From Solibacillus sp. FSL R5-0449 (lineage in GTDB: Bacteria; Bacillota; Bacilli; Bacillales_A; Planococcaceae): a stretch of DNA of 64,000 nucleotides. Both the position numbers and the translations under genes were made by a program. Below, piece by piece: positions 1-64,000 of the stretch. Location: assembly GCF_037975215.1 (NCBI RefSeq), contig NZ_CP150239.1:1588001-1652000 (forward strand), read 5' to 3'. Position 1 is the first letter of the stretch; each line of letters starts with the position of its first letter. The notes beneath the pieces are model-generated. The model saw nothing but the letters and a program-made list of their open reading frames with translations, was not told the origin of the DNA and did not search any database.

Positions 1-69
1 ATAGTATTGATTATTTCTTATGCGGTTATTAAATTTCTGGAAAGCCGTAAACCTATCGAAACGAAATAA
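1..69 (+). CDS. C-terminal end of a membrane protein gene, cut by the window edge
   Basis: The window opens inside a reading frame that ends at the TAA at 67-69. The last 22 residues are a hydrophobic stretch (IVLIISYAVIKFL) followed by a charged tail (ESRKPIETK), as in a final membrane helix with a cytoplasmic end. Nothing more can be said of its family. The next gene starts 28 bases on and could be co-transcribed. Confidence 0.5.
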   Translation: MVLIISYAVIKFLESRKPIETK

Positions 70-97
70 TAGGTTCAACGCCAATTAGGGGGAAGTC

Positions 98-691
98 ATG
101 AAACAGAGACGTTTACTGTTAAAAGGCATCATAATAGGCTTTCCCATCACTGTATTCCTATTATGGATTACCGGTGCCATTAATCTATGGTTTTATGACA
201 TCGGTGATATTGCTAATAACGAAAAGTTTTATTCCTTCGAATTAAAGCCTATAGAGGGTGAGTATTCGGTATTAATTGATTTAAGGGACCTTGAAAGTAA
301 TGTAGGTAAGACACTTTATGATGATGGTAAACATCAGATTTACGTATCGAATGTCTTTATTTCAGATGATGCAAATTACGACGTGTCTTTTAGATCAAGT
401 GGTAAATATAATTTATATGGCGCGACATTGGTATCAGGTATTGTACATGAACGAGTACAGGGTGGGATTTCTTTCGGATTAAGAGCAAATGCCAAAGCAA
501 CTTATCGAGGCAGCACTTTCAAAATATATACATCTGGAAGTGGATTAAACTATAAAGATGGCGATTCTTTTGGGTTTTATGTAATCCCACATGATAGAGA
601 GGTAACTTTAAATATTGCTGAAGATCCTATTATAGAAATTACACTTTCTGACCTGGTTATGCACAAATGGTCAAGTAAATATGGCTTATAA
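98..691 (+). CDS. Hypothetical membrane-anchored protein
   Basis: A 197-residue protein of no family I recognise. Residues 1-7 are positively charged and residues 8-33 form one hydrophobic helix, so it is probably an N-in signal anchor with the rest outside. The outer part (about residues 45-190) is rich in beta-forming residues, glycine and tyrosine and has no cysteine. The ATG at 98 follows a good Shine-Dalgarno sequence (AGGGGGA). It lies in a run of small membrane protein genes, all on the plus strand. A surface role is inferred from topology alone. Confidence 0.6.
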   Translation: MKQRRLLLKGIIIGFPITVFLLWITGAINLWFYDIGDIANNEKFYSFELKPIEGEYSVLIDLRDLESNVGKTLYDDGKHQIYVSNVFISDDANYDVSFRSSGKYNLYGATLVSGIVHERVQGGISFGLRANAKATYRGSTFKIYTSGSGLNYKDGDSFGFYVIPHDREVTLNIAEDPIIEITLSDLVMHKWSSKYGL

Positions 692-737
692 TTGAAAAAC
701 TGAACCGATTTGCTGCTTTTTAAGAAAGGGGATTTTT

Positions 738-1121
738 ATGGGTGGAGATGCTATTGTATGGCTGGTGATCTTATTGTCTATTTTAATTTGTGATGGATTA
801 GCAGTGTATTTATACCGTAAAAGGAACTTTCCTTTATGGACTTCGGCAATTATTATAGCCCTTTTAGTTCCGGTGATTGTTTATAGTTTTGTAGCTTTAG
901 GAATTAATTATTTTAACAGAACGAATACCGATCCCGATAGTACAGGAGAAGGAATCGCTTTTGCAGGAGGTTTTATTGCGATAATACTGGCATTCAATGC
1001 GATTGTGATGTTTGTTATTGGCGTGATTTTAACTATCTACACTTTCATTAAAAAGAAGCGTTGGAAAGACACTGCAAATAAATCGGGGGATGAAAGTGAA
1101 ATTACTAAGGAGGGAAAGTAG
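738..1121 (+). CDS. Small integral membrane protein
   Basis: A 127-residue protein with three hydrophobic segments (about residues 5-24, 34-57 and 73-103) and a charged C-terminal tail, KKKRWKDTANKSGDESEITK. The ATG at 738 follows AAAGGGGA. No family is recognised. The stop codon overlaps the start of a GNAT fragment in another frame (1120-1254), so the original downstream neighbour appears to have been lost. Confidence 0.55.
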   Translation: MGGDAIVWLVILLSILICDGLAVYLYRKRNFPLWTSAIIIALLVPVIVYSFVALGINYFNRTNTDPDSTGEGIAFAGGFIAIILAFNAIVMFVIGVILTIYTFIKKKRWKDTANKSGDESEITKEGK

Positions 1122-1254
1122 TGAACCTGCATTTGAAGTAAATGAAAATGCGCGGCGATTTTATGAAAAAAACGGCTTTAAAATCAAATCCAGAGGGCAC
1201 GAAAACGAAGAGAATTTACCAGATATTCTTTATGAATGGATTTCCAATAAATAA
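1120..1254 (+). pseudogene. Remnant of a GNAT acetyltransferase (C-terminal part only)
   Basis: The frame at 1120-1254 encodes 44 residues that read like the last two strands of a GNAT N-acetyltransferase: ENARRFYEKNGFKIKS is the conserved N-x-x-A-x-x-F-Y-E-K-x-G-F motif, followed by ILYEWISNK and a stop. The acetyl-CoA binding half is missing. An in-frame ATG at 1090 would give a 54-residue product lying inside the end of the previous gene, which cannot form a working fold. Most likely a truncated gene. Confidence 0.6.
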
Positions 1255-1283
1255 TTTAATGGAGAGAATGGGGTGTTGGTTAG

Positions 1284-1559
1284 TTGAGAGTAATTTTTTC
1301 AGTCATTTCCGCAATTATTTGTTTGGCATTAATTTCCTTGTTGAATAAAATGCCTTTTCGTTTGGAGGAAAAGATTTTTAACTTAATTGTTGCTCCTAAT
1401 TTATACTTACCATTCGGAATAGGGGTTTTAGGTTTATTATTTGCTCTGTTTGGTGTGAAAGGGTATATCAGACTTACATTATTCGGACTAAATATTATTG
1501 GTTTGATTGGCTATCTTATCATATTTGTAATGGCAACAGCGGGTTTTCAAGAACCATAA
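1284..1559 (+). CDS. Small integral membrane protein
   Basis: A 91-residue hydrophobic protein with three probable membrane helices (about residues 3-20, 38-55 and 64-85) joined by short loops. The start is TTG at 1284, with a GGGG tract about ten bases upstream as a modest ribosome binding site. It resembles the many unassigned small membrane proteins in this part of the window. No function can be given. Confidence 0.5.
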   Translation: MRVIFSVISAIICLALISLLNKMPFRLEEKIFNLIVAPNLYLPFGIGVLGLLFALFGVKGYIRLTLFGLNIIGLIGYLIIFVMATAGFQEP

Positions 1560-1613
1560 TGAGAAATATTTTTATTAGTATGTAAAATCTAGCAATGCAT
1601 GGGGGCATCGCAA

Positions 1614-2069
1614 TTGTATCAATATTATAATGGTTTCGTTATTAGAGAAGGTACTAAAGGAATTCCAGCTGATTTTGTTGAGTACTTATTTAAAGACGCT
1701 GGATGGGCAAAAAATATTCCATCTTGGCAAAAAGAAAAGTACTCACTCATCTTTGAAAATTCAACTTGGGCATTTACGGTTTGGGACCATGAGAGAATGA
1801 TTGCGATGGTGAGAGTGATATCAGATCAAATCATGGCGGCAAATATTATGGATTTAGTCGTTTTATCAGAATATAGAGGTAAAGGGATCGGAAAAAAACT
1901 TGTTGAGTTATGTATTCAAAAGCTTCCGCATGGAGATTGGTTTGCGCACACTTCAGCAAATAATTTCAAATTTTATGAGAACTGCGGAATGGAAGTAAAA
2001 GATTTATCGAACAATGGGACTTGTGTCTATTATGGTTATATCCAAGCAAGAAAAGATGGACAACGTTAA
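1614..2069 (+). CDS. GNAT family N-acetyltransferase
   Basis: A single-domain GNAT acetyltransferase of about 151 residues. Near residue 85-105 it has the strand DLVVLSEYRGKGIGKKLVE, whose R-G-K-G-I-G is the acetyl-CoA pyrophosphate loop (R/Q-x-x-G-x-G/A), and near the end FKFYENCGMEV, the usual F-Y-x-x-x-G-F/M motif. The substrate is unknown. The TTG at 1614 is preferred because GGGGG (1601-1605) lies eight bases upstream. An in-frame ATG at 1599 has no ribosome binding site. Reaction class is well supported, specificity not. Confidence 0.75.
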   Translation: MYQYYNGFVIREGTKGIPADFVEYLFKDAGWAKNIPSWQKEKYSLIFENSTWAFTVWDHERMIAMVRVISDQIMAANIMDLVVLSEYRGKGIGKKLVELCIQKLPHGDWFAHTSANNFKFYENCGMEVKDLSNNGTCVYYGYIQARKDGQR

Positions 2070-2078
2070 ACAATAGCC

Positions 2079-2316
2079 ATGTTTGTGAATTTTCTTGGAA
2101 ATGAGGCAGTTTCAATGGGAAAAGTGATATGGATAAATGGCAGCCATAAAGAGGATAACCGTATTTTTGATTCGGAGTTTGAAGTGGACGAATGGGCGAG
2201 GGCATTGTATCCAGATTTTGTTGCTTTTTAGTAATCATACGAATGTAGGTTATGCAACACCTGATGAGAAAGTCATTAACTATGGTCAGTTTGGGGTAAG
2301 TGCAATCAATCAGTGA
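2079..2316 (+). pseudogene. Frameshifted remnant of an unknown gene
   Basis: An ATG frame (2079-2231, 50 residues, ending ALYPDFVAF) stops at a TTTTT run. The +1 frame from 2221 then stays open to a TGA at 2314-2316 and reads sensibly (SNHTNVGYATPDEKVINYG). Removing one base near 2225-2229 would join the two into one protein of about 78 residues. The family is not recognised. It could be a decaying gene or a sequencing error in the T run. Confidence 0.4.
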
Positions 2317-2346
2317 CGTAAATGAAGTGAAGGTTAGGGAGATGAT

Positions 2347-2895
2347 GTGTTGATTATCATGATAAATGGAGCATTTGGTGTAGGTAAAACTACTATTGCA
2401 AATAGGCTTTTAAGCGAAATTGAAAATAGTATGCTTTATGACCCTGAAGAAATTGGATTCATGTTAAGAAATGTGATTCCCACTAATATAAAAAGAACAG
2501 AATCTCCCACGGGTGACTTTCAAGATCTGGATTTATGGAAAGAGGTAACCGTTGATATGGGGAGGAAATTAATTTCTAAATATAATATGAATCTAATCGT
2601 ACCAATGACGATCCGGAATCTTGAATACTTTCATTATATTTATAAAGGATTTAAAAGCTTTGATGGACAAACCTATAACTTTTGTTTGAATGCAAGTAAA
2701 GAGACAATTTACAAAAGGTTAAGATTACGCGGAGAGGAAGAAGGCAACTGGTGTTTTCAACAAACCGATAAATGCATAGAAGCCTTCGAACAATACGACT
2801 TCGGAGAGTATGTAGATACTGAAGGAAAAAGTATCGATGAAATAATTCAAGAAATAAAAGGAAAGTTAAATCTTTCTTCAACTAATCTACTTTAG
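2347..2895 (+). CDS. P-loop ATPase/kinase resembling tunicamycin-resistance protein TmrB
   Basis: A 182-residue nucleotide-binding protein. The Walker A motif GAFGVGKT is at residues 8-15, and YDPEEIGFMLR and LIVPMTIRNLEYF match the layout of the TmrB-like ATPase family, small P-loop proteins of which one member gives tunicamycin resistance in Bacillus subtilis. The start is GTG 2347 (or TTG 2350), six to nine bases after AGGGAG; an ATG at 2359 is less likely because it trims the first strand. The aminoglycoside-phosphotransferase-like gene follows after 12 bases, so the two are probably one transcript. The actual substrate is unknown. Confidence 0.7.
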   Translation: MLIIMINGAFGVGKTTIANRLLSEIENSMLYDPEEIGFMLRNVIPTNIKRTESPTGDFQDLDLWKEVTVDMGRKLISKYNMNLIVPMTIRNLEYFHYIYKGFKSFDGQTYNFCLNASKETIYKRLRLRGEEEGNWCFQQTDKCIEAFEQYDFGEYVDTEGKSIDEIIQEIKGKLNLSSTNLL

Positions 2896-2907
2896 GAGGG
2901 GGACACA

Positions 2908-3702
2908 TTGTTGCCAATTGCACTTGAAGAAATTCCAAGCGAAATCCATACGTATCTTAAAAAGATCAATTCAATGACTTTTCCGCGACAAGGTTACACT
3001 TCCAATGTAGCATTAATTGAAAATGCTCAAGGCCTTTATGCGCTTAAAAGAACAAAGGGAGAGTTAAACTGTGGTTTGCTCAATCGAGAAGTATCAGTTA
3101 TTAACTGTTTGACTCAAAAAACACAATTACCTATTCCTAAGGTAAAGAATTACGTTGAACGAGTATCCGTAAAAGAGTCTTGGGCTCTAATTGAGTTTGT
3201 TGAAGGGGAAACCGTACGTTCTGCTTTATATAACGAGATAAGTAGGGCAAAGCGGCATGAAATCATCTATAACTTTGGCAATCTGTTACGGCAAATTCTT
3301 TCAACACCTTGTCCTGTTGAATTAATAGGTGAACATCCTTGGCTAGAGAAGAAGTTAAGCCAGGCGGAGTATAATTTGAAAAATTATGAAGTGGACGGAA
3401 CTGGAGAATTATTAGAAAAAATCAAAAATAATAAACCGAACGAGTATAAACAGACACTCATACACGGAGATTTTACAATTGATAATGTTTTAGTCAACAA
3501 CGGCAAAATTACAGGAGTTATCGACTGGAGTGGCGGTGCATACGGAGACCCAAGATATGATGTCTCCTTGGCTATACGCCCAAAACCTAATGCTTTTGAG
3601 GATGAAATAGATAAAGAAATCTTTTTTGAAGGCTATGGGGACAAAATCGTTGATGATGATGACTATGATTATTTTGTGAAAGGGTTGTATGAGTTTTTTT
3701 AA
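2908..3702 (+). CDS. Aminoglycoside phosphotransferase (APH) family kinase
   Basis: A 264-residue kinase-like protein. The catalytic loop HGDFTIDN (residues 186-193; H186, D188, N193) and the metal-binding GVIDWSGGAYGDPRYD (from about 203) are typical of the APH/choline kinase superfamily, which transfers phosphate from ATP to a hydroxyl on antibiotics or small metabolites. The N lobe carries the ATP-site lysine in YALKRTKG (about residue 47). TTG 2908 follows AGGAGGGGG. The C-terminus ends at a seven-T run (YEFF), so a slightly longer ancestral end is possible. Members are often annotated as resistance genes on homology alone; the substrate here is not known. Confidence 0.75.
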   Translation: MLPIALEEIPSEIHTYLKKINSMTFPRQGYTSNVALIENAQGLYALKRTKGELNCGLLNREVSVINCLTQKTQLPIPKVKNYVERVSVKESWALIEFVEGETVRSALYNEISRAKRHEIIYNFGNLLRQILSTPCPVELIGEHPWLEKKLSQAEYNLKNYEVDGTGELLEKIKNNKPNEYKQTLIHGDFTIDNVLVNNGKITGVIDWSGGAYGDPRYDVSLAIRPKPNAFEDEIDKEIFFEGYGDKIVDDDDYDYFVKGLYEFF

Positions 3703-3805
3703 TTACGCAAATTTATTAATAATCAATTGGCGCGGCGTCCATTTTTAAGAACTGGATATCACTATTAATTTTATAATGTCTATTGAATCTTCTTTGGGGG
3801 ACATA

Positions 3806-4657
3806 ATGAAACACAATTCAATCATAATAAAAATCGACAATTTGGAACAATACAAAATCGGTAATCACCTTAAAGAATCTTTAAAGGATTTTCTATGGCG
3901 TATTCAATCTAACAGCTACGATGAACTAATCGCAGAAGTTTTTAATGATATTGTAATTGCCATCGGGATGAGCTGGAATAATCCAAACCATCCTTTTGCT
4001 AAATATATTTACATTGCAGGTACTGTTTCAAACGAACTAATGAATGAACTACTTATTCTTCGGCCTCCATATGATCGAATAATTTTTTCTTGCTGGGAAA
4101 ATGAGCAAGAAAAAATTCAGATAATCCAGCAATTTCAATTCCAGCTTTTTAGAAAAACTTATATGGAGAACTATACAATAAATGATTTATTGCAAAAGAT
4201 TAACGAGACGGATGAACCGCTATTATTAATATCCCTTGAACAAATTTTAAAAGAACCAATTTTAGAAGAAGATTTATTTAAGCTTTTAAAATATAGCTAT
4301 GAGCATACGCATCTACATAATCCTGCCAAAGAGGTGACTTGGCAATCTTGGAAGAATAGCCTTTTAAATGAAGCACCAGATTTGCAATTAAGTTTTACTG
4401 TAATCGAAAATAAGCGTGTCACTGCATATATATTCCTTCATCCGATAAATAACGAACATTACGAAATTGGCTGGGTCGGACAGCTAGGCAATACGGATTT
4501 ATTAGTGATTTTAAAAGAGCAATTAAAACGATTACGTGAAAAAGGTATTAAGACTGTAGAGTTTGAAGTGGATACCACCGACTACAATGCATGGCAATTC
4601 GCAGAGATTTTGGATTTAAACAAAAAACTTAGTTGGAATTCTTATATTTTAAGATAG
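3806..4657 (+). CDS. GNAT-type acetyltransferase with divergent N-terminal half
   Basis: A protein of 283 residues that looks like a two-part GNAT acetyltransferase. The C-terminal half has the pattern FTVIENKRVTAYIFLHP, GWVGQLGNTDLLVILKEQL, and a final strand KTVEFEVDTTDYNAWQFAEIL. The acetyl-CoA loop is degenerate, so activity is uncertain. The ATG at 3806 is chosen because TTTGGGGG sits about six bases upstream; an earlier ATG at 3776 lacks a ribosome binding site. It lies next to a lipoprotein gene that starts nine bases after its stop, probably the same transcript. Confidence 0.6.
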   Translation: MKHNSIIIKIDNLEQYKIGNHLKESLKDFLWRIQSNSYDELIAEVFNDIVIAIGMSWNNPNHPFAKYIYIAGTVSNELMNELLILRPPYDRIIFSCWENEQEKIQIIQQFQFQLFRKTYMENYTINDLLQKINETDEPLLLISLEQILKEPILEEDLFKLLKYSYEHTHLHNPAKEVTWQSWKNSLLNEAPDLQLSFTVIENKRVTAYIFLHPINNEHYEIGWVGQLGNTDLLVILKEQLKRLREKGIKTVEFEVDTTDYNAWQFAEILDLNKKLSWNSYILR

Positions 4658-4666
4658 GGGTGTTCA

Positions 4667-5179
4667 ATGAAAAAATTCGCTGTTGTTTTACTTGCTGTAC
4701 TGTTACTAGTAAGTTGTAGACAAGAGGAGCTTGCTATAGAAGATAGGTTGCAATTTGAAATTCAAAAACCTAACGAACAGGAGCTTGAACAACTGAGTAA
4801 TAACGCAAGTAACTTTACTGAACAAGAAATCGAACAGTATTATGCAGTTATTGTTTTCGATTATCAAATATTAAACGGCAATAAGTTTAACAAGTTAACC
4901 GTAAATCATGATTTTGATTGGGGGGCATTTATGGATGGTATTGAATTAGATTATGGAACGATGTATATGAACGGGGAGAGTAGCTTAAGCAAATTTAATA
5001 ATGGCAGCTTTAAGCAGGAAACCCTACGCTTTATTTTTTATGCAAAGGATTTTTCGAGTGAGCAGCTACAAAGCATTTTTAAAACATATAAGCTTCATAT
5101 TTCATGGCAAAAGAAAAATGATGGTGAAATAATTGAAAAGACGATTCAAATAGGAGATTACCTTCAGGATAAACGCTAA
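4667..5179 (+). CDS. Putative lipoprotein
   Basis: A 170-residue exported protein. The N-terminus MKKFAVVLLAVLLLVSCRQE is a lipoprotein signal peptide with lipobox LLVSC; cysteine 17 would be lipidated and anchored in the outer leaflet of the cell membrane. The mature part is acidic, with beta-strands alternating with helices, and matches no family I know. The start is ATG 4667 after AGGGGTG, nine bases after the GNAT-like gene, suggesting an operon. Confidence 0.7.
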   Translation: MKKFAVVLLAVLLLVSCRQEELAIEDRLQFEIQKPNEQELEQLSNNASNFTEQEIEQYYAVIVFDYQILNGNKFNKLTVNHDFDWGAFMDGIELDYGTMYMNGESSLSKFNNGSFKQETLRFIFYAKDFSSEQLQSIFKTYKLHISWQKKNDGEIIEKTIQIGDYLQDKR

Positions 5180-5207
5180 GTTATTCAATCGTAAAGGATG
5201 TGTTAAT

Positions 5208-5529
5208 ATGGAAATATTAGGTCTGGTAGCTCCTTTAGTATTCTCAATTTTATGGTTTCTAAATTTAGTTCAGCTCCTAGAAAAGTTACAACAAGGGAAA
5301 AATATACATAATCAAAAGGTATTAGGCTGTGTTTGGAGTGCTTGTTTAGTTTTGTCAATCATCATTTCTACATCGATAGTTTTATAACACTCGTCTCGCT
5401 GATGGTTGCTGGGATAGTTTTACAAATGGATCGATTCTGATTGTCCCAGTTTTGGTCATGCAGTTAACAATATTTAACCAAGTAAGAATCTTTTTACAGA
5501 GAAAGGCTGGAGAACCGTATTTCAGATAA
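5208..5529 (+). pseudogene. Small membrane protein interrupted by a frameshift
   Basis: ATG 5208 (after AAAGGATG) opens a 59-residue frame with two hydrophobic helices that stops at 5385-5387, directly after a TTTT run (5380-5383). The next frame is open across the same point and continues for about 48 residues (NTRLADGCWDSF, then the hydrophobic ILIVPVLVMQLTIF and the charged RIFLQRKAGEPYFR) to a TAA at 5527-5529. Deleting one T would fuse the two into a protein of about 107 residues with three membrane helices. The first part alone may still be translated. Confidence 0.5.
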
Positions 5530-6430
5530 TAAAAGAGCGATTAAGCTGTTAGAGGAAAACAAATATGATGAAGCTTTTTCACTTTTTAAAAAGTTAGCAA
5601 TAGAAACACCATCTGTTCAGAGTCTTAACAATTTTGCGTGGATTATGTTGCGAGAGGAAGAAAATCGAGATGAGGCAAAGGCATTATTAGAACAATTACT
5701 TGTCCTGAACCCACAGACTTCGTTTCCTTATATGTTACTCGGTGAAATTGAGTTACATAATAAACAGTTTAATGAAGCGAAGCATTATTTACTAAAGGCG
5801 CACAGTTTTAGCGAAGCGGAGGATGTGACCTATAATTTAGCAATGGCACATTTTCAGCTCGGTGAATTTGAGCAAGCAGCAAAAGTTTTTTCTCGCTGTA
5901 TTGGTGATTCAGGCATGACGCAATTACACGAGGTCGTATCGTGGTTGTATGCAGGTGGTGTTGATAAAGCAAAGGCGCTATTAGCTAATTGGAATGACGA
6001 AGCGGATGATTACACAGGTGTGATTGAAATTGCAGATGTTTACATAGAGCTTGGTTGTTACAAGGAAGCTCGAGCACAATTTGAAAAAGAATGGAACAGC
6101 TATTATATTTCACCTTATTGCATCAGTCGCTATGCGTATACGTTGTGGCAATTAGAGGACTACGATACTTGCCGAACAATTATCCAACAAGCAATACAAC
6201 AGAATAAAGAAGAACAAATGGATGAACAGCAAAGGGACCTCGATGAGCATTGGACAGCGCGGGATCGTGACGACTGCATAATTGAATTAACCGAACAGCT
6301 TAATACTCTCGAAAACCTATTGCAGGGCTTAGAAAACGGAGATGTACCATCCTTTGATTACGATATGTATCCTAATGGAGGCTGTCAGTTATTTGGCTGC
6401 ATGCAGCATGGCCACCCTGAATATGAATAG
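5519..6430 (+). CDS. Tetratricopeptide repeat protein with unclear start
   Basis: A TPR scaffold protein of about 260-303 residues. Helical pairs such as KYDEAFSLFKKLAIETP, NKQFNEAKHYLLKAH and GEFEQAAKVFSRCIG are TPR units, and the tail is rich in Cys/Gly (GGCQLFGCMQHGHPEYE). The first clear ATG is at 5645, yet the frame is open upstream to a stop at 5483-5485 and encodes a good extra TPR helix pair. In that stretch there is no ATG, GTG or TTG. An ATT at 5519, six bases after GGAG, is the best-placed start; CTG 5507 is another option. It either uses a rare start or has lost its original one. TPR proteins mediate protein-protein contacts; the partner is unknown. Confidence 0.65.
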   Translation: MSDNKRAIKLLEENKYDEAFSLFKKLAIETPSVQSLNNFAWIMLREEENRDEAKALLEQLLVLNPQTSFPYMLLGEIELHNKQFNEAKHYLLKAHSFSEAEDVTYNLAMAHFQLGEFEQAAKVFSRCIGDSGMTQLHEVVSWLYAGGVDKAKALLANWNDEADDYTGVIEIADVYIELGCYKEARAQFEKEWNSYYISPYCISRYAYTLWQLEDYDTCRTIIQQAIQQNKEEQMDEQQRDLDEHWTARDRDDCIIELTEQLNTLENLLQGLENGDVPSFDYDMYPNGGCQLFGCMQHGHPEYE

Positions 6431-6519
6431 GGAATAAGTAGAGAAATAAGGTAGAATAAGATTTCATAATGCTTAAAATTTTAGCTATATAGCTGGCTAG
6501 CACCCAGTAGTGATTGAAT

Positions 6520-6756
6520 ATGTTAATTGAAGTGGATGGGTATGATCAGCAAGTGCTGTTATCTGGACCAAGCTATACATTAGAGCAGTTAAACAAACTT
6601 TATAAACAAGTAAATAAGAAGGCATCTTCCAGCATAGAAATTACGCACGTTTTGTGTTCAGATTATCAATTTTACCGAATTCCGTATGATGCAACTGTTC
6701 AGGTGGCATTTGTGATTGATACCGATACAGGACGGATTTATTCCCCGACATATTAA
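6520..6756 (+). CDS. Small hypothetical protein
   Basis: A 78-residue soluble protein with alternating strands and helices (LIEVDGYDQQVLLSG, YTLEQLNKLYKQV, IDTDTGRIYSPTY). No family is recognised. ATG 6520 and TTG 6514 are both possible starts, and neither has a convincing Shine-Dalgarno sequence. A strong terminator lies about 100 bases downstream, in line with a real transcript. Confidence 0.4.
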   Translation: MLIEVDGYDQQVLLSGPSYTLEQLNKLYKQVNKKASSSIEITHVLCSDYQFYRIPYDATVQVAFVIDTDTGRIYSPTY

Positions 6757-6859
6757 AGTATGAGAGATTGAAGAAGTGAGTAATTAGGAGTCATGCTTGA
6801 AAAATTAATACTCATTAGACAAGCATAATAAATGATACTCCCTAGAACATTTAGTATTG

Positions 6860-6897
6860 AATAGCATAAAAAGATTTAAACTTTTATGCTATTTTTT
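6860..6897 (+). terminator. Intrinsic terminator
   Basis: A 12-bp stem (AATAGCATAAAA at 6860-6871 with its complement at 6882-6893) is followed by TTTTTTC. It would end transcription from the plus-strand gene at 6520-6756. It also touches the end of the minus-strand gene at 6889, but has no T run in that direction. Confidence 0.7.
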
Positions 6898-7101
6898 CTC
6901 ACAAATTACCGGAGACCAAAATCCTTCTTTTTTTATCACCACTCCATTTTCATTATCGAAGTTTTCAAAGCACTTCTCTATAATCAGTTCATTTGCTTGA
7001 TGATTTTTATAAATTTGGTTAATAGTTATACCGCCAATTGTTAATATCAGGATGCTTCCTACTATGGCAATTAACATACTAAGTTTATTTTTATTATTCA
7101 A
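6889..7101 (-). CDS. Small single-pass membrane protein
   Basis: A protein of about 70 residues with one membrane helix (SMLIAIVGSILILTIGGI) followed by a charged domain containing two cysteines (EKCFENFDNENG and FWSPVICEKK). TTG 7101 is preferred: AAAGGAG lies nine bases before it, while a TTG at 7107 is too close to the ribosome binding site. It sits just downstream of a GNAT gene on the same strand and is probably co-transcribed. Similar short anchored proteins are common in Bacillales; the role is unknown. Confidence 0.5.
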   Translation of the reverse strand: MNNKNKLSMLIAIVGSILILTIGGITINQIYKNHQANELIIEKCFENFDNENGVVIKKEGFWSPVICEKK

Positions 7102-7115
7102 TGGCAATATCTCCT

Positions 7116-7619
7116 TTATTTTAAATCAACTTGAACGAAATACTGATAAAATAATTTATCCACTTGTAATACAGGGAAACTCTTAGGTAATTCGGTAGGA
7201 TCTATCCTTGTAAATCCATTCTTTTCATAAAACCGGTGAGCGGCTAAAAATTGTGGTGTAGTTCCTAGATAAATAACCTCTACAGTATGTTCTTTTGCCC
7301 ATTCGATGGCAGTGTTTAATAAAAGACTTGCGGTTTTAAAAGTTGCCCCGCGATAATTTTTATCCACAAACATCTTCCTTAATGCAACCTGGTTATTACC
7401 GATATCTAAAAGGCTGATTGTACCAACAACTTTATCATTATAAATGGCTACCCAAAAATTACCGTTTCCTGTCTGATAAAATTCTTTTACTTTGAACAGA
7501 TCGGGTTGATCATTTTTAGTTATCGGAATGTTGTATTCCTGCTGCTGAATATGAAGAATTAAATCTACAACTTGAGCTTGATATTCATTGCTATATTGTT
7601 TCACAATAGGGAAGTTCAT
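7116..7619 (-). CDS. GNAT family N-acetyltransferase
   Basis: A complete 167-residue GNAT enzyme. FWVAIYNDKVVGTISLLDIG forms strands 2-4, KMFVDKNYRGATFKTASLLL carries the acetyl-CoA loop region, and AAHRFYEKNGFTRI is the C-terminal F-Y-x-K-N-G-F motif. It transfers an acetyl group from acetyl-CoA to an amine, but the acceptor cannot be told from sequence. The small membrane protein gene follows on the same strand after a few bases. Confidence 0.75.
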   Translation of the reverse strand: MNFPIVKQYSNEYQAQVVDLILHIQQQEYNIPITKNDQPDLFKVKEFYQTGNGNFWVAIYNDKVVGTISLLDIGNNQVALRKMFVDKNYRGATFKTASLLLNTAIEWAKEHTVEVIYLGTTPQFLAAHRFYEKNGFTRIDPTELPKSFPVLQVDKLFYQYFVQVDLK

Positions 7620-7700
7620 CTTCTATTTCCACCGCCTATAAGATATGTATTTTCTAAATTTTACAGTATAACTCATTTTTGGCAACCCTATATCTAAAAT

Positions 7701-8588
7701 CTAAAGAGATGAGGGGTTATATAGTCGGAATTCTAATTGACACTGAAGCTCCTCAAAATTCTGTAGAAGCATGTTCAATAATGCTTGATCATCATAAATT
7801 TCCAACAAAATCTTTACTTTTGAAAACTCTTCATCATATTGTTCATTCAAAAATAAGTAGCAGATGGATTTATTGAAAAATAGTCCAGCTAATGTCTGGT
7901 AATTCATTTTTTGTTTATATGTTTGTTCAAGATAATTCAGCTTATGTAGTGCGATGTCATAGTGTTGATGTTCAATGTACATAACGCTCAAATCCATTTG
8001 AAAGTAAATCTCCAAATAAGTTAAATCTTTTTCGTACTCTTTGTACTTTCGAATTCGTTGTAATGCAGTTTTCGTAATATCCTCCGCAATCTCTAATGGT
8101 AAAAGAAATAATAAGCTATTAAGTAAAATTAAATCATCAATATACCAATTGTCTAATCGTTGGAATTCTTCCCAAATGACCATTGCTTGTGCTTGGTTCT
8201 TTTCATTTTCTACCCCATTTATATAATGAAATAATATCTGATAGGCAGAATGTATTTTGTTTAAGTTAGTTGATGGTGTTTTAGCTAAAAAATTTTCTAA
8301 ACGATCTATTTTGATTTTTAATAAATCAGGCGAAACAATAGCTAAATCCCTGAATTCTTGCATAATAGTCTGTTGTTCTGTAGCTGAATAATTATTGTAA
8401 ACATAGAAAAACTCATTGCTTGATATATTGAACTTTTGAAGTAATTTTTCTAATAGCTCTACATCAACCTGAAGTTGATTTCTCTCAATACGAGAATATG
8501 TCCCTTGATTAACTACCCCTTCTGCAACTTGATTTTGAGTCATATTACGATTCAAACGGATTTTCTTTAATGTATCTCCAATTCCCAT
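7701..8588 (-). CDS. Rgg/GadR/MutR-type transcriptional regulator
   Basis: A 295-residue XRE-family regulator. Residues about 1-60 are a helix-turn-helix of the XRE type (MGIGDTLKKIRLNRNMTQNQ, then GTYSRIERNQLQV). The rest is all-helical with TPR-like pairs (LTYLEIYFQMDLSVMYIEHQ), the layout of Rgg proteins, which in streptococci bind short secreted peptides and switch nearby promoters. The start is ATG 8588, directly after GGAGGAAAC; longer frames upstream have no ribosome binding site. A short hydrophobic peptide gene starts 108 bases away on the other strand, the arrangement typical of Rgg-peptide pairs. The ligand is inferred, not shown. Confidence 0.75.
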   Translation of the reverse strand: MGIGDTLKKIRLNRNMTQNQVAEGVVNQGTYSRIERNQLQVDVELLEKLLQKFNISSNEFFYVYNNYSATEQQTIMQEFRDLAIVSPDLLKIKIDRLENFLAKTPSTNLNKIHSAYQILFHYINGVENEKNQAQAMVIWEEFQRLDNWYIDDLILLNSLLFLLPLEIAEDITKTALQRIRKYKEYEKDLTYLEIYFQMDLSVMYIEHQHYDIALHKLNYLEQTYKQKMNYQTLAGLFFNKSICYLFLNEQYDEEFSKVKILLEIYDDQALLNMLLQNFEELQCQLEFRLYNPSSL

Positions 8589-8696
8589 GTTTCCTCCAAA
8601 TATTTCAATTCGCATATTTTGTAATAATTCCATTATTTTCAATTATACTGAATTTATTAAAGAAAATTATATTTTTATTAGAAATGGGAGTTAAAT

Positions 8697-8792
8697 ATGA
8701 GTACATTTACTACGATTTTTCAAATTGTCGTACCTTACGTTTTTTTAATCATTTTTTCTATTTATTTTTGGAATAAAAAAAGTAAGAATTAG
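8697..8792 (+). CDS. Short hydrophobic peptide (31 residues) beside the Rgg gene
   Basis: ATG 8697 follows GGGAG with a six-base gap and opens a 31-residue frame ending with TAG at 8790-8792. The product is hydrophobic (FQIVVPYVFLIIFSIYFW) with a basic tail (NKKSKN). It is divergent from the Rgg-type regulator and 38 bases before a deaminase gene. It could be a signalling peptide precursor for the Rgg protein or an ordinary small membrane protein; the basic C-terminus is unlike classical SHP pheromones. Confidence 0.45.
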   Translation: MSTFTTIFQIVVPYVFLIIFSIYFWNKKSKN

Positions 8793-8830
8793 AAGAAGGA
8801 AAGAAATTAATCTCAAGGAGCTAGAATTCA

Positions 8831-9256
8831 ATGCCAGATAAAGAACTTTATAATGCAGTAAAAGAAATAGTGGATGTAAGATATCCGAGTGGTTGGGGTG
8901 GTGCGGCAGCGGTTCGTGTAGAAGATGGGACGATTTATACAAGTGTGGCACCAGAAGTAATCAATGATTCAACTGCTCTTTGTATGGAAACAGGTGCAAT
9001 TTTAGAAGCCCATAAATTTAATAAAAAAATTACACATAGCATTTGCTTAGCAAGGGAAGATGAACTTTCGCCATTAAAAGTACTTTCACCTTGTGGAATT
9101 TGCCAAGAACGCTTATTTTACTGGGGGCCTCGAGTACAATGTGCCATTTCAAATGAAAAGAATGAAATCATTTTTAAGACATTAACGGAACTTCAACCTT
9201 ACCATTGGACAGATACATATTACGAAGAAATGGTCGATCATTGGCGGAAATTATAG
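8831..9256 (+). CDS. Cytidine deaminase-like / blasticidin-S deaminase-like protein
   Basis: A 141-residue zinc deaminase. The catalytic site is C51-x-E53 (LCMETGAI) together with C88-x-x-C91 (SPCGICQE): three zinc cysteines and the proton-shuttle glutamate, as in the cytidine deaminase fold. The length and the SPCG-x-C-x-E arrangement resemble blasticidin-S deaminase and its relatives more than housekeeping Cdd. The start is ATG 8831 after AAGGAG. It probably shares a transcript with the upstream short peptide. The substrate (cytidine or a nucleoside antibiotic) is not settled. Confidence 0.75.
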   Translation: MPDKELYNAVKEIVDVRYPSGWGGAAAVRVEDGTIYTSVAPEVINDSTALCMETGAILEAHKFNKKITHSICLAREDELSPLKVLSPCGICQERLFYWGPRVQCAISNEKNEIIFKTLTELQPYHWTDTYYEEMVDHWRKL

Positions 9257-9348
9257 TTGTTATGTGAAATAGGTTTTACGAAAGCAACAGCGAATGGAGC
9301 TTTTTCTATAGAGCAAAATTAAAAATCGATTTGCAGAGGTGAGTAAAG

Positions 9349-10380
9349 ATGTTAATTAAGCCTGGAAAATTACAGCCGGGAGACCGGATTGCTAAAGTAA
9401 GTCCTTCGTGGGGTGGAGCAGGAGAACCCGCTCTTAAATGGCGATATAATCAAGGGGTAAAGAGATTGGAGGAAGTGTTTGGGCTTGAGGTAGTCCCAAT
9501 GCCGAACAGTTTGAAAGGTGAAGAATATCTTTATCAAAATCCACAGGCTCGAGCAGAGGATTTAATGATGGCCTTTAAAGATAAACAGATAAAAGGGATC
9601 ATTGCCAATATTGGAGGAGAAGATAGTATCCGTTTACTCCCTTATATTGATATAGATGTCATACGTAAAAATCCGAAAATATTGATGGGTTATTCGGATG
9701 TAACCATTGCCCATTTATTTTGTCATAAAGCAGGGATCTCTTCATTTTATGGTCCGGCCATCTTAACCGATTTTGCTGAAAATGTGGAGATGGATCCTTA
9801 TACGGTTGAAATGGTAAACCGGACACTATTCTCGGTTGAGATCATTGGTGAGATTCAACCTGCAAACGAATGGACGAGTGAGCGTTTGGAATGGACAGAA
9901 GAAAATAAAAACCGTCGCAGGAATATGCGGAAAAATTCAGGTTATGAAGTACTTCAGGGAACGGGTGTAGTGCAAGGATTTTTAATAGGCGGTTGTATTG
10001 AAGTTTTGGAGTTTGCTAAGGGAACTGACATTTGGCCGGATAAAGAACATTGGGACAATAGCATTCTATTCTTTGAAACCTCTGAAGAATATCCTGGACC
10101 GAATCTTATTAAATATTGGCTGCGAAATTATGCGGCACAAGGCATTTTACAAAAAACAAATGGCATCATTTTCGGGAAACCTCAGGACGAGAAGTATTAT
10201 GAGGAATATAAAGAGGTAATTCTTCAAGTGATGAGAGAGTATCGTTTAGAAAATCTGCCGATATTATATAACTTGAACTTTGGTCATACCGAACCGAAAT
10301 TTATATTACCTTATGGGGCAAAAGCAGAAATTGATTGTGAAAAGAGGATGTTCAAAATTTTAGAAAGTGGTGTTAAATAA
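9349..10380 (+). CDS. S66 family peptidase (LD-carboxypeptidase / MccF-like)
   Basis: A 343-residue serine peptidase of family S66. The nucleophile is S116 in GYSDVT; the Glu and His of the triad are in FFETSEE (about 245) and FGHTEPKF (about 312). Members cleave the LD-peptide bond of murein tetrapeptides or, as MccF, inactivate microcin C-like compounds. There is no signal peptide, so it acts in the cytoplasm, in keeping with murein recycling or self-immunity. The start is ATG 9349 after GAGGTGAG, and a terminator follows. I cannot separate LdcA from MccF function by eye. Confidence 0.8.
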   Translation: MLIKPGKLQPGDRIAKVSPSWGGAGEPALKWRYNQGVKRLEEVFGLEVVPMPNSLKGEEYLYQNPQARAEDLMMAFKDKQIKGIIANIGGEDSIRLLPYIDIDVIRKNPKILMGYSDVTIAHLFCHKAGISSFYGPAILTDFAENVEMDPYTVEMVNRTLFSVEIIGEIQPANEWTSERLEWTEENKNRRRNMRKNSGYEVLQGTGVVQGFLIGGCIEVLEFAKGTDIWPDKEHWDNSILFFETSEEYPGPNLIKYWLRNYAAQGILQKTNGIIFGKPQDEKYYEEYKEVILQVMREYRLENLPILYNLNFGHTEPKFILPYGAKAEIDCEKRMFKILESGVK

Positions 10381-10391
10381 TCGAAGCGAGT

Positions 10392-10432
10392 AAAAGGTGC
10401 GAATGTTGAATATTCAAAATTCGTACCTTTTT
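10392..10432 (+). terminator. Intrinsic terminator after the S66 peptidase
   Basis: A stem of AAAGGTGCGAAT with ATTCGTACCTTTT (one G-T pair) is followed by a T-rich tail. It lies 12 bases after the S66 stop codon and just outside the left end of the IS200-like element. Confidence 0.65.
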
Positions 10433-10563
10433 ATTATGAAAACGAAAACCCCCTGCTATGCGGGGGGTTCTAAAAAGCTTTTAGCTATGGACAAAAAAAA
10501 TACTCCAGTCGTACAATAAAATCAGGTCTGGTCAACCGATTACGTACGAAAGGAGTTCCAATA

Positions 10564-11037
10564 TTGGATAATAAAAGTTTAGCACATACAACATGGAATT
10601 GTAAGTATCACATTGTGTTTGCGCCAAAATACAGAAGAAGAATGATCTATGGGAAAATAAAAGCAGATATCGGTAAAATACTACGTCAACTGTGTGAAAG
10701 AAAAGGCGTAGAGATTATTGAAGCCACAGCGTGTCCTGATCATATACATATGTTAGTCAGTATCCCACCGAAGCTTAGTGTATCTGCGTTTGTGGGTTAT
10801 CTTAAAGGGAAAAGCAGTTTGATGATATTCGATCGGCATGCAAATTTGAAATATAAATATGGCAACCGAAAATTTTGGTGTCGAGGATATTATGTGGATA
10901 CAGTAGGGCGAAACCGAAAAGTCATTCAGGAATATATAAAAAATCAATTGCAGGAAGATCTCCTAGAGGATCAAATGACGATGAAAGAATTCATTGACCC
11001 ATTCACAGGAGAAGAACTAAATCGAAGAAAAAAATAA
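10564..11037 (+). CDS. tnpA: IS200/IS605 family transposase TnpA
   Basis: A 157-residue Y1 transposase (HUH single-strand nuclease). The HUH motif is H60-I-H62 in CPDHIHMLVS, and the catalytic tyrosine is Y124 in IQEYIKNQ. WNCKYHIVFAPKYRR is the usual N-terminal signature. It excises and joins single-stranded circles of the element at its hairpin ends. The start is TTG 10564 after AAAGGAG. Length and motifs are intact, so the element may still be active. Confidence 0.9.
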   Translation: MDNKSLAHTTWNCKYHIVFAPKYRRRMIYGKIKADIGKILRQLCERKGVEIIEATACPDHIHMLVSIPPKLSVSAFVGYLKGKSSLMIFDRHANLKYKYGNRKFWCRGYYVDTVGRNRKVIQEYIKNQLQEDLLEDQMTMKEFIDPFTGEELNRRKK

Positions 11038-11136
11038 GTACACCGCTTTAGCGGTAGTCGGAAACGTAGTGCGGTTGGCAGACCTTTCAGAGCGTCTTTA
11101 GACGTGGGCCAGTAACCCAGCGTTTCACGCGCAGAG

Positions 11137-11170
11137 AAAACCACCAGTTCAACTGGTGGTTTTTATTTTT
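11137..11170 (+). terminator. Terminal hairpin / terminator at the right end of the IS
   Basis: The stem ACCACCAGTT/AACTGGTGGT is flanked by A and T runs (TTTTATTTTT follows). It can act as a terminator on the plus strand and, because of the A run at 11137-11140, also weakly on the minus strand. Confidence 0.6.
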
Positions 11171-11302
11171 GGAAAACGGTATTTTGTGGAAGAAGTGATT
11201 TTGTTTCGGTATATTAAATGCAAGGAAAGTAAAAAGAATTATATTAAATCTTAACGATTGGTTTATAAGAAAGATCACATATTATTGAAAAGGGAGAATC
11301 AT

Positions 11303-11536
11303 ATGTGGAGTTTTAATACTTTTAAAGACATACGTTACTGGATTCTTTTAGTGCCATTTCTAATCATCATAGTTCTGTACATTTATTGTACTCCAAGTAA
11401 CTTTTTTGAAAAGCCGTATGTTTCATCGATTTCCATTTTTATTTTTCCGGCATTATTTTGGTCTACCTATTATCTATGGAATTATCTTGGTGGTAAAAAG
11501 AAGAGAAAAAATAGGGGAAGTAGTAGCGACTTATAA
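11303..11536 (+). CDS. Small membrane protein
   Basis: A 77-residue protein with two hydrophobic helices (YWILLVPFLIIIVLYIYC and SISIFIFPALFWSTYYLW) and a basic tail (GGKKKRKNRGSS). ATG 11303 is chosen because AGGGAG lies eight bases before it; an earlier in-frame GTG-like start at 11258 lacks one. Function unknown. Confidence 0.5.
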   Translation: MWSFNTFKDIRYWILLVPFLIIIVLYIYCTPSNFFEKPYVSSISIFIFPALFWSTYYLWNYLGGKKKRKNRGSSSDL

Positions 11537-11550
11537 AGGCAAACGAATTA

Positions 11551-11582
11551 AATAGCCCCCACCTTACTCCAGATGGGGGAAT
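11551..11582 (-). terminator. Possible terminator of the small minus-strand gene
   Basis: CCCCCA and TGGGGG (about 11553-11580) form a six-pair GC stem with a 12-base loop, just downstream of the stop codon of the 49-residue gene on the minus strand. The U tract on the minus strand is weak (CTATTTAATT), so the call is tentative. Confidence 0.35.
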
Positions 11583-11586
11583 GCGG

Positions 11587-11736
11587 TTATTGTCGCTTCT
11601 TCGTTTTCTTGTTATTAAGTCTCTCGGCCGCTGTCAACGGTTCGTTTGCCAGTTCGTGATCAAGCGCCCTTGATAAGTTCTTTCTTACTGCTTGCTCATC
11701 ACTCGTGCTGCGATTGTTTTTATTGTTAGTACTCAC
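11587..11736 (-). CDS. Small basic hydrophilic protein (49 residues)
   Basis: GTG 11736 follows an excellent Shine-Dalgarno sequence (GGAGG, eight bases upstream) and opens a 49-residue frame ending at 11587. The product is very hydrophilic: an Asn/Ser-rich start (MSTNNKNNRSTSDEQAV), a helix (RKNLSRALDHELANEPLTAA) and a lysine-rich tail (NNKKTKKRQ). It is like several short sporulation or stress-related proteins of Bacillales, but I cannot assign a family. The ribosome binding site and a terminator-like stem downstream support a real gene. Confidence 0.55.
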   Translation of the reverse strand: MSTNNKNNRSTSDEQAVRKNLSRALDHELANEPLTAAERLNNKKTKKRQ

Positions 11737-11892
11737 TGTTTACACCTCCATGATGGTAGTTTGCCACGGGGCGTCGTGAGTATGCATTTTAGTTAATCCA
11801 TATAATATGGTTACATGTTTATTTTAAAAAATAGTCTCCTGAAGATTGATTTAATTTACTTCACTTCACTAGATAGTAGGAGGGAATGACAC

Positions 11893-12183
11893 TTGGAAAA
11901 AGCAAAAGTCGGGATGATTCTGGGGATTTTTTCTATATTGCCGGTGATCATAAGTGTAATTTATTTTTATTCTGTACGAGGACCGAACTCTGATATTTAC
12001 AGGACAATTGCAGTGTTAACTATTTTATCTATTATAGGTCTTATTACTGCGGGAATAACTTCATGGATATTAAAGGGTCGCCTAAGTAGACTAGTAATCG
12101 GATTAATTGGAATCATCGCCAATCTTGCAGTGTTAGTCGTTGCATTTCTTTTATTATTAGCTATGGGAATAAGTGAACCATGA
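11893..12183 (+). CDS. Small integral membrane protein
   Basis: A 96-residue protein with three membrane helices (VGMILGIFSILPVIISVIYF, TIAVLTILSIIGLITAGITS and LVIGLIGIIANLAVLVVAFL). TTG 11893 follows AGGAGGG with an eight-base gap. The stop codon at 12181-12183 lies 19 bases before the GrpB-family gene, so the two are probably transcribed together. No function can be given. Confidence 0.55.
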   Translation: MEKAKVGMILGIFSILPVIISVIYFYSVRGPNSDIYRTIAVLTILSIIGLITAGITSWILKGRLSRLVIGLIGIIANLAVLVVAFLLLLAMGISEP

Positions 12184-12202
12184 CTTTTTTGAGGAGGGAC
12201 GG

Positions 12203-12736
12203 ATGAGAAAAACAACAATACTTCCTTGGACAGAAGCTTGGGTAAAACAATTTGAAAAGGAAGAAAAAATACTTAAAAATACTTTTGGAGATGAATTGCT
12301 TGGAATAGAACATATCGGCAGTACTTCTCTTTCGACAATCGGTTATGCAAAGCCTGTTATAGATATATTACTCGTTGTAAAAGAAATCGGAAAAATTGAT
12401 TTATATAATGAAACTATGACAGAACTGGGGTATGAACCAAGAGGTGAGAATGGAATAGCAGGCAGAAGATACTTTCCAAAAGGTAAGAATAATAGGACAC
12501 ATCATGTTCATATTTATCAGGAAGGACATGAAAATATAGATATACATTTAGATTTCAAGAAATACTTATCCCATTTTCCAGAAGTCGCAAAAAGTTATGG
12601 TGAATTAAAAATAAAATTAGCGAGACAGTTTCCGAATGAAACGCATCAATATCAGAAGCATAAACAGGATTTTGTTGATGGATTGGTTGAACAAGCAATA
12701 AACTGGAGCGCTCAACAAAATGAAAATAAATTATAA
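12203..12736 (+). CDS. GrpB/UPF0157 family protein (nucleotidyltransferase fold)
   Basis: A 177-residue GrpB-family protein. The signature GIEHIGSTSLSTIGYAKPVI followed by DILLVV matches the GS-x-S...K-P-x-I-D core of this nucleotidyltransferase-like family; HHVHIYQEGHENIDIHLDFK is the conserved second half. The biochemical activity of the family is not firmly known. ATG 12203 lies after GAGGAGGGACGG; an upstream in-frame ATG at 12173 would overlap the previous gene and has no ribosome binding site. Confidence 0.75.
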   Translation: MRKTTILPWTEAWVKQFEKEEKILKNTFGDELLGIEHIGSTSLSTIGYAKPVIDILLVVKEIGKIDLYNETMTELGYEPRGENGIAGRRYFPKGKNNRTHHVHIYQEGHENIDIHLDFKKYLSHFPEVAKSYGELKIKLARQFPNETHQYQKHKQDFVDGLVEQAINWSAQQNENKL

Positions 12737-12741
12737 GTAAT

Positions 12742-12780
12742 AGAAGAAGCCAGTTTGTTTAATTAAACTGGCTTCTTTTT
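12742..12780. terminator. Bidirectional terminator between convergent genes
   Basis: AGAAGCCAGTTT and AAACTGGCTTCT form a 12-bp stem with a T run on the plus strand and an A-rich left side. It separates the GrpB-family gene from the convergent methyltransferase gene and can serve both. Confidence 0.75.
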
Positions 12781-12784
12781 GTTA

Positions 12785-13585
12785 TTAAAAATCAGCGCAC
12801 AGTACAAAACTATTTAACGAAAGAAGAGGCTTTGTTTGCTCATTCATTAAATAGGCATAACTGCGAATTAAGGACTGAATTTTGGTCGGAACTTCCGAGA
12901 ATTCATTCAGCAAGTAATTGCTGTAGTCAACTTCCCACGATCCATCCTGTAAATAGCTGGCGTCGACTGTTTGGTCAACTTTGATTGAAAAGCCTTCGCT
13001 TAGCATAAGTTCCTTTATTTGCGTTTTATGAAAGAGATTTTGGATATTCCCTTCATTTTCTGTAAATGCTGTATAGAGCGCGGCAATATTAGCTGCGCAA
13101 AAATGGGCACGCTGGGCATCTGAAGTATAATCGATATCCCACTCAGCAAAACAGATTCGATCGGCTATTTGCTTGGTTTTTTGCAAGTATTTCTTTAACA
13201 GTTCGATACTTTCGAAATACCAGGAACAATGGGATAGAACGACGACATCAAATTTCTCGTCGAACACCATTTGCAAAAAATCGGTTTCATAGTAAAAATC
13301 GATTCGCTGTCCTAATGGTGATTGTGAAATTGTTTCTGCTGCTTCGCCTAATGTGATCGGGGCACCATATTCGGTTGAAGCGATATCGATTGCGACAACA
13401 CGTCCTGTTTCTCCGACAGCATCGGCCAATACAATCGTTGTATCACCTTGACCGCATCCGATTTCAAGTACTTTCATACCTTTCTTAATTTGAAAGGTTT
13501 TGACAAGCTCCATACGATGTGTTAATTGTATGCGTTGGATTGTATCGTTCCCGATAATTTTCATACAGTTTAATAAATGTTCCAA
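12785..13585 (-). CDS. Class I SAM-dependent methyltransferase
   Basis: A 266-residue methyltransferase. Motif I, VLEIGCGQGDTT (residues 39-50), binds S-adenosylmethionine; RVVAIDIAS holds the acidic residue for the ribose, and FDVVVLSHCSWYF is motif II/post II. The acceptor is unknown. TTG 13585 lies ten bases after GGAG. The promoter region carries a dyad CAATAAT-N5-ATTATTG (13599-13617) that may be an operator. It is monocistronic and convergent with the GrpB-family gene. Confidence 0.75.
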   Translation of the reverse strand: MEHLLNCMKIIGNDTIQRIQLTHRMELVKTFQIKKGMKVLEIGCGQGDTTIVLADAVGETGRVVAIDIASTEYGAPITLGEAAETISQSPLGQRIDFYYETDFLQMVFDEKFDVVVLSHCSWYFESIELLKKYLQKTKQIADRICFAEWDIDYTSDAQRAHFCAANIAALYTAFTENEGNIQNLFHKTQIKELMLSEGFSIKVDQTVDASYLQDGSWEVDYSNYLLNEFSEVPTKIQSLIRSYAYLMNEQTKPLLSLNSFVLCADF

Positions 13586-13799
13586 TGTTTTTCAGCTCCA
13601 ATAATGATTGATTATTGAGCCAATTTCAGCTCAATCTTATTTCTGAACGTTCAACCATTTCTCTAACATCAATTCATCGACTCCTTTTCAATAATTCTAT
13701 TAAAGCATTGCATCAGGCTAGTGGACAATAGTTATTTATAAATAAGGGGAAATATAATTTTTTTACGTTTACAATGAAGAAATTTGTTTAGATTCCTTA

Positions 13800-13843
13800 A
13801 AAACCGAACAATTATATTAAAATTAAATAAAATATTCGTTTTA
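13800..13843 (+). promoter_or_regulatory. Candidate PurR operator (pair of PurBoxes) upstream of guaC
   Basis: AAAACCGAACAAT at 13800-13812 is a perfect match to the Bacillus PurBox AWWWCCGAACWWT. An inverted, weaker copy (AATATTCGTTTTA, 13831-13843, 10 of 13) lies 18 bases on, close to the usual 16-17. It ends just before the guaC promoter. In B. subtilis guaC (yumD) belongs to the PurR regulon, so control by PurR is expected. Confidence 0.65.
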
Positions 13844-13846
13844 TGG

Positions 13847-13875
13847 TTGACAACGTTTTCATTGTTTTGTAAAGT
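13847..13875 (+). promoter_or_regulatory. Sigma-A promoter of guaC
   Basis: TTGACA (13847-13852), a 17-base spacer and TAAAGT (13870-13875), about 60 bases before the guaC start codon. The -35 is perfect and the -10 moderate. Confidence 0.6.
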
Positions 13876-13937
13876 AACAGATGTCGAATGATTATTATAA
13901 AAAAACGAAAAATGTTCGTATTTAGGAGTGTAGTGAA

Positions 13938-14921
13938 ATGATAGATACAGTTTTTGATTATGAAGATATTCAATTAATCCCTGCAAAGTGCATAGTGAAA
14001 AGTCGTACAGAATGCGATACAACCGTAACTTTGGGTAACCATACATTTAAACTTCCGGTAGTTCCGGCAAATATGCAAACAATTATTGATGAGCAATTAG
14101 CAGAAAAATTAGCTGCACAAGGCTATTTCTATATTATGCACCGTTTCCAACCTGAAAAGCGTGCGCAATTTACCCGCGATATGCAAAGCAAAGGCTTGAT
14201 CGCATCGATTTCTGTCGGTGTTAAAGATGAAGAGTATACATTTATCGAAGAGTTGAAAGATGCTCAGCTTGTACCGGATTATATTACGATTGACATCGCA
14301 CATGGTCACTCAAACCAAGTGATTGAAATGATCGGTCATATTAAAAAGCATTTACCGGACAGCTTTGTCATTGCAGGAAATGTCGGTACTCCTGAAGCAG
14401 TACGTGATCTTGAAAATGCAGGGGCAGATGCGACGAAAGTTGGGATTGGCCCAGGTAAAGTGTGTATTACAAAAATTAAAACAGGCTTTGGTACAGGCGG
14501 CTGGCAGTTGGCAGCACTTCGCTGGTGTGCAAAAGCAGCTTCAAAACCGATTATCGCGGACGGCGGTATTCGTACACATGGGGATATTGCCAAATCAGTG
14601 CGTTTCGGTGCATCAATGGTGATGATCGGTTCACTTTTTGCTGGTCATGAGGAATCACCTGGCCAAACAGTGGAAATCGACGGCAAACAAGTAAAAGAAT
14701 ACTTCGGTTCTGCTTCGGAATTCCAAAAAGGCGAGCGCAAAAACGTTGAAGGCAAGAAAATGTATGTTGATTCAAAAGGATCGATTTTCGATACACTAAC
14801 TGAAATGGAACAAGATTTGCAGTCGTCCATTTCATATGCAGGTGGTAAAACATTATCGGCGATCCGTAACGTTGATTATGCAATTGTTAAAAATTCAATT
14901 TTCAATGGCGATAAAATTTAA
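13938..14921 (+). CDS. guaC: GMP reductase
   Basis: A 327-residue GMP reductase, which converts GMP to IMP using NADPH with release of ammonia, in purine salvage. It has the IMPDH/GMPR barrel: the dinucleotide/phosphate regions [12 protein letters not shown] with catalytic C176, [11 protein letters not shown], and [20 protein letters not shown] for the phosphate. There are no CBS domains, which distinguishes it from IMP dehydrogenase, and the length is normal for the Bacillus-type enzyme. The start is ATG 13938 after AGGAGTG. A PurBox pair and a TTGACA promoter lie upstream. No terminator of its own is seen; a CodY-like box for the next gene overlaps its stop. Confidence 0.95.
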
Positions 14922-14935
14922 ATTTTCTGATAATA
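14921..14935 (+). promoter_or_regulatory. CodY-box-like sequence before the leuA promoter
   Basis: AATTTTCTGATAATA matches the CodY motif AATTTTCWGAAAATT at 13 of 15 positions. It ends four bases before the -35 of the leuA leader promoter. CodY represses branched-chain amino acid genes when isoleucine and GTP are plentiful, which suits this gene. Confidence 0.5.
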
Positions 14936-14939
14936 AGTG

Positions 14940-14968
14940 TTGACTTTTTATTTCATTGCCGGTAAACT
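14940..14968 (+). promoter_or_regulatory. Sigma-A promoter of the leuA T-box transcript
   Basis: TTGACT (14940-14945), a 17-base spacer and TAAACT (14963-14968). The predicted transcript start, near 14975, is just before the T-box Stem I. Confidence 0.6.
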
Positions 14969-14989
14969 TCATTTCAAGGTAATATCTAG

Positions 14990-15247
14990 GCAATGATTGG
15001 AAGTAGTAAATAGCTTGTATACTTTAAGAGAGCCAGTGGGTGGTGCAAACTGGCAGATACAACTGTTGAACTCGTCCATGAGCTACGACCTGAAGTTACA
15101 GTAGGGAAGTCGGAAGTCTCCGTTAAAAGACAGGCAAACTATTTGTCGATAAGTGGAATGTTCCAGCAATGGGCATTCAATTTAGAGTGGTACCGCGAGT
15201 ATAACCTCGTCTCTATGAATTTGTTCATAGAGGCGAGGTTTTTTATT
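14990..15247 (+). ncRNA. T-box riboswitch leader, probably leucine-specific
   Basis: The leader shows Stem I features (AGAGAGCCAGTGGGTGGTGC near 15028-15047), the loop-E GAA followed by a CTC codon (15071-15073) as the likely specifier for tRNA-Leu, and the canonical T-box TAGAGTGGTACCGCG (about 15183-15197), which pairs with the tRNA CCA end. A competing terminator follows (AACCTCG...CGAGGTT then TTTTTT, 15203-15244). Uncharged tRNA-Leu would stabilise the antiterminator and turn on leuA. The class is certain; the specifier is read by eye. Confidence 0.9.
15203..15247 (+). terminator. T-box regulatory terminator
   Basis: A 16-17-bp interrupted stem starting AACCTCG and ending CGAGGTT is followed by six T residues. 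Its 5' arm overlaps the sequence needed for the T-box antiterminator, so the two are mutually exclusive. Confidence 0.85.
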
Positions 15248-15287
15248 TTATATACTGTTTTAAAATCATTTGAGAAGAAAAGGGGTT

Positions 15288-16883
15288 ATGAGAATGAGTA
15301 GAAAAATTTGGGTTTTTGATACGACATTACGTGATGGTGAGCAAGTGCCTGGGGCTAAACTGAATTTATATGAAAAAGTGGAAATTGCCCAGCAGTTAAA
15401 AAAGCTCGGTGTTGATATTATTGAAGCCGGATTCCCAGCATCTTCACAAGGTGATTTTGAAGCAGTAAAAGCTGTGGCTCAAAAGGTTGGCCAAAATTCG
15501 AATATGATGATCACGGCACTTGCCCGTGCGGTAAAAGATGATATTGATTCTGTATATAATGCAGTGAAATACGCCAATAATCCAATGATCCATATGGTTT
15601 TAGGAACATCCGATATTCATGTGGAGAAGAAGTTCAGTAAATCGAAAGACCAGATCCTGCAAATCGGAGTTGATGCAGTAAAATACGCGAAAACGTTACT
15701 GCCGCAAGTACAGTATTCAACGGAAGATGCATCCCGATCTGATTTTGAATACCTGTGGAAAACGATTGAAGCGGTCATGAAGGCCGGCGCTACGATGATT
15801 AATGTACCGGATACAGTCGGATATGCCGAGCCGGAACAATGGGGAGAGATGATTGCCAAGCTGAACTATCGAATGAAAAACCTGGACGATTCGGTACTGC
15901 TTTCTGTTCACTGTCACAACGATTTAGGGATGGCGACTGCCAATACATTAGCGGCGGTCAAAAATGGTGCCGATAAAATCGAAGTGACGATGAACGGTAT
16001 TGGCGAACGTGCTGGTAACGCGGCGTTAGAAGAAGTTGTGATGGCGATTAAGACGCGCGGTGATGTGTACGATGTGTTTACAGATATTAATACGAAAGAA
16101 ATTATGAATACGTCTCGCTTAGTTTCAAGCTTCATGGGTCTTGATGTGCAAGTGAACAAAGCGATTACAGGTGATAATGCATTTGCCCACTCATCAGGAA
16201 TTCATCAGGACGGCTTATTGAAATCACGTGATGCTTATGAAATTGTCCATCCGGAAGATGTTGGCCTGGATGATATGGAACTAGTGTTAACAGCACGCTC
16301 CGGTCGTCATGCAGTGAAAAATGCGCTATCTAAACTTGGATTTGATGATTTCTCGGATGAAGAGTTTGAAGGTATTTTTGAAAGCTTCCTGAAACTGGCC
16401 GATTCGAAAAAGGAAGTTTACAACCATGATCTATATGTCATTGTTGAAAGCTACTACGAAAAAACAGAGAAGAACAATCCAAACAAGGAATCCTACTCTG
16501 ATCAGTTTTATGATATCGAAGACTTACAGATTATTTCAAATGCTGCTTTCCCGTCAGCCAGCGTAAAAATTCGCCGCGGGGAAGATGTATTCAAATCAAG
16601 TGCGGTCGGCTCCGGTCCGATTGACGCCCTTTATTCAGCCATTGCGAACGTTACAGGAATCAAGGTAAAGCTTGTTGAATATAACATCAGCTCTGTATCA
16701 CGTGGGCAGGAAGCATTAGGGAAAGTAAAAATTATTATTGAATATGGCGGAGAAAATTATATTGCTAAAGCAGCAGATACGGATATTTTAAAAGCTTCGG
16801 CTATGGCCTATATTAACGCTATAAACAGTGTGATTGTCGCAAAAATTGCCCCGCAACCAGTTACGACGACAGCTACAGTATAA
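15288..16883 (+). CDS. leuA: 2-isopropylmalate synthase
   Basis: A 531-residue enzyme of the IPMS/citramalate synthase/homocitrate synthase family; it condenses 2-ketoisovalerate with acetyl-CoA in the first committed leucine step. FDTTLRDGEQVPGAKLN, the metal site HCHNDLGMATANTLAAVKNG and NGIGERAGNAALEE are clear, followed by the C-terminal allosteric LeuA dimer domain (about residues 400-520) for feedback by leucine. The T-box with a CTC specifier supports leucine rather than isoleucine. It stands alone, with no leuBCD following. ATG 15288 and ATG 15294 are both possible starts after AAAGGGG. A citramalate synthase activity is not excluded. Confidence 0.85.
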   Translation: MRMSRKIWVFDTTLRDGEQVPGAKLNLYEKVEIAQQLKKLGVDIIEAGFPASSQGDFEAVKAVAQKVGQNSNMMITALARAVKDDIDSVYNAVKYANNPMIHMVLGTSDIHVEKKFSKSKDQILQIGVDAVKYAKTLLPQVQYSTEDASRSDFEYLWKTIEAVMKAGATMINVPDTVGYAEPEQWGEMIAKLNYRMKNLDDSVLLSVHCHNDLGMATANTLAAVKNGADKIEVTMNGIGERAGNAALEEVVMAIKTRGDVYDVFTDINTKEIMNTSRLVSSFMGLDVQVNKAITGDNAFAHSSGIHQDGLLKSRDAYEIVHPEDVGLDDMELVLTARSGRHAVKNALSKLGFDDFSDEEFEGIFESFLKLADSKKEVYNHDLYVIVESYYEKTEKNNPNKESYSDQFYDIEDLQIISNAAFPSASVKIRRGEDVFKSSAVGSGPIDALYSAIANVTGIKVKLVEYNISSVSRGQEALGKVKIIIEYGGENYIAKAADTDILKASAMAYINAINSVIVAKIAPQPVTTTATV

Positions 16884-16917
16884 ACAGGTTGAAGTGAATA
16901 GCATATGAAAATTATAG

Positions 16918-16960
16918 GCAGTCCAAATTGTACGATATGTAAAGTTTGGACTGCTTTTTT
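16918..16960 (+). terminator. Intrinsic terminator of leuA
   Basis: A 10-bp perfect stem (GCAGTCCAAA at 16918-16927 with TTTGGACTGC at 16945-16954) and six T residues. Confidence 0.85.
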
Positions 16961-17014
16961 AGTTGTAAAGTTACGTTTGTGTTTCCATTACGGTTAAATT
17001 AACGTGAGAAACAA

Positions 17015-17057
17015 AAAGTAGAGCCACTTGAAAATACAAATGGCTCTACTTTTTTAA
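17015..17057. terminator. Terminator for the minus-strand oxidoreductase (bidirectional form)
   Basis: AAAGTAGAGCCA and TGGCTCTACTTT form a 12-bp stem flanked by A runs and T runs. It follows the end of the minus-strand gene at 17065 and could also back up leuA termination. Confidence 0.75.
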
Positions 17058-17064
17058 AATTCTA

Positions 17065-18060
17065 TTATTTTTTAAACTGTTCCATTAATAGACGGTAGCT
17101 GTTCAGACGCTGATCGATCGTATATAAATTACAGTTGATCATCGCTTCATCAAAGCCGTAATATGCCTGTTCTTCTCTAATCTGATTCGCCACATCTTCG
17201 GCAGAACCGATCAGCATAAGCGGACGGTTTTCTTCCAGAATCATTTTATCCATCTCTGTAAGCGGATAGTCATTTGCTTCCTCAGGAGAAAGCACAGTCA
17301 GGAGCTTACCACGCATCAAGTTCAGGCGGGTAATTTGCATCGGCATCGATAAGTATTCCGCTTCTTCCGCCGTTTCAGCTACACTGATCGCATAAGTCGT
17401 AATAATTTGCGGCTGTTCCATAAAGTATGATGGCTGGAAACTGTTGCGGTATGCATCGAAAATCCCTTTAGACATTTGTCCATTGAAGAACTGGGCAAAG
17501 GAATAGCCGACACCCGCTTCACCCGCTTTTTTCGCACTTTGTCCGCTTGATCCAAGCAGCCAGCTTTGCGGAAGCTGTATTTTGAAAGGAGCGGCGACAA
17601 CATTATCATAAACCGCTTCACCTGTACGCTGTTCATTCATTAAACGTAAAATAACTTCGAGTTTATCGTATTGTTCTGTCAGGTCAGGTCTGCGTCCACT
17701 TGCAAGCGCAGTCATTGCAGGCATATCCCCGCCAGGAGCACGGCCTGCACCGAAATCGATACGACCTGGTGCCAACGCAGCCAATGTTTTAAATACTTCT
17801 GCCACTTTATATGGAGAATAATGCATCATCATAATGCCGCCCGTTCCTACACGGATACGCTCTGTTTTCGCCGCAACATAGGCAGCTGTTACTTCAGGCG
17901 CCGAGCTGGCAAGGGAAGTTGTGTTATGGTGCTCTGCAAACCAGATTCGTTCATAACCTTGCTCATCACCAAGTTGGGCAAGCTTCACTGCATTTGCTAG
18001 TGCATCGGTTGATGTCATGCCTTTGGAAATAGGTACTTGATCTAATATACTAAGTTTCAT
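17065..18060 (-). CDS. LLM class flavin-dependent oxidoreductase (luciferase-like)
   Basis: A 331-residue TIM-barrel protein of the bacterial-luciferase-like monooxygenase family. Typical segments are LSILDQVPIS at the start, YERIWFAEHHNTTSLAS, RIRVGTGGIMMMHYSP, and RIDFGAGRAPGGDM. Proteins of this sub-type use reduced FMN from a separate reductase. The substrate cannot be deduced. The start is ATG 18060 after GAGGTG. It is monocistronic, with a terminator just downstream. Confidence 0.8.
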   Translation of the reverse strand: MKLSILDQVPISKGMTSTDALANAVKLAQLGDEQGYERIWFAEHHNTTSLASSAPEVTAAYVAAKTERIRVGTGGIMMMHYSPYKVAEVFKTLAALAPGRIDFGAGRAPGGDMPAMTALASGRRPDLTEQYDKLEVILRLMNEQRTGEAVYDNVVAAPFKIQLPQSWLLGSSGQSAKKAGEAGVGYSFAQFFNGQMSKGIFDAYRNSFQPSYFMEQPQIITTYAISVAETAEEAEYLSMPMQITRLNLMRGKLLTVLSPEEANDYPLTEMDKMILEENRPLMLIGSAEDVANQIREEQAYYGFDEAMINCNLYTIDQRLNSYRLLMEQFKK

Positions 18061-18121
18061 TGAAATTCACCTCAACTGTTCGTTACAGTTTACGATAACG
18101 AATTGAACGGCAAATGTAAAA

Positions 18122-18694
18122 TTATTGGCCTCTCGTATAGGCCTTAATGATCGCAAGACGTTCGCGAATACGTGATTTTGTATTGACGACTTTTGGCGTA
18201 GGGGCAGCCACTACATCCGCCTTTAAACCAAGTTTGCGAGCGAGAATGGTCGCACGCTTCAAATGAAAATCATTTGAGATGATCGTGATGCTCTCTGTAT
18301 CTTCAGGCATCAGTTCTTTTGCGAACAACAAATTTTCATAAGTCGTTGTAGACTGATCTTCCAATAGCACTCGATCTTCAGCAATCCCATGTTTGATTAA
18401 ATAGTCAGCCATAACAGAGGCTTCTGTGCGATCTTCATCAGCACCCTGACCACCTGTAACAATCGCTTTTACGGTAGGATATTTTTGAAGATAATCCACT
18501 GCCGCATCTAAACGGTTTTTTAATGATTGGGAAGGGATGCCGCCTGGTTTCACTTTTGCGCCTAAAACGACCACATATTCGTTGGAACCGTCTGCCTCAT
18601 TTTTTAACACTGCATTCATTTCATAGTCAAGCCAGTAGAAAATTAACACGAGGATAAGAACAATAAATAATAGTGCAAAAATAATTCTTTTCAA
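18122..18694 (-). CDS. YdcF family protein (DUF218)
   Basis: A 190-residue protein with one N-terminal membrane helix (IIFALLFIVLILVLIFYW) and a DUF218 domain: YVVVLGAKVKPGGIPSQSLK, VKAIVTGGQGADEDRTEA, LLEDQSTTTYENLLFAKELM and IISNDFHLKRATILARKLG. The family includes ElyC/SanA/YdcF proteins linked to envelope metabolism; the exact activity is not known. The start is TTG 18694 after GGGGGG: longer frames upstream run through the preceding gene's end. The ribosome binding site lies in the 3' arm of the upstream terminator hairpin. Confidence 0.75.
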   Translation of the reverse strand: MKRIIFALLFIVLILVLIFYWLDYEMNAVLKNEADGSNEYVVVLGAKVKPGGIPSQSLKNRLDAAVDYLQKYPTVKAIVTGGQGADEDRTEASVMADYLIKHGIAEDRVLLEDQSTTTYENLLFAKELMPEDTESITIISNDFHLKRATILARKLGLKADVVAAPTPKVVNTKSRIRERLAIIKAYTRGQ

Positions 18695-18735
18695 AAAAAT
18701 CCCCCCTTTATGTAGTATACGATGCATAAAGGGGG
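18693..18735 (-). terminator. Terminator of the TDT transporter gene that contains the ydcF ribosome binding site
   Basis: On the minus strand CCCCCTTTATG (18735-18725) pairs perfectly with CATAAAGGGGG (18712-18702) and is followed by ATTTTTTT. It is a strong intrinsic terminator, yet the GGGGG of its 3' arm is the Shine-Dalgarno sequence of the next gene, whose TTG is at 18694. Confidence 0.75.
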
Positions 18736-18758
18736 AATGTTTCGCTATTGCGAAAGAA

Positions 18759-19730
18759 TTATGAAATGGCTTCTTTTTCTTCTCGAATGACTCTGCGCTG
18801 TAGTCGTACTTGTACAGACAAGTAGTTGATATAGCGGATAAAAACATAAAATACAATAATTGCAGAGAAAGTTATTTGAAAATAAAAATAAGGTTCCAGC
18901 CAATTTGTCGAAATCCCGTTTTGCCCGAAATAATGAATGATCCCATAAGTGGCCGTAGCAGAAATTACTAACGGGAATGTAAAGGCAGCATAGCTTGGAT
19001 AAAAAGGCAGCTGTAAGGCACCCGGTAATTTCGAAAGTACTAGTAGATACATGATTTGCGCGAGGATGAATAATGTCAGCACAATGCCGAATTGACTTTC
19101 AAACTGCTGGAAATAAGCAGCTAAACTAATCGAAACGGGCGCAGTTAAAATTGTCAGCATCGGAATCGTAGGCTCCGGCAAATCTTTTTTAATAAATACA
19201 CGGAAAATAAGAATCGGTAGTAACACAATGAAAGCACAAATCGCAAAAATAACAATCGCTTTTGTGAATATGCCGGAAAGATCACTCGCTGTTAGTGGCA
19301 AGACGGCAGTCCCGACAAACATAATAAGCCAGCTTGGATAAATATCCGAAATCGAAATTCGTTTTTTCCAAATAAACGTTCGGATAAAATAAAAGATTAT
19401 AAAGATTTGAGTCGTTGCAGCTAGAATCCAGATCATATGTATAACGAAATCACTTACACCATAATAGTGTAAACCACTACTGATCGATAAAGTCCCCATC
19501 GTAAAAGTGGGAGATACTGATGCAATAATCGGGTTTTGCATTTCTGTTAGAATACTGGAAAACGCAAAAATCAGTTTTCCGATAATTAATAGAAATAAAA
19601 AGATCCCTATAAAAAAACAGACGTGACCGAAAGCGGCTTTGTCCATACTAAAAAATAAATTTCCCAATGAAACCAGTCCGAGCATGAGCCCACTGATAGG
19701 AATTGGGACTACTTGAAATAAATTTCTCAC
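18759..19730 (-). CDS. TDT family transporter (TehA/SLAC1-like)
   Basis: A membrane protein of about 323 residues with ten predicted helices, of the tellurite-resistance/dicarboxylate transporter (TDT) family. Features are VPIPISGLMLGLVSLGNLF at the N-terminus, MGTLSISSGLHYYG, and FYPSYAAFTFPLVISATATY near the end. Relatives move anions such as malate, sulfite or chloride, or give resistance to tellurite. GTG 19730 is preferred because GGAGG lies five bases upstream; the frame stays open for another 17 residues. The cargo is unknown. Confidence 0.7.
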   Translation of the reverse strand: MRNLFQVVPIPISGLMLGLVSLGNLFFSMDKAAFGHVCFFIGIFLFLLIIGKLIFAFSSILTEMQNPIIASVSPTFTMGTLSISSGLHYYGVSDFVIHMIWILAATTQIFIIFYFIRTFIWKKRISISDIYPSWLIMFVGTAVLPLTASDLSGIFTKAIVIFAICAFIVLLPILIFRVFIKKDLPEPTIPMLTILTAPVSISLAAYFQQFESQFGIVLTLFILAQIMYLLVLSKLPGALQLPFYPSYAAFTFPLVISATATYGIIHYFGQNGISTNWLEPYFYFQITFSAIIVFYVFIRYINYLSVQVRLQRRVIREEKEAIS

Positions 19731-19813
19731 AATGGCCTCCAACATTTCACAACAAGGTGCACACTCTATGAAAAAATTCATAAAATGTACACATTGTTTC
19801 TATTAATTCTATT

Positions 19814-20128
19814 CTACTGCGTAATTTTTAATCCGACAACCGCAATAATAATAAACGAAATAAATAGAATTCTTTTCCAGTCCTTGGATTCATTATAAAT
19901 AAACATGCCTACAAGCGTCCCTCCGACTGTCCCGATCCCTGTCCAGACAGCATAGGCGACACCCATCGGCAATTCTTTCATTGCCAGTGAAAGGAGAGAG
20001 AAACTGAAAATAAAAGAACCGATCAGAAACGCATAGGAGCCGAATGATTTCTTCTGGGCAACTTTATTCATTCCGATCACACCGCCGACTTCAAAAAGTC
20101 CGGCAAAAATTAAATATACCCAAGCCAT
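19814..20128 (-). CDS. Small multidrug resistance (SMR) subunit, YkkD-like
   Basis: A 104-residue four-helix SMR protein. MAWVYLIFAGLFEVGGVIGM carries the helix-1 glutamate (E13) that binds proton and drug, and PMGVAYAVWTGIGTVGG is the family signature. It closely resembles the YkkD/YvdR partner of paired SMR pumps. Its start overlaps the stop of the upstream SMR gene by one base (TAATG), so the two are translationally coupled and probably form a heterodimer. Paired SMRs export cationic compounds or guanidinium-like substrates; here a TetR gene replaces a riboswitch. Confidence 0.85.
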   Translation of the reverse strand: MAWVYLIFAGLFEVGGVIGMNKVAQKKSFGSYAFLIGSFIFSFSLLSLAMKELPMGVAYAVWTGIGTVGGTLVGMFIYNESKDWKRILFISFIIIAVVGLKITQ

Positions 20129-20466
20129 TATGCATCCCTCGTTTCTTCCGGATCATTGGAAATAAGCTTTAACCCAATCACACCGATCAATAATAGTCCA
20201 ATAAATCCGATTTTCGTGAAGCTGAACGGCTCGTTGAAAATGACCGTTTCCGCAATGACCGTACCGGCAGTCCCGATCCCTGTAAACACTGCGTAAACAG
20301 TAGCAACAGGCAGTTTCTCTGTTGCGATAATTAAAATATAAAATGATATTACGATTAATGCGGCAACTCCTACCCATAGCCACACAGAGTTTGCGTATTT
20401 CAGTCCCATTGCCCAAACAATTTCAATGATGCCAGCCAATAGGACGAGTATCCAATATTTTGTCAT
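20128..20466 (-). CDS. Small multidrug resistance (SMR) subunit, YkkC-like
   Basis: A 112-residue SMR protein with four helices. The helix-1 glutamate lies in AGIIEIVWAMGLKYAN (E15), and PVATVYAVFTGIGTAGTVI is the SMR signature. It is most like YkkC/YvdS. ATG 20466 follows GAGGTG, only six bases after the TetR stop codon. Together with the YkkD-like gene it should form an asymmetric efflux dimer in the cell membrane. Confidence 0.85.
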   Translation of the reverse strand: MTKYWILVLLAGIIEIVWAMGLKYANSVWLWVGVAALIVISFYILIIATEKLPVATVYAVFTGIGTAGTVIAETVIFNEPFSFTKIGFIGLLLIGVIGLKLISNDPEETRDA

Positions 20467-20471
20467 GATGT

Positions 20472-21038
20472 CTACACCTCAGCTCTTATTCCTCTGTGAA
20501 ATATGGTCCATCCCGCCTGCAAACGTTTTTCACACCGTTCACTGCCGCCATAAAGCATTTCGACATACAGACTATCAAGCAATGCCAAAAAGCCGATTGC
20601 TGCTTCATTCGCTGCAACGGACAGTTGCTGTTCTTTTAAATAATCCGTGAATAGCCTTTCTAATTCGTCCAAATAAATGTACGTTTGTTCACTTAACTGC
20701 TGCTCCAAATGTTGCGGCATTAAGAAAATCGAACGCATGAAAAATTTAGTTTCCGCAAATGATTCAAAGCGTTGCTGAAAAGATTGCAGATATGACAGTA
20801 ATACTTTTTCGACAGGAAGTTGTTGATGTTTTGCGATAAATTCTTTTGCAAATAACAGTTCAGCTTCCATTGCCTGTTTCGATATCGATAAATAGAGTGC
20901 ATCTTTACTTTTATAATACGTATAGATCGATTGTTTCCGTATTCCTACTTCTTCCGCAATCTGGGCCAGTGATCCGCCGCTGTATCCGTGTTCACTGAAA
21001 TTGAGCAAAGCGGCCTGTATGATCTTCTCTTTCGTCAT
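20472..21038 (-). CDS. TetR family repressor of the SMR operon
   Basis: A 188-residue TetR protein. The helix-turn-helix covers residues about 1-50 (MTKEKIIQAALLNFSEHGYS, then SLAQIAEEVGIRKQSIYTYY), with a helical ligand domain after it. It is the first gene of the operon with the two SMR subunits, the same order as yvdT-yvdS-yvdR of B. subtilis, so it probably represses its own operon and is released by a pump substrate. ATG 21038 follows AAGGTG; a longer frame upstream lacks TetR sequence. Confidence 0.85.
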   Translation of the reverse strand: MTKEKIIQAALLNFSEHGYSGGSLAQIAEEVGIRKQSIYTYYKSKDALYLSISKQAMEAELLFAKEFIAKHQQLPVEKVLLSYLQSFQQRFESFAETKFFMRSIFLMPQHLEQQLSEQTYIYLDELERLFTDYLKEQQLSVAANEAAIGFLALLDSLYVEMLYGGSERCEKRLQAGWTIFHRGIRAEV

Positions 21039-21077
21039 GTTATCACCTTCCTGACGTTCGTAAGGTAAGAGTAGCAA

Positions 21078-21093
21078 ATATTGATTGCGATTG
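21078..21093. promoter_or_regulatory. Candidate TetR operator
   Basis: Between the divergent TetR-SMR operon and the glycosylase gene lies a dyad, GATTGCGATTGCAAAC (TTGC and GCAA half-sites on either strand), about 50 bases before the TetR start. Position fits an operator; no TetR footprint is known for it. Confidence 0.35.
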
Positions 21094-21134
21094 CAAACGT
21101 GTTGGATTACAGTGGTTAACAAGAGGTGAGTACA

Positions 21135-21692
21135 ATGGAGCGTTGCAGTTGGGTAAAGCTGGATGAACCGATTTATGTGAAATATCATGACGAAGAGTGG
21201 GGCGTCCCCGTTTATGACGACCGGAAGCTATTTGAAATGCTCTGTCTGGAAGGGGCGCAGGCAGGTTTAAGCTGGTTGACTATTTTAAAAAGAAGAGAGG
21301 GGTATTTGGCAGCATTTGATCAGCTCGATGCAGAAAAGATTGTACAATATGATGACGAAAAAATTGAAGCATTAAGAAATGACGAACGCATTATCCGCAA
21401 TCGGCTGAAAATCAAAAGTGTCGTCACGAATGCCGAGAGCTTTTTAGCTATCCAAAAACAATATGGCACCTTTTCAAACTATATTTGGTCTTTTGTCGAC
21501 GGTAAGCCGCTGATCAATTCATGGGAATCATCCGCACAAGTACCGATTACGACAGAAATAAGCGACCGTATGAGCAAGCAACTGAAAAAAGACGGATTCA
21601 AATTTGTCGGCAGCACAATCTGTTATTCCTATATGCAGGCAGTCGGCATGGTAAATGACCATACAACGAATTGCCACTGTTTTAAAAGGTAA
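21135..21692 (+). CDS. tag: DNA-3-methyladenine glycosylase I
   Basis: A 185-residue Tag-type glycosylase that removes 3-methyladenine from alkylated DNA. The zinc ligands of the HhH-fold Tag family are visible: C4 in MERCSWV, the histidine of KYHDEEWG, and the C-terminal H and C in NDHTTNCHC. FEMLCLEGAQAGLSWLTIL is the substrate-pocket region. ATG 21135 lies seven bases after AGAGGTG; a GTG at 21126 lies inside that site. A GC hairpin without a T run follows. Confidence 0.9.
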   Translation: MERCSWVKLDEPIYVKYHDEEWGVPVYDDRKLFEMLCLEGAQAGLSWLTILKRREGYLAAFDQLDAEKIVQYDDEKIEALRNDERIIRNRLKIKSVVTNAESFLAIQKQYGTFSNYIWSFVDGKPLINSWESSAQVPITTEISDRMSKQLKKDGFKFVGSTICYSYMQAVGMVNDHTTNCHCFKR

Positions 21693-21693
21693 A

Positions 21694-21715
21694 GAGGGGC
21701 GGATTTCTGCCCCTC
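21694..21715 (+). terminator. GC hairpin after tag
   Basis: GAGGGGC and GCCCCTC form a 7-bp stem with an 8-base loop a few bases after the tag stop codon. There is no T run, so it may be a weak terminator or a 3' stabiliser. Confidence 0.4.
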
Positions 21716-21743
21716 ATATAGAATTTGTGGATTATATACTTGG

Positions 21744-21839
21744 AAGTGAGGAATAACGAGCTAGAAGTGAGGATTAAACAAGAGCAAGTGAGGATTATTC
21801 AGCCCGAAGTGAGGAATATTTTGCCCGAACTGAGGAATA
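21744..21839. repeat. Five-copy 21-bp tandem repeat
   Basis: The 12-base core AAGTGAGGAATA (variants AAGTGAGGATTA and AACTGAGGAATA) recurs at 21744, 21765, 21786, 21807 and 21828, exactly every 21 bases, with nine-base spacers that vary. No gene covers it. A period of 21 places every core on the same face of the helix. Confidence 0.85.
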
Positions 21840-21892
21840 AATATTGATTCAACACAATTCAAACGGACGTCTTGTTATTTAATCTACAGAAG

Positions 21893-22075
21893 TTAAAGCA
21901 CTAAATTTTGCAAAAGCGACACCGTTAAAATAATAGTCGATAAAGTTCCTGCGGATACTAAAACGTACATCTTTTTTCGGTTTACTTCTTTTGTAGGTTT
22001 TGCAGCTTCTTTAGAAACGGCGATCCAAATCACAGTCGAAACTATGGCTAGTACGATTAAAGCGGCACTCGACAT
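21893..22075 (-). CDS. Small two-helix membrane protein
   Basis: A 60-residue protein with two membrane helices (ALIVLAIVSTVIWIAVS and MYVLVSAGTLSTIILTVSLL) and a short basic loop (KEVNRKK). ATG 22075 lies eight bases after GGAGG. It may be co-transcribed with the hypothetical gene upstream at 22098-22577. No function known. Confidence 0.5.
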   Translation of the reverse strand: MSSAALIVLAIVSTVIWIAVSKEAAKPTKEVNRKKMYVLVSAGTLSTIILTVSLLQNLVL

Positions 22076-22097
22076 CAATAATTCCTCCCCCGAAATC

Positions 22098-22577
22098 CTA
22101 GTTTTTTATCGCTTGTTCTACATAGGCTAAAAAATGATTATAGTTGGGCTTGCCATCAAAATATAGCTTCACTTCATAAATGGGACACAATGCATGATCC
22201 AGCTTTTTAGAATAAAGAACGGATTCGTCTTTCACACTCTGTTCATATCCATTTAAATGTACGGTATTTGCTTTTACGGAATTAAATTCAAACCAGCGAT
22301 AGTGCCCGTCTTTGTGATTTTTTATGACTTCGCCTAAATACGCACCAATACGTGTGATGAGCTTCTCTGAATGCTCTTTTAAAAGCTGCTGACCGAATTC
22401 TGTATGGAGTATCCGTTCAGCGTACTCATTAACGAGACGAACACTATCAATTGAATAATCCAAATTAGCTTTAGTTAAATGATTCTGATCCCATTGTTCA
22501 GGTGAAACATCTTTAAATAACAAATCCGCAATAGATTTCTTATTATTTTTAATTAGTTTAGGTTTTAAGAAAAACAC
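22098..22577 (-). CDS. Hypothetical soluble protein
   Basis: About 159 residues, mostly helical at first (IADLLFKDVSPEQWDQNH, VRLVNEYAERILHTEFGQQL) and beta-rich later (YRWFEFNSVKANTVHLNG, LCPIYEVKLYFDG). There is no signal peptide and no family is recognised. GTG 22577 after GAGGTGGGA is the favoured start; TTG 22616 further up is possible. It is followed on the same strand by a small membrane protein gene. Confidence 0.5.
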   Translation of the reverse strand: MFFLKPKLIKNNKKSIADLLFKDVSPEQWDQNHLTKANLDYSIDSVRLVNEYAERILHTEFGQQLLKEHSEKLITRIGAYLGEVIKNHKDGHYRWFEFNSVKANTVHLNGYEQSVKDESVLYSKKLDHALCPIYEVKLYFDGKPNYNHFLAYVEQAIKN

Positions 22578-22634
22578 AGTTCCCACCTCATCTTCAATCT
22601 GACCTGTTAACCACAATTATACATAAAATAAGAC

Positions 22635-22668
22635 AAAACATTTTAGTCGAACTAAAAATGTTTTATCT
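22635..22668 (-). terminator. Terminator after the universal stress gene
   Basis: AAAACATTTTAGT and ACTAAAAATGTTTT form a stem with one bulge around TCGA, followed on the minus strand by TTTTGTCTTATTTT. It lies just after the stop of the gene at 22676. Confidence 0.6.
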
Positions 22669-22675
22669 TCTTTGC

Positions 22676-23095
22676 TTACTTCACTAGCATCGCTGGGCAT
22701 TGGACGCGCTTCATCACTTTATGTGATACGCTCCCCAGTACCATTTCCTGCAGACTGTTTAACCCGCGGCTGCCGATCACAACTAAATCTACATTTTTTG
22801 TATTGGCATATTTGATGATTTCAGGACCCGGTGAGCCATGAATGATTTCTACTTTATAACGAACTTGTTGCTCGCTGAACAGTTCCTCGATCGGCACAAG
22901 CTTTCGACGGCGTTCCATGTAAAGACTTTCAATCGAACTTGAATGCAGTACATCCGTTTTCGCTTTTTCCATATCAATGATAAAAAGGATGGTTACCATT
23001 GTTTCAGAATTGATTTGGGCTATTTTTAAAGCTTCCTTAGCCGCACGTATCGAGTTTTGCGAACCATCAGCGGCCAGTAAAATGTGTTCATACAT
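22676..23095 (-). CDS. Universal stress protein (UspA family)
   Basis: A 139-residue single-domain UspA protein. ILLAADGSQNSIRAA starts the fold, and VVIGSRGLNSLQEMVLGSVS holds the ATP-binding G-x2-G-x9-G-S motif. Such proteins bind ATP and are induced by starvation or stress. It follows a SulP transporter gene by 13 bases on the same strand, so the two are probably one operon, a pairing (SulP plus Usp) that recurs in bacteria. Confidence 0.85.
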   Translation of the reverse strand: MYEHILLAADGSQNSIRAAKEALKIAQINSETMVTILFIIDMEKAKTDVLHSSSIESLYMERRRKLVPIEELFSEQQVRYKVEIIHGSPGPEIIKYANTKNVDLVVIGSRGLNSLQEMVLGSVSHKVMKRVQCPAMLVK

Positions 23096-23108
23096 AATGA
23101 GCCACCTC

Positions 23109-24542
23109 CTAATCGATTAATGTCGTACCGGTTAACTTCCTCAATAGCTGTTTACTTGACTCATCAATATTCAAATAGGTTACTTCTATATTTTTCGCTT
23201 TCAGCTGGTCTTTCACCTTCATTAAAGCACCGATTGCCGAATCATCCCACACTTTGCATTGGGAAAAGTCGATAACGATGGAAGACGACTCACTGTGAAC
23301 CGTTTTGAAATAGTTAATAAAACCTTCCGTTGAAGCGAAGAATAGTTGCCCTTTGACAAAGTATGTTTTCCCTTCCTGCGAAATACTTACACGCGAGATT
23401 TCGTTGACGAAAAACAGTGCGCTGACAACAATACCGGCTACAACACCTAACGCCAGGTTATGTGTATAAAGGACAACCGCGATTGTCAGAAGCATCACAA
23501 AGACATCTTTTTTCGGTGCTGTCACAGCATATTTGAATGATTGCCAGTCAAATTGGGTAATACATACTACAACCATTACACCGGCAAGTACCGGCATTGG
23601 AATTTGAACGACATAATCGCCCAAAACGAGTATTAAAAACATTAAAAATACACCAGCAACAAAAGTGGAGAGTCGGCCACGTCCGCCGGATTTTACGTTA
23701 ATAACAGATTGTCCGATCATCGCACAGCCGGCCATACCACCGAAGAAACCGTTAATAACATTGGCGATCCCTTGTCCGCGCGCTTCTTTATTTTTATCGC
23801 TTTCAGAAGCCGTCATATCATCCAAAATTGATGCAGTCAGTAATGATTCGACCAATCCGACAACAGCCAGAGCCAATGAATAAGGTAAAATAATCATTAA
23901 CGTTTCAAAATTAAAAGGAATATCAGGTATTAAAAATGATGGCAATGATTGTGTAATTGTCCCCATATCTCCGACTGTATTTAAATTAAAGCCTGAATAA
24001 ATAGCTACTGCCGATAAAATAACTACAGCAATGAGCGGGGCCGGAATACCTTTAATGACAAAAGGAATTACGTAAATAAGTGCAATTGTCGCCAGAAGAA
24101 ACACCCATGTAACGAAGTCGCCGCCAATAAAGTACGGTGTTTGGGCCATGAATACCAAAATCGCCAATGAATTCACAAAGCCGATCATTACCGCATTCGG
24201 AATAAACTTCATCAGGCGTGCAATTTTCAGCATTCCGAAAATGATTTGGATAATTCCAGTTAAAATCGTTGCAGCGAGTAAATACTGCAATCCATGGTCT
24301 TTAACAAGCGAGACGATAACGAGAGCCATCGCTCCTGTTGCAGCGGAAATCATCGCAGGACGACCACCGACAAAGCTGATTGTTACAGCGATTACAAATG
24401 AGGCATAGAGTCCGACCATCGGATCTACACCGGCTAAAATAGAAAAAGCAATTGCTTCAGGGATGAGGGCAAGTGCGACAACCAGTCCTGCCAGCACATC
24501 TGAGCGTACATTCCCAAACCATTGCTCACGGATATTGTACAT
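23109..24542 (-). CDS. SulP family anion transporter with STAS domain
   Basis: A 477-residue SulP/SLC26 transporter. About 11-14 membrane helices are followed by a C-terminal STAS domain (about residues 385-477; [20 protein letters not shown]). [20 protein letters not shown] and [20 protein letters not shown] are family signatures. Substrates in the family are sulfate, bicarbonate or dicarboxylates; which one cannot be told. ATG 24542 is preferred (AGGAG 11 bases upstream); a longer frame extends to 24590. Transcribed with the Usp gene. Confidence 0.85.
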
Positions 24543-24782
24543 ATATTGTGTAGCTCCTTTTAAATATTCTTCTACTATAATAGCATGCAAATCATGCCCG
24601 GCAATAGCAACATTATGATGTAATTTAATTTCTTCAATAAAATTTCCATGTGTTAATACCTAGTCGACGTTTTATTGATTAAGTATGAGGAACCAATTAT
24701 TTCGAATTTCGTAATTACTTGTCCACATGGAAATGACTGCGTTTATAATAGAATAACAATTGTTTGTAAAGGAGTGACCCGT

Positions 24783-26600
24783 ATGAATGAGCGATTCAGC
24801 GAACAGCTAAACAACTTTGATGAACATAATCCGTTGGAACAATTAATTGAACGGTTAAAACCTTTGCATAGTATTTTATCTCGAAATAGTTATGTAAAAG
24901 ATACGTCAACCCGTTTAAAACAGATAATCAATGATGCAGACAGTCAGCCAATCGTGCTCTTTCTCGGAAAAGAGCGCGTTGGGAAAACGACCGTAATCAA
25001 CAGTTTACTCGGCAGAAATCTGCTGGAAGACCGCCCATCAGAACCGACGAGGACCAATACATTTTTAAAATACGGAGATACGGAATATATTAAAGCCGTA
25101 TTTATAAATGGAATGGAAGTAACCTTTGATATTGCCAACATCTCATTATTCACCATTTCGAATACGGAAAGTGCCAAAATAATTCGTAAGCATCTGGATT
25201 ATTTGGAAGTATATATAACGTGCGAGCTTTTAAAAAAAGTAACCATTGTCGACTCGGTTGCGCTGCAAGCAGGCGCAAACAATACAGCCTACTTTCCACC
25301 TGCACTCTTGAAACGCTGCAATGAGGTGTTCTGGGTACTGCAGGCGGGTTCACCTGCCACAGAGGCTGAATTAAACTTTATAGAAAAGCTGAACAAAATG
25401 GGGATTACGGCACATTTAATCGTAAACGGGATTGACCGGGTAGATGGGGAAGTGGAAACCTTTCTAGATAGGGAGAAAGAACGTTACGGCTACTTTATAG
25501 GAGAGGATGTCCCGGTATCGGCTTTACAGGCCCAGGAAGCACGTACTACGAACAGTTCACAGCTGCTTATTGATTCCCGCATTACACAGTTGTCACAGCT
25601 GATGTTCCAGTTAATTGAAAACAGGCAAAAAAAGACACGCCATATAACGGAGCGATTTATACAGTGGCTGGAACGACTGCGTGTGGAAATCAATACAATT
25701 CCTGCAAGAGAACCGTATGTATCGGCGTTTGAGTATGTCATTCAGCATCAAAACGATTTTAATGAAGATGCAGCGCAATTACAACACGATAAAGCGCTCA
25801 TCAGCTCTCTTGACAAACAATATGAATCGGTCAGTAAAGTGTTCAAAGAAGTACAAACTCTTTTTCAGCTGTTACAGACACTGGAAAGCCATTCCTATTT
25901 ACGTGATCCGATCATCGATATGTATGAGGAAATGGCGGGGCTTTACCAAAAAAATGTGCGTGATTACCGAAAATTGCATGTCGAGTACTCATTGGAATAT
26001 GGACAACTTGAAAAGCAGTACAAAAAACAAACGGGGGTGTCACTCACATTCCCGTTAAAAGAGAGTGAACTTACACCGTTTCTGTTGGAGCGAATTCAAA
26101 CGTTGAATAAAATCCAAAAAACTGGTGCACAAAAACTGGTGTTCATTAAAAAATACGAACAATTTGTTCTTGAAAAACTGGATGCAGTACAAAGCCGACT
26201 GAACGAGCTGGTGGGAAATCGGCTATTATCAATACACAATCAGTTAAACGAATTGGAAGCACAGCGGATTCGTGAACGGGCCAACATGACAGCCTCTGTA
26301 AATAAACTGGCTGAATTCAATTGCATTGCCGAAGCACAAAGCTTTATAAAAGATGCGATAGAGCCTCTTTTATTGGATAGAGTTCTGCCGATCAAAGAGC
26401 AGGAAAAATTGCAAATTCAACAGACGATCGATCATATTGTATCGGTTGATTTTACGTATGAAACACCAACTGCAGCAGAACCGGATGAAATGGTGGCACA
26501 GCTGAATTTGAAAGAAAAATACCAACTGTTTGAGCTGCGGTTAACTGAAGAAAATATTGTATCGGATATACCGGAATTACCAGAAAAAATCGAAATTTAA
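24783..26600 (+). CDS. Dynamin-like GTPase
   Basis: A 605-residue large GTPase. The P-loop GKERVGKT is at residues 62-69; TRTNTFLKY (about 90-97) supplies the switch threonine; the G3 motif appears as D157SVALQAG rather than DTPG; G4 is probably NGID (215-218). Long coiled-coil/helical segments follow (about 300-560). This fits the bacterial dynamin-like/YjdA type, which acts on membranes, though no clear membrane paddle is seen. ATG 24783 lies after AAAGGAG. It is divergent from the SulP gene, has no partner gene and ends at a terminator. Confidence 0.65.
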   Translation: MNERFSEQLNNFDEHNPLEQLIERLKPLHSILSRNSYVKDTSTRLKQIINDADSQPIVLFLGKERVGKTTVINSLLGRNLLEDRPSEPTRTNTFLKYGDTEYIKAVFINGMEVTFDIANISLFTISNTESAKIIRKHLDYLEVYITCELLKKVTIVDSVALQAGANNTAYFPPALLKRCNEVFWVLQAGSPATEAELNFIEKLNKMGITAHLIVNGIDRVDGEVETFLDREKERYGYFIGEDVPVSALQAQEARTTNSSQLLIDSRITQLSQLMFQLIENRQKKTRHITERFIQWLERLRVEINTIPAREPYVSAFEYVIQHQNDFNEDAAQLQHDKALISSLDKQYESVSKVFKEVQTLFQLLQTLESHSYLRDPIIDMYEEMAGLYQKNVRDYRKLHVEYSLEYGQLEKQYKKQTGVSLTFPLKESELTPFLLERIQTLNKIQKTGAQKLVFIKKYEQFVLEKLDAVQSRLNELVGNRLLSIHNQLNELEAQRIRERANMTASVNKLAEFNCIAEAQSFIKDAIEPLLLDRVLPIKEQEKLQIQQTIDHIVSVDFTYETPTAAEPDEMVAQLNLKEKYQLFELRLTEENIVSDIPELPEKIEI

Positions 26601-26601
26601 A

Positions 26602-26646
26602 AAAATGGCTGCGCGGGATTTTATCTCGTGCGGCCATTTGCTTTTT
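26602..26646 (+). terminator. Intrinsic terminator of the dynamin-like gene
   Basis: AAATGGCTGCGCGGGA pairs with TCTCGTGCGGCCATTT and is followed by GCTTTTT, starting two bases after the stop codon. Confidence 0.75.
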
Positions 26647-26737
26647 AACGGGACTGCTGCGAATTCCTTATCAACAATAGCCTTTCCAATACAACGGTTT
26701 TATGAGAAAATTGTACTCGCAGAAAGGAAGTCTTTAA

Positions 26738-27841
26738 ATGAATACAATTTTTAAACCGCATGATGAATGGGAGCCATATATTGATATCGATCAACATGGT
26801 AAGCTAACTTTATCTAATATAGAGTTTACAACAACTAACTTATGTAATATGAGATGTTCGCACTGTGCAGTAGGATATACGTTATTAACGAAAGAATTAC
26901 CGGCCATTCCGGCAGACGAAATTATTCGTAAACTGGATGAGGTTGAAACGTTACGAACAATGAGTTTTACAGGTGGGGAACCGTTATTAACGAAAAAGGG
27001 AATTAAGGATAACCTGTTACCGCTATTGAAATATGCGAAGAGCAGAGGCATTAAGACACAAATCAACTCCAACCTTACGTTACCGATGTCACATTATGAA
27101 CTGGTAGCACCTTATCTGGATGTCATGCATATTTCGCACAACTGGTGTGATGAAAAGGAATTTGTTGAAACAGGATTTGCTATGATGGAAAAAACGCCGT
27201 CAGTTGAATATAGAGGGAACTTATACCGCAATATTTTTGACAATGCAAGAGAGCTGTCAAAAGGCGGCATGTTCGTTTCTGCAGAAACAATGTTGAACCG
27301 CAACACGGTGCCGTTTATGGAAAAAATCCACCATGAAGTAGCAAATGAAATGCTATGTAAACGTCATGAGATTCACCCGATGTATGCCAGTGATTTCGCT
27401 GAAAGTCTGGAAACGATCGGGTTGGATGAATATCGAACAGTTATCAATGAACTCCTCGATTACAGAAATAAAGATATTTGGGTGTTATTCGGTACATTGC
27501 CGTTCTATCCGTGCAGCCGGGATGAGCGAGATATCGCATTAATCAACCGGATCAATCATGCATCGAATACGACAATGAGAAATGATGTCGACGGACGTTC
27601 AAGAATGAACCTGAATATATTCTCGGGTGATATTTCGGTTACCGATTTTTCGGATGACGGTCAGGCGTTCGGTAATATTAAAAATGAATCATTGACTCAA
27701 ATTTACAAGAGATGGCTCGATTCAAATATTTCCAAATCGATTAATTGTCATTGTCCTGCTGTGAAGTGCTTAGGGGCAAACGTCATTGTTAAAAACATGT
27801 ATTATCCGTCTACTGAATTTGTCAGTGGGATTGTGAAATAA
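26738..27841 (+). CDS. yfkAB: Radical SAM / CxCxxxxC motif protein, YfkAB type
   Basis: A 367-residue radical SAM protein. The 4Fe-4S site is C36-x3-C40-x2-C43 in LCNMRCSHC, followed by SFTGGEPLL for S-adenosylmethionine. Near the C-terminus C337-H-C339-P-A-V-K-C344 forms the C-x-C-x4-C motif that defines the YfkAB family and may bind a second cluster. The reaction is unknown. In B. subtilis this family was first annotated as two genes, yfkA and yfkB; here it is one intact frame. ATG 26738 follows AAAGGAAG. Confidence 0.85.
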   Translation: MNTIFKPHDEWEPYIDIDQHGKLTLSNIEFTTTNLCNMRCSHCAVGYTLLTKELPAIPADEIIRKLDEVETLRTMSFTGGEPLLTKKGIKDNLLPLLKYAKSRGIKTQINSNLTLPMSHYELVAPYLDVMHISHNWCDEKEFVETGFAMMEKTPSVEYRGNLYRNIFDNARELSKGGMFVSAETMLNRNTVPFMEKIHHEVANEMLCKRHEIHPMYASDFAESLETIGLDEYRTVINELLDYRNKDIWVLFGTLPFYPCSRDERDIALINRINHASNTTMRNDVDGRSRMNLNIFSGDISVTDFSDDGQAFGNIKNESLTQIYKRWLDSNISKSINCHCPAVKCLGANVIVKNMYYPSTEFVSGIVK

Positions 27842-27855
27842 ATAATTTAAATATA

Positions 27856-27890
27856 GCAATCTATCCTATTTAGGGTAGGTTGTTTTTTGT
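27856..27890 (+). terminator. Terminator of yfkAB
   Basis: CAATCTATCC and GGGTAGGTTG pair (with G-T pairs), followed by TTTTTTGTTTT. Confidence 0.65.
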
Positions 27891-27903
27891 TTTGCCTGCA
27901 ACT

Positions 27904-27940
27904 AAAAAAACTACCTGCAGCTGAAAAAGTTGCAGGTAGT
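27904..27940 (-). terminator. Terminator of the beta-helix protein gene
   Basis: CTACCTGCA (27911-27919) and TGCAGGTAG (27931-27939) form a perfect stem; on the minus strand it is followed by TTTTTTT. Confidence 0.8.
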
Positions 27941-27947
27941 AATGCCA

Positions 27948-29882
27948 TTAGCTGATTTCGTCCAGATTCGATGAAATTTCGCTGTTATTTTCACTGTAAA
28001 ACTTTGAACCGAATGAGTTGTCGACCATTGTTTCGAACAGATAAATTTTCGAATAGTTGACCGCCTGGATGTTGAAGTCGAACTTCGCATTTTGGATAAT
28101 GCATTTCGAAGCATGGAGAACCGATTTGTTTTGAACAAATATATCGGATTCATGACCCTCAATAATCTGTGTTGCGTTCAGCTCGACTGAAGATTCGGAG
28201 TCGATCCATAGCTGGGAATACATATGATTGGAAATGAATGTATCCTGAATCAACGCCTCTGCATGGTTTTCAATAATTAACCCGTTACGCTCACCTTCCA
28301 TCAACTCGCTTTCCTTCAACACAAGAGAACTGTCATTGATGATGATTTGCGGCATTTTATGACAGGAAATTTGGCTTTCGATAATGTGGACCGACGTATC
28401 TTTCATCGCCACAATCCCGTTCGTTTCGCCGCCGCTAATTTGGGAATGCAAAATTGTGGCATTCGTATTGCCGACCAGTTCAATTTGAATTCCCGTACCA
28501 TTTTTAACAACCGATTCGGTTACTTCAAGTTCACATTGATCCATGACAAAGATACTTTTCCCGCCGATTAATTCGCTTTGGTAAATCGTCACCGTACTGT
28601 TATTTTTCCCGGCAATATGTGCGAGGTCATTGTGATTGAAATGACAGTTGTCCAAAGAGGCTTTTGCATGATTGACCGCCAAAATGCCATTGCCTTTGTT
28701 ATGATGGACCGTCGTATTTAATAGGAATAATTCCGCCTCCATTACCGTTAGCGCAGCATTTTTATGTCCTGTTATCGTACTGGAAACGATCGAACAGGAA
28801 GCCCCTTTTTCTGTGTAAACCCCAATCTGTTTGCCTTCCTGAATGGTCGCATCTTTTATTGTACAAATGGAATTTTCGGTAATGAAAAGCTGCGGCAGCA
28901 CATTATAGGCAAACACCGTACTATTGAAGTTGGCGATCGATTTTTCCTTTATATGAATCCCGACGCCTTGGCAGCTGTTTACTTCAGAGTTCGACATATT
29001 CAGGAAAGATTCGAGCAGTAGCTGGATATTCGCAATTTTATGAAACGCAATCAATGAGTTCTCGATCATTGCTTCTGAGTAGTCCCGTAAAATAATACCG
29101 GATTCATTGCCGTATTGAATTTGACAATCTGTTACGTTTAGGGAACTTCTTTGCATCCAGACTTGAGGTAGGTGATGGTGTTGGATTGTTGTTTTCGATA
29201 AATGTATGTTTGAATGATCTGATGCATATATACCATTACCCTCGCCATGCATCACTTCACAGGCTTCCATTTCCAATAAGGCATTGTCCTGGATAATGAG
29301 CTGTGTCCCTGAATGGTGATGTACTTTCACACGGGTTAAATAGGCCTTTGCATTTGTCTTAACCCAAAGTGCCTGATTTGCTTTTGAAAGGGTACAATCT
29401 GTTAAACGAAGCGTTGAATTTTCCGCTAGAATATGCACTTTTTTATTGTTTTCAAAATGACACTGTTCAAATTGGGCATCACTATTGTAAACCAATGTGA
29501 CTGCCGCATCCGTTGCATCTCTGAACGTTGTATTTTTACAGACAATGGTTCCACCGTTCAATGCTAACAGTACATTCGTACGTCCACCTTGAATAACGCA
29601 GTTTTTTAATATAATTTTACCTTCGACGTAAATTTGCGTTGTAGGTTGAATCGTCATGTTCTCGAATGTGACCGTCGCACAATCAGCGATCACGATGGAT
29701 CCTTTTATGCAGACAGTTGCATCCTTTTGTGCTGCAATCGTTCTATTTTCCTCAAAAGTCAATGTTTCTTTATATGTCCCGGATGCAACGGTAATTTCAT
29801 CATGGCTCGTTGTTCGTTGCACAGCTTTTTGAATAGTTTTAATGCGTGAAAAAATTGAAGATGAAACTCTTACTGACGCCAT
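27948..29882 (-). CDS. Right-handed parallel beta-helix repeat protein
   Basis: A 644-residue protein made almost wholly of beta-helix coils of about 22-24 residues, with repeated asparagine ladders and hydrophobic stacks (TFENMTIQPTTQIYVEGK, SNIHLSKTTIQHHHLPQVWM, GNGIYASDHS). The N-terminus (MASVRVSSSIFSRIKTIQKA) resembles the DUF1565/NosD-like entry coil. No signal peptide or membrane helix is seen, which is unusual for a fold mostly found on secreted enzymes. ATG 29882 follows GGAGG; an upstream ATG at 29951 has none. It is divergent from the MoxR/VWA genes. Confidence 0.75.
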   Translation of the reverse strand: MASVRVSSSIFSRIKTIQKAVQRTTSHDEITVASGTYKETLTFEENRTIAAQKDATVCIKGSIVIADCATVTFENMTIQPTTQIYVEGKIILKNCVIQGGRTNVLLALNGGTIVCKNTTFRDATDAAVTLVYNSDAQFEQCHFENNKKVHILAENSTLRLTDCTLSKANQALWVKTNAKAYLTRVKVHHHSGTQLIIQDNALLEMEACEVMHGEGNGIYASDHSNIHLSKTTIQHHHLPQVWMQRSSLNVTDCQIQYGNESGIILRDYSEAMIENSLIAFHKIANIQLLLESFLNMSNSEVNSCQGVGIHIKEKSIANFNSTVFAYNVLPQLFITENSICTIKDATIQEGKQIGVYTEKGASCSIVSSTITGHKNAALTVMEAELFLLNTTVHHNKGNGILAVNHAKASLDNCHFNHNDLAHIAGKNNSTVTIYQSELIGGKSIFVMDQCELEVTESVVKNGTGIQIELVGNTNATILHSQISGGETNGIVAMKDTSVHIIESQISCHKMPQIIINDSSLVLKESELMEGERNGLIIENHAEALIQDTFISNHMYSQLWIDSESSVELNATQIIEGHESDIFVQNKSVLHASKCIIQNAKFDFNIQAVNYSKIYLFETMVDNSFGSKFYSENNSEISSNLDEIS

Positions 29883-30157
29883 ACGATTCCTCCTACAAAA
29901 CATGCTATATGTAATATGTTCACGTAAAATAACAAAATTAATCATTTGCAACTAAAATTGTGTAAAAACATGAAAAAATTTTTATTCTGCTCTTACTAAA
30001 ATAGTGCAAAGTCAGCTGAAATATTCCTAGTTCTTTAAAGGAAGAAATGTGACAGGGAAAAGGTTTAAAAACTGTACAGGAAGTGTAACGTTATAAGGAG
30101 AAGATTACATAAATGTGCGGGTATCGTATTTAACGAAAAAGGGAAGGTGGTCAATCA

Positions 30158-31276
30158 ATGTATGAACAGCTGCAAACGATCCGTCAGCAACTGAACGAAC
30201 GTTTTTATGATCGGGAAGAAGAAATTGATGCGTTATTAATTGCTCTATTATCACGGCAGCACCTTTTATTTATCGGTCCGGCGGGTACGGGAAAAAGTGT
30301 GCTATCGTCAATGCTCGGTTCCATCGTTGAGGGAAGTCATTGTTTCCAGCATTTATTGACGCCTTTCAGTACGCCTGAAGAATTGTTTGGGGTACTTTCT
30401 TTAAAAGATTTGGAACAGGGGGTCTACAAGCGGAATGTGACAAATATGCTGCCGGAAGCCCATTTTGCGTTCATTGATGAAATATTTAAAGCGAACTCAG
30501 CCATCCTGAATTCACTGCTCACTCTAATCAATGAGCGGATCTATTACAATAACGGGATTCCAGTTGCTTCTCCGCTTTTGACGATGGTCGGTTCTTCCAA
30601 TGAATACATTGAAGACGGGGAAGGGCTGGAGGCACTATTCGACCGTTTCTTGCTTCGCTATGAAGTAAACTATATCCGGGAAGAAGAAGATTTCATTGCC
30701 ATGCTGAAAGATGATAGTAAAAAGGAAGTTTCGAAAATAACATTGGACGAGCTCTACGAACATCAGCAAAAGACGAATAAGGTGGCGATATCGGATACGA
30801 TTTTTAAAGTGCTCGCTAAAATCAGGCAGGCCCTTCATGATGAAGGCATACGCCCGTCCGACCGCCGTTTTAAACAGTCACTGTCGACTTTAAAAGCTAA
30901 AGCATATTTAGACGGCCGAACAGAAGTAATTCGGGAAGACTTGCTGATATTGACGAATGTTTTATGGGAAACAATTGAACAAAAATCGGTAACAGAGCGA
31001 ATTGTTAACGAAGTGGCCTTTGATACAGTCGATGCGTTTATTCACAGGACATCGACCGAGTTTGAAATGATTATTTTAACTGCAAGAAATGCGATGCTTC
31101 AAAAATCCCCGTTTGCCAAATCGGAGCTGAGTCAGCTGCTGCTAAAGGGGAAAAACTTATTTATGGAAGTACAGAATATGAGCCGGCAAATCCCGAGTCG
31201 ACCGGAATTAAACAGTCTCAAAACGGAAATGCATAAACAATTGCTGCGAATCACTTCAGATGTTATCGGGTTTTAA
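30158..31276 (+). CDS. MoxR/RavA-type AAA+ ATPase
   Basis: A 372-residue MoxR-family AAA+ protein. Walker A GPAGTGKS is at 40-47, Walker B FAFIDEIF at 103-110, with sensor 1 GSSNE, the arginine finger in LFDRFLLRYE, and a RavA-like sensor 2 (SDRRFKQS, about 243). RavA-like proteins form hexamers that work with a VWA partner to remodel substrates. The VWA gene follows after 24 bases. ATG 30158 lies after AAGGTGG. Partnership with the next gene is inferred from order and family. Confidence 0.85.
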   Translation: MYEQLQTIRQQLNERFYDREEEIDALLIALLSRQHLLFIGPAGTGKSVLSSMLGSIVEGSHCFQHLLTPFSTPEELFGVLSLKDLEQGVYKRNVTNMLPEAHFAFIDEIFKANSAILNSLLTLINERIYYNNGIPVASPLLTMVGSSNEYIEDGEGLEALFDRFLLRYEVNYIREEEDFIAMLKDDSKKEVSKITLDELYEHQQKTNKVAISDTIFKVLAKIRQALHDEGIRPSDRRFKQSLSTLKAKAYLDGRTEVIREDLLILTNVLWETIEQKSVTERIVNEVAFDTVDAFIHRTSTEFEMIILTARNAMLQKSPFAKSELSQLLLKGKNLFMEVQNMSRQIPSRPELNSLKTEMHKQLLRITSDVIGF

Positions 31277-31300
31277 AGAATACAGAAGGTGGGATGCTTT

Positions 31301-32683
31301 TTGAATGAGAACATACACGTAATCTACAGCCGAACGGTTTTTAAGGGCAGTGCAGAGCAAAAGGCACGATTTAACGAATTATTGAAAATGGCTACTTTGT
31401 TGAACGACAGCTGCATTGCAGGCGAAAAAATTGTTCCGGGCTTTACGAATATCATCGGGGATTGCTGGCATGCTTTCTATTATAAAGCGCCTGTATTAAA
31501 TGAAAATGCAAAGCAACTGGATAAGATGCAGTATGATTTTGTGAAAGAGCTGCTGAAAAATGAGGAATACATTCAATGGCATGAGCTGACAAAAGGTGAC
31601 GAGCTATTAAGTGTCCTCACTTCCGTCAGCATTGCAGAGCAGCTTCTTAAAAGCTTCCAATTTTATAAGGAACAAAAAAACCCTTTTCAAATTGAACAAC
31701 TGGAAGCCTTTCAAAAGAAGCAGCAGACGCCAAACATGACGATTGATATACCGGAAAAACGGGAATATTTGAAACAATTATCGAAAACATCAATCGGTAT
31801 GATGCTCCAGGAAAATAAAAAGAATATTCACCATACAAAAACTGCGGTTATGAAAGTCGGGACAATGGATGGCAAAAAAATCGATCAGATTCCTTTAAGA
31901 GACCAGTTTAAACTGGCGAAAATGATTAGCGAGCGAAAGGAATTGCAGAAGATTGCCGAATTAGTCGGCCGGTTTAAAAAAATTGCGACAAAAAAGCAGA
32001 AGTCAAAACAAGACGAGACGGTCCAGCATCAATCGGTGACTTTTGGGCATGAGCTGTCGCGTCTGTTGCCGGCGGAATTGGGCAACTATATGCTCGGACA
32101 TAGCAAGCTAGATTTTTTAAAGCGATTAAGCGAGCAGCAAACACTTGTTTTTAATAAGAAGGGAAAGGACCGTCAAGGTAAGGGACCGATTATTGTGTGC
32201 ATGGATGAAAGCAGTTCCATGACATCGATTAAAGCCCAGAGCAAAGCGTTTTGTATTGCGCTACTGAATATCGCTAAAAAACAGAAAAGAGATTTTGCGA
32301 TTATCCCTTTTGCAACGAATGTAGGGGAAATTAAATTATTCAGAAAAGGTCAGGCAAAGACCCAGGATCTCATTCAGTTCAGTGACAGTTTCATTGGCGG
32401 CGGTACAAACTACGAGCTTCCATTACGGGAAGCATTGGAGCTGTTGAAGAAAAGTGAATTTAAAAAAGCGGATTTGCTGTTCGTGACGGACGGGTCCAGT
32501 TTTTTACCATCACGTTTTATCGAAGAATTTGAGCATACAAAAAAGCAGAAGCAGTTTGAATGTACTTCAATTGTATTAACAAATTTGTTCAATACCGTCG
32601 ATTTGAATGTAGTCGACCGCTTTTCGGATCGGGTAATTGAAGTAAATGAATTATTTGAAGCAGAAGATGCATTTGTTTTGTGA
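31301..32683 (+). CDS. VWA-domain protein, ViaA/CoxE-like partner of the MoxR ATPase
   Basis: A 460-residue protein. The N-terminal two thirds are helical and basic. The C-terminal von Willebrand A domain (about residues 290-460) has a complete MIDAS: D-E-S-S-S in VCMDESSSMTS, the threonine in IGGGTNYELPL, and VTDG. This is the usual layout of ViaA/CoxE partners of MoxR ATPases, which deliver substrate through a metal-dependent contact. TTG 31301 lies eight bases after AAGGTGG; a GTG at 31289 is inside that site. Confidence 0.8.
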   Translation: MNENIHVIYSRTVFKGSAEQKARFNELLKMATLLNDSCIAGEKIVPGFTNIIGDCWHAFYYKAPVLNENAKQLDKMQYDFVKELLKNEEYIQWHELTKGDELLSVLTSVSIAEQLLKSFQFYKEQKNPFQIEQLEAFQKKQQTPNMTIDIPEKREYLKQLSKTSIGMMLQENKKNIHHTKTAVMKVGTMDGKKIDQIPLRDQFKLAKMISERKELQKIAELVGRFKKIATKKQKSKQDETVQHQSVTFGHELSRLLPAELGNYMLGHSKLDFLKRLSEQQTLVFNKKGKDRQGKGPIIVCMDESSSMTSIKAQSKAFCIALLNIAKKQKRDFAIIPFATNVGEIKLFRKGQAKTQDLIQFSDSFIGGGTNYELPLREALELLKKSEFKKADLLFVTDGSSFLPSRFIEEFEHTKKQKQFECTSIVLTNLFNTVDLNVVDRFSDRVIEVNELFEAEDAFVL

Positions 32684-32791
32684 AAAACGGGTATATTCAG
32701 AAGGTGTGCGTCTATTAGAAGAGCTTTTACCTAGTCAAATGATCGTACGTCTCTTACAATATTGTTAGGCATTTGGTTAGGAGGCGTCTTT

Positions 32792-33628
32792 TTGTTAGTG
32801 GAAGATTATGAAAAGTTTTTTGAAATGACGACGGAAGAGCGAAAACAATCTATTCAGGGGCACCCGTCGATATTGAATGATTTACTGGAGACAATTGGTC
32901 ATGAAGAAGCAGCTATCCGTGACCAGCTGAATTACCGCCTGTTCATTTTGCTGTTGTCGGAAAATGCACTCGGTGAAACAGTTATTGCCGATTTTGTGAG
33001 CAAACTTTCCTCGACGGACGGTTTACTTTATAACATCGGTGAAAAGGGGACAACATCCGTTTTTCAGCGTTCCTATGCGGCTCTTTATTTAGCGGCAATC
33101 GTGAATGCCGATCGACAGCTTGCCATATTAAGTAGTGAGCAGTTGGAGCTGCTTGCACAAAATGCGGTGGCACTGTTATCGAAAGAGCAGGATTTGCGAA
33201 GCTTTGTCGATCCGAAGTCTGGCTGGGCACATAGCATTACGAATACAACGGAGTTGATCAACGCCATTATAGCGCATCCGTTGTATCCGATTCGGTTTAC
33301 ATCCCAAATACTGCAGGCAATCCGCGCAAATATTTGGAAGGGCTATGTATTTGTCGATGACGAAGAAGAACGTTTCTGCAACATTATTCAGGCATTGCTT
33401 GCCAAAAATATCGACGAAGAACTGTTCATTGAATGGTTTGAACAGCTGTTTGACCAGCTGGAAATGGTCGCCTATGAGCGCGGCTATGATGCACTTTGGT
33501 TTAAAGCGAGAACAAACCAGCTGAACGTGGCAAAAACACTTTATTTTTACTTGAAATTTGCCAATCGGAATGAAAAACTGCGCAGTATTGTATCAACATT
33601 CATTCAGCACTGGCTCAAATTAAACTAA
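32792..33628 (+). CDS. DUF2785-like helical repeat protein
   Basis: A 278-residue all-helical protein. FQRSYAALYLAAIVNADR, DPKSGWAHSITNTTELINAI and ERGYDALWFKARTNQ look like the DUF2785 family (conserved G-W-A-H-S-x-x-H/N-T). Function unknown. TTG 32792 follows AGGAGG by seven bases. It comes 108 bases after the VWA gene on the same strand and could be the third gene of that operon, although a separate promoter is possible. Confidence 0.65.
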   Translation: MLVEDYEKFFEMTTEERKQSIQGHPSILNDLLETIGHEEAAIRDQLNYRLFILLLSENALGETVIADFVSKLSSTDGLLYNIGEKGTTSVFQRSYAALYLAAIVNADRQLAILSSEQLELLAQNAVALLSKEQDLRSFVDPKSGWAHSITNTTELINAIIAHPLYPIRFTSQILQAIRANIWKGYVFVDDEEERFCNIIQALLAKNIDEELFIEWFEQLFDQLEMVAYERGYDALWFKARTNQLNVAKTLYFYLKFANRNEKLRSIVSTFIQHWLKLN

Positions 33629-33808
33629 GGGTTTTGTTTTAGTACAATAATAAATTGATTGTGATTTAAATTTATTACAAGATGTACTAAAAAAATATGC
33701 CATTTTTATTGTAGGATCATTTGTTGAGGAAACCAATGTTAGAAGAACTTTCTGACAAAGTAGGATTTCTAAATGAATTGCAGAAGAAAATGGCATTTCC
33801 GATAGGTC

Positions 33809-33823
33809 ATAATTTTAACTTAT
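33809..33823 (+). promoter_or_regulatory. Candidate CcpC operator of the aconitase gene
   Basis: ATAA-N7-TTAT (33809-33823) matches the CcpC dyad described for Bacillus citB exactly, and is centred about 66 bases before the predicted transcript start, the same distance as in B. subtilis. A half-site TTAT lies at 33852-33855 beside the -35. A second dyad, TTATC-N6-GATAA (33820-33835), overlaps it. Confidence 0.6.
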
Positions 33824-33846
33824 CGCAAAAGATAATAATAATGCAA

Positions 33847-33875
33847 TTTACTTATGTATGAATGTGCGTTATTAT
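33847..33875 (+). promoter_or_regulatory. Sigma-A promoter of the aconitase gene
   Basis: TTTACT (33847-33852), a 17-base spacer and TATTAT (33870-33875). Start of transcription is expected near 33882. Confidence 0.65.
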
Positions 33876-33936
33876 TGACTGTGGAGAAAAGAGCTTTACA
33901 ACCTTTTCAATTAAGAAAAACTAGGGGGAACACAAC

Positions 33937-36633
33937 ATGGCAAACTTACACAACAGTCGTTCGACTTTTGAAGTTAACGGTAAAACTTATAACTATTTCC
34001 GTTTAGCTGCAATTGAAGAAGCTGGTATCGCAAAAGTATCACGCCTACCTTATTCAATTAAAGTATTATTAGAATCAGTATTACGTCAATATGATAACTA
34101 TGTAATTAAAGACGAGCATGTTAATGAATTAGCTAACTTCGGTAATCACAATGCAGATGCTGAAGTACCATTCAAACCTTCTCGCGTAGTATTACAAGAC
34201 TTCACTGGTGTTCCAGTAGTAGTTGACTTAGCTTCATTACGTTCTGCAATGAAAGAAATGGGTGGAGACCCAGCTAAAATCAACCCTGCAATTCCTGTAG
34301 ACCTTGTAATTGACCACTCAGTACAAGTAGACAAATACGGTAACGCAGCAGCATTACAAGCGAACATGGATTTAGAGTTCGAACGTAACGCTGAACGTTA
34401 TAACTTCTTAAAATGGGCTCAAACTGCTTATGATAACTTCCGCGCTGTACCACCAGCAACTGGTATCGTACACCAAGTTAACTTAGAGTACTTAGCTCCA
34501 ATCGTTCACGTTAACGAAACAGAAGAAGGTTTAGTAGCATTCCCTGACTCAGTAGTAGGTACTGACTCTCACACAACTATGATCAACGGTATCGGTGTTC
34601 TAGGTTGGGGTGTTGGTGGTATCGAAGCTGAAGCTGGTATGTTAGGTCAACCATCTTACTTCCCAATTCCTGATGTTATCGGTGTTAAATTAGTAGGCGA
34701 ATTACCAAACGGTACTACAGCTACTGACTTAGCATTAAAAGTAACTCAAGTATTACGTGCTCGTGGCGTAGTAAACAAATTCGTTGAGTTCTTCGGACCT
34801 GGCGTACCTGGTTTACCATTAGCTGACCGTGCTACAATCTCAAACATGGCTCCAGAATACGGTGCTACTTGTGGTTTCTTCGCAGTTGATGAAGAATCAT
34901 TAAACTACATGCGCTTAACTGGCCGTGACGAAGAGCACATTGCTGTTGTTGAAGCTTACTTAAAAGCTAACGACATGTTCTTCAACCCAGAATTAGAGCC
35001 TGTATACACTGACGTTTTAGAAATCAACTTAGCTGACATCGAAGCTAACCTTTCTGGTCCTAAACGTCCACAAGATTTAATTCCTTTAACTGAAATGAAA
35101 AAAGTTTACCGTGAGTCAGTAGTAGCTCCTCAAGGTACACAAGGTTTCGGTTTAACAGAAGAAGAATTCTCAAAAACATCTACTGCTAACTTTGCAGACG
35201 GTGCTGTTGAAATTCCAGCTGGTGCGGTAGCAATCGCAGCCATCACTTCTTGTACAAACACATCTAACCCATACGTATTATTAGCTGCTGGTTTAGTTGC
35301 TAAAAAAGCTGTAGAGTTAGGTATTAAACCTGCTAAGTGGGTTAAAACTTCATTAGCTCCAGGTTCTAAAGTAGTTACTGGCTACTTAGAAGAATCAGGT
35401 TTACAAGACTACTTCGACCAAATCGGTTTCAACACAGTTGGTTACGGTTGTACAACATGTATCGGTAACTCTGGTCCTTTATTACCAGAAATCGAAGATG
35501 CAATCAAATCAAACGATTTATTCGTAACTTCTGTATTATCAGGTAACCGTAACTTCGAAGGTCGTGTACACCCATTAGTAAAAGCTAACTTCTTAGCTTC
35601 ACCACCATTAGTTGTTGCTTACGCATTAGCGGGTACTGTAGATATCGATCTACAAAAAGACGCAATCGCTGTAACTCCAGAAGGCAAAGAAGTATTCTTC
35701 GCTGATATCTGGCCATCAACTGAAGAAGTTAACGAAGTATTAAATAAAGTTGTAACTCGTGAATTATTCCAAAAAGAATACGAAACTGTATTCACTGCTA
35801 ACGAAGCTTGGAATGCAATCGAAACTTCAACTGAAAACTTATATACTTTCGATGACAAATCAACTTACATCCAAAACCCACCATTCTTCACTGGTCTTTC
35901 TAAAGAGCCAGGTGCTATCCAAACATTAGCTGGAATGCGTGTAATGGCTAAGTTCGGTGACTCTATCACTACTGACCACATCTCTCCTGCAGGTGCAATC
36001 GGTAAAGATACACCAGCTGGTAAGTACTTAATCGAAAACGGAGTTGCAATCCGTGACTTCAACTCTTACGGTTCTCGTCGTGGTAACCACGAAGTAATGA
36101 TGCGCGGTACATTCGCTAACATCCGTATCCGTAACCAAATCGCTCCAGGTACAGAAGGTGGTTTCACTACTTACTGGCCAACAGGCGAAGTTGAGTACAT
36201 TTACGATGCTTGCATGAAGTACAAAGAAGCAGGTACTGGCTTAGTAGTATTAGCTGGTAACGACTACGGTATGGGTTCATCTCGTGACTGGGCTGCTAAA
36301 GGTACATTCTTACTAGGCGTTAAAACTGTAATCGCACAATCTTACGAGCGTATCCACCGTTCTAACTTAGTAATGATGGGCGTATTACCATTACAATTCA
36401 TGGCTGGCGAATCAGCTGAAACTTTAGGATTAAAAGGTGACGAAACAATCGACGTTAACTTAACTGATGATGTTAAACCACGTGATATCCTAACTGTTAC
36501 TGCTACTTCTCCAGAAGGAAAAGTAACTGAGTTCAAAGCGTTAGCTCGTTTCGACTCTGAAGTAGAAGTAGACTACTACCGTCACGGTGGTATCCTACAA
36601 ATGGTATTACGTGCTAAAGCTGCACAACAATAA
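33937..36633 (+). CDS. acnA: Aconitate hydratase (aconitase A)
   Basis: An 898-residue aconitase A/IRP1-type enzyme of the TCA cycle that interconverts citrate and isocitrate with a 4Fe-4S cluster. The cluster cysteines are C439 ([10 protein letters not shown]) and C505/C508 ([13 protein letters not shown]). The swivel domain carries [20 protein letters not shown] and [16 protein letters not shown]. In Bacillus the protein (CitB) also binds RNA when iron is low. ATG 33937 follows AGGGGG. Codon use is strongly biased (Leu almost always TTA, no CTG seen), a mark of very high expression. It is monocistronic with its own promoter and terminator. Confidence 0.97.
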
Positions 36634-36650
36634 TTCCATTCTATAACTTG

Positions 36651-36688
36651 AAAGACAAAGTCAATTTCGATTGGCTTTGTCTTTTTTT
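36651..36688 (+). terminator. Intrinsic terminator of acnA
   Basis: AAGACAAAGTCAA and TTGGCTTTGTCTT pair with a short TTCGA loop and are followed by a run of T residues. Confidence 0.85.
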
Positions 36689-36718
36689 GTGCAAAAAGGA
36701 CCTAAAGAATGTATTTTT

Positions 36719-36742
36719 TGTTAATTAACAGTAAAATTTTAC
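36719..36742. promoter_or_regulatory. Two adjacent perfect 12-bp palindromes
   Basis: TGTTAATTAACA (36719-36730) is followed at once by GTAAAATTTTAC (36731-36742). The second overlaps the probable -35 (TTTACG, 36738-36743) of the next gene. They look like a double operator. Confidence 0.5.
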
Positions 36743-36766
36743 GGAAAATGTGGAAATTTTTATAAT
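36738..36766 (+). promoter_or_regulatory. Probable promoter of the SLH nucleotidase gene
   Basis: TATAAT (36761-36766) is a perfect -10; TTTACG (36738-36743) is a fair -35 with a 17-base spacer. Confidence 0.55.
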
Positions 36767-36815
36767 ATTTCGTTACTATCAAAAGGAAGGTTAAAAATTT
36801 TGGGGGGTCTTTTGG

Positions 36816-38969
36816 ATGAAGAAAAAAAGAATGTATTCAGCAACAGCTTTAGCAGCATTTACGGCAGTAGCTGTAGGAGCAACAGGTGTAATGGCAGAAG
36901 AGACAATTTTCACGGATGTCTCTGTTAGCCATCCATATGCAGATGGAATCAATGCTCTAACTTCTGCAGGTATCGTTAAAGGATTTGAAGATGGTACTTT
37001 TAAACCAGACGCAACGGTTACACGTGGACAAGCTGCAAAAATGATTGCGGGTGCTCTTAAACTAGATACGACAAATGTGAAAAATCCTAACTTCAAAGAT
37101 ATTAAAACGTCAAACCAGTATTACAGTCAAATAGCGGCATTAGTAGCTACTGGATTTGTAAAAGGTTATGAAGACGGCACATTCCGTACAGCGGATAAAA
37201 TTACACATAATCAGTTTGCTAAAATTTTAACGAATGTTTCAGCGGTATATCCGATTGATGCAACAGCATTATTAACAGAGGCTAAAGTTGTATTCAACCC
37301 TACGAAACAACTAACTCGTGGTGAACTTTCAAGCGTATTGGCAACAATGCTTGCAGCGGCTGCACCAGCACCACAGCCTGAACCTGAAACAGACAATTAT
37401 AAATTATCGATCATGCATGTGAACGATACTCATGGACGTGTGGATTCATTCCCGAAATTAATGACGGCAGTTAAGGAACAACGCGCTAAAACACCGGATG
37501 CGCTTTTATTGCATGCAGGTGACGTATTCAGCGGTACATTGTACTTCAACGAATTCCAAGGACAAGCAGATCTACCGTTTTTAAATGCATTGAAATTTGA
37601 TGCCATCACATTAGGTAACCATGAATTTGACTTAGGTTCTTCACCAGAAGGACATAAAGCATTGGCAGACTTCATTAAAGCTTCACAATTCCCGGTATTA
37701 ACGGCGAATGTTGACTTTACAAAAGACAGCCTGTTTACAGGAATGTTCTCTGACTTAGTATCAAGCGAGCCAGAAAACGGCAAAATTTACGCTGGTATGA
37801 TTAAAGAAGTAAACGGCGAAAAAATCGGGATCTTCGGTTTAACGACGGCTGAAACGAAAGACATCGCATCACCAGGAAGTGTAGCATTTGAAAATTATAT
37901 CGACGAAGCGAAAAAAGCGGTTAAAGCGTTTGAAGATAAAGGTGTCGATAAAATTATTGCTTTAACACATATCGGTTATGACGATAACCCTGCATATGAC
38001 AATGATCAAGTTCTAGCAAAATCAGTACCTGGAATTGATATTATCGTAGGCGGTCACACGCATACTGAACTGAAAGAGCCAGTCGTAATTGATACAAACA
38101 CTGTTGGCGAGAAAAAGGATGCAACATTGATTGTTCAAGCGAAAGAGTACGCTGGTTTCCTAGGTACTGTGAACGTTGAGTTCGATGAAAATGGTGTCAT
38201 CGTGAAACATGACGGTCAGTTAGTTGAAATCGGTAAACTTGCAGATGACGCTGAAGGTTTAAAAATTCTAGCGCCGTTTAAAGAAAAAGTGGATGAAATT
38301 ACTAAAGCCGAAATCGGTGTAACTATCGCAGAAGATTTAGTAAGCCCTCGTGCATCAGATGATAATCCAGTGAGTGTACGTAACAGCGAAACGGTATTAG
38401 GTAATATTATTACTGACGGTATGCTTGCAAAAGCGAAACAATATACTGATAAAAAAGTTGTAATGGCAATGCAAAATGGCGGCGGTATCCGTGCTGCAAT
38501 TCCTGCCGGCAATATTACAACAGGACAAGTTATTACAGTATTGCCATTTGGTAATACATTAGCATTAATGGATGTTACAGGTGCTGAATTAAAAGCGGCA
38601 TTTGAACACTCTGTGAAAGAAGCTCCAAAAGAGAACGGCGGATTCCTGCATATTTCAGGTGCTAAACTAGAATACGATTCTTCTAAAGAAGTAGGTTCTC
38701 GTGTCGTTTCATTAAAATACTTTGATGAAGCAACGAATGCATATGTCGATATAGCGGATAACGAAACATACACAGTAGCTACAAATGCCTTCACAGCTAA
38801 AGGCGGAGACGGCTTCAGCTCATTCGAAAAAGCATACGGTGAAGGCCGTGTGACGGACTTAGGTTTATCAGATTGGGAAAACTTAAAAGAACAATTACTA
38901 TCAATGAAAGAAATTAAGTTTACGACAGAAGGCCGCATTGTAGATGTAGCTGCACCTGCGGAAAAATAA
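36816..38969 (+). CDS. SLH-domain 5'-nucleotidase/metallophosphatase, cell-wall bound
   Basis: A 717-residue secreted protein. A signal peptide (about residues 1-27, ending MAEE) is followed by two clear SLH repeats (FTDVSVSHPYADGINALTSA from about 32, FKDIKTSNQYYSQIAALVAT from about 93) and a third degenerate one; these bind pyruvylated wall polymer. From about 198 comes the calcineurin-type domain (MHVNDTHGR, LHAGDVFSGT, LGNHEFD, VGGHTHTE) and then the 5'-nucleotidase C-terminal domain (MQNGGGIRAAIPAG, TNAFTAKGGDGF). It should release phosphate from extracellular nucleotides. ATG 36816 follows GGGGGG. Twin palindromes lie at its promoter. Confidence 0.9.
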   Translation: MKKKRMYSATALAAFTAVAVGATGVMAEETIFTDVSVSHPYADGINALTSAGIVKGFEDGTFKPDATVTRGQAAKMIAGALKLDTTNVKNPNFKDIKTSNQYYSQIAALVATGFVKGYEDGTFRTADKITHNQFAKILTNVSAVYPIDATALLTEAKVVFNPTKQLTRGELSSVLATMLAAAAPAPQPEPETDNYKLSIMHVNDTHGRVDSFPKLMTAVKEQRAKTPDALLLHAGDVFSGTLYFNEFQGQADLPFLNALKFDAITLGNHEFDLGSSPEGHKALADFIKASQFPVLTANVDFTKDSLFTGMFSDLVSSEPENGKIYAGMIKEVNGEKIGIFGLTTAETKDIASPGSVAFENYIDEAKKAVKAFEDKGVDKIIALTHIGYDDNPAYDNDQVLAKSVPGIDIIVGGHTHTELKEPVVIDTNTVGEKKDATLIVQAKEYAGFLGTVNVEFDENGVIVKHDGQLVEIGKLADDAEGLKILAPFKEKVDEITKAEIGVTIAEDLVSPRASDDNPVSVRNSETVLGNIITDGMLAKAKQYTDKKVVMAMQNGGGIRAAIPAGNITTGQVITVLPFGNTLALMDVTGAELKAAFEHSVKEAPKENGGFLHISGAKLEYDSSKEVGSRVVSLKYFDEATNAYVDIADNETYTVATNAFTAKGGDGFSSFEKAYGEGRVTDLGLSDWENLKEQLLSMKEIKFTTEGRIVDVAAPAEK

Positions 38970-38979
38970 TTCAATAGCG

Positions 38980-39017
38980 AAACCACTAATTTGGGCAACC
39001 ATGTTAGTGGTTTTTTT
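38980..39017 (+). terminator. Terminator of the SLH nucleotidase gene
   Basis: AAACCACTAA and TTAGTGGTTT pair around a 14-base loop and are followed by a T run. Confidence 0.8.
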
Positions 39018-39048
39018 ATTTATTTTTCTGCAAATAATATTATGTAAA

Positions 39049-39062
39049 TGAAAGCGTTTACC
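39049..39062 (+). promoter_or_regulatory. Catabolite-responsive element (cre)-like site
   Basis: TGAAAGCGTTTACC matches the cre consensus TGWAANCGNTNWCA at 13 of 14 positions. It lies in the 339-base gap before the YhgE/Pip gene, about 250 bases upstream of its start. The rest of this gap is AT-rich and holds no gene that I can support. Confidence 0.5.
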
Positions 39063-39254
39063 TTATCACTCGATAACATTATAAGTTAGAAAATTCAGAT
39101 AAATATAGTTGGTCCTAAAATAGAATGTTATTTAACGATTATATTGTCCTATTTTTTGAATATTAATATGAACAAAATTCACGTACTAATAAGAAAATAT
39201 TTACATTTTCTAGTAGAAATATGTAAAAACTTAGAATATATTATTGTTATACGC

Positions 39255-39270
39255 ATGAGTGTTCATTCAT
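39255..39270. promoter_or_regulatory. Possible operator before the YhgE/Pip gene
   Basis: ATGAGTG-TT-CATTCAT is a near-perfect dyad, 39 bases before the start codon. Relatives of this gene are commonly controlled by a TetR protein with TGAATG/CATTCA half-sites; the link is inferred. Confidence 0.35.
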
Positions 39271-39308
39271 TCGTATAGGACTAATTTTATAAAAAAGGGG
39301 GGTTTTTT

Positions 39309-41615
39309 ATGGGGTCGTTTCAGTTGTTTGGGAAGGAATTGCAGTCACTGAAAAATCGTAAAGGTTTACTCGTTGCGTTGATCGGTGTCATGCTCATTCC
39401 AATTGTTTACGTAGCTGTTCTTCTGTCAGCTACATGGGGACCGTATGACAATCTGGATAACTTACCGGTTGCATTCGTCAATAAGGATGCAGGCGGGGTT
39501 TCGGGTGGTCAAGCAATCAATGTCGGCGAAGATTTAATGGAAACATTAAAGGAGAGTAATTCATTAGGCTGGCATTTCGTGACAGAAGAAGAAGCGATGG
39601 CAGGGTTGGAAAATCAGGAATTTTACTTGGTGGTAGAAGTACCGGAAGACTTTTCACAAAAGGTGACTACCGTTCTTGATGCAAATCCGCAAGTGCCGGA
39701 ATTGCGCTATATCCAAAATGAAGGGTTAAACTTCATGGGAGCGCAAGTAACAAACAGTGCTGTTGAAAAACTTCGCGAACAATTAGGGGACAAAATTACA
39801 GCGACTTATGCCAGAACGGTATTCTCAAGATTTACGGATATCGAAACAGGATTTGCTACCGGAGCGGATGGTTCGAAGCAAATCGTGGATGGCACGGAGC
39901 AGCTGGCAGATGGGACAAACACCTTATTAACATCATTGACGGAAAAGTCGGCAGATATTAACAAACTTGCTGCCGGTGCGAAGACGGCCGATGCAGGGGC
40001 AGGCCAGCTTCTTTCTGCGATCAATGGAGGAACGGGCGACATTAACAAGCTAGCGTCCGGATCACGTCAAGTGGCATCAGGTGCTACACAGTTAAAAGGC
40101 GGATCACAGCAAGTATTAGCCGGACTTAACTCCTTAAAAGGCGGTTCAACGGAAATCTACACAGGCTTACAGCAATTACAGCCTGGTTCTGAAAATCTAC
40201 TTAGTGGGTTACAGCAGCTTTCTGCAGGAGCGAACCAGCTATACGCAGGGATCGCGGTAGGAGACGGCACACAAGCGAATCCTGGCTTGGCAAAAGGTCT
40301 GAACCAGCTGGCGACAGTATTGCAGTCGAAACAGGCGGATATTGAGCAAATGGCGCAAGGTGCAGTATTGCTGCAAAGTTTGGCGCAAGCACCTGGTATG
40401 GAAGCATACCGCGAAAATTTACTTGCGTTAAGTGCAGGTTTGGGTGAACTCGGCAGCGTTTATCCTGTTGCCGTTCAAAGTGCTAATGCATTAAGCAATG
40501 GTGCCAACCAGATTGCACAATCCATGCCAGCATTGACGACAGGTCTTGAAAATGCGATTGCAGGCCAAAAAACAATCGTGTCGGGAATTGGTTCATTAAC
40601 AGCGGGTCAAGAAAAAGCTGTTCAAGGAATCGATGCGCTTGTTGCAGGGCAGACAGCTGTCGTTTCAGGGGCTTCTACTTTAGCGGGTGGTGCATCACAG
40701 GTAGCAAACGGTAACGCATCGCTAACGAGCTCGTGGAACAAATTAGGTGCAGGTGTTTCCAACTTGAAAAGCGGTTTAACGCAAATCAGTACAGGAAATG
40801 AAACCGTAGCAGTTGGGTGGCAAACGATGACAGAAGGGGTTACTTCATTAAATGATGGGGTGAACCGTCTTCAGGCAGGTTCATCGGAATTGGCGACTGG
40901 TCTGGAAGGCGGACGTGAACAAGTGGCGGCATTACGGATTACCGACGAAAATATCGCGATGTTCTCATCACCGGTCACATTGGCAGGGGAGAAAGTCAAT
41001 GCATACGAATATTACCGTGATTCAACGGCACCGTATATTTTATCGTTGGCATTATTCGTAGGTATGCTCGTATTGTCCATGTTTGTTGACTTTAAAAAGC
41101 CGGCTGTATTGCCAAAGTCTGCGGTAAGCTGGTTTGTCAGTAAGTGGCTGCAATTGGCACTCTTTGCTACAATTCAGGCCGTGCTGGTTACCGTATTTAC
41201 ATTAGTTGTATTACAGCTATCGGTAGAACATGTCGTGCCGTTTATTTTATTCGGGATTTTTGTCAGCATTGTATTCATGTCGATCATTTTCTTCCTTGTA
41301 TCGGTTGCAGGCAATATCGGGCGGTTTATCGCACTTGTACTGGCTATTGCACAATTATCGATTACAGGTTCGAATTTGCCGATTCCAATGCTGCCTGAAA
41401 ATTTACAGGCTGTAAGTGCATATTTACCGTTTACGTATTCAATTTCAGGATTTAAATCGGTTATTTCATTAGGGGATCTTTCATTATTATCATCAAATGC
41501 TTTAACGCTGGTTATTTATTTAGTCGTTGCTTCTGTGTTGGCATTAGTCGCGTTTATCGTAAGCTATAAATCACTTACGACGAAGTACACACCGGAAGTG
41601 CAGCCGACTGCATAA
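39309..41615 (+). CDS. YhgE/Pip domain membrane protein
   Basis: A 768-residue protein of the YhgE/Pip (phage infection protein) family. An N-terminal membrane helix (LLVALIGVMLIPIVYVAVLL) leads to the conserved LPVAFVNKDAGG segment, then a long outer domain (about residues 200-560) of repeated SG-x-x-L/GAxQLxxG heptads, and a C-terminal ABC-2-like membrane domain with five to six helices. Relatives act in phage adsorption, type VII-related export or lipid efflux; the role is open. ATG 39309 follows AAAGGGGGG. No TetR gene is adjacent. Confidence 0.85.
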   Translation: MGSFQLFGKELQSLKNRKGLLVALIGVMLIPIVYVAVLLSATWGPYDNLDNLPVAFVNKDAGGVSGGQAINVGEDLMETLKESNSLGWHFVTEEEAMAGLENQEFYLVVEVPEDFSQKVTTVLDANPQVPELRYIQNEGLNFMGAQVTNSAVEKLREQLGDKITATYARTVFSRFTDIETGFATGADGSKQIVDGTEQLADGTNTLLTSLTEKSADINKLAAGAKTADAGAGQLLSAINGGTGDINKLASGSRQVASGATQLKGGSQQVLAGLNSLKGGSTEIYTGLQQLQPGSENLLSGLQQLSAGANQLYAGIAVGDGTQANPGLAKGLNQLATVLQSKQADIEQMAQGAVLLQSLAQAPGMEAYRENLLALSAGLGELGSVYPVAVQSANALSNGANQIAQSMPALTTGLENAIAGQKTIVSGIGSLTAGQEKAVQGIDALVAGQTAVVSGASTLAGGASQVANGNASLTSSWNKLGAGVSNLKSGLTQISTGNETVAVGWQTMTEGVTSLNDGVNRLQAGSSELATGLEGGREQVAALRITDENIAMFSSPVTLAGEKVNAYEYYRDSTAPYILSLALFVGMLVLSMFVDFKKPAVLPKSAVSWFVSKWLQLALFATIQAVLVTVFTLVVLQLSVEHVVPFILFGIFVSIVFMSIIFFLVSVAGNIGRFIALVLAIAQLSITGSNLPIPMLPENLQAVSAYLPFTYSISGFKSVISLGDLSLLSSNALTLVIYLVVASVLALVAFIVSYKSLTTKYTPEVQPTA

Positions 41616-41660
41616 AAAAAGACCCGTCTGCTCTCATAAAAGAGAGTGACGGGTTTTTTA
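41614..41660. terminator. Bidirectional terminator
   Basis: GACCCGTC...CTCTC pairs with GAGAG...GACGGGT (with internal mismatches) and has A runs on the left and T runs on the right, between two convergent genes. Confidence 0.75.
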
Positions 41661-41668
41661 ACGTTTCA

Positions 41669-41962
41669 TTAAAACTCTACGTGGGCAATCATGCCTTCTT
41701 CATCATCAATAGCGAGAGAAATACGCGCTGACATTGAGTCACGGCCAAGCTGCTCATCAATATACAGACGTAGTGCCATGATGAAATTCACAGAGTTATA
41801 TACATCCAATTGTCCGTTGTAGAAAGCTTCCGCTGAATATCCGGCAACATCATCATACATCAGCTCCACTTCCACTTCTTCGGGAGCTGCGTTTTTGAAT
41901 TTTGCATGGAACAGACAAACGGCATTAATTAAATCTTGTTCAAGTAATGTTAGTTTTTCCAC
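41669..41962 (-). CDS. Small conserved protein, DUF2653/YxcD-like
   Basis: A 97-residue acidic soluble protein (ELMYDDVAGYSAEAFYNG, ISLAIDDEEGMIAHVEF). It resembles the small Bacillus YxcD/DUF2653 family, but I recall this only loosely. GTG 41962 lies ten bases after GAGG and overlaps the end of the upstream gene by 13 bases, so the two are translationally coupled. Function unknown. Confidence 0.5.
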   Translation of the reverse strand: MEKLTLLEQDLINAVCLFHAKFKNAAPEEVEVELMYDDVAGYSAEAFYNGQLDVYNSVNFIMALRLYIDEQLGRDSMSARISLAIDDEEGMIAHVEF

Positions 41963-42405
41963 GAGTCAGTAACCTCTTTATCCTTTTTGCGTTTGATTAA
42001 CTGGTAAATCTTCACTAGGAAGAAGACAATCGCCGCAATTGCTGCTACGTTGATCAACAGTCCTAAAATATTGCCTAACATCCCCATGCCTGCAAATAAG
42101 CTACCGAATAATAAACCGGCTAAACCACCAAGCATTAAGCCTTTCATTAAGCCGCCTTTGTTAGTTGAAGCTGTATTTGAATCATTCTTTTTTGTAGAAT
42201 TATTATTTTGTTTTGTTGTTGTCGGGTTTGTAGCATCATTGTTTTTCTTTTGGAAATTTGAGTTGTTATTGTTGTTGAAGCCTTTTTTACCTGACTTGTA
42301 TCCTTTTGCTTCTACAGTATCTGCATCATTTGCAAATAAAATCGTAGTCCCTACACTTGAAAATACAAGTGTGAAAGCTAATAAGATTGCTGATAACTTT
42401 TTCAT
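41950..42405 (-). CDS. Secreted/membrane protein with Asn-Lys-rich linker
   Basis: A 151-residue protein. A signal peptide (MKKLSAILLAFTLVFSSVGT) is followed by an Asn/Lys/Thr-rich disordered linker (about residues 36-82), a glycine-rich hydrophobic segment (GLMKGLMLGGLAGLLFG) and a final membrane helix (LLINVAAIAAIVFFLVKIYQ) with a basic tail. The Gly-rich part recalls the N-terminal region of Tim44-like proteins, without the folded domain. ATG 42405 follows GGGGG. Its stop overlaps the next gene, forming a two-gene operon. Function unknown. Confidence 0.6.
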   Translation of the reverse strand: MKKLSAILLAFTLVFSSVGTTILFANDADTVEAKGYKSGKKGFNNNNNSNFQKKNNDATNPTTTKQNNNSTKKNDSNTASTNKGGLMKGLMLGGLAGLLFGSLFAGMGMLGNILGLLINVAAIAAIVFFLVKIYQLIKRKKDKEVTDSWKN

Positions 42406-42544
42406 GTTTTTCCCCCAATTAGTCTATTTATTTACTTTCTCAGTATATCAAAAATCTACCTAAATAGAAAATGAAAACACTTTTAAGCAAATACTACAAG
42501 CAATGCCCGAAATATAGCTTTTCTTGTGAGAATCACAAATATTA

Positions 42545-42573
42545 TTGTAATCATAAAAATGACACTGTATGAT
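42545..42573 (+). promoter_or_regulatory. Promoter of ddh with a downstream palindrome
   Basis: TTGTAA (42545-42550), a 17-base spacer and TATGAT (42568-42573). A perfect palindrome, AAATTC-T-GAATTT (42592-42604), lies just downstream of the expected start point and could be an operator. Confidence 0.5.
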
Positions 42574-42657
42574 GAAGTTTAATTTAGATGAAAATTCTGA
42601 ATTTACATCACTATGTAAGGAAAAATGTCTAATAAAGAAATTGGGGGAATGAAAAAG

Positions 42658-43641
42658 ATGAGTAAAATTCGCATTGGTATTGTAGGTTACGGAAATTTAG
42701 GCCGCGGTGTGGAAGCAGCGATCGGTCAAAATGCTGACATGGAATTGGTAGCTGTATTTACGCGTCGTGATCCTGCTACAGTTGCTATAAAATCACCGAA
42801 CGTACCGGTGTATCTAGTGGATGAAGCACCGAAATATAAAGAACAGATTGATGTCATGATATTATGCGGTGGTTCTGCAAAAGATTTACCGGAGCAAGTT
42901 CCGCATTTTGCGCAATGGTTCAATACGATCGACAGTTATGATACGCATGCAAATATTCCGGCATTCTTTGATGCGGTTGATGCAGTTGCACAAAAAAGTG
43001 ATAAAGTATCCATTATTTCGGTTGGCTGGGACCCGGGCCTATTTTCATTGAACCGCCTATTAGGTGAAACAGTTCTGCCACAAGGAAATACATATACGTT
43101 CTGGGGGGACGGCTTAAGCCAAGGCCACTCAGACGCTTTACGCCGTATTGAAGGTGTAAAAAATGCCGTACAATATACTTTGCCGATTAAGGAAGCGGTA
43201 AACCGTGTACGCAATGGCGAAAATCCTGAACTGACAACACGTGAAAAACATGCCCGTGAATGCTATGTTGTATTGGCTGAAGGTGCGGATGCTGTAGCGA
43301 TCGAAAAAGAAATTAAGGAAATGCCAAACTATTTTGCGGATTATGATACAACGGTAAATTTTATTACCGAAGCAGAATTTAAAGAAAATCACCAAGGGAT
43401 GCCGCATGGCGGGTTTGTCATCCGTTCTGGTGAATCTGGTGACGCAGATAAGCAAATTATGGAGTTTTCATTAACGCTTGAGTCCAATCCGATGTTCACA
43501 TCAAGTGTTCTTGTTGCGTATGCACGCGCTGCCTATAAATTGCAGGCAAAAGGAGACAAAGGTGCAAAGACGGTATTCGATATTCCATATGGTTTATTAT
43601 CCCCAAAATCGCCAGCAGATTTGCGCAAAGAATTACTGTAA
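42658..43641 (+). CDS. ddh: meso-diaminopimelate dehydrogenase
   Basis: A 327-residue NADP-dependent oxidoreductase. It converts tetrahydrodipicolinate, ammonia and NADPH to meso-diaminopimelate in one step, bypassing the acylated lysine route. The Rossmann motif GIVGYGNLGRGVEAAI is at the start; CGGSAKDLPEQ, SVGWDPGLFSLNR and GDGLSQGHSDALRRI are typical of the family. ATG 42658 is favoured: GGGGG lies about ten bases upstream, too close to the ATG at 42649. It is monocistronic. The product feeds both lysine and peptidoglycan. Confidence 0.92.
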   Translation: MSKIRIGIVGYGNLGRGVEAAIGQNADMELVAVFTRRDPATVAIKSPNVPVYLVDEAPKYKEQIDVMILCGGSAKDLPEQVPHFAQWFNTIDSYDTHANIPAFFDAVDAVAQKSDKVSIISVGWDPGLFSLNRLLGETVLPQGNTYTFWGDGLSQGHSDALRRIEGVKNAVQYTLPIKEAVNRVRNGENPELTTREKHARECYVVLAEGADAVAIEKEIKEMPNYFADYDTTVNFITEAEFKENHQGMPHGGFVIRSGESGDADKQIMEFSLTLESNPMFTSSVLVAYARAAYKLQAKGDKGAKTVFDIPYGLLSPKSPADLRKELL

Positions 43642-43651
43642 TATCCAAACG

Positions 43652-43685
43652 AACGTCGTCTAGTAAATTTAGGCGTCGTTTTTTT
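43652..43685 (+). terminator. Terminator of ddh
   Basis: AACGTCGTCTA pairs with TAGGCGTCGTT (one mismatch, one G-T pair) and is followed by TTTTT. Confidence 0.65.
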
Positions 43686-43732
43686 GGGTTTTGCCGGACA
43701 AATCGATGACAAAGTCTTTTCTTTCGCGGGTT

Positions 43733-43826
43733 GGCAACGTAGAATAGAGAGGTTAAGTCTCTGAAAGATGGTTGTCCACTTTAGAGTAAGTTAATTCCCT
43801 TGAGAATCTGAAGTTACAGTAGATTC
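43733..43826 (+). other. Structured leader before the YhdT/PanF operon
   Basis: GGCAAC (43733-43738) can pair with GTTGTC (43771-43776) around an inner GAGA/TCTC stem, and GAATCT (43804-43809) pairs with AGATTC (43821-43826). No match to a riboswitch class I know. It may be a leader RNA or chance structure. Confidence 0.3.
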
Positions 43827-43853
43827 AAACAGTAAACAGAAAGGATGTTTAAT

Positions 43854-44117
43854 GTGCAGGATAAGCGTTTTAAAATCGCACATAAAGAAGCACTGATCGG
43901 AGTCGTGCTTGTCATCATCAACTTTGCAATCTGGTTCGGATTTGCATATGGGCTCGGTTCCGGTGACCCGCTGGAGTACGATTATGTATTAGGGTTCCCG
44001 GCATGGTTTTTCTACAGCTGTATCGCAGGAACAATCTTTATGATTATTTCAATATGGCTCGCGATGAAACTTTTCTTCAAAGACATTTCGCTTGAAGAGG
44101 AGGACAAACATAAATGA
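43854..44117 (+). CDS. YhdT family membrane protein
   Basis: An 87-residue protein with two membrane helices (LIGVVLVIINFAIWFGFAYG and YSCIAGTIFMIISIWLAMKL) and the conserved GSGDPLEYDYVLGFPAWFFY loop. YhdT proteins are almost always encoded directly before PanF. GTG 43854 lies eight bases after AAAGGA; the ATG at 43845 overlaps that site. Its end overlaps the panF start by four bases (ATGA), so translation is coupled. Confidence 0.8.
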   Translation: MQDKRFKIAHKEALIGVVLVIINFAIWFGFAYGLGSGDPLEYDYVLGFPAWFFYSCIAGTIFMIISIWLAMKLFFKDISLEEEDKHK

Positions 44118-45562
44118 TACATTGGTCAGTCATAATTCCATTACTCATATTTTTAATTGTCATTTTTGGTATCGGTATTTGGGCAAATCGTCAAGTACGC
44201 ACATCGAATTCATTTTTACAGGAGTATTTTTTAGGCGGACGCGAAATGGGCGGATTCATCCTGGCGATGACGATGATGGCGACATATGGCAGTGCCTCAA
44301 GCTTTATCGGTGGACCAGGTGTTGCCTATAATACAGGGCTTGGATGGGTTCTGTTGGCAATGGCACAGCTGCCTGCAGGTTATTTTGTGTTAATGGTGCT
44401 CGGCAAGAAATTTGCGATTGTTGCACGCCGTATTGAAGCCATTACACTAATCGATTTTTTAAAGAAACGCTATGACAGTCACACAATCGTTATTTTATCA
44501 GCGATCAGCATCATCATTTTCCTATTTGCCTCAATGACAGCGCAATGGGTCGGCGGTGCTCGTCTGATTGAATCACTGACAGGGCTTTCCTATACAAATG
44601 CATTGCTTATTTTTGCGGTAGCCGTTTTAGCCTATGTAATTATCGGCGGTTTCCGTGCTGTGGCGTTAACAGATGCATTGCAAGGGTCCATCATGATCGT
44701 CGGTACAGTCATTCTTCTGATTGCGACTGTCATTGCCGGTGGTGGTGTTGACACGATTATGCAAGGACTCGTTGCAGAAAATCCGAATTTAGTGACACCA
44801 TTTGGTGCAGAACAAAATCTGACACCATTGTATGTATCAACATTTTGGATATTAATTGGACTAGGGGTCATCGGTTTGCCTCAGATTGCCGTTCGCGCGA
44901 TGAGCTACAAAGATTCGAAAAGCTTACATAAAGCAATTCTCATCGGGACAATCGGAATCGGGACAATCATGTTCGGCATGCATTTAATTGGTGTATTTGC
45001 ACGTCCGGTTATGCCAGGAATAGAAGTCGGCGATAAAGTAATGCCGCTTCTGACATTGGAAGTGCTGCCGCCGGTACTGGCAGGAATTGTACTTGCAGCT
45101 CCAATGGCAGCCATTATGTCGACAGTCAATGCACTGCTCATTCTAGTAAGCTCTACAGTTGTAAAAGATATTTATTTAAACTATATCAATCCGAAAGCAA
45201 GCGATAAACAGATCAAAAACCGCAGCTTCTGGGTCACAAGCATTATCGGGATCGCGGTAGTGATATTTGCCGTTAAGCCGCCGGAGCTGTTAATCATGCT
45301 GAACTTGTTTGCGTTCGGCGGACTGGAATCAGCCTTTTTATGGAGTGTCGTATTTGGTCTGTACTGGAAGAAAGCAAATAAATACGGGGCCATCAGTTCA
45401 ATGATAGTCGGTCTGACATTGTATATTGTCATCTATCGATTTGCGGAAAATATTTATGGCATGCACTCCGTTACCATCCCAATCTTTGCTTCACTTATTA
45501 CATTTGTAGCGGTAAGTCTGATTGCGCAAAAGATGAAAAAAATAGAAGATTACCATTTCTAA
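44114..45562 (+). CDS. panF: Sodium/pantothenate symporter
   Basis: A 482-residue sodium:solute symporter (SSF family) with about 13 helices. FLGGREMGGFILAMTMMATY and ASSFIGGPGVAYNTGLGWV are the conserved helix 1-2 region with the sodium site; GLPQIAVRAMSYKDSKSLH is also typical. PanF-type transporters take up pantothenate, the coenzyme A precursor. The coupled YhdT gene supports PanF rather than another SSF carrier. A perfect palindromic terminator follows. Confidence 0.88.
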   Translation: MIHWSVIIPLLIFLIVIFGIGIWANRQVRTSNSFLQEYFLGGREMGGFILAMTMMATYGSASSFIGGPGVAYNTGLGWVLLAMAQLPAGYFVLMVLGKKFAIVARRIEAITLIDFLKKRYDSHTIVILSAISIIIFLFASMTAQWVGGARLIESLTGLSYTNALLIFAVAVLAYVIIGGFRAVALTDALQGSIMIVGTVILLIATVIAGGGVDTIMQGLVAENPNLVTPFGAEQNLTPLYVSTFWILIGLGVIGLPQIAVRAMSYKDSKSLHKAILIGTIGIGTIMFGMHLIGVFARPVMPGIEVGDKVMPLLTLEVLPPVLAGIVLAAPMAAIMSTVNALLILVSSTVVKDIYLNYINPKASDKQIKNRSFWVTSIIGIAVVIFAVKPPELLIMLNLFAFGGLESAFLWSVVFGLYWKKANKYGAISSMIVGLTLYIVIYRFAENIYGMHSVTIPIFASLITFVAVSLIAQKMKKIEDYHF

Positions 45563-45593
45563 TAGCCATAACAGGTTTAGGTCTGTATGATAG

Positions 45594-45625
45594 AAACCAG
45601 AACTATCAATTGATAGTTCTGGTTT
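45594..45625. terminator. Perfect 32-base palindromic terminator
   Basis: AAACCAGAACTATCAA and its exact complement form a 16-bp stem with no spare loop bases (in practice a 4-base loop) after panF. It ends two bases before the -35 of the next promoter. Confidence 0.75.
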
Positions 45626-45627
45626 AT

Positions 45628-45656
45628 TTGACGTTAAACACTTATTATTGTAAACT
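45628..45656 (+). promoter_or_regulatory. Promoter of the rib-like cluster
   Basis: TTGACG (45628-45633), a 17-base spacer and TAAACT (45651-45656). No FMN riboswitch elements are visible between here and the start codon at 45698. Confidence 0.6.
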
Positions 45657-45658
45657 AG

Positions 45659-45673
45659 GTTACATAAAGTAAC
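45659..45673. promoter_or_regulatory. Dyad GTTAC-N5-GTAAC at the start point of the rib-like cluster
   Basis: A perfect five-base inverted repeat lies directly downstream of the -10, where a repressor would block RNA polymerase. No regulator gene is adjacent. Confidence 0.45.
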
Positions 45674-45697
45674 TTAATAAAAACTAAAGGTGATTAG

Positions 45698-46432
45698 ATG
45701 AAAAAATTAATGGCTATTTTAGAAGATAAAATTCAGCTTGTCCGTCGTGATGAACTGCAAAATATTGCAGTAGTCGGACCGGTAAAGCTACCTATAAAGC
45801 AAGAAAATCTAGAAGCAACATTCCAATGGTATTCATGGACAACTGTTGAAAAAAATCAGACAAAACAACAAGTAGTGGAATCCGTATCGTCTATGCATTT
45901 AGCATTTGGCCAGCAGTCTTCAGTACTCGTATATGGAGACTTCGCCAATCAGGAAGATGCATTGATCCGCATGCACAGCATTTGCCATACAGGTGATATT
46001 TTCGGTTCACAGCGTTGTGACTGCGGCTATCAGTTACATGAATCGATGAAAATGATTGTCGAGCACGGCTGTGGCGCTATCTTCTATTTAGCAGATCATG
46101 AGGGACGCGGTATTGGGCTGTTTTCAAAATCGCTCGCTTACTTATTGCAGGAAGAAGAATTTGATACAGTGGAAGCCAATCATGCACTTGGGTTTGAAGA
46201 TGATGTCCGTTCGTATGATGACGCAATCCGTGTACTGCAAGTATTGCGTTCAAAACCGGTAACACTTATTACAAACAACCCGAAAAAGCTTGCAGCACTG
46301 CAGGAGAGCGGGTTACTTGCGGATGGCCATATTCCATTATGGGGCGGTCTGACAGAAACGAATGAACAGTACTTGAAAACGAAAGTAGAAAAGTCTGGTC
46401 ATATCGCGATGGCTGAAAAGTTAACGGTGTAA
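45698..46432 (+). CDS. ribA: GTP cyclohydrolase II, divergent form
   Basis: A 244-residue GTP cyclohydrolase II. It opens GTP to a diaminopyrimidine phosphate, the entry to riboflavin. Zinc ligands are C96, C107 and C109 (SICHTGDIFGSQRCDCGYQL); Y130 and the EGRGIGL loop follow, then LITNNPKKL and GHIAM at the end. The active-site loop reads YLADHEGRG, one residue longer than the usual YLRQEGRG and lacking its arginine. An N-terminal extension of about 55 residues is unusual. There is no fused RibB domain. ATG 45698 follows AAAGGTG. RibD follows after 12 bases. Confidence 0.85.
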   Translation: MKKLMAILEDKIQLVRRDELQNIAVVGPVKLPIKQENLEATFQWYSWTTVEKNQTKQQVVESVSSMHLAFGQQSSVLVYGDFANQEDALIRMHSICHTGDIFGSQRCDCGYQLHESMKMIVEHGCGAIFYLADHEGRGIGLFSKSLAYLLQEEEFDTVEANHALGFEDDVRSYDDAIRVLQVLRSKPVTLITNNPKKLAALQESGLLADGHIPLWGGLTETNEQYLKTKVEKSGHIAMAEKLTV

Positions 46433-46444
46433 GGAGAATTTTAA

Positions 46445-47560
46445 ATGAAAACTGATCAGGACTATATGCAACTAGCGCTCCAACTGGCAGCAAGTGCAAG
46501 AGGCAATACAAATCCAAATCCGTTAGTCGGGGCCGTTATCGTAAAAGATGGCGTCGTCGTCGGCACAGGGCTTCACCGTAAAGCAGGGGAACCTCATGCA
46601 GAAGTACATGCGGTGAATATGGCAGGAGAGCATACGAAAGGTGCGACGATTTATGTCACATTGGAACCTTGTTCGCACTACGGCAAAACACCGCCATGTG
46701 CGAAGCTGCTAAAGGAAAGCGGGTTTAAACGCGTTGTTGTTGCAATGGAAGATCCGAACCCTGAAGTAGCAGGACGCGGAATCCGTCTGTTGCGTGAAGC
46801 GGGAATCGAAGTGGAAGTGGGAGTTCTCCAGGAGGAGGCCCAGAAACTGAACGAACGGTTTATCCATAATATGCTGACAGAACGTCCTTTTGTCGTGGCG
46901 AAGTTCGCAATGACACTTGATGGTAAAATCGCGACATATAATGGCCACTCCCAATGGATTACGGGTGAAGCAGCACGTGCGGATGTCCATGAATTGCGCC
47001 ATGAAGTGGACGGGATATTAGTCGGTGTTCAAACCGTTTTAAATGACAACCCGAAACTGACGACACGTCTAAAGGATAATCGGAAAGGTCGTAACCCGAT
47101 TCGAGTAGTGTTGGATAGTACGCTGAAAACACCGGTTGATGCAGGTATAGCGGATACGACAGAAGCTCGTACAATCATTGTCACTTCTCTTGACTCAGAT
47201 CCAGTAAAGGCACAGCAACTCGAACGTAACGATGTCGAAATTATCCGGGTGAAAAAAGATTTAACAGGCTTGAACATAGAGGATATGTTGAAAGCATTAT
47301 ATAAAAAGGGCATTACGCATCTGCTTATTGAAGGTGGCGGCAATGTGAACGCATCATTTTTACGAGGCGGCTTCATTGACCAGTATATGGTATATGTCGC
47401 TCCAAAAGTATTGGGAGGGAAAAACTCCATTACACCGTTTACCGGATCTGATGTGGAAACAATCGATTTGGCAAGCGAGCTTGAATTCGGTGAAATCACT
47501 CGCATCGGGGAAGATTTGCGTATTATAGCCTATCCAAAGAAGGCTGGTTTACATGAATAG
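46445..47560 (+). CDS. ribD: Bifunctional pyrimidine deaminase/reductase RibD
   Basis: A 371-residue two-domain enzyme: an N-terminal deaminase (H51-A-E53, C76 and C85 in EPCSHYGKTPPC bind zinc) and a C-terminal NADPH reductase (FAMTLDGKIATYNGHSQWIT, GILVGVQTVLNDNPKLT, LLIEGGGNVNASFL). It performs steps two and three of riboflavin synthesis, giving 5-amino-6-ribitylamino-uracil phosphate. All motifs are intact. ATG 46445 follows AAGGAG. It overlaps the next gene by eight bases, so the monooxygenase is translated with it. Confidence 0.93.
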   Translation: MKTDQDYMQLALQLAASARGNTNPNPLVGAVIVKDGVVVGTGLHRKAGEPHAEVHAVNMAGEHTKGATIYVTLEPCSHYGKTPPCAKLLKESGFKRVVVAMEDPNPEVAGRGIRLLREAGIEVEVGVLQEEAQKLNERFIHNMLTERPFVVAKFAMTLDGKIATYNGHSQWITGEAARADVHELRHEVDGILVGVQTVLNDNPKLTTRLKDNRKGRNPIRVVLDSTLKTPVDAGIADTTEARTIIVTSLDSDPVKAQQLERNDVEIIRVKKDLTGLNIEDMLKALYKKGITHLLIEGGGNVNASFLRGGFIDQYMVYVAPKVLGGKNSITPFTGSDVETIDLASELEFGEITRIGEDLRIIAYPKKAGLHE

Positions 47561-48629
47561 AAAAGTGGATGTATGCATTGTTGGCGGTGGTCCTGGCGGT
47601 GCACTGCTTGCCAATATATTGGCGAAAAATAATGTATCGGTTCTTTTAATTGAACGGACAAATGACTTTGCGAAGGCATTCCGCGGGGAACATTTAAATG
47701 AAGAAGGCGAGCGTATTCTTAAACAGTACGGGCTTTTCGAACGAATTGAACAGCTCGGTTTGCTGCGGATGGAAACATTGGAATATTGGATGGGCGGTGA
47801 AAAGTTTAAAACAATTGAACCGGATCCCACAGTAGGACATTTAGGAATCCATGTACCGCAAGCACATCTGCTTCAGGCAATTATCGAGCAGGCTAAAGGC
47901 TATCCGGCATTTGACTATTTATTGAATACGACGGTTAAAGAGCTTGTTCAAAATGAACATGGACAATATACAGCTGTTCGCGCTAAACAGGGTGATGCTG
48001 AGATGACAATTGAAGCACAGCTAATTATCGGTGCGGATGGGCGTTATTCGACGGTCAGAAAGCTGGCGGAATTGGATGTGACGATTCGCGATCATGGCTA
48101 TGACTTGCTTTGGGCGAGAATACCCGCACCTGAGTACTGGACGCCTTCGATAAAAATGGCCTTAGTTGACGGCATGCAAATATCCCTGTTTACGCAGGCA
48201 AAAGGATTTGTCCAAATCGGTTGGAATATCGAAAAGGGGAGCTACCCGGAATTACGCAAACAGCCGTTTATCCCATTCATTGAAAAGCTCGTAAAAGCAT
48301 TTCCCCAATTGGCGCCTGTAGTACAGGAGCATATTCGGTCATGGAAAGACTTTGTGCTGCTTGATGTATTTAGCAGTACGACCGAACAATGGGGTAAAGA
48401 AGGTGTTGCATTAATTGGGGATGCTGTTCATACAATGACCCCGACAGGTGCCTACGGATTAAACAGTTCGTTAATGGATGCCCATGTGCTGGCCCAGATG
48501 CTGCTGGAAAATGAAGAATTTGATTTTGTCAGCTGTGCAACGGCACGAAAAAAACAAATCGAAAAAATTCAGGCAATACAAATAGAAAAAGAGCAAAAGT
48601 TCCATGAAGCTTTTCTCGTATTAAGTTAG
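47553..48629 (+). CDS. FAD-dependent monooxygenase in the rib-like cluster
   Basis: A 358-residue flavoprotein of the PHBH/UbiH type. The FAD-binding GGGPGG is at residues 11-16, the DG motif is GADGRYSTVRKLA, and the second FAD motif is GDAVHTMTPTGAYGLN (about 290). Such enzymes hydroxylate aromatic or ring substrates with NAD(P)H and oxygen. It overlaps ribD by eight bases and has no place in ordinary riboflavin synthesis, so it may act on a product of the pathway. The substrate is unknown. Confidence 0.8.
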   Translation: MNRKVDVCIVGGGPGGALLANILAKNNVSVLLIERTNDFAKAFRGEHLNEEGERILKQYGLFERIEQLGLLRMETLEYWMGGEKFKTIEPDPTVGHLGIHVPQAHLLQAIIEQAKGYPAFDYLLNTTVKELVQNEHGQYTAVRAKQGDAEMTIEAQLIIGADGRYSTVRKLAELDVTIRDHGYDLLWARIPAPEYWTPSIKMALVDGMQISLFTQAKGFVQIGWNIEKGSYPELRKQPFIPFIEKLVKAFPQLAPVVQEHIRSWKDFVLLDVFSSTTEQWGKEGVALIGDAVHTMTPTGAYGLNSSLMDAHVLAQMLLENEEFDFVSCATARKKQIEKIQAIQIEKEQKFHEAFLVLS

Positions 48630-48638
48630 GTGAGATAG

Positions 48639-49211
48639 ATGAAATTTGGTTTTGATATTGATGATACGTTAATCGATTTACGTCGACATGCATTTCATTT
48701 GTATAATAAGAAATTGAACAAACAGATCAGCGAAGATGTTTTCGAAACAATCCCGACAGTCGAAATCCACGTACCGTTTGGATTAACAAATGAAGAAGGC
48801 AGCCAAATGTGGAAAGATACGATGGAAGAAATCTATTTCACAGACTGTCCTAGCTTTGAAGGGGCTAAGGAAGTTTTAAATGCCTTGGCAGAAGAAGGAC
48901 ATGAAATTTATTATATTACGTCACGTCCGAAAGGGTATTGTGAACAGACCCGAGCATGGGTAAAAGCACAGGGGTTCCCGGTTGTGGATGAGCGTTTTTC
49001 CTGCGGAATGGCAGATCATGAGAAAATCGATATTATTAAAAGTTTGGAACTTGACGTTTATGTAGATGATAAGCCCGCTGTTTTAAATACATTGGCGGGG
49101 AGCACAACGAAAGTCATTGTGAAAAATCAGTCATACAATCAGACAGTAGAATATCCGCGTCTGACAAGTTGGAATGAATTCAATAAACTGATCGGTTATG
49201 CATCGGTGTAA
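48639..49211 (+). CDS. HAD-family phosphatase, 5'(3')-deoxyribonucleotidase (NT5C)-like
   Basis: A 190-residue HAD hydrolase. The catalytic motif is F-D6-I-D8-D-T at the N-terminus; YITSRPKGY is motif II, and DVYVDDKPAVL is motif IV. The overall layout is that of the NT5C/YorS-like nucleotidases. Ten bases separate it from the monooxygenase, so it belongs to the same operon. It could supply the phosphatase step of the riboflavin route, which is usually done by unlinked HAD enzymes, or act on nucleotides. ATG 48639 follows AGGTGAG. Confidence 0.75.
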   Translation: MKFGFDIDDTLIDLRRHAFHLYNKKLNKQISEDVFETIPTVEIHVPFGLTNEEGSQMWKDTMEEIYFTDCPSFEGAKEVLNALAEEGHEIYYITSRPKGYCEQTRAWVKAQGFPVVDERFSCGMADHEKIDIIKSLELDVYVDDKPAVLNTLAGSTTKVIVKNQSYNQTVEYPRLTSWNEFNKLIGYASV

Positions 49212-49221
49212 TCGGCAGGAG

Positions 49222-49252
49222 AAATCCCCGGAGCTTTTTCGGGGATTTTTTT
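49222..49252 (+). terminator. Terminator of the rib-like cluster
   Basis: AAATCCCCG and CGGGGATTT pair around GAGCTTTTT and are followed by TTTT, ten bases after the phosphatase stop. Confidence 0.85.
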
Positions 49253-49349
49253 ATATAAAAAGTGAAAATAGTTTGAATTTTTCCTTTCAACTGATTGAAT
49301 ATGTGGTATTGTTAACAGTGTATAGACATACCGGTTGGAGGATTTTACT

Positions 49350-49943
49350 ATGATAACACAACAACATTACGAAGCAAGCATTCATTACAATGGGATTATA
49401 TTACTGTCGGCTTACTTACAACGCCAGTATGTATACCGTACAATTCAAGTACGTCTTAACGGAGCAAGTGAAGAACCACTAAATAAAGTAAAAAGTATGC
49501 TTGAACATACAGAGCTGATGCTGAATATTTTTGAGGAATCAAAAGATCTGATGGAAGGTCAGCGCAACAAACTTAAATCATTTGCGGACGAGGTAGCCCT
49601 TTTGATGCAAAATTATATTAAAGAAGATCCGGATTTTAAAGAACGTCTGGCAGTTGTCGGCTCAACACTTTACTCAGAGCAGCTGATGAATAACGGGATT
49701 ATTAAACTCGGCTATATTTTCAAACAAAATATCGGGAAAGATTTCCCGGCACGTGTTAAATTTTATGAAGAGCGTACAAAGGTAATCGACCTGATGGTAC
49801 AGCTCGTGTCAGAAGGAAAAGAAATCGAAAAAGGCATGCAGGACATTTTAAACAAATGGTATGACGGCATCGCCAACCAGAAAAAAGGCATTATGGAAGA
49901 TCTATCGAAAATCAACGAAATGCTCGATTTTAAAGCAGAATAA
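49350..49943 (+). CDS. Hypothetical all-helical protein
   Basis: A 197-residue cytoplasmic protein, nearly all alpha-helical and rich in Lys and Glu (LNKVKSMLEHTELMLNIFEE, KEIEKGMQDILNKWYDGIAN). No signal peptide, membrane helix or known motif is visible. ATG 49350 lies eight bases after GGAGG; a TTG at 49335 lies inside that site. It is monocistronic and followed by an inverted-repeat element. Function unknown. Confidence 0.6.
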   Translation: MITQQHYEASIHYNGIILLSAYLQRQYVYRTIQVRLNGASEEPLNKVKSMLEHTELMLNIFEESKDLMEGQRNKLKSFADEVALLMQNYIKEDPDFKERLAVVGSTLYSEQLMNNGIIKLGYIFKQNIGKDFPARVKFYEERTKVIDLMVQLVSEGKEIEKGMQDILNKWYDGIANQKKGIMEDLSKINEMLDFKAE

Positions 49944-49993
49944 TTAATAGATTTTAAAAAATGTTGAAGTAAATTAAGCAGCGGATAATTTGT

Positions 49994-50152
49994 AAAATTG
50001 ATTGGAATGGAGGGCGACTCCAGCGGGAATAGCGTGACGCCTAAGACTAGGAACAAAAGCTAAGAACGCCACGTCCTGTGGCAACGCTTTTGTGACCAAC
50101 GTCGTGTTGGCCTCACGCCCGCGGAAAGCGTCCCGAAATAGAAATCAATTTT
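49994..50152. repeat. Intergenic inverted-repeat element (about 160 bp)
   Basis: The ends AAAATTGATT (49994-50003) and AATCAATTTT (50143-50152) are exact complements. Inside are GGAGGGCGACTCC, GGGAATAGCGTGACGCC, and near the other end GCCTCACGCCCGC and GCGGAAAGCGTCCCG, which can pair to give a long imperfect hairpin. It is much richer in GC than its surroundings and carries no gene. I recognise it as similar to dispersed non-coding repeats of Bacillaceae genomes; copy number here cannot be judged. Confidence 0.6.
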
Positions 50153-50162
50153 AAAGCATAGT

Positions 50163-50200
50163 AAAAAACCCATCTTTCTCTCGGAGAAAGATGGGTTTTT
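50163..50200. terminator. Bidirectional terminator
   Basis: AAAAACCCATCTTTCTC pairs with GAGAAAGATGGGTTTTT around TCG. It closes the minus-strand GIY-YIG gene that ends at 50215. Confidence 0.85.
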
Positions 50201-50214
50201 GGTTATGCTCTTCT

Positions 50215-50595
50215 TTATGCGCGTTCGAAAAATACTTTATCGATATTGTATTTAGATTGGAATTGATTGATCGCATAAGTTTCGTAAATTTCACGTTCCA
50301 TTGGATCTTCAATTTCATATACTTCAATTTTGTGGATTTCAGCACGGTGGTTTTTCATTGGTGATACATTGTCTTCAAAGTGCTTTTTAATACGCTGACG
50401 GATTTTACGTGCTTTCCCTACAAATAAAAGTTCATTCTTTTCATTGTAGAAGAAGAAGATTCCGCCCTTATCACGCGTAATTTTATGGAAATCAATAAAT
50501 CCGAAGTATGGAGTAATTTCCACATCGCCTGGTTTTAATACTTGCTCACGTTGACGAATTACTAAATCTGGTTTTGGCATTTCAATTTTAATCAA
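50215..50595 (-). CDS. GIY-YIG nuclease-like protein
   Basis: A protein of about 126 residues with a GIY-YIG domain from residue about 44: GGIFFFYNEKNELLFVGKA is the GIY...YIG pair (as GIF and FVG), followed by KIRQRIKKHF with the catalytic arginine and ERE near residue 100 as the glutamate. Some substitutions suggest an atypical nuclease or a DNA-binding relative of the UvrC type. TTG 50595 lies after AGGGACG; GTG 50604 is an alternative. Biological role unknown. Confidence 0.7.
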   Translation of the reverse strand: MIKIEMPKPDLVIRQREQVLKPGDVEITPYFGFIDFHKITRDKGGIFFFYNEKNELLFVGKARKIRQRIKKHFEDNVSPMKNHRAEIHKIEVYEIEDPMEREIYETYAINQFQSKYNIDKVFFERA

Positions 50596-50604
50596 ACTGT
50601 TCAC

Positions 50605-51029
50605 GTCCCTAAATTATTCTAAAAGTTTATTTTACACGATATTACGGTAAATTGCTATTGATATAATAGTCCAAGCATTGGGAAATTGAAAAATATGCGG
50701 ATTTTTTTCCTATATATTCTAAACAAAAGCTGCAACACTTATAACAATAATACATATTATCCGACACTATATGTTATTTTTATTGAAATCACCTCTTCGC
50801 TCAAACCTCACAATAAAATATAGTCTTAACACTATTTAGCCAATAAAAAATCATTTTTGATACCTATTGGTCAAGCAAAAAATTCTATCTTAATTGCTGG
50901 TTTGGATAGATTTTGAATTTTCGCTTTCTTTTTCATTGAAGATTGCTTATGGTAATAATAGTTTGTTCAACAACAACTGATTATACATAATAATTTTTAA
51001 CAATAGTTTCAACAGGGAGAAGGAATCGT
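50605..51029. other. AT-rich gap without a recognised gene
   Basis: This 425-base gap separates the divergent GIY-YIG and DMT transporter genes. It is strongly AT-rich. A TATAAT-like box is visible near 50660, but no frame with a ribosome binding site, no terminator and no clear RNA structure. Confidence 0.5.
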
Positions 51030-51902
51030 ATGCAAAAATTTAAAGGTGAGCTGCTCATGCTCATCACCGCTGTTATGTGGGGAAGCGGGTTTGTCGGAAT
51101 GGCAAAAGGCCTTGAACATTGGACTGTATTTCAATTAATGGCCGGAAGATTTTTATTGGCTTCCATTATTTTAAGTTTCATTTTCTATAAAAAATTAAAG
51201 CTCATTTCCAGGGCAGTAATATGGAAAGGGGCAATTCTTGGAGCAATTTTATTTATCGCCTTTGCATTGCAGACAATGGGCTTGGAATATACAACAGCTT
51301 CTAAAAATGCATTCCTGACAGCGATCAATGTCATTATCGTGCCGATTATTGCTTATGTCATCTATAAAAGAAGAATTGACCGGTTCGAATTTATCGCAGC
51401 GGGTGTGGCCGTTGTCGGTATCGGCTTTTTATCATTACAGGATTCGCTGACGATTAATATTGGGGACTTCTTATCCATTCTTTGTGCGATCGGCTTTGCT
51501 TTCGATATTTTCTATACAAATGTATTTGTCAAAACGGAAGATGCTTTAGCGCTGACAATCGTTCAGTTTTATACAGCGACTGTCCTCAGTGTAGCAAGCG
51601 TCCTTATACTTGGGGAAGTACCGACGACGTATACTTCAGAAGGCTTGGGGATCATTGTTTACTTGGCGATATTTTGTACTGCTGTTGCATATGTATGTCA
51701 AAATATCGGGATGCAATATGCAAATCCGACGAAATCGGCCATTATTTTATCGACGGAATCATTGTTCGGTACGATTTTCTCAGTACTTCTTTTAAACGAA
51801 CTTCTGACAGGCCGAATGCTTGTTGGATGTGTCCTTATCTTCTTTGCCATTCTGTTTGCAGAAGTCAAACCGACCTTCAGACGAAAGAAGTCCTATGTTT
51901 AA
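51030..51902 (+). CDS. DMT superfamily (EamA) transporter
   Basis: A 290-residue membrane protein with ten helices made of two EamA repeats (first: LLMLITAVMWGSGFVGMAKG; second from about residue 148). GLEYTTASKNAFLTAINVII is the conserved end of repeat one, and NPTKSAIILSTESLFGTIFS of repeat two. Such carriers export amino acids or other metabolites; the cargo is unknown. ATG 51030 follows AGGGAGAAGG. A terminator overlaps the stop. Confidence 0.85.
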   Translation: MQKFKGELLMLITAVMWGSGFVGMAKGLEHWTVFQLMAGRFLLASIILSFIFYKKLKLISRAVIWKGAILGAILFIAFALQTMGLEYTTASKNAFLTAINVIIVPIIAYVIYKRRIDRFEFIAAGVAVVGIGFLSLQDSLTINIGDFLSILCAIGFAFDIFYTNVFVKTEDALALTIVQFYTATVLSVASVLILGEVPTTYTSEGLGIIVYLAIFCTAVAYVCQNIGMQYANPTKSAIILSTESLFGTIFSVLLLNELLTGRMLVGCVLIFFAILFAEVKPTFRRKKSYV

Positions 51903-51903
51903 C

Positions 51904-51945
51904 AAACAGCCATTTTAAGCGATTCGTTTAAAATGGCTGTTTTTG
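51904..51945 (+). terminator. Terminator of the EamA transporter gene
   Basis: AAACAGCCATTTTAA and TTAAAATGGCTGTTT pair around GCGATTCG and are followed by TTG and T runs. Confidence 0.85.
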
Positions 51946-52004
51946 TTTATTATTAGAGAAATACGGAAAAGGATAAGAGATGAAATAAGGGGAGGACTGG
52001 TTAG

Positions 52005-52739
52005 ATGTTACATTATACTCGAAATGGTTCAGGGGAAGTTATCGTATTAGTACACGGATTTTTAGGCAGTACAGCAATATTTGAAAAAATTATGGAGCCT
52101 TTAACAAAACAATTTGATGTCATTGCCATCGATTTGCCGGGCCACGGTAAAAGCGAAATGCCGGAAGGAGAATATACAGTTTATCGTTATGCCGAAGATA
52201 TTATCGATGTATTAGTAGCAGAAAAAGTTGAAAAGGCTTATTGGATTGGCCATTCGATGGGTGGCTATATTACATTGGCGGCAATCGAGAAACAATATTC
52301 TAATATCGAAAAGGCTGTCTTACTGTATTCATCCGACTCAGCGGATACACCGGAAGCAATCGATAAGAGAACAAAACAACAAGAAGAAATTCAGGAAAAT
52401 GGCACAGGGTCGTTCGTTGACGGAATTATTCATAATTTCCTGGCGCCTGATGCAAAAACAGATGATGTTCTGTTTGCAAAAGAAGTTGCCTATGAAGCGA
52501 AGGAAGAAGGGCTCGTTGCGGCACTCGGTGCAATGAAGTCACGTCCAAGCCAAAAAGACCTGGTCGATACATTACCGATTCCAATCCTTGTAATTGAAGG
52601 GGAACAGGACAAAGCGGTTACCCCGATTACAACATCCAATCCGAATGTAGAAAAAGTATCAACAAATACAGGTCATCTCGGAATGGTGGAAGATGCTCAA
52701 TCTGTAGCAAGAGAAATTATCCGTTTCCTGAACAATTAA
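52005..52739 (+). CDS. Alpha/beta hydrolase
   Basis: A 244-residue alpha/beta hydrolase. HGFLG (17-21) is the oxyanion loop, S84 in GHSMGG the nucleophile, D in EGEQDKAV (about 204) and H in TGHLG (about 221) complete the triad. The length and LPGHGKSE region resemble MenH-like enzymes, but with no men genes nearby the substrate is left open. ATG 52005 lies after GGGGAGGA. A perfect terminator follows, shared with the TetR gene opposite. Confidence 0.8.
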   Translation: MLHYTRNGSGEVIVLVHGFLGSTAIFEKIMEPLTKQFDVIAIDLPGHGKSEMPEGEYTVYRYAEDIIDVLVAEKVEKAYWIGHSMGGYITLAAIEKQYSNIEKAVLLYSSDSADTPEAIDKRTKQQEEIQENGTGSFVDGIIHNFLAPDAKTDDVLFAKEVAYEAKEEGLVAALGAMKSRPSQKDLVDTLPIPILVIEGEQDKAVTPITTSNPNVEKVSTNTGHLGMVEDAQSVAREIIRFLNN

Positions 52740-52743
52740 AACT

Positions 52744-52783
52744 AAAACGAGAGGGATCCATGTTTTTGGGTCCCTCTCGTTTT
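52744..52783. terminator. Bidirectional terminator between convergent genes
   Basis: AAAACGAGAGGGA and TCCCTCTCGTTTT form a 13-bp perfect stem with A and T runs at the outer ends; it touches the last bases of the TetR gene. Confidence 0.85.
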
Positions 52784-53603
52784 AACTGTATTGCTTTTTC
52801 AAATATAATGTAATCCAATTAAAACATTCGTTTTTCTCTAAATTACCAACAAGCCCAATAATAATCGCATTTCTTGGATTTTCGCTTTTCAGTTCTTCTA
52901 TTAATAACTGAATGGATTCGAGTTCTAATTTGTTTGATGTTTGTTGTTGAAGTGATAATAAATCTTCCATTAAATCGTCACTCGAATAATTTTCTAGTCG
53001 TTTATAAAAGTGAGATGGATGTTCAAGCAGTGCGATTTTGCTTTTCGTCGCAAGTAAAGTCGTCTTCTCAACAAGCGAGTCCGCAAATTTCCCCGAATCG
53101 AATGGCTGGCATGAATCGAAAATATACTGCATATATGATTGGACCATCCCATTAATAATCACGACTAAATCATACTGTCTTCCCTCGATTTGATCGCCAA
53201 ATACTTCGAATAACAGCTTTTCCAAATTTTTATTGGAGAGCTCTACGTAATAATGAATCCGTTCAATTAATGCTTTATTGATGGCAGAAACATTCTCCTT
53301 CATTAAAATATCCGCAAAACCCGCATATTGTGATAACACTTTCATCGTCTGAACAAAGTAGGTATGGAGCTTATCTGAAGGCGTTTGTGCTTCACTGACT
53401 GCTTGGTCAACTTCACGAATTATATTGTTCATAAAATGTTCAATAATAGAAAAAACGAGCTCATCTTTTGATTTAAACGATAAATAAAAGGCGCCCTTAG
53501 AAATCCCGCAATGGTCAGTGATTTGCTGTACTGACGTAGCTTCAATCCCTTTTTCGGCAAATAAATGAAGTGCAGAATCGATGATCAATTGTTTTCTTGT
53601 CAT
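52782..53603 (-). CDS. TetR family regulator of the RND pump (YerO-like)
   Basis: A 273-residue TetR protein, longer than usual. The N-terminal helix-turn-helix is MTRKQLIIDSALHLFAEKGI, then SVQQITDHCGISKGAFYLSF; the remainder is helical. It is divergent from the SwrC-type RND gene, just as yerO and yerP (swrC) are in B. subtilis, so it probably represses the pump. A TGAC-N6-GTCA dyad lies between the two start codons. ATG 53603 follows AAAGGAGC. Confidence 0.85.
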   Translation of the reverse strand: MTRKQLIIDSALHLFAEKGIEATSVQQITDHCGISKGAFYLSFKSKDELVFSIIEHFMNNIIREVDQAVSEAQTPSDKLHTYFVQTMKVLSQYAGFADILMKENVSAINKALIERIHYYVELSNKNLEKLLFEVFGDQIEGRQYDLVVIINGMVQSYMQYIFDSCQPFDSGKFADSLVEKTTLLATKSKIALLEHPSHFYKRLENYSSDDLMEDLLSLQQQTSNKLELESIQLLIEELKSENPRNAIIIGLVGNLEKNECFNWITLYLKKQYS

Positions 53604-53625
53604 AATAATTTCAAGCTCCTTTCAA

Positions 53626-53654
53626 TTGACACGTGACCGACTAGTCATTATTAT
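53626..53654 (+). promoter_or_regulatory. swrC promoter with operator in the spacer
   Basis: TTGACA (53626-53631), a 17-base spacer and TATTAT (53649-53654). The dyad TGAC-CGACTA-GTCA (53634-53647) fills the spacer, an ideal site for repression by the divergent TetR protein. Confidence 0.6.
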
Positions 53655-53696
53655 AGAATGGTGGTTACATATAGTCAAGAAAGGTAAGGTGGAACC

Positions 53697-56600
53697 GTGA
53701 AAGGCTTAGTTAATTTCGTATTGAAAAATAAGCTTGCCGTATGGTTACTAACAATCATAATCGTGTTTTCCGGTATTTATTCATCCACACGTATGAAAAT
53801 GGAATCGATTCCAGATATTTCGATCCCGTTCTTAATCGTTATGGGTGTTTATCCTGGTGCAACACCAGAGCAAGTAATGGATGATCTTTCAATTCCTTAT
53901 GAAAAGGCAGTTGAAAGTTTGGAAGATGTAAAGGCTGTATATTCTACATCTTCATCAAATGTTTCACAAGTTCAAGTGGAATATGAATATGGCGTGGATA
54001 TGGATGAAAAGAAACGCCAGTTAGAAGCTGCTTTAGATAATATTGAGCTTCCAGAAGGTGCACAAGAGCCTTCTATTATGGCAATCAGCATGAACATGAT
54101 GCCTGTTATAGCATTATCAGTAAGTAGTTCGGAAGAAGAAATTGTTGAACTGACGTCAACAGTAGAGAAAACGATTCTGCCGAAACTAAACAAAATTGAC
54201 GGTGTTGCATCTGCGACAGTTACAGGTCAACATCTTGAAGAAGTAGCCTTCACATATGATGAAGAAAAGATGGCACAACTTGGTTTAACGGAAGACTCTG
54301 TTAAGCAGATGATTCAGGCTAGTGACCTTGCAGTCTCGTTAGGATTATACGAGTTTGAAGAGGGCGAGCAGGCTGTTGCAGTTGACGGCAAGTTCAAAAC
54401 AGTAGAACAGTTGAAAGAAATGCTGATCCCTGTTACACCTTCTGAAACAAACCCGGTTCCTTTCGTGAAACTAGGGGATATTGCTGAAATCGAAAAAGTA
54501 GGTAAAGTGCAATCCGTATCTCGAACGAATGGTAAAGATGCGATTGCAATTCAAATCGTAAAAGGTCAGGATGCCAATACGGTTACTGTAGCAAATGCAG
54601 TAAAAGATTTAATCGAAGAAGAGCAGGAAGCCATTTCTGGTCTTAAAATCGATATTTCTTTAGACCAAGGGAAACCAATTGAAGATTCTGTCTTTACAAT
54701 GGTTGAAAAAGCGGTATTTGGTGGTTTAATCGCAGTATTGATTATCCTGTTATTCCTGCGTGACTTTAAATCAACAATCATCTCAATCATTTCAATTCCG
54801 GTGTCAGTATTCATGGCATTAATGGCATTGCACTGGATGGATATTACGCTGAATATTATGACGCTTGGAGCGATTACTGTTGCGATCGGACGGGTAATTG
54901 ATGACTCGATTGTAGTTGTAGAAAATATTTATCGTCGTATGCACTTGAAAGAAGAGAAATTGCAAGGCCGTGCGTTAATTCGTGAAGCAACAATTGAAAT
55001 GTTCAAGCCGATCATGTCTTCAACATTAGTAACAATTGCGGTATTCGCACCACTTGTATTTGTAGGCGGTATGGTAGGGGAATTATTCGTACCATTCGCA
55101 TTAACAATGTCATTTGCATTAATCGCTTCTTTAATCGTCGCGGTTACAATCGTACCAGCACTTTCACATACATTATTCCGTAAGAAAATTTACGGTGAAA
55201 AATCTGAAAGTCAGCATAAAGAAGTTGGTAAGCTTGCATTAGCATACCGTAATTTCCTGGAGAAATCTTTAAACCATAAATGGATTTCATCAATTGTTGC
55301 GATTGTTCTATTAGTCGGTTCACTAGCGTTAACACCATTAATCGGCTTTAGTTTCATGGGCTCTCAAGAAGAGAAGGTAATGTATCTAACATACACACCA
55401 GGTACTGGCGAATTGATGGATGAAACACTTGAAAACATTGAAGAAGTAGAACAGGAATTACTGAAACGTAAAGATATCGATGTTTTACAATTATCAGTGA
55501 ACACGGAAACTTCTACTGATGCTGCTGCAATGATGACTGGCGGCGGTGCAGGCGGCGGTTTAATCTATGCCATTTTCGATCCGGACATGGATGATTTCCC
55601 GAAAGCGAAAAAAGAAGTAGAAGACTATATCTTTAACGTTGGCCAATCAGGCGAATGGAAAACACAGGACTTCGCGATGGGTATGTCATCGAATGAAGTC
55701 AGCTATACACTATACAGTGAAGATCTGGATATGTTAAATGAAGCAGTCGCTCAAGTAGAAGATGTTCTAGTGGACATTAAAGGACTTGATGAAGTTGAAT
55801 CAAATGCTTCTGCACCATATGTAGAAAATGTAATTAAAGTAGATCAGGAAAATGTATTACAATACGGTCTGACTACTGCCCAAATTTTAATGGCTTTACA
55901 AACAAATACAGCAAAAGAAGTACTGACAACTGTTGAAAGTGACGGCGCTGATATTAATGTTGTTGTACAACGTGAAGCAAAATCTGCAGCAGCGGATATT
56001 GATGAATTACTGGAAACGCCGATTCAAACGGCAACTGGTCAGACAATGACAATTGGTGATATTGTTGAACTTGAAGAAGGCACAACTTTAAATTCATTAT
56101 CTCGTCAAAAAGGTGAATACTTTGCGACAGTATCTGCAACGATTACAGATAAAGATATTTCAAAAGCAACATCTGCAGCAGATGAAAAAATTGCTGATTT
56201 AGATTTACCGAAAGGCGTTACAACTGGTGTAGGTGGTGTTGCAGCAGATATGGCTGAAACATTTACTCAACTAGGTGTTGCGATGATTGCAGCTATTGCA
56301 ATTGTATACTTCATCTTAGTAGTAACATTCGGTGAAGGTTTAGCACCATTTGCGATTCTATTCTCATTACCATTTACTGTAATCGGTTCATGGATTGGAC
56401 TATTCGCAACAGGTCTTACAATTTCCGTTTCAGTTATGATGGGATTACTGATGTTAATCGGTATTGTAGTAACAAACGCAATCGTACTTGTTGACCGCAT
56501 TATCCGTATGGAACATGATGGTATGAACATGCGTGAAGCAATACTGGAAGCCGGAGCTACTCGTTTACGTCCGATCTTAATGACGGCGATCGCAACAATT

Positions 56601-56783
56601 GGTGCTATGTTACCAATGGCATTCGGTGGAGCTGGCGGCGGTCTGATTTCACAAGACTTAGCTGTAACAGTAATTGGTGGTTTACTATCATCTACTTTAT
56701 TAACATTAATCATCGTACCGATTGTTTATGAAGTATTATCAAAAATGCTTAAGAAAAATCGTAAAGATGTAAAAGACAATTAA
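53697..56783 (+). CDS. swrC: RND efflux transporter, SwrC (YerP) type
   Basis: A 1028-residue RND permease of the AcrB fold with 12 helices and two large outer loops. Typical parts are MESIPDISIPFLIVMGVYPG near the N-terminus, GATPEQVMDDLSIPYEKAVE, VAIGRVIDDSIVVVENIYRR (helix 4 with its acidic pair, about residue 400), and IGIVVTNAIVLVDRIIRMEH. The Gram-positive homologue SwrC exports surfactin and is needed for swarming. No membrane fusion protein or outer channel is present, as expected. GTG 53697 follows AAGGTGGA. Confidence 0.88.
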   Translation: MKGLVNFVLKNKLAVWLLTIIIVFSGIYSSTRMKMESIPDISIPFLIVMGVYPGATPEQVMDDLSIPYEKAVESLEDVKAVYSTSSSNVSQVQVEYEYGVDMDEKKRQLEAALDNIELPEGAQEPSIMAISMNMMPVIALSVSSSEEEIVELTSTVEKTILPKLNKIDGVASATVTGQHLEEVAFTYDEEKMAQLGLTEDSVKQMIQASDLAVSLGLYEFEEGEQAVAVDGKFKTVEQLKEMLIPVTPSETNPVPFVKLGDIAEIEKVGKVQSVSRTNGKDAIAIQIVKGQDANTVTVANAVKDLIEEEQEAISGLKIDISLDQGKPIEDSVFTMVEKAVFGGLIAVLIILLFLRDFKSTIISIISIPVSVFMALMALHWMDITLNIMTLGAITVAIGRVIDDSIVVVENIYRRMHLKEEKLQGRALIREATIEMFKPIMSSTLVTIAVFAPLVFVGGMVGELFVPFALTMSFALIASLIVAVTIVPALSHTLFRKKIYGEKSESQHKEVGKLALAYRNFLEKSLNHKWISSIVAIVLLVGSLALTPLIGFSFMGSQEEKVMYLTYTPGTGELMDETLENIEEVEQELLKRKDIDVLQLSVNTETSTDAAAMMTGGGAGGGLIYAIFDPDMDDFPKAKKEVEDYIFNVGQSGEWKTQDFAMGMSSNEVSYTLYSEDLDMLNEAVAQVEDVLVDIKGLDEVESNASAPYVENVIKVDQENVLQYGLTTAQILMALQTNTAKEVLTTVESDGADINVVVQREAKSAAADIDELLETPIQTATGQTMTIGDIVELEEGTTLNSLSRQKGEYFATVSATITDKDISKATSAADEKIADLDLPKGVTTGVGGVAADMAETFTQLGVAMIAAIAIVYFILVVTFGEGLAPFAILFSLPFTVIGSWIGLFATGLTISVSVMMGLLMLIGIVVTNAIVLVDRIIRMEHDGMNMREAILEAGATRLRPILMTAIATIGAMLPMAFGGAGGGLISQDLAVTVIGGLLSSTLLTLIIVPIVYEVLSKMLKKNRKDVKDN

Positions 56784-56787
56784 TCCA

Positions 56788-56826
56788 AGCAGCCTGTAAG
56801 AATTCATTTCTTGCAGGCTGTTTTTT
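56788..56826 (+). terminator. Terminator of swrC
   Basis: AGCAGCCTGTAAGAA and TTCTTGCAGGCTG pair (one G-T pair) around TTCAT, followed by TTTTTT. Confidence 0.8.
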
Positions 56827-56883
56827 AATGTAAAGTAATGGGTATAGAAGAAAAGTTTTAATCTACATAAAAGGAGGCTTGAG

Positions 56884-58062
56884 ATGAAGAAGTTATTTTT
56901 GTTAGGTCTGGTTGTAGCAGCAATGTTCAGTTTAAATGGGATTTCTGCCGCAGCGGCTTCAGACACAGTCAGTCTTGGTAAATATCCTGTGCAAGTAGTT
57001 GCAAAGAAGAATACAGAACTGAAAGATGAACAGGGAAATGTCATCAAAACTGTAGCTAAAGGGGACAAGCTATTACTGCAGGCGATAAAAGGGAAGGCCG
57101 GAGTGACCCGATATTCTTCCAAATCAGCTTTCATCCCTTTAACCGATGTGCATTATATCGAGTTGGTCGATGGCGCGAAAACAATTACCTATGATGAAGT
57201 CGCAGCAAAGCTAAAGCTAGTATCCTCTATATATCCGTCATTGACGAAATTGCAGGAAATTGGAAAATCGGTTGAGGGAAAGCCATTATATGCATTAAAA
57301 GTTGGAGCGGGTAAAAAGGAAGTATTAATGGATGCGTCTTTCCACGGACGTGAACATATGACGACAAATGTATTGATGGAAATGATTGATACGTATGTTA
57401 AGGCATATGTAAACGGGACGAAAATCGAAAAATATGATGTGAAGAAAATATTAAGTGAAGTAAGCATCGTCTTTGTGCCGATGGTGAATCCGGATGGGGT
57501 AACGCTTGCCCAAGGCGGTAAAGTAAAAACATCGATGACAAAACTGAAGGCGATGAACAACAACAGTGCTAATTTCAATCGCTGGAAAGCCAACATTAAC
57601 GGAGTCGATTTGAATCGTCAATTTAATGTGAACTGGCATCTAATTAAAACGACAAAGCCTTCATTCAAGACATATAAAGGAAAAGCGCCGAATACAGAAC
57701 CGGAAGCGCTCGCAATCAAACGACTGATTGATCGCGGCAATCATTTGGCATATGTTTCCTATCATTCTTCCGGTCAGATTATTTACTGGAGCCAAACGAA
57801 AACAAAATTCAGCCGAACGAAAAAGTTGGTAAAAGGGGTATCGAACATCACCGGTTATAAGTTGATGCCTGTAACGAAAAAGAATGAACCGATTGCGGCA
57901 TCTGAAGATTACTTTACAAAAGTAAAAGACCGCCCTGCGATGACGGTCGAAATCGCTCCATTTGCCGGGGAAGCATCCGTTCCGTTGAAACGTTGGAACA
58001 CCGTTTGGAAGCAGAATAAAACCGTCGGACTGTATGTAGCCAATGAAGCGCGGAATTGGTGA
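56884..58062 (+). CDS. Secreted M14 zinc carboxypeptidase
   Basis: A 392-residue exported peptidase. A signal peptide (residues 1-25, MKKLFLLGLVVAAMFSLNGI...AAAA) and an SH3-like stretch (about 30-95) precede the M14 domain. Zinc ligands are H154 and E157 (SFHGREH) and the later histidine in SYHSSGQ (about 297); the catalytic glutamate is in MTVEIAPFAG (about 358). NPDGVTLAQGG and DLNRQFNVNW are typical of the gamma-D-glutamyl-meso-DAP peptidase branch, so it may trim cell-wall peptides. ATG 56884 follows AAAGGAGG. Confidence 0.85.
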   Translation: MKKLFLLGLVVAAMFSLNGISAAAASDTVSLGKYPVQVVAKKNTELKDEQGNVIKTVAKGDKLLLQAIKGKAGVTRYSSKSAFIPLTDVHYIELVDGAKTITYDEVAAKLKLVSSIYPSLTKLQEIGKSVEGKPLYALKVGAGKKEVLMDASFHGREHMTTNVLMEMIDTYVKAYVNGTKIEKYDVKKILSEVSIVFVPMVNPDGVTLAQGGKVKTSMTKLKAMNNNSANFNRWKANINGVDLNRQFNVNWHLIKTTKPSFKTYKGKAPNTEPEALAIKRLIDRGNHLAYVSYHSSGQIIYWSQTKTKFSRTKKLVKGVSNITGYKLMPVTKKNEPIAASEDYFTKVKDRPAMTVEIAPFAGEASVPLKRWNTVWKQNKTVGLYVANEARNW

Positions 58063-58063
58063 A

Positions 58064-58103
58064 AAAGCTGGTGAACCCCAATTGCGGGGGTTCACCAGTT
58101 TTA
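58064..58103 (+). terminator. Terminator of the M14 peptidase gene
   Basis: AGCTGGTGAACCCC and GGGGGTTCACCAGTT pair around CAATTG and are followed by TTTTAG. Confidence 0.75.
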
Positions 58104-58152
58104 GATTTATGACGAGCTTGTTTCGGTGTCACTAGTTCCTTAAGAATGACTC

Positions 58153-58240
58153 ATATGAGAGGTGTTCATCGTAAATGGGCATATGTAATTGACAATTATC
58201 ATAAAACATAATATGTTAATATATGAGTATATGTTCATAT
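58153..58240. promoter_or_regulatory. Promoter of czcD flanked by two ArsR-type operators
   Basis: ATATGA-N8-TCATAT (58221-58240) is a CzrA/SmtB-like dyad just after the -10. A related site, ATATGAGAGGTGTTCAT (58153-58169), lies about 70 bases upstream. Between them is TTGACA (58189-58194), a 17-base spacer and TATGTT (58212-58217). Confidence 0.6.
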
Positions 58241-58266
58241 ATAAAAGATAAATGGGGGCGTTTTAA

Positions 58267-59217
58267 ATGGGAGAGCACCATCAGCACCATCATTCACACA
58301 GTACGAACAAGAAAGTTCTTTTTATATCCTTTTTAATTATTACCGGATTTATGATTGTCGAAGCGGTCGGTGGGGTGCTGACGAACAGTCTTGCGCTATT
58401 GTCTGACGCAGGCCATATGTTAAGCGACGCCGTTTCACTTGGAATTGCATTAATGGCCATCATTTTTGCACAAAAAGTCGCAAATGCCAGTAAAACTTTC
58501 GGCTATAAACGGATTGAAATATTAGCGGCTACTTTAAATGGACTGACGTTAATCATTATCGCCCTGTTCATTTTTTACGAAGCAATTGGACGTTTCATGA
58601 ATCCTCCTGAAGTTGCTTCAACCGGAATGCTCATCATCAGCAGTATCGGATTGGCGGTAAATATTTTAGTTGCTTGGATTATGATGCGCGGTGCAGATAC
58701 GAAAGATAATTTAAATATGAGAGGCGCATACTTGCATGTGATCAGCGATATGATCGGTTCAATCGGTGCCATTATTGCGGCTTTACTGATCCTGTTCTTT
58801 GACTGGGGATGGGCGGATCCATTGGCCAGCGTTTTTGTAGCCGCACTGGTGTTACGAAGCGGCTATCATTTAACGAAAGCGTCATTGCATATCTTAATGG
58901 AAGGGACACCTCAGGATGTAAAAGTCGATGAAATCATTCAAACAATTGAAAAATATGATGACATCAAAGCGCTACATGATCTGCATGTCTGGACAATTAC
59001 GAGCGGATTAAATGCACTGTCTTGCCACATCGTTGTAAATGATGACCTGACGATTAAAGAAAGTGAGAAACTTTTAGATAAAGTCGAACATGATTTGCTT
59101 CATCAAAATATTCATCATGTTACGATTCAAGTAGAGACTCATTCGCATCAGCATGATCATTCGGTCTATTGTACAGCAAAGCAAGATGTAAGCCATCAAC
59201 ATCATCACCACCATTAA
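58267..59217 (+). CDS. czcD: Cation diffusion facilitator (CzcD-type zinc/cadmium efflux)
   Basis: A 316-residue CDF transporter with six helices and a C-terminal cytoplasmic domain. The metal-site residues lie in LALLSDAGHMLSDAVSLGIA (helix 2, D-x3-D) and YLHVISDMIGSIGAI (helix 5, H-x3-D). Histidine-rich ends (MGEHHQHHHSHS and HQHHHHH) probably collect zinc. It exchanges Zn, Cd or Co for protons. ATG 58267 follows GGGGGC. The ArsR regulator follows 30 bases on, and two candidate operators lie upstream, so expression should rise with metal. Confidence 0.92.
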   Translation: MGEHHQHHHSHSTNKKVLFISFLIITGFMIVEAVGGVLTNSLALLSDAGHMLSDAVSLGIALMAIIFAQKVANASKTFGYKRIEILAATLNGLTLIIIALFIFYEAIGRFMNPPEVASTGMLIISSIGLAVNILVAWIMMRGADTKDNLNMRGAYLHVISDMIGSIGAIIAALLILFFDWGWADPLASVFVAALVLRSGYHLTKASLHILMEGTPQDVKVDEIIQTIEKYDDIKALHDLHVWTITSGLNALSCHIVVNDDLTIKESEKLLDKVEHDLLHQNIHHVTIQVETHSHQHDHSVYCTAKQDVSHQHHHHH

Positions 59218-59247
59218 TCAAATAAGCCTGGCGTAGAGGAGAAAAGA

Positions 59248-59571
59248 GTGTTTAATCGTATGACAATGGAAAAAAGAACCCAACATGAATTGGATGAAGA
59301 AACATTGTTTGTCGTTTCGCAAACGTTCAAGGCGTTAAGCGATCCGACACGAATTCGTATTTTAAACATGTTATGCTGTGAAGAACATTCGGTAAATGAC
59401 ATTGCGGAAAAGCTTGATTTGAATCAGTCGGCGGTTTCCCACCAATTGCGTTTTTTAAAGAACTTGCGATTAGTAAAGTTCAGGAGAGAAGGAACGACAC
59501 TATACTATACAAGCGCAGACGACCATGTGATCAACTTGCTCCATCAGGCAATTGATCATGCCCATCATTAA
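59248..59571 (+). CDS. czrA: ArsR/SmtB family metal sensor (CzrA-like)
   Basis: A 107-residue winged-helix repressor. [20 protein letters not shown] and [20 protein letters not shown] form the DNA-binding part. The last helix, [17 protein letters not shown], has the D-x-H...H-x2-H arrangement of the alpha-5 zinc site of CzrA/SmtB. It lacks the alpha-3 cysteine box. It should bind the dyads before czcD and let go when zinc binds. GTG 59248 lies seven bases after GGAG. Confidence 0.88.
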
Positions 59572-59585
59572 TAAAAATAATTAAT

Positions 59586-59627
59586 AACACGTGAAAGTTT
59601 GTATGCCGAACTTTTACGTGTTTTTTC
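59586..59627 (+). terminator. Terminator of czcD-czrA
   Basis: ACACGTGAAAGTT pairs with AACTTTTACGTGT (one G-T pair) and is followed by TTTTTC. Confidence 0.75.
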
Positions 59628-59742
59628 ATTGGTTTCGCCATTTCATTTGTTTGGGTATATCTATAAACGGAAGTAGCAAAATAAAATCATTGTCCATGGA
59701 AGCTTATCGAATAATTCTAAAATACTGGAGGGATTTTACTAT

Positions 59743-60282
59743 ATGAAAGTTGTCGCAATTGTAGGAAGTATCCGCAAAGAATCATACAATCTAAAAATCG
59801 CAAAATATATTCAAGGACGTTATGCAGATAAATTTGATTTGGAAATTCTGGATTTGACTCCTCTGCCAATGTACAACCAGGACATTGAAATGGAAGCTCC
59901 TGAAGCTATCCATAACTTTAAGGCAAAAGTAAAAGCAGCAGATGCAGTCCTTTGGATTACTCCTGAATATAACTCTACAATACCCGGCGTTTTAGGAAAT
60001 GCGATCGACTGGCTAAGTCGTGTGGACAAGGTAATGAACGGCAAGCCGTCGATCATAATGGGTTCATCAATGGGGATGTTAGGTTCTGTTAAAGCGCAAA
60101 TGCATTTACGTGATATTTTATTTGCAGTCGGCTTAAATTCACCGGTATTACCTGGTAATGAAGTGTATATTGGAGCAGTCCATGAAAAAATCGATGCGCA
60201 AGGGCAGCTGACAGACGAAGCAACTATCGCATTTTTAGATGGTGTTATCGCAAACTTCATGGAATGGATGAAACAGTTTTAA
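59743..60282 (+). CDS. NADPH-dependent FMN reductase
   Basis: A 179-residue flavodoxin-like reductase. GSIRKESYN (8-16) binds the FMN phosphate and TPEYNSTIPGVLGNAIDWLS holds the isoalloxazine ring. It belongs to the azoreductase/chromate reductase-type family and reduces FMN, quinones or azo compounds with NADPH. ATG 59743 follows GGAGGGA. It is monocistronic with a terminator right after it. Physiological substrate unknown. Confidence 0.85.
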   Translation: MKVVAIVGSIRKESYNLKIAKYIQGRYADKFDLEILDLTPLPMYNQDIEMEAPEAIHNFKAKVKAADAVLWITPEYNSTIPGVLGNAIDWLSRVDKVMNGKPSIIMGSSMGMLGSVKAQMHLRDILFAVGLNSPVLPGNEVYIGAVHEKIDAQGQLTDEATIAFLDGVIANFMEWMKQF

Positions 60283-60291
60283 TATTGTGTG

Positions 60292-60320
60292 CACCTCTGT
60301 TAAAAAAGAGGTGTTTTTTT
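60292..60320 (+). terminator. Terminator of the FMN reductase gene
   Basis: CACCTCT and AGAGGTG form the stem; TTTTTTT follows. Confidence 0.8.
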
Positions 60321-60631
60321 ATGAAATCGGTTTATAGAAAGCGTGGAACTTTAGCGTGTGATTGAATTGCTGCGTTTTGTCAATTGATTAATGTTGCGAA
60401 AAAGTATGTTTTTTAGTGTGAGAAATCTCTCTAATTCCGCTTTTTTATTCACTATAGTTTTTTTCTATAAAAATTATAGGAAGTATCTAATGGACGAAAG
60501 ACGAATCTCTCATTACAATGTAGATAAGGCGATTAAAAAATAAGGTGTAACGGATTTTTTAATTGGCTATATGGATTTACAGAAATTCATCGAAACATCG
60601 AACTAAAAATACTATTTTGGGGTGATTGTTA
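60321..60631 (+). other. Gap before the CoA-transferase gene
   Basis: About 310 bases without a supported gene. A 17-codon frame begins at ATG 60490 but has no convincing ribosome binding site. The inverted repeat CTATAG...TTATAG (about 60454-60479) around a T run and an A run could be a weak terminator or operator. The promoter of the next gene must be here, but I could not fix it. Confidence 0.4.
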
Positions 60632-62152
60632 ATGGGAAAAGATTTAAGTCAGTTCATCAGAAATGAAGCGTTTTTAAACAAAGTTGTTTCAGCGGAGGAA
60701 GCCGCGTCTTGGATTGAAGACGGCATGAATCTGGGTATGAGTGGTTTTACGCTTTTCGGAGAGCCAAAAGAATTTCCGCTTGCACTTTCTAAACGAGGAG
60801 AGCAAGAAAATTTCAAAGTAAATCTTTATACAGGTGCATCATTAGGACCAACTGCTGACCAATCAATGGCAGAAGCAGGAATCATCAACTTACGTGTGCC
60901 ATATCAAGGTAATGCGATTATGCGCGGTAAGATCAATAACGGAGAAATTTTCTATATTGATCAGCATTTATCACATACAGCAGAAGAGGTTCGTAAAGGG
61001 TCACTTGGTAAAATTGACTATGCAATCATTGAAGCAGCTGCAATTACAGAAGACGGTCTAGTCATTCCAACAGGTTCTGTAGGGAACTCACCGATCTTTG
61101 TTGAAAAAGCTGAAAATGTTATTATCGAAATTAATACAACTGCCCCGAAAGCATATGAAGGGCTTCATGATATTTATGTACAAAAAGCGCAAGGCGAGCG
61201 TAAAGAGATCCCTATTTACAATACAGGTGATCGAATTGGTGAAATCGGAATTAGAGTAGACCCTGCGAAAGTAAAAGGAATCGTTTTATCGGAGCAGCCG
61301 GATATTCCATCACCATTATTTGAGCCAAACGAAGAAACACAAAAGATTGCGGATAATTTATTAGCATTCCTTGCAAATGAAGTTGAAGTAGGGAATTTAC
61401 CGGAATCATTAGCGCCACTTCAATCAGGCGTTGGTTCAGTAGCAAATGCCGTTTTAAACGGAATGCAAAAATCTCAATTTAAAGATCTAGAAGTATTCTC
61501 GGAAGTACTGCAAGATGGTGTATTTGACTTGATCGATGCGGGTATTGTTAAATTCGCTGCAGGTACGGCATTCTCACTTTCTAAGAAGCGTGTTGACTCA
61601 TTAGCGGAAGACTTGGAAAAGTACAAGGATAAAATCATGTTCCGTCCACAGGAAATTTCGAATAACCCGGAAGTCATTCGTCGCTTAGGTGTTATTTCGT
61701 TTAACACGGCAATTGAAGTAGACATTTACGGTAATGTCAATTCAACACATGTAAACGGTACAAAAATTATGAACGGTATTGGCGGTTCCGGTGACTTTGC
61801 CCGTAATGCGCGCATTACCATTTTCGTAACATCTTCATTAGCGAAAAATGGTGCAATTTCAACAATCGTTCCGTTCGTTTCACATATCGACCATACAGAA
61901 CATGATGTCGATGTAATTGTAACGGAGCAGGGCTATGCGGATCTTCGTGGTCTGCCACCAGTGAAGCGCGCTGAGAAATTGATTGAAATTGCACACCCGA
62001 AATATAAAGAACAGTTACGTGCTTATTTCGAAGAGGCTAAAGAGAAAGTGGGCGGCCAAACACCGCATATCCTTGAAAAAGCATTCTCATTCCATAACAA
62101 TCTAAAAGAGCATGGGACAATGTTATTTGAGGACGATAAAATTAAACATTAA
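60632..62152 (+). CDS. Acetyl-CoA hydrolase / succinate CoA-transferase family enzyme
   Basis: A 506-residue class I CoA-transferase of the AarC/Cat1 type, which moves CoA between succinate and acetate or hydrolyses acetyl-CoA. The likely catalytic glutamate lies in VFSEVLQDG (about 290); GVGSVANAVLNGM and IGGSGDFARNARITI are further CoA-site motifs, and YADLRGLPPVKRA is typical near the end. ATG 60632 lies after GGGGTGAT. In aerobes such enzymes recycle acetate through a modified TCA cycle, fitting the aconitase-rich metabolism inferred here. Which acids it uses is not decided by sequence. Confidence 0.85.
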   Translation: MGKDLSQFIRNEAFLNKVVSAEEAASWIEDGMNLGMSGFTLFGEPKEFPLALSKRGEQENFKVNLYTGASLGPTADQSMAEAGIINLRVPYQGNAIMRGKINNGEIFYIDQHLSHTAEEVRKGSLGKIDYAIIEAAAITEDGLVIPTGSVGNSPIFVEKAENVIIEINTTAPKAYEGLHDIYVQKAQGERKEIPIYNTGDRIGEIGIRVDPAKVKGIVLSEQPDIPSPLFEPNEETQKIADNLLAFLANEVEVGNLPESLAPLQSGVGSVANAVLNGMQKSQFKDLEVFSEVLQDGVFDLIDAGIVKFAAGTAFSLSKKRVDSLAEDLEKYKDKIMFRPQEISNNPEVIRRLGVISFNTAIEVDIYGNVNSTHVNGTKIMNGIGGSGDFARNARITIFVTSSLAKNGAISTIVPFVSHIDHTEHDVDVIVTEQGYADLRGLPPVKRAEKLIEIAHPKYKEQLRAYFEEAKEKVGGQTPHILEKAFSFHNNLKEHGTMLFEDDKIKH

Positions 62153-62182
62153 TGAGTAAAATGATAAAGGTGGCGTTTTAAC

Positions 62183-62692
62183 ATGGATGTAAGATTTCCT
62201 ATTGGTCCATTGCAAGTACCTGAACAAGTGACGCTTGACAATGTGAAGGAATGGTTACAACAAACGGAATCGTTTACGACACGTTTAAGAGAAGTTGTCG
62301 ATTCATTAAATGAAGAGCAGTTGAATAAAACTTACCGTGAAGGTGCATGGACAGTTCGTCAGCTCGTTCATCATATTGCGGATTCACAGCTGAACATGTA
62401 TCAGCGACTGAAGCTGGCACTAACGGACGACAATCCGACAGTACCAGGGTTTGATGAAGAGAAATGGGCCGTTTTGCCGGACACAGACTTACCTGTAGAA
62501 AGCTCGATTAAAATGCTTGAAGGTATTAATGAGCGTGTCGTTTCGTTAGGTCATCATTTAACGGAAGACCAGCTTAAGCGGGAATTTACCCATGAAACAA
62601 ATGGGCCGGTCACAGTGGCCGCAAAAGTGGCGAAACTGGCATGGCACGAGGAGCACCATTTCGCTCATATTAAAATTGCGCTATCAAATTAA
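62183..62692 (+). CDS. YfiT family bacillithiol transferase / metal-dependent hydrolase
   Basis: A 169-residue DinB/YfiT four-helix-bundle protein. The metal histidines are in GAWTVRQLVHHIADSQLNMY (about 58-77) and WHEEHHFAHI near the C-terminus, matching B. subtilis YfiT. Relatives transfer bacillithiol, the thiol of Bacillales, to electrophiles, or act as hydrolases. ATG 62183 follows AAAGGTGG. It is 30 bases after the CoA-transferase stop and probably in the same transcript. Confidence 0.85.
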   Translation: MDVRFPIGPLQVPEQVTLDNVKEWLQQTESFTTRLREVVDSLNEEQLNKTYREGAWTVRQLVHHIADSQLNMYQRLKLALTDDNPTVPGFDEEKWAVLPDTDLPVESSIKMLEGINERVVSLGHHLTEDQLKREFTHETNGPVTVAAKVAKLAWHEEHHFAHIKIALSN

Positions 62693-62705
62693 TTTAGTTT
62701 TAATC

Positions 62706-62740
62706 AAAATGGCTTACCCGAAAAGGTAAGCCATTTTTTT
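62706..62740. terminator. Bidirectional terminator
   Basis: AAAATGGCTTACC and GGTAAGCCATTTT pair around CGAAAA with T residues after; it lies between convergent genes. Confidence 0.85.
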
Positions 62741-62751
62741 AATGGAGCGTA

Positions 62752-63192
62752 CTATTCTATCTCTTTGTATAAAAAGATGAGTCGTTCAATTTCTTCAAAG
62801 CCATTATTTTTATAAAACTGTTCTGCCGGTATATTACGGTTTGTGAGCAGTGTCATCGATTCTACTGATCTATCTTTCAACTGGATTTCTAAATAGTTCA
62901 GCATTGCTTTACCAATACCTTTATTTTGCAATGTCTGATCGACGCACATTTCATGGATGAAATATTCATGGCCACTATACCATTTCCGTTGCACCCCCAT
63001 TATAAAGCCAAGCAGTTCGTCATTTTCTAAAGCGATTATGCCCAGAAAGTTCGGGGTATTGTAGTAATCGGATAAATACTGGTGTGCACTTTCATAGTTC
63101 CAGTGGTCATTCCATGGCTCTGCATTAAATACTTTGATAAATATTTCTGTGCATATTGCTAAATCAGTTGCTTCCATTAGTTTAAACTCCAC
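62752..63192 (-). CDS. GNAT family N-acetyltransferase
   Basis: A GNAT enzyme of about 146 residues. ELLGFIMGVQRKWYSGHEYF, the acetyl-CoA loop VDQTLQNKGIGKAMLNYLE and AEQFYKNNGFEEIE are all in place. GTG 63192 lies nine bases after GGGAG; a TTG at 63198 is too close. The acceptor is unknown. It follows an AAC(6')-like gene on the same strand by 15 bases, so the two are likely co-transcribed. Confidence 0.78.
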   Translation of the reverse strand: MEFKLMEATDLAICTEIFIKVFNAEPWNDHWNYESAHQYLSDYYNTPNFLGIIALENDELLGFIMGVQRKWYSGHEYFIHEMCVDQTLQNKGIGKAMLNYLEIQLKDRSVESMTLLTNRNIPAEQFYKNNGFEEIERLIFLYKEIE

Positions 63193-63207
63193 AATCAACC
63201 GCTCCCT

Positions 63208-63642
63208 TTATAGTTTTTTTGTAAAGCATATAATGCGATTTGCCTCTGTAAAGCCTAATTTAAGGTGAACATTTAAACTTTCTACATTCGACAATTCACA
63301 GTCACTCGCAAACTCTGTACATCCTTTTGATTTCGCCCACTGTTCACATGCCTGCACTAATTGCTGTGCGAAATGCTGTCTCCGGTAGGGCTCTTCAACA
63401 TATAAGCCTTCCAAATAGCCAACCGGACTGGAATGTGTTCCTTCAACATAATCAAAACGTAGCTGGCATTGTGCAAATCCAATCGGTTTTTCATCATTAA
63501 ATGCTAAGAAAACGGTACTGTTGAGATTGGTAATAACGTCTTCCATGTTTTGTACGAATTCATGTAAATTGTTGCCTGGCCAAAGGAGTAAAGCAAGCCT
63601 GGCTGCTGCGGATGCTTGGTTCAGTGTCGCTTCATTAATCAT
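63208..63642 (-). CDS. Aminoglycoside 6'-N-acetyltransferase-like GNAT protein
   Basis: A 144-residue GNAT protein close in layout to the AAC(6')-I aminoglycoside acetyltransferases: ALLLWPGN at the start, FAQCQLRFDYVEGTHSSPVG, YLEGLYVEEPYRRQHFAQQL for acetyl-CoA, GCTEFASDCELSNVESLNVH and LGFTEANRIICFTKKL. These enzymes acetylate the 6' amine of kanamycin-type drugs. Chromosomal homologues in Bacillales are common and need not give resistance. ATG 63642 follows AGGAGG. Confidence 0.8.
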   Translation of the reverse strand: MINEATLNQASAAARLALLLWPGNNLHEFVQNMEDVITNLNSTVFLAFNDEKPIGFAQCQLRFDYVEGTHSSPVGYLEGLYVEEPYRRQHFAQQLVQACEQWAKSKGCTEFASDCELSNVESLNVHLKLGFTEANRIICFTKKL

Positions 63643-63721
63643 AAGTGCCTCCTGTAAGAAAAAGTATATTTACTATTATAGAATAAAATGGAAGATGATA
63701 GGTGACTGAGACAAATAAAAA

Positions 63722-63745
63722 GCAAGCGATACGATAAACGTACGC
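63722..63745 (-). terminator. Probable terminator of the esterase-like gene
   Basis: On the minus strand GCGTACG and CGTATCGC pair imperfectly around TTTAT and are followed by TTGCTTTTTATTTG. Confidence 0.45.
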
Positions 63746-63750
63746 TCACT

Positions 63751-64000
63751 TTATAATGGCTTTAATGCTTTTGTCTGTTCAATGTAAATAAAGACATCAT
63801 ATCTTGATCCGACATTGGACGGAACATAATTTCCATACGCTTCATATTCGGGATGATAGACGACACCAATTGCGCGATGCCCAATCCGGTCATTGAACAA
63901 TTCCCGATTTTGATCAGTGAAAATCAATATTTTATCCTGTCCGCCAGCTGCATGGAGTTGTCCTTCCCATGTATTGAGTTTGGAGGAGGGAACTGGGATT
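63751..64000 (-). CDS. Erythromycin esterase family protein, C-terminal part (cut by window edge)
   Basis: The minus-strand frame from 64000 to the TAA at 63753-63751 gives 82 residues ending LFNDRIGHRAIGVVYHPEYE, then YGNYVPSNVGSRYDVFIYIE, then ALKPL. This is the conserved end of the erythromycin-esterase family (EreA/EreB and many chromosomal relatives of unknown role). The catalytic part lies outside the window. Resistance is not implied. Confidence 0.75.
   Translation of the reverse strand, partial: IPVPSSKLNTWEGQLHAAGGQDKILIFTDQNRELFNDRIGHRAIGVVYHPEYEAYGNYVPSNVGSRYDVFIYIEQTKALKPL

Follow-up and report, generated by a model that had tools for sequence, protein, structure and literature searches.

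A RibA-RibD-monooxygenase-HAD operon of Solibacillus as a possible redox-inducible source of 5-amino-6-ribitylaminouracil

Results

The 64-kb window, i.e., the whole stretch of Solibacillus sp. FSL R5-0449 DNA that was analysed, contains a four-gene operon encoding GTP cyclohydrolase II (GCHII, RibA), RibD, a group-A FAD monooxygenase (MO), and an NT5C-type HAD phosphatase (Table 1). On balance, we lean towards the view that this operon is a redox-inducible module for the synthesis of 5-amino-6-ribitylaminouracil (5-A-RU), which would supply riboflavin in this genome and have a second use as well. The operon lacks both marks of an FMN-regulated riboflavin operon, namely a leader riboswitch and the presence of ribE, ribB, and ribH. 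Indeed, as an initial sequence-only reading of the locus had stated, none of these three genes was found within the operon, and no FMN riboswitch reached the Rfam gathering score in the window, where the two Rfam matches are a T-box and Bacillaceae-1.

Table 1 Features of the operon and its flanks (positions within the window).
Feature	Position	Strand	Basis
Hairpin whose position suggests a terminator for the panF-like gene upstream, outside the operon proper	45594..45626	+	fold of 45565-45640, z -5.39
Promoter-like -35/-10 pair TTGACG-17-TAAACT	45628..45656	+	motif scan; recurs in same-genus upstream sequences
Conserved putative operator TAGGTTACATAAAGTAACTTA with its core at 45660-45672; probably bound by a repressor	45656..45676	+	conservation, site profile
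GTP cyclohydrolase II (RibA type, stand-alone subfamily), 244 aa	45698..46432	+	families, tree, residues
Bifunctional RibD deaminase/reductase, 371 aa	46445..47560	+	families, residues
Group-A FAD monooxygenase, 358 aa	47553..48629	+	family, PDB match, fold, residues
NT5C-type HAD phosphatase, 190 aa; candidate for RibD-product phosphatase	48639..49211	+	family, residues
Intrinsic terminator hairpin with T run	49218..49252	+	-19.4 kcal/mol, z -3.65

The genes are tightly packed, with a 12-base gap, an 8-base overlap, and a last gap that measures 9 bases and not the 10 counted initially. The description of one promoter and one terminator agrees with the promoter-like pair and the 3′ hairpin, but the 5′ hairpin looks like the terminator of the panF-like gene, and the start of the operon is therefore placed nearer to 45628. 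Promoter-like matches across the region occur at chance level (16 vs 15.1 expected), and the 3′ hairpin, absent from the list of a consensus terminator scan, was recognised by folding. In the same-genus loci that were fetched, the order RibA-RibD-MO-HAD is found in 11/11, with panF upstream of the operon in 9/11.

RibA matches PF00925 (1.2e-42), the monooxygenase PF01494 (4.5e-43), and the HAD protein PF06941 (NT5C, 1.4e-15). RibD scores 409 bits against TIGR00326 (eubact_ribD, cut-off 156), with both deaminase and reductase domains and the motif residues present. RibA lies below the cut-off of TIGR00505 (ribA, 169.5 vs 205.85 bits) and above that of NF001591 (188.4 vs 148). Among the aligned GCHII sequences, three Cys and one Tyr are present in 69/69 and one Arg in 68/69, which we take to be the Zn ligands and the active-site Tyr and Arg, respectively. 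The HAD catalytic residues are kept in 62/62 sequences, and the HAD gene, for which the PDB contains no sequence match, occurs in 61/61 RibA(-RibD) cluster loci, in two clades. With these residues and its linkage to ribD, the HAD protein is a candidate phosphatase for the RibD product, as far as its substrate can be judged from sequence. The monooxygenase sequences show the DG and GD motifs in 34/34 and GxGxxG in 33/34, the remaining one being truncated. The fold is PHBH-like and resembles, by fold comparison, that of phenol, kynurenine, and pyridinol hydroxylases.

The operon contains the single PF00925 match and the single RibD_C match of the complete 3.58 Mb single-contig genome. We therefore reject the reading of the operon as a redundant set accompanying a complete rib operon. 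The other genes, ribE-ribB-ribH, are found near 1.83 Mb, behind two tandem FMN riboswitches. Because this FMN-riboswitch operon holds just ribE-ribB-ribH, riboflavin synthesis in this genome has no source of 5-A-RU other than the module, which must therefore feed it. The cluster GCHII type is carried by 56/57 family genomes with a ribB unfused to GCHII. Genomes almost always have one full-length RibD; among the listed rows, G020 and G043 are the sole genomes with two. Cluster RibD and rib-operon RibD thus substitute for one another, as riboflavin genes would.

Eleven genomes of the family have no ribB, ribE, or ribH, and the GCHII-RibD-HAD cluster is present in 5/11 of them, whereas GCHII too is lost in the other 6/11. 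One of the five, G098, is 8% contaminated, comprises 450 contigs, and has a second GCHII-like piece; without it the count becomes 4/10. Of the other four, G073 and G096 each consist of a single contig, unlike G088 and G111. Between the sister genomes G096 and G111, which both keep the cluster, we counted 7 non-synonymous vs 40 synonymous changes (dN/dS ~0.05), indicating at the sequence level that the cluster is under purifying selection in this pair. In the cluster-bearing genomes without ribB/E/H, those catalytic residues that were checked in RibA, RibD, and HAD are intact. These relatives have lost the remainder of riboflavin synthesis but not the cluster, and 5-A-RU therefore probably has a second use.

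The monooxygenase is found in 50/89 genomes with the cluster GCHII type and in 0/32 without it, so that all 50/50 monooxygenase genomes carry this GCHII type and 39/89 cluster genomes have no monooxygenase, the genome sets for these counts and for the 56/57 association having been copied by hand from search tables. Orthologous loci retain the gene: it is linked in 33/42 closely related loci, and in 11/11 in the genus. Of the two checks that the sequence-only reading had set for its diversion idea, this one came out in favour, whereas the sole GCHII and RibD of the genome told against it. Two of the 33 linked copies are damaged, one truncated (G060) and one with an in-frame stop (G009). Cytobacillus shows an alternative gene order, VOC-MO-RibA-RibD-HAD, where VOC denotes a member of the glyoxalase/dioxygenase superfamily. 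We rejected the identification of this VOC gene as a catechol dioxygenase, given scores far below curated cut-offs and weak PDB matches.

The putative operator contains a palindrome, TTAC-N5-GTAA, which occurs upstream of RibA in 49/72 loci vs 0.68 expected, although the compared genomes are kin, so that neither counts nor p values are independent. The 72 upstream regions are those fetched, window included, vs 95 cluster-type GCHII rows in all, and they include toxoflavin-like, solo, and Bacillaceae GCHII copies. Before other genes of the same loci the palindrome is found in 14/306 cases (a set also copied by hand), 12 of the 14 being the same site read from the divergent gene. Upstream of ribE-ribB it is found in 0/23 loci of a set that we chose, part of which was checked for a riboswitch. 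The 23/72 RibA loci missing the palindrome include seven near relatives (G053, G009, G098, G029, G046, G010, and G060), three toxoflavin-like copies, the solo GCHII copies, and two Cytobacillus loci, where the palindrome is found ahead of the gene that opens the operon. Unlinked monooxygenase loci have the palindrome upstream in 4/13 and miss it in 9/13.

Plain matches to the palindrome number 3 in the window vs 1.46 expected, a count that is uninformative by itself; position and conservation nevertheless speak against chance, and a scan of the window with the site profile yields the operator alone. As RNA, the palindrome folds no better than shuffles (z -1.53). A common theme among the divergent neighbours sharing it was ruled out, as these genes vary by genus (GntR/TrkA_C, GGDEF, ferritin, no family). 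In three Bacillaceae, Priestia aryabhattai and two Cytobacillus, a YodB-like HxlR gene is divergent across the palindrome and encodes a protein with an N-terminal Cys. This adjacency suggests that the palindrome at the RibA promoter likely belongs to an HxlR-type repressor. HypR, YodB, and CatR are reported to sense HOCl, quinones, and diamide via an N-terminal Cys (PMC6943732). That a YodB/HxlR-type repressor acts in the Solibacillus genome, and what it would sense, we infer.

A midpoint-rooted FastTree tree, which includes no characterised toxoflavin GCHII, places the cluster GCHII together with those encoded in toxoflavin-like plasmid clusters and apart from RibBA (support 1.00 for the RibBA branch and 0.66 for the inner grouping). 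Annotated toxoflavin-like clusters carry WD40 and SUMF1/formylglycine-enzyme-type genes; searching the locus, we found none in the operon or its neighbours. A toxoflavin-type product, the analogy drawn initially, is thus not supported at this locus, although the GCHII is related.

Discussion

We propose that the operon is a self-contained module leading from GTP to 5-A-RU, in which GCHII and RibD would act in turn and the NT5C-type HAD would remove the phosphate. Control would be exerted by a YodB/HxlR-type thiol-switch repressor bound to the palindrome beside the -10 box, rather than by FMN, and the repressor would be expected to release the palindrome under electrophile or oxidant stress. 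A riboflavin-independent use of 5-A-RU, or of its monooxygenase product, may preserve the module in relatives without ribB/E/H; both the substrate of the monooxygenase and the second product we infer. The original idea that a precursor is diverted to another product gains from the 5/11 retention, the purifying selection in one pair, and the conserved non-riboswitch operator, but has to be restricted in that the operon holds the only GCHII and RibD of a complete genome, so that riboflavin needs it.

The same dependence favours a rival explanation, which we regard as possible if rather doubtful, namely that riboflavin synthesis is just dispersed. Here the upper pathway would have swapped its riboswitch for another promoter, flavin supply would rise when flavoenzymes, including the monooxygenase, are in demand, and the copies without ribB/E/H would be relics. 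Riboflavin by itself could explain GCHII, RibD, and HAD in this genome, and the 56/57 association with unfused ribB, the occurrence of RibD in one locus or the other, and the use of FAD by the monooxygenase family are all consistent with this. Relics are harder to reconcile with the 5/11 retention, the dN/dS of the sister pair, and the intact checked residues. The fold of the monooxygenase, shared with phenol, kynurenine, and pyridinol hydroxylases, and the HxlR/YodB-type and VOC genes adjoining in Cytobacillus could also indicate an enzyme that detoxifies phenolic, quinone-like, or drug compounds within a redox regulon, with the rib genes merely supplying FAD. We consider this improbable, as 39/89 cluster genomes, including 3/5 of the cluster-bearing genomes without ribB/E/H, have no such monooxygenase, and the cluster cannot lead to FAD in those five genomes. 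A toxoflavin- or pseudoiodinine-like azapteridine pathway seems very improbable: known gene clusters for such compounds are reported to be fed by GCHII and RibD (PMC9911603) and the tree grouping fits, but the operon has no WD40/SUMF1-type gene in or beside it.

5-A-RU is a strongly nucleophilic ortho-diamine. A bolder version of our proposal, which we think unlikely, is that 5-A-RU itself is the point, either as a thiol-switch-induced trap for quinones, dicarbonyls, and other electrophiles, or as a substrate from which the monooxygenase forms a novel pyrimidine or flavin-like molecule with redox activity. At a later stage, riboflavin synthesis in these bacteria would have been attached to this stress module, losing its own ribA and ribD.

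If the redox-inducible module with a second use is correct, the opening reactions of an essential vitamin pathway are under an apparent electrophile-sensing repressor that replaces a vitamin-sensing riboswitch. We found no report of YodB/CatR-type control of riboflavin-precursor enzymes in a literature search. The module outliving the vitamin pathway points to a further use of 5-A-RU, which is also reported to feed F0/F420 and MAIT-cell ligands (PMC12240317). The operon moreover provides a defined monooxygenase for study and, through the linked HAD gene, a candidate phosphatase. The enzymes reported for this dephosphorylation are mostly non-specific; they are HAD proteins of low specificity, except for a histidine phosphatase in Aquifex (PMC12051542).

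Comparison with known systems

The operon resembles toxoflavin/pseudoiodinine clusters in having GCHII and RibD outside a riboflavin operon and a related GCHII, but it has HAD and FAD monooxygenase genes instead of a WD40/SUMF1-type gene. The best match to the monooxygenase, by sequence and by fold, is the Bacillus niacini flavin monooxygenase (8urc, 8uiu, and 8urd; 28% identity), which sits in another gene setting than the Solibacillus enzyme; we read the (2,6)DHP bound in one of its entries as 2,6-dihydroxypyridine. The YodB-like N-terminal-Cys protein encoded beside the palindrome in three Bacillaceae recalls the YodB/CatR (HxlR, MarR/DUF24) regulons such as catDE, which is controlled by CatR and YodB (PMC6212828), a likeness drawn from adjacent genes, apart from published site sequences; unlike in those regulons, the targets here are riboflavin-precursor enzymes. 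With the upper branch of riboflavin synthesis (ribA, ribD, and a HAD phosphatase), the operon shares the predicted reactions from GTP to 5-A-RU and the checked catalytic residues. It differs from this branch by the absent FMN riboswitch, the separate GCHII subfamily, the NT5C-type phosphatase within the operon, and its retention without ribB/E/H in some genomes.

The operon and its immediate context

The operon of RibA (GTP cyclohydrolase II, GCHII), RibD, an FAD monooxygenase (MO) and an NT5C-type HAD phosphatase, as described by the sequence-only reading, is borne out by its coordinates and by the Pfam and NCBIfam families. Its MO-HAD gap, put there at 10 bases, measures 9, and the first hairpin, judging from where it lies, belongs to the panF-like gene upstream of the operon. 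The operon also lacks an FMN riboswitch, as proposed, none being found at gathering score anywhere in the window. The HAD catalytic residues are kept in all 62 sequences, and no PDB chain matched the HAD by sequence at E 0.1; for this dephosphorylation the literature reports non-specific HADs and, in Aquifex, a histidine phosphatase (PMC12051542, in part).

Coordinates of the operon and other features (window positions unless a genome and contig, C, are given; G000 is the Solibacillus genome)
Feature	Position	Remark
RibA	45698-46432	Family by Pfam and NCBIfam
RibD	46445-47560	Family by Pfam and NCBIfam
FAD monooxygenase (MO)	47553-48629	Family by Pfam and NCBIfam
HAD	48639-49211	Family by Pfam and NCBIfam
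Operon's own terminator	49218-49252	
Gene 3' of operon	49335-49943	In 9/11 same-genus loci; no match in Pfam or NCBIfam
T-box leader	14984-15217	
Bacillaceae-1 small RNA	50044-50110	
Tandem FMN riboswitches	G000:C1:1831091-1831462	5' of ribE
Three consecutive FMN riboswitches	G024, C55:16080-16818	Relative

Riboflavin synthesis is almost certainly split

The genome (single contig, 3,582,823 bases, completeness 99.97%) has one PF00925 match, the operon RibA, and one RibD_C match, the operon RibD, and its RibB (203 aa) has no GCHII domain. Thus, on known pathways, this organism can only make riboflavin through this operon, and split synthesis is close to certain. The second, riboswitch-controlled rib operon that the sequence-only reading had suggested seeking exists near 1.83 Mb as ribE-ribB-ribH behind two of the genome's three FMN riboswitches, but it brings no second GCHII or RibD. 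The third riboswitch, near 1.19 Mb, precedes a gene resembling, by eye, the transporter ribU. Same-strand riboswitch pairs less than 350 bases apart occur in 15 relatives among the genomes listed (e.g. G120, G114, G062, G049, G063). FMN-controlled ribDEBA operons are common across most Firmicutes lineages (PMC3766115, in part).

We surveyed 121 genomes, this one and 120 from the same family. Cluster-type GCHII, the stand-alone subfamily, occurs in 89, including 56 of the 57 with ribB unfused to GCHII and 28 of the 53 with fused RibBA. Among the genomes listed, only G020 and G043 have two full-length RibDs; ribD adjoins ribE-ribB at 10 of 23 fetched ribE-ribB loci, and short ribD-like remnants lie close to ribE in G038 and G086. 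This reads as a stepwise take-over, in which a full rib operon beside the cluster would have lost ribD and then the GCHII domain, the state seen here, and in a few lines would have gone on to lose ribE-ribB-ribH.

RibB, RibH and riboflavin synthase are all without a match in the same 11 genomes (three positive controls for the synthase matched). Six have no cluster GCHII; five retain the cluster, namely G073 (a single-contig genome of the same genus, with MO and flanking panF), G096, G111 and G088 (without MO) and G098 (with MO, in a contaminated genome). Between G096 and G111, RibA, RibD and HAD differ by 40 synonymous changes over 510 sites and 7 non-synonymous changes over 1890 (ratio 0.047; binomial p 1.5e-20), and the simplest reading is that ribB, ribE and ribH were lost in their ancestor before the split.

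Conservation of the four-gene order, raised by the sequence-only reading, depends on the clade: in the one nearest the window HAD is present at 42/42 loci, with MO placed between it and RibD at 33/42, whereas the second clade (19 family loci) has HAD at 19, RibD at 18 and MO at none. The cluster is a real, conserved module, which probably serves two purposes, with a second product besides riboflavin being likely.

Some loci depart from this organization. The cluster of L094 (G031) has shrunk to RibA-HAD, and the rib operon there (L123) retains RibD. Cluster-type GCHII genes without adjacent RibD or HAD occur at L077, L082, L085, L096, L187, L189 and L190; Bacillus sinesaloumensis has two of them, and a plasmid of Priestia megaterium carries one.

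A conserved operator and its candidate regulator

Of 72 fetched loci, 49 have the palindrome TTAC-N5-GTAA within 250 bases 5' of RibA, where shuffled sequences would give 0.68. It occurs in 11 of 15 genera and in all four of G073, G088, G096 and G111. It was found at 14 of 306 other genes of these loci, 12 being the same site viewed from a divergent gene, and at 0/23 ribE-ribB loci. A conserved non-riboswitch operator is well supported. In the extended consensus, TAtAcTaa[gc]TTAC[ag]tAAAGTAAcT, a -10-like element is followed by three bases and the palindrome, a position that would fit a repressor site.

An HxlR-family gene is divergent from the cluster, with one or two palindrome sites between them, in two Cytobacillus (L144, L146) and in Priestia aryabhattai (L188). 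These are Bacillaceae; Solibacillus is placed within Caryophanaceae (NCBI tree). Among solved structures, YodB (5hs7, E 3.4e-27) comes closest to the Cytobacillus protein, whose N-terminal Cys-Pro aligns with it, and the N-terminal Cys of HypR, YodB and CatR senses HOCl, quinones and diamide (PMC6943732, in part). These three genomes suggest a YodB-like repressor at the operator, and such a protein may also control the Solibacillus operon. In genus g8 (L092, L093), the intergenic region that holds the palindrome also lies 5' of a ferritin-like gene transcribed away from the cluster.

Comparison with known systems

A literature search, covering mainly journals other than subscription titles, found no description of an operon of this kind. 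For Sinorhizobium, two riboflavin modules that can partly stand in for each other have been proposed (PMC9478397, in part), and 5-amino-6-ribitylaminouracil, the predicted product of RibA, RibD and HAD, also feeds F0 (PMC12240317, in part).

A related GCHII belongs to toxoflavin-like gene sets (L097, L098, L117), which Halobacillus litoralis and Bacillus arachidis carry on plasmids, alongside genes annotated as WD40 and SUMF1/formylglycine-enzyme; by eye, a stretch of G043 resembles them. In the midpoint-rooted tree the GCHIIs of these three group with those of the cluster, away from RibBA. No WD40 or SUMF1-type gene is present at the Solibacillus locus, and therefore the chemistry would need to differ. 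GCHII and RibD are employed in like manner for pseudoiodinine (PMC9911603, in part).
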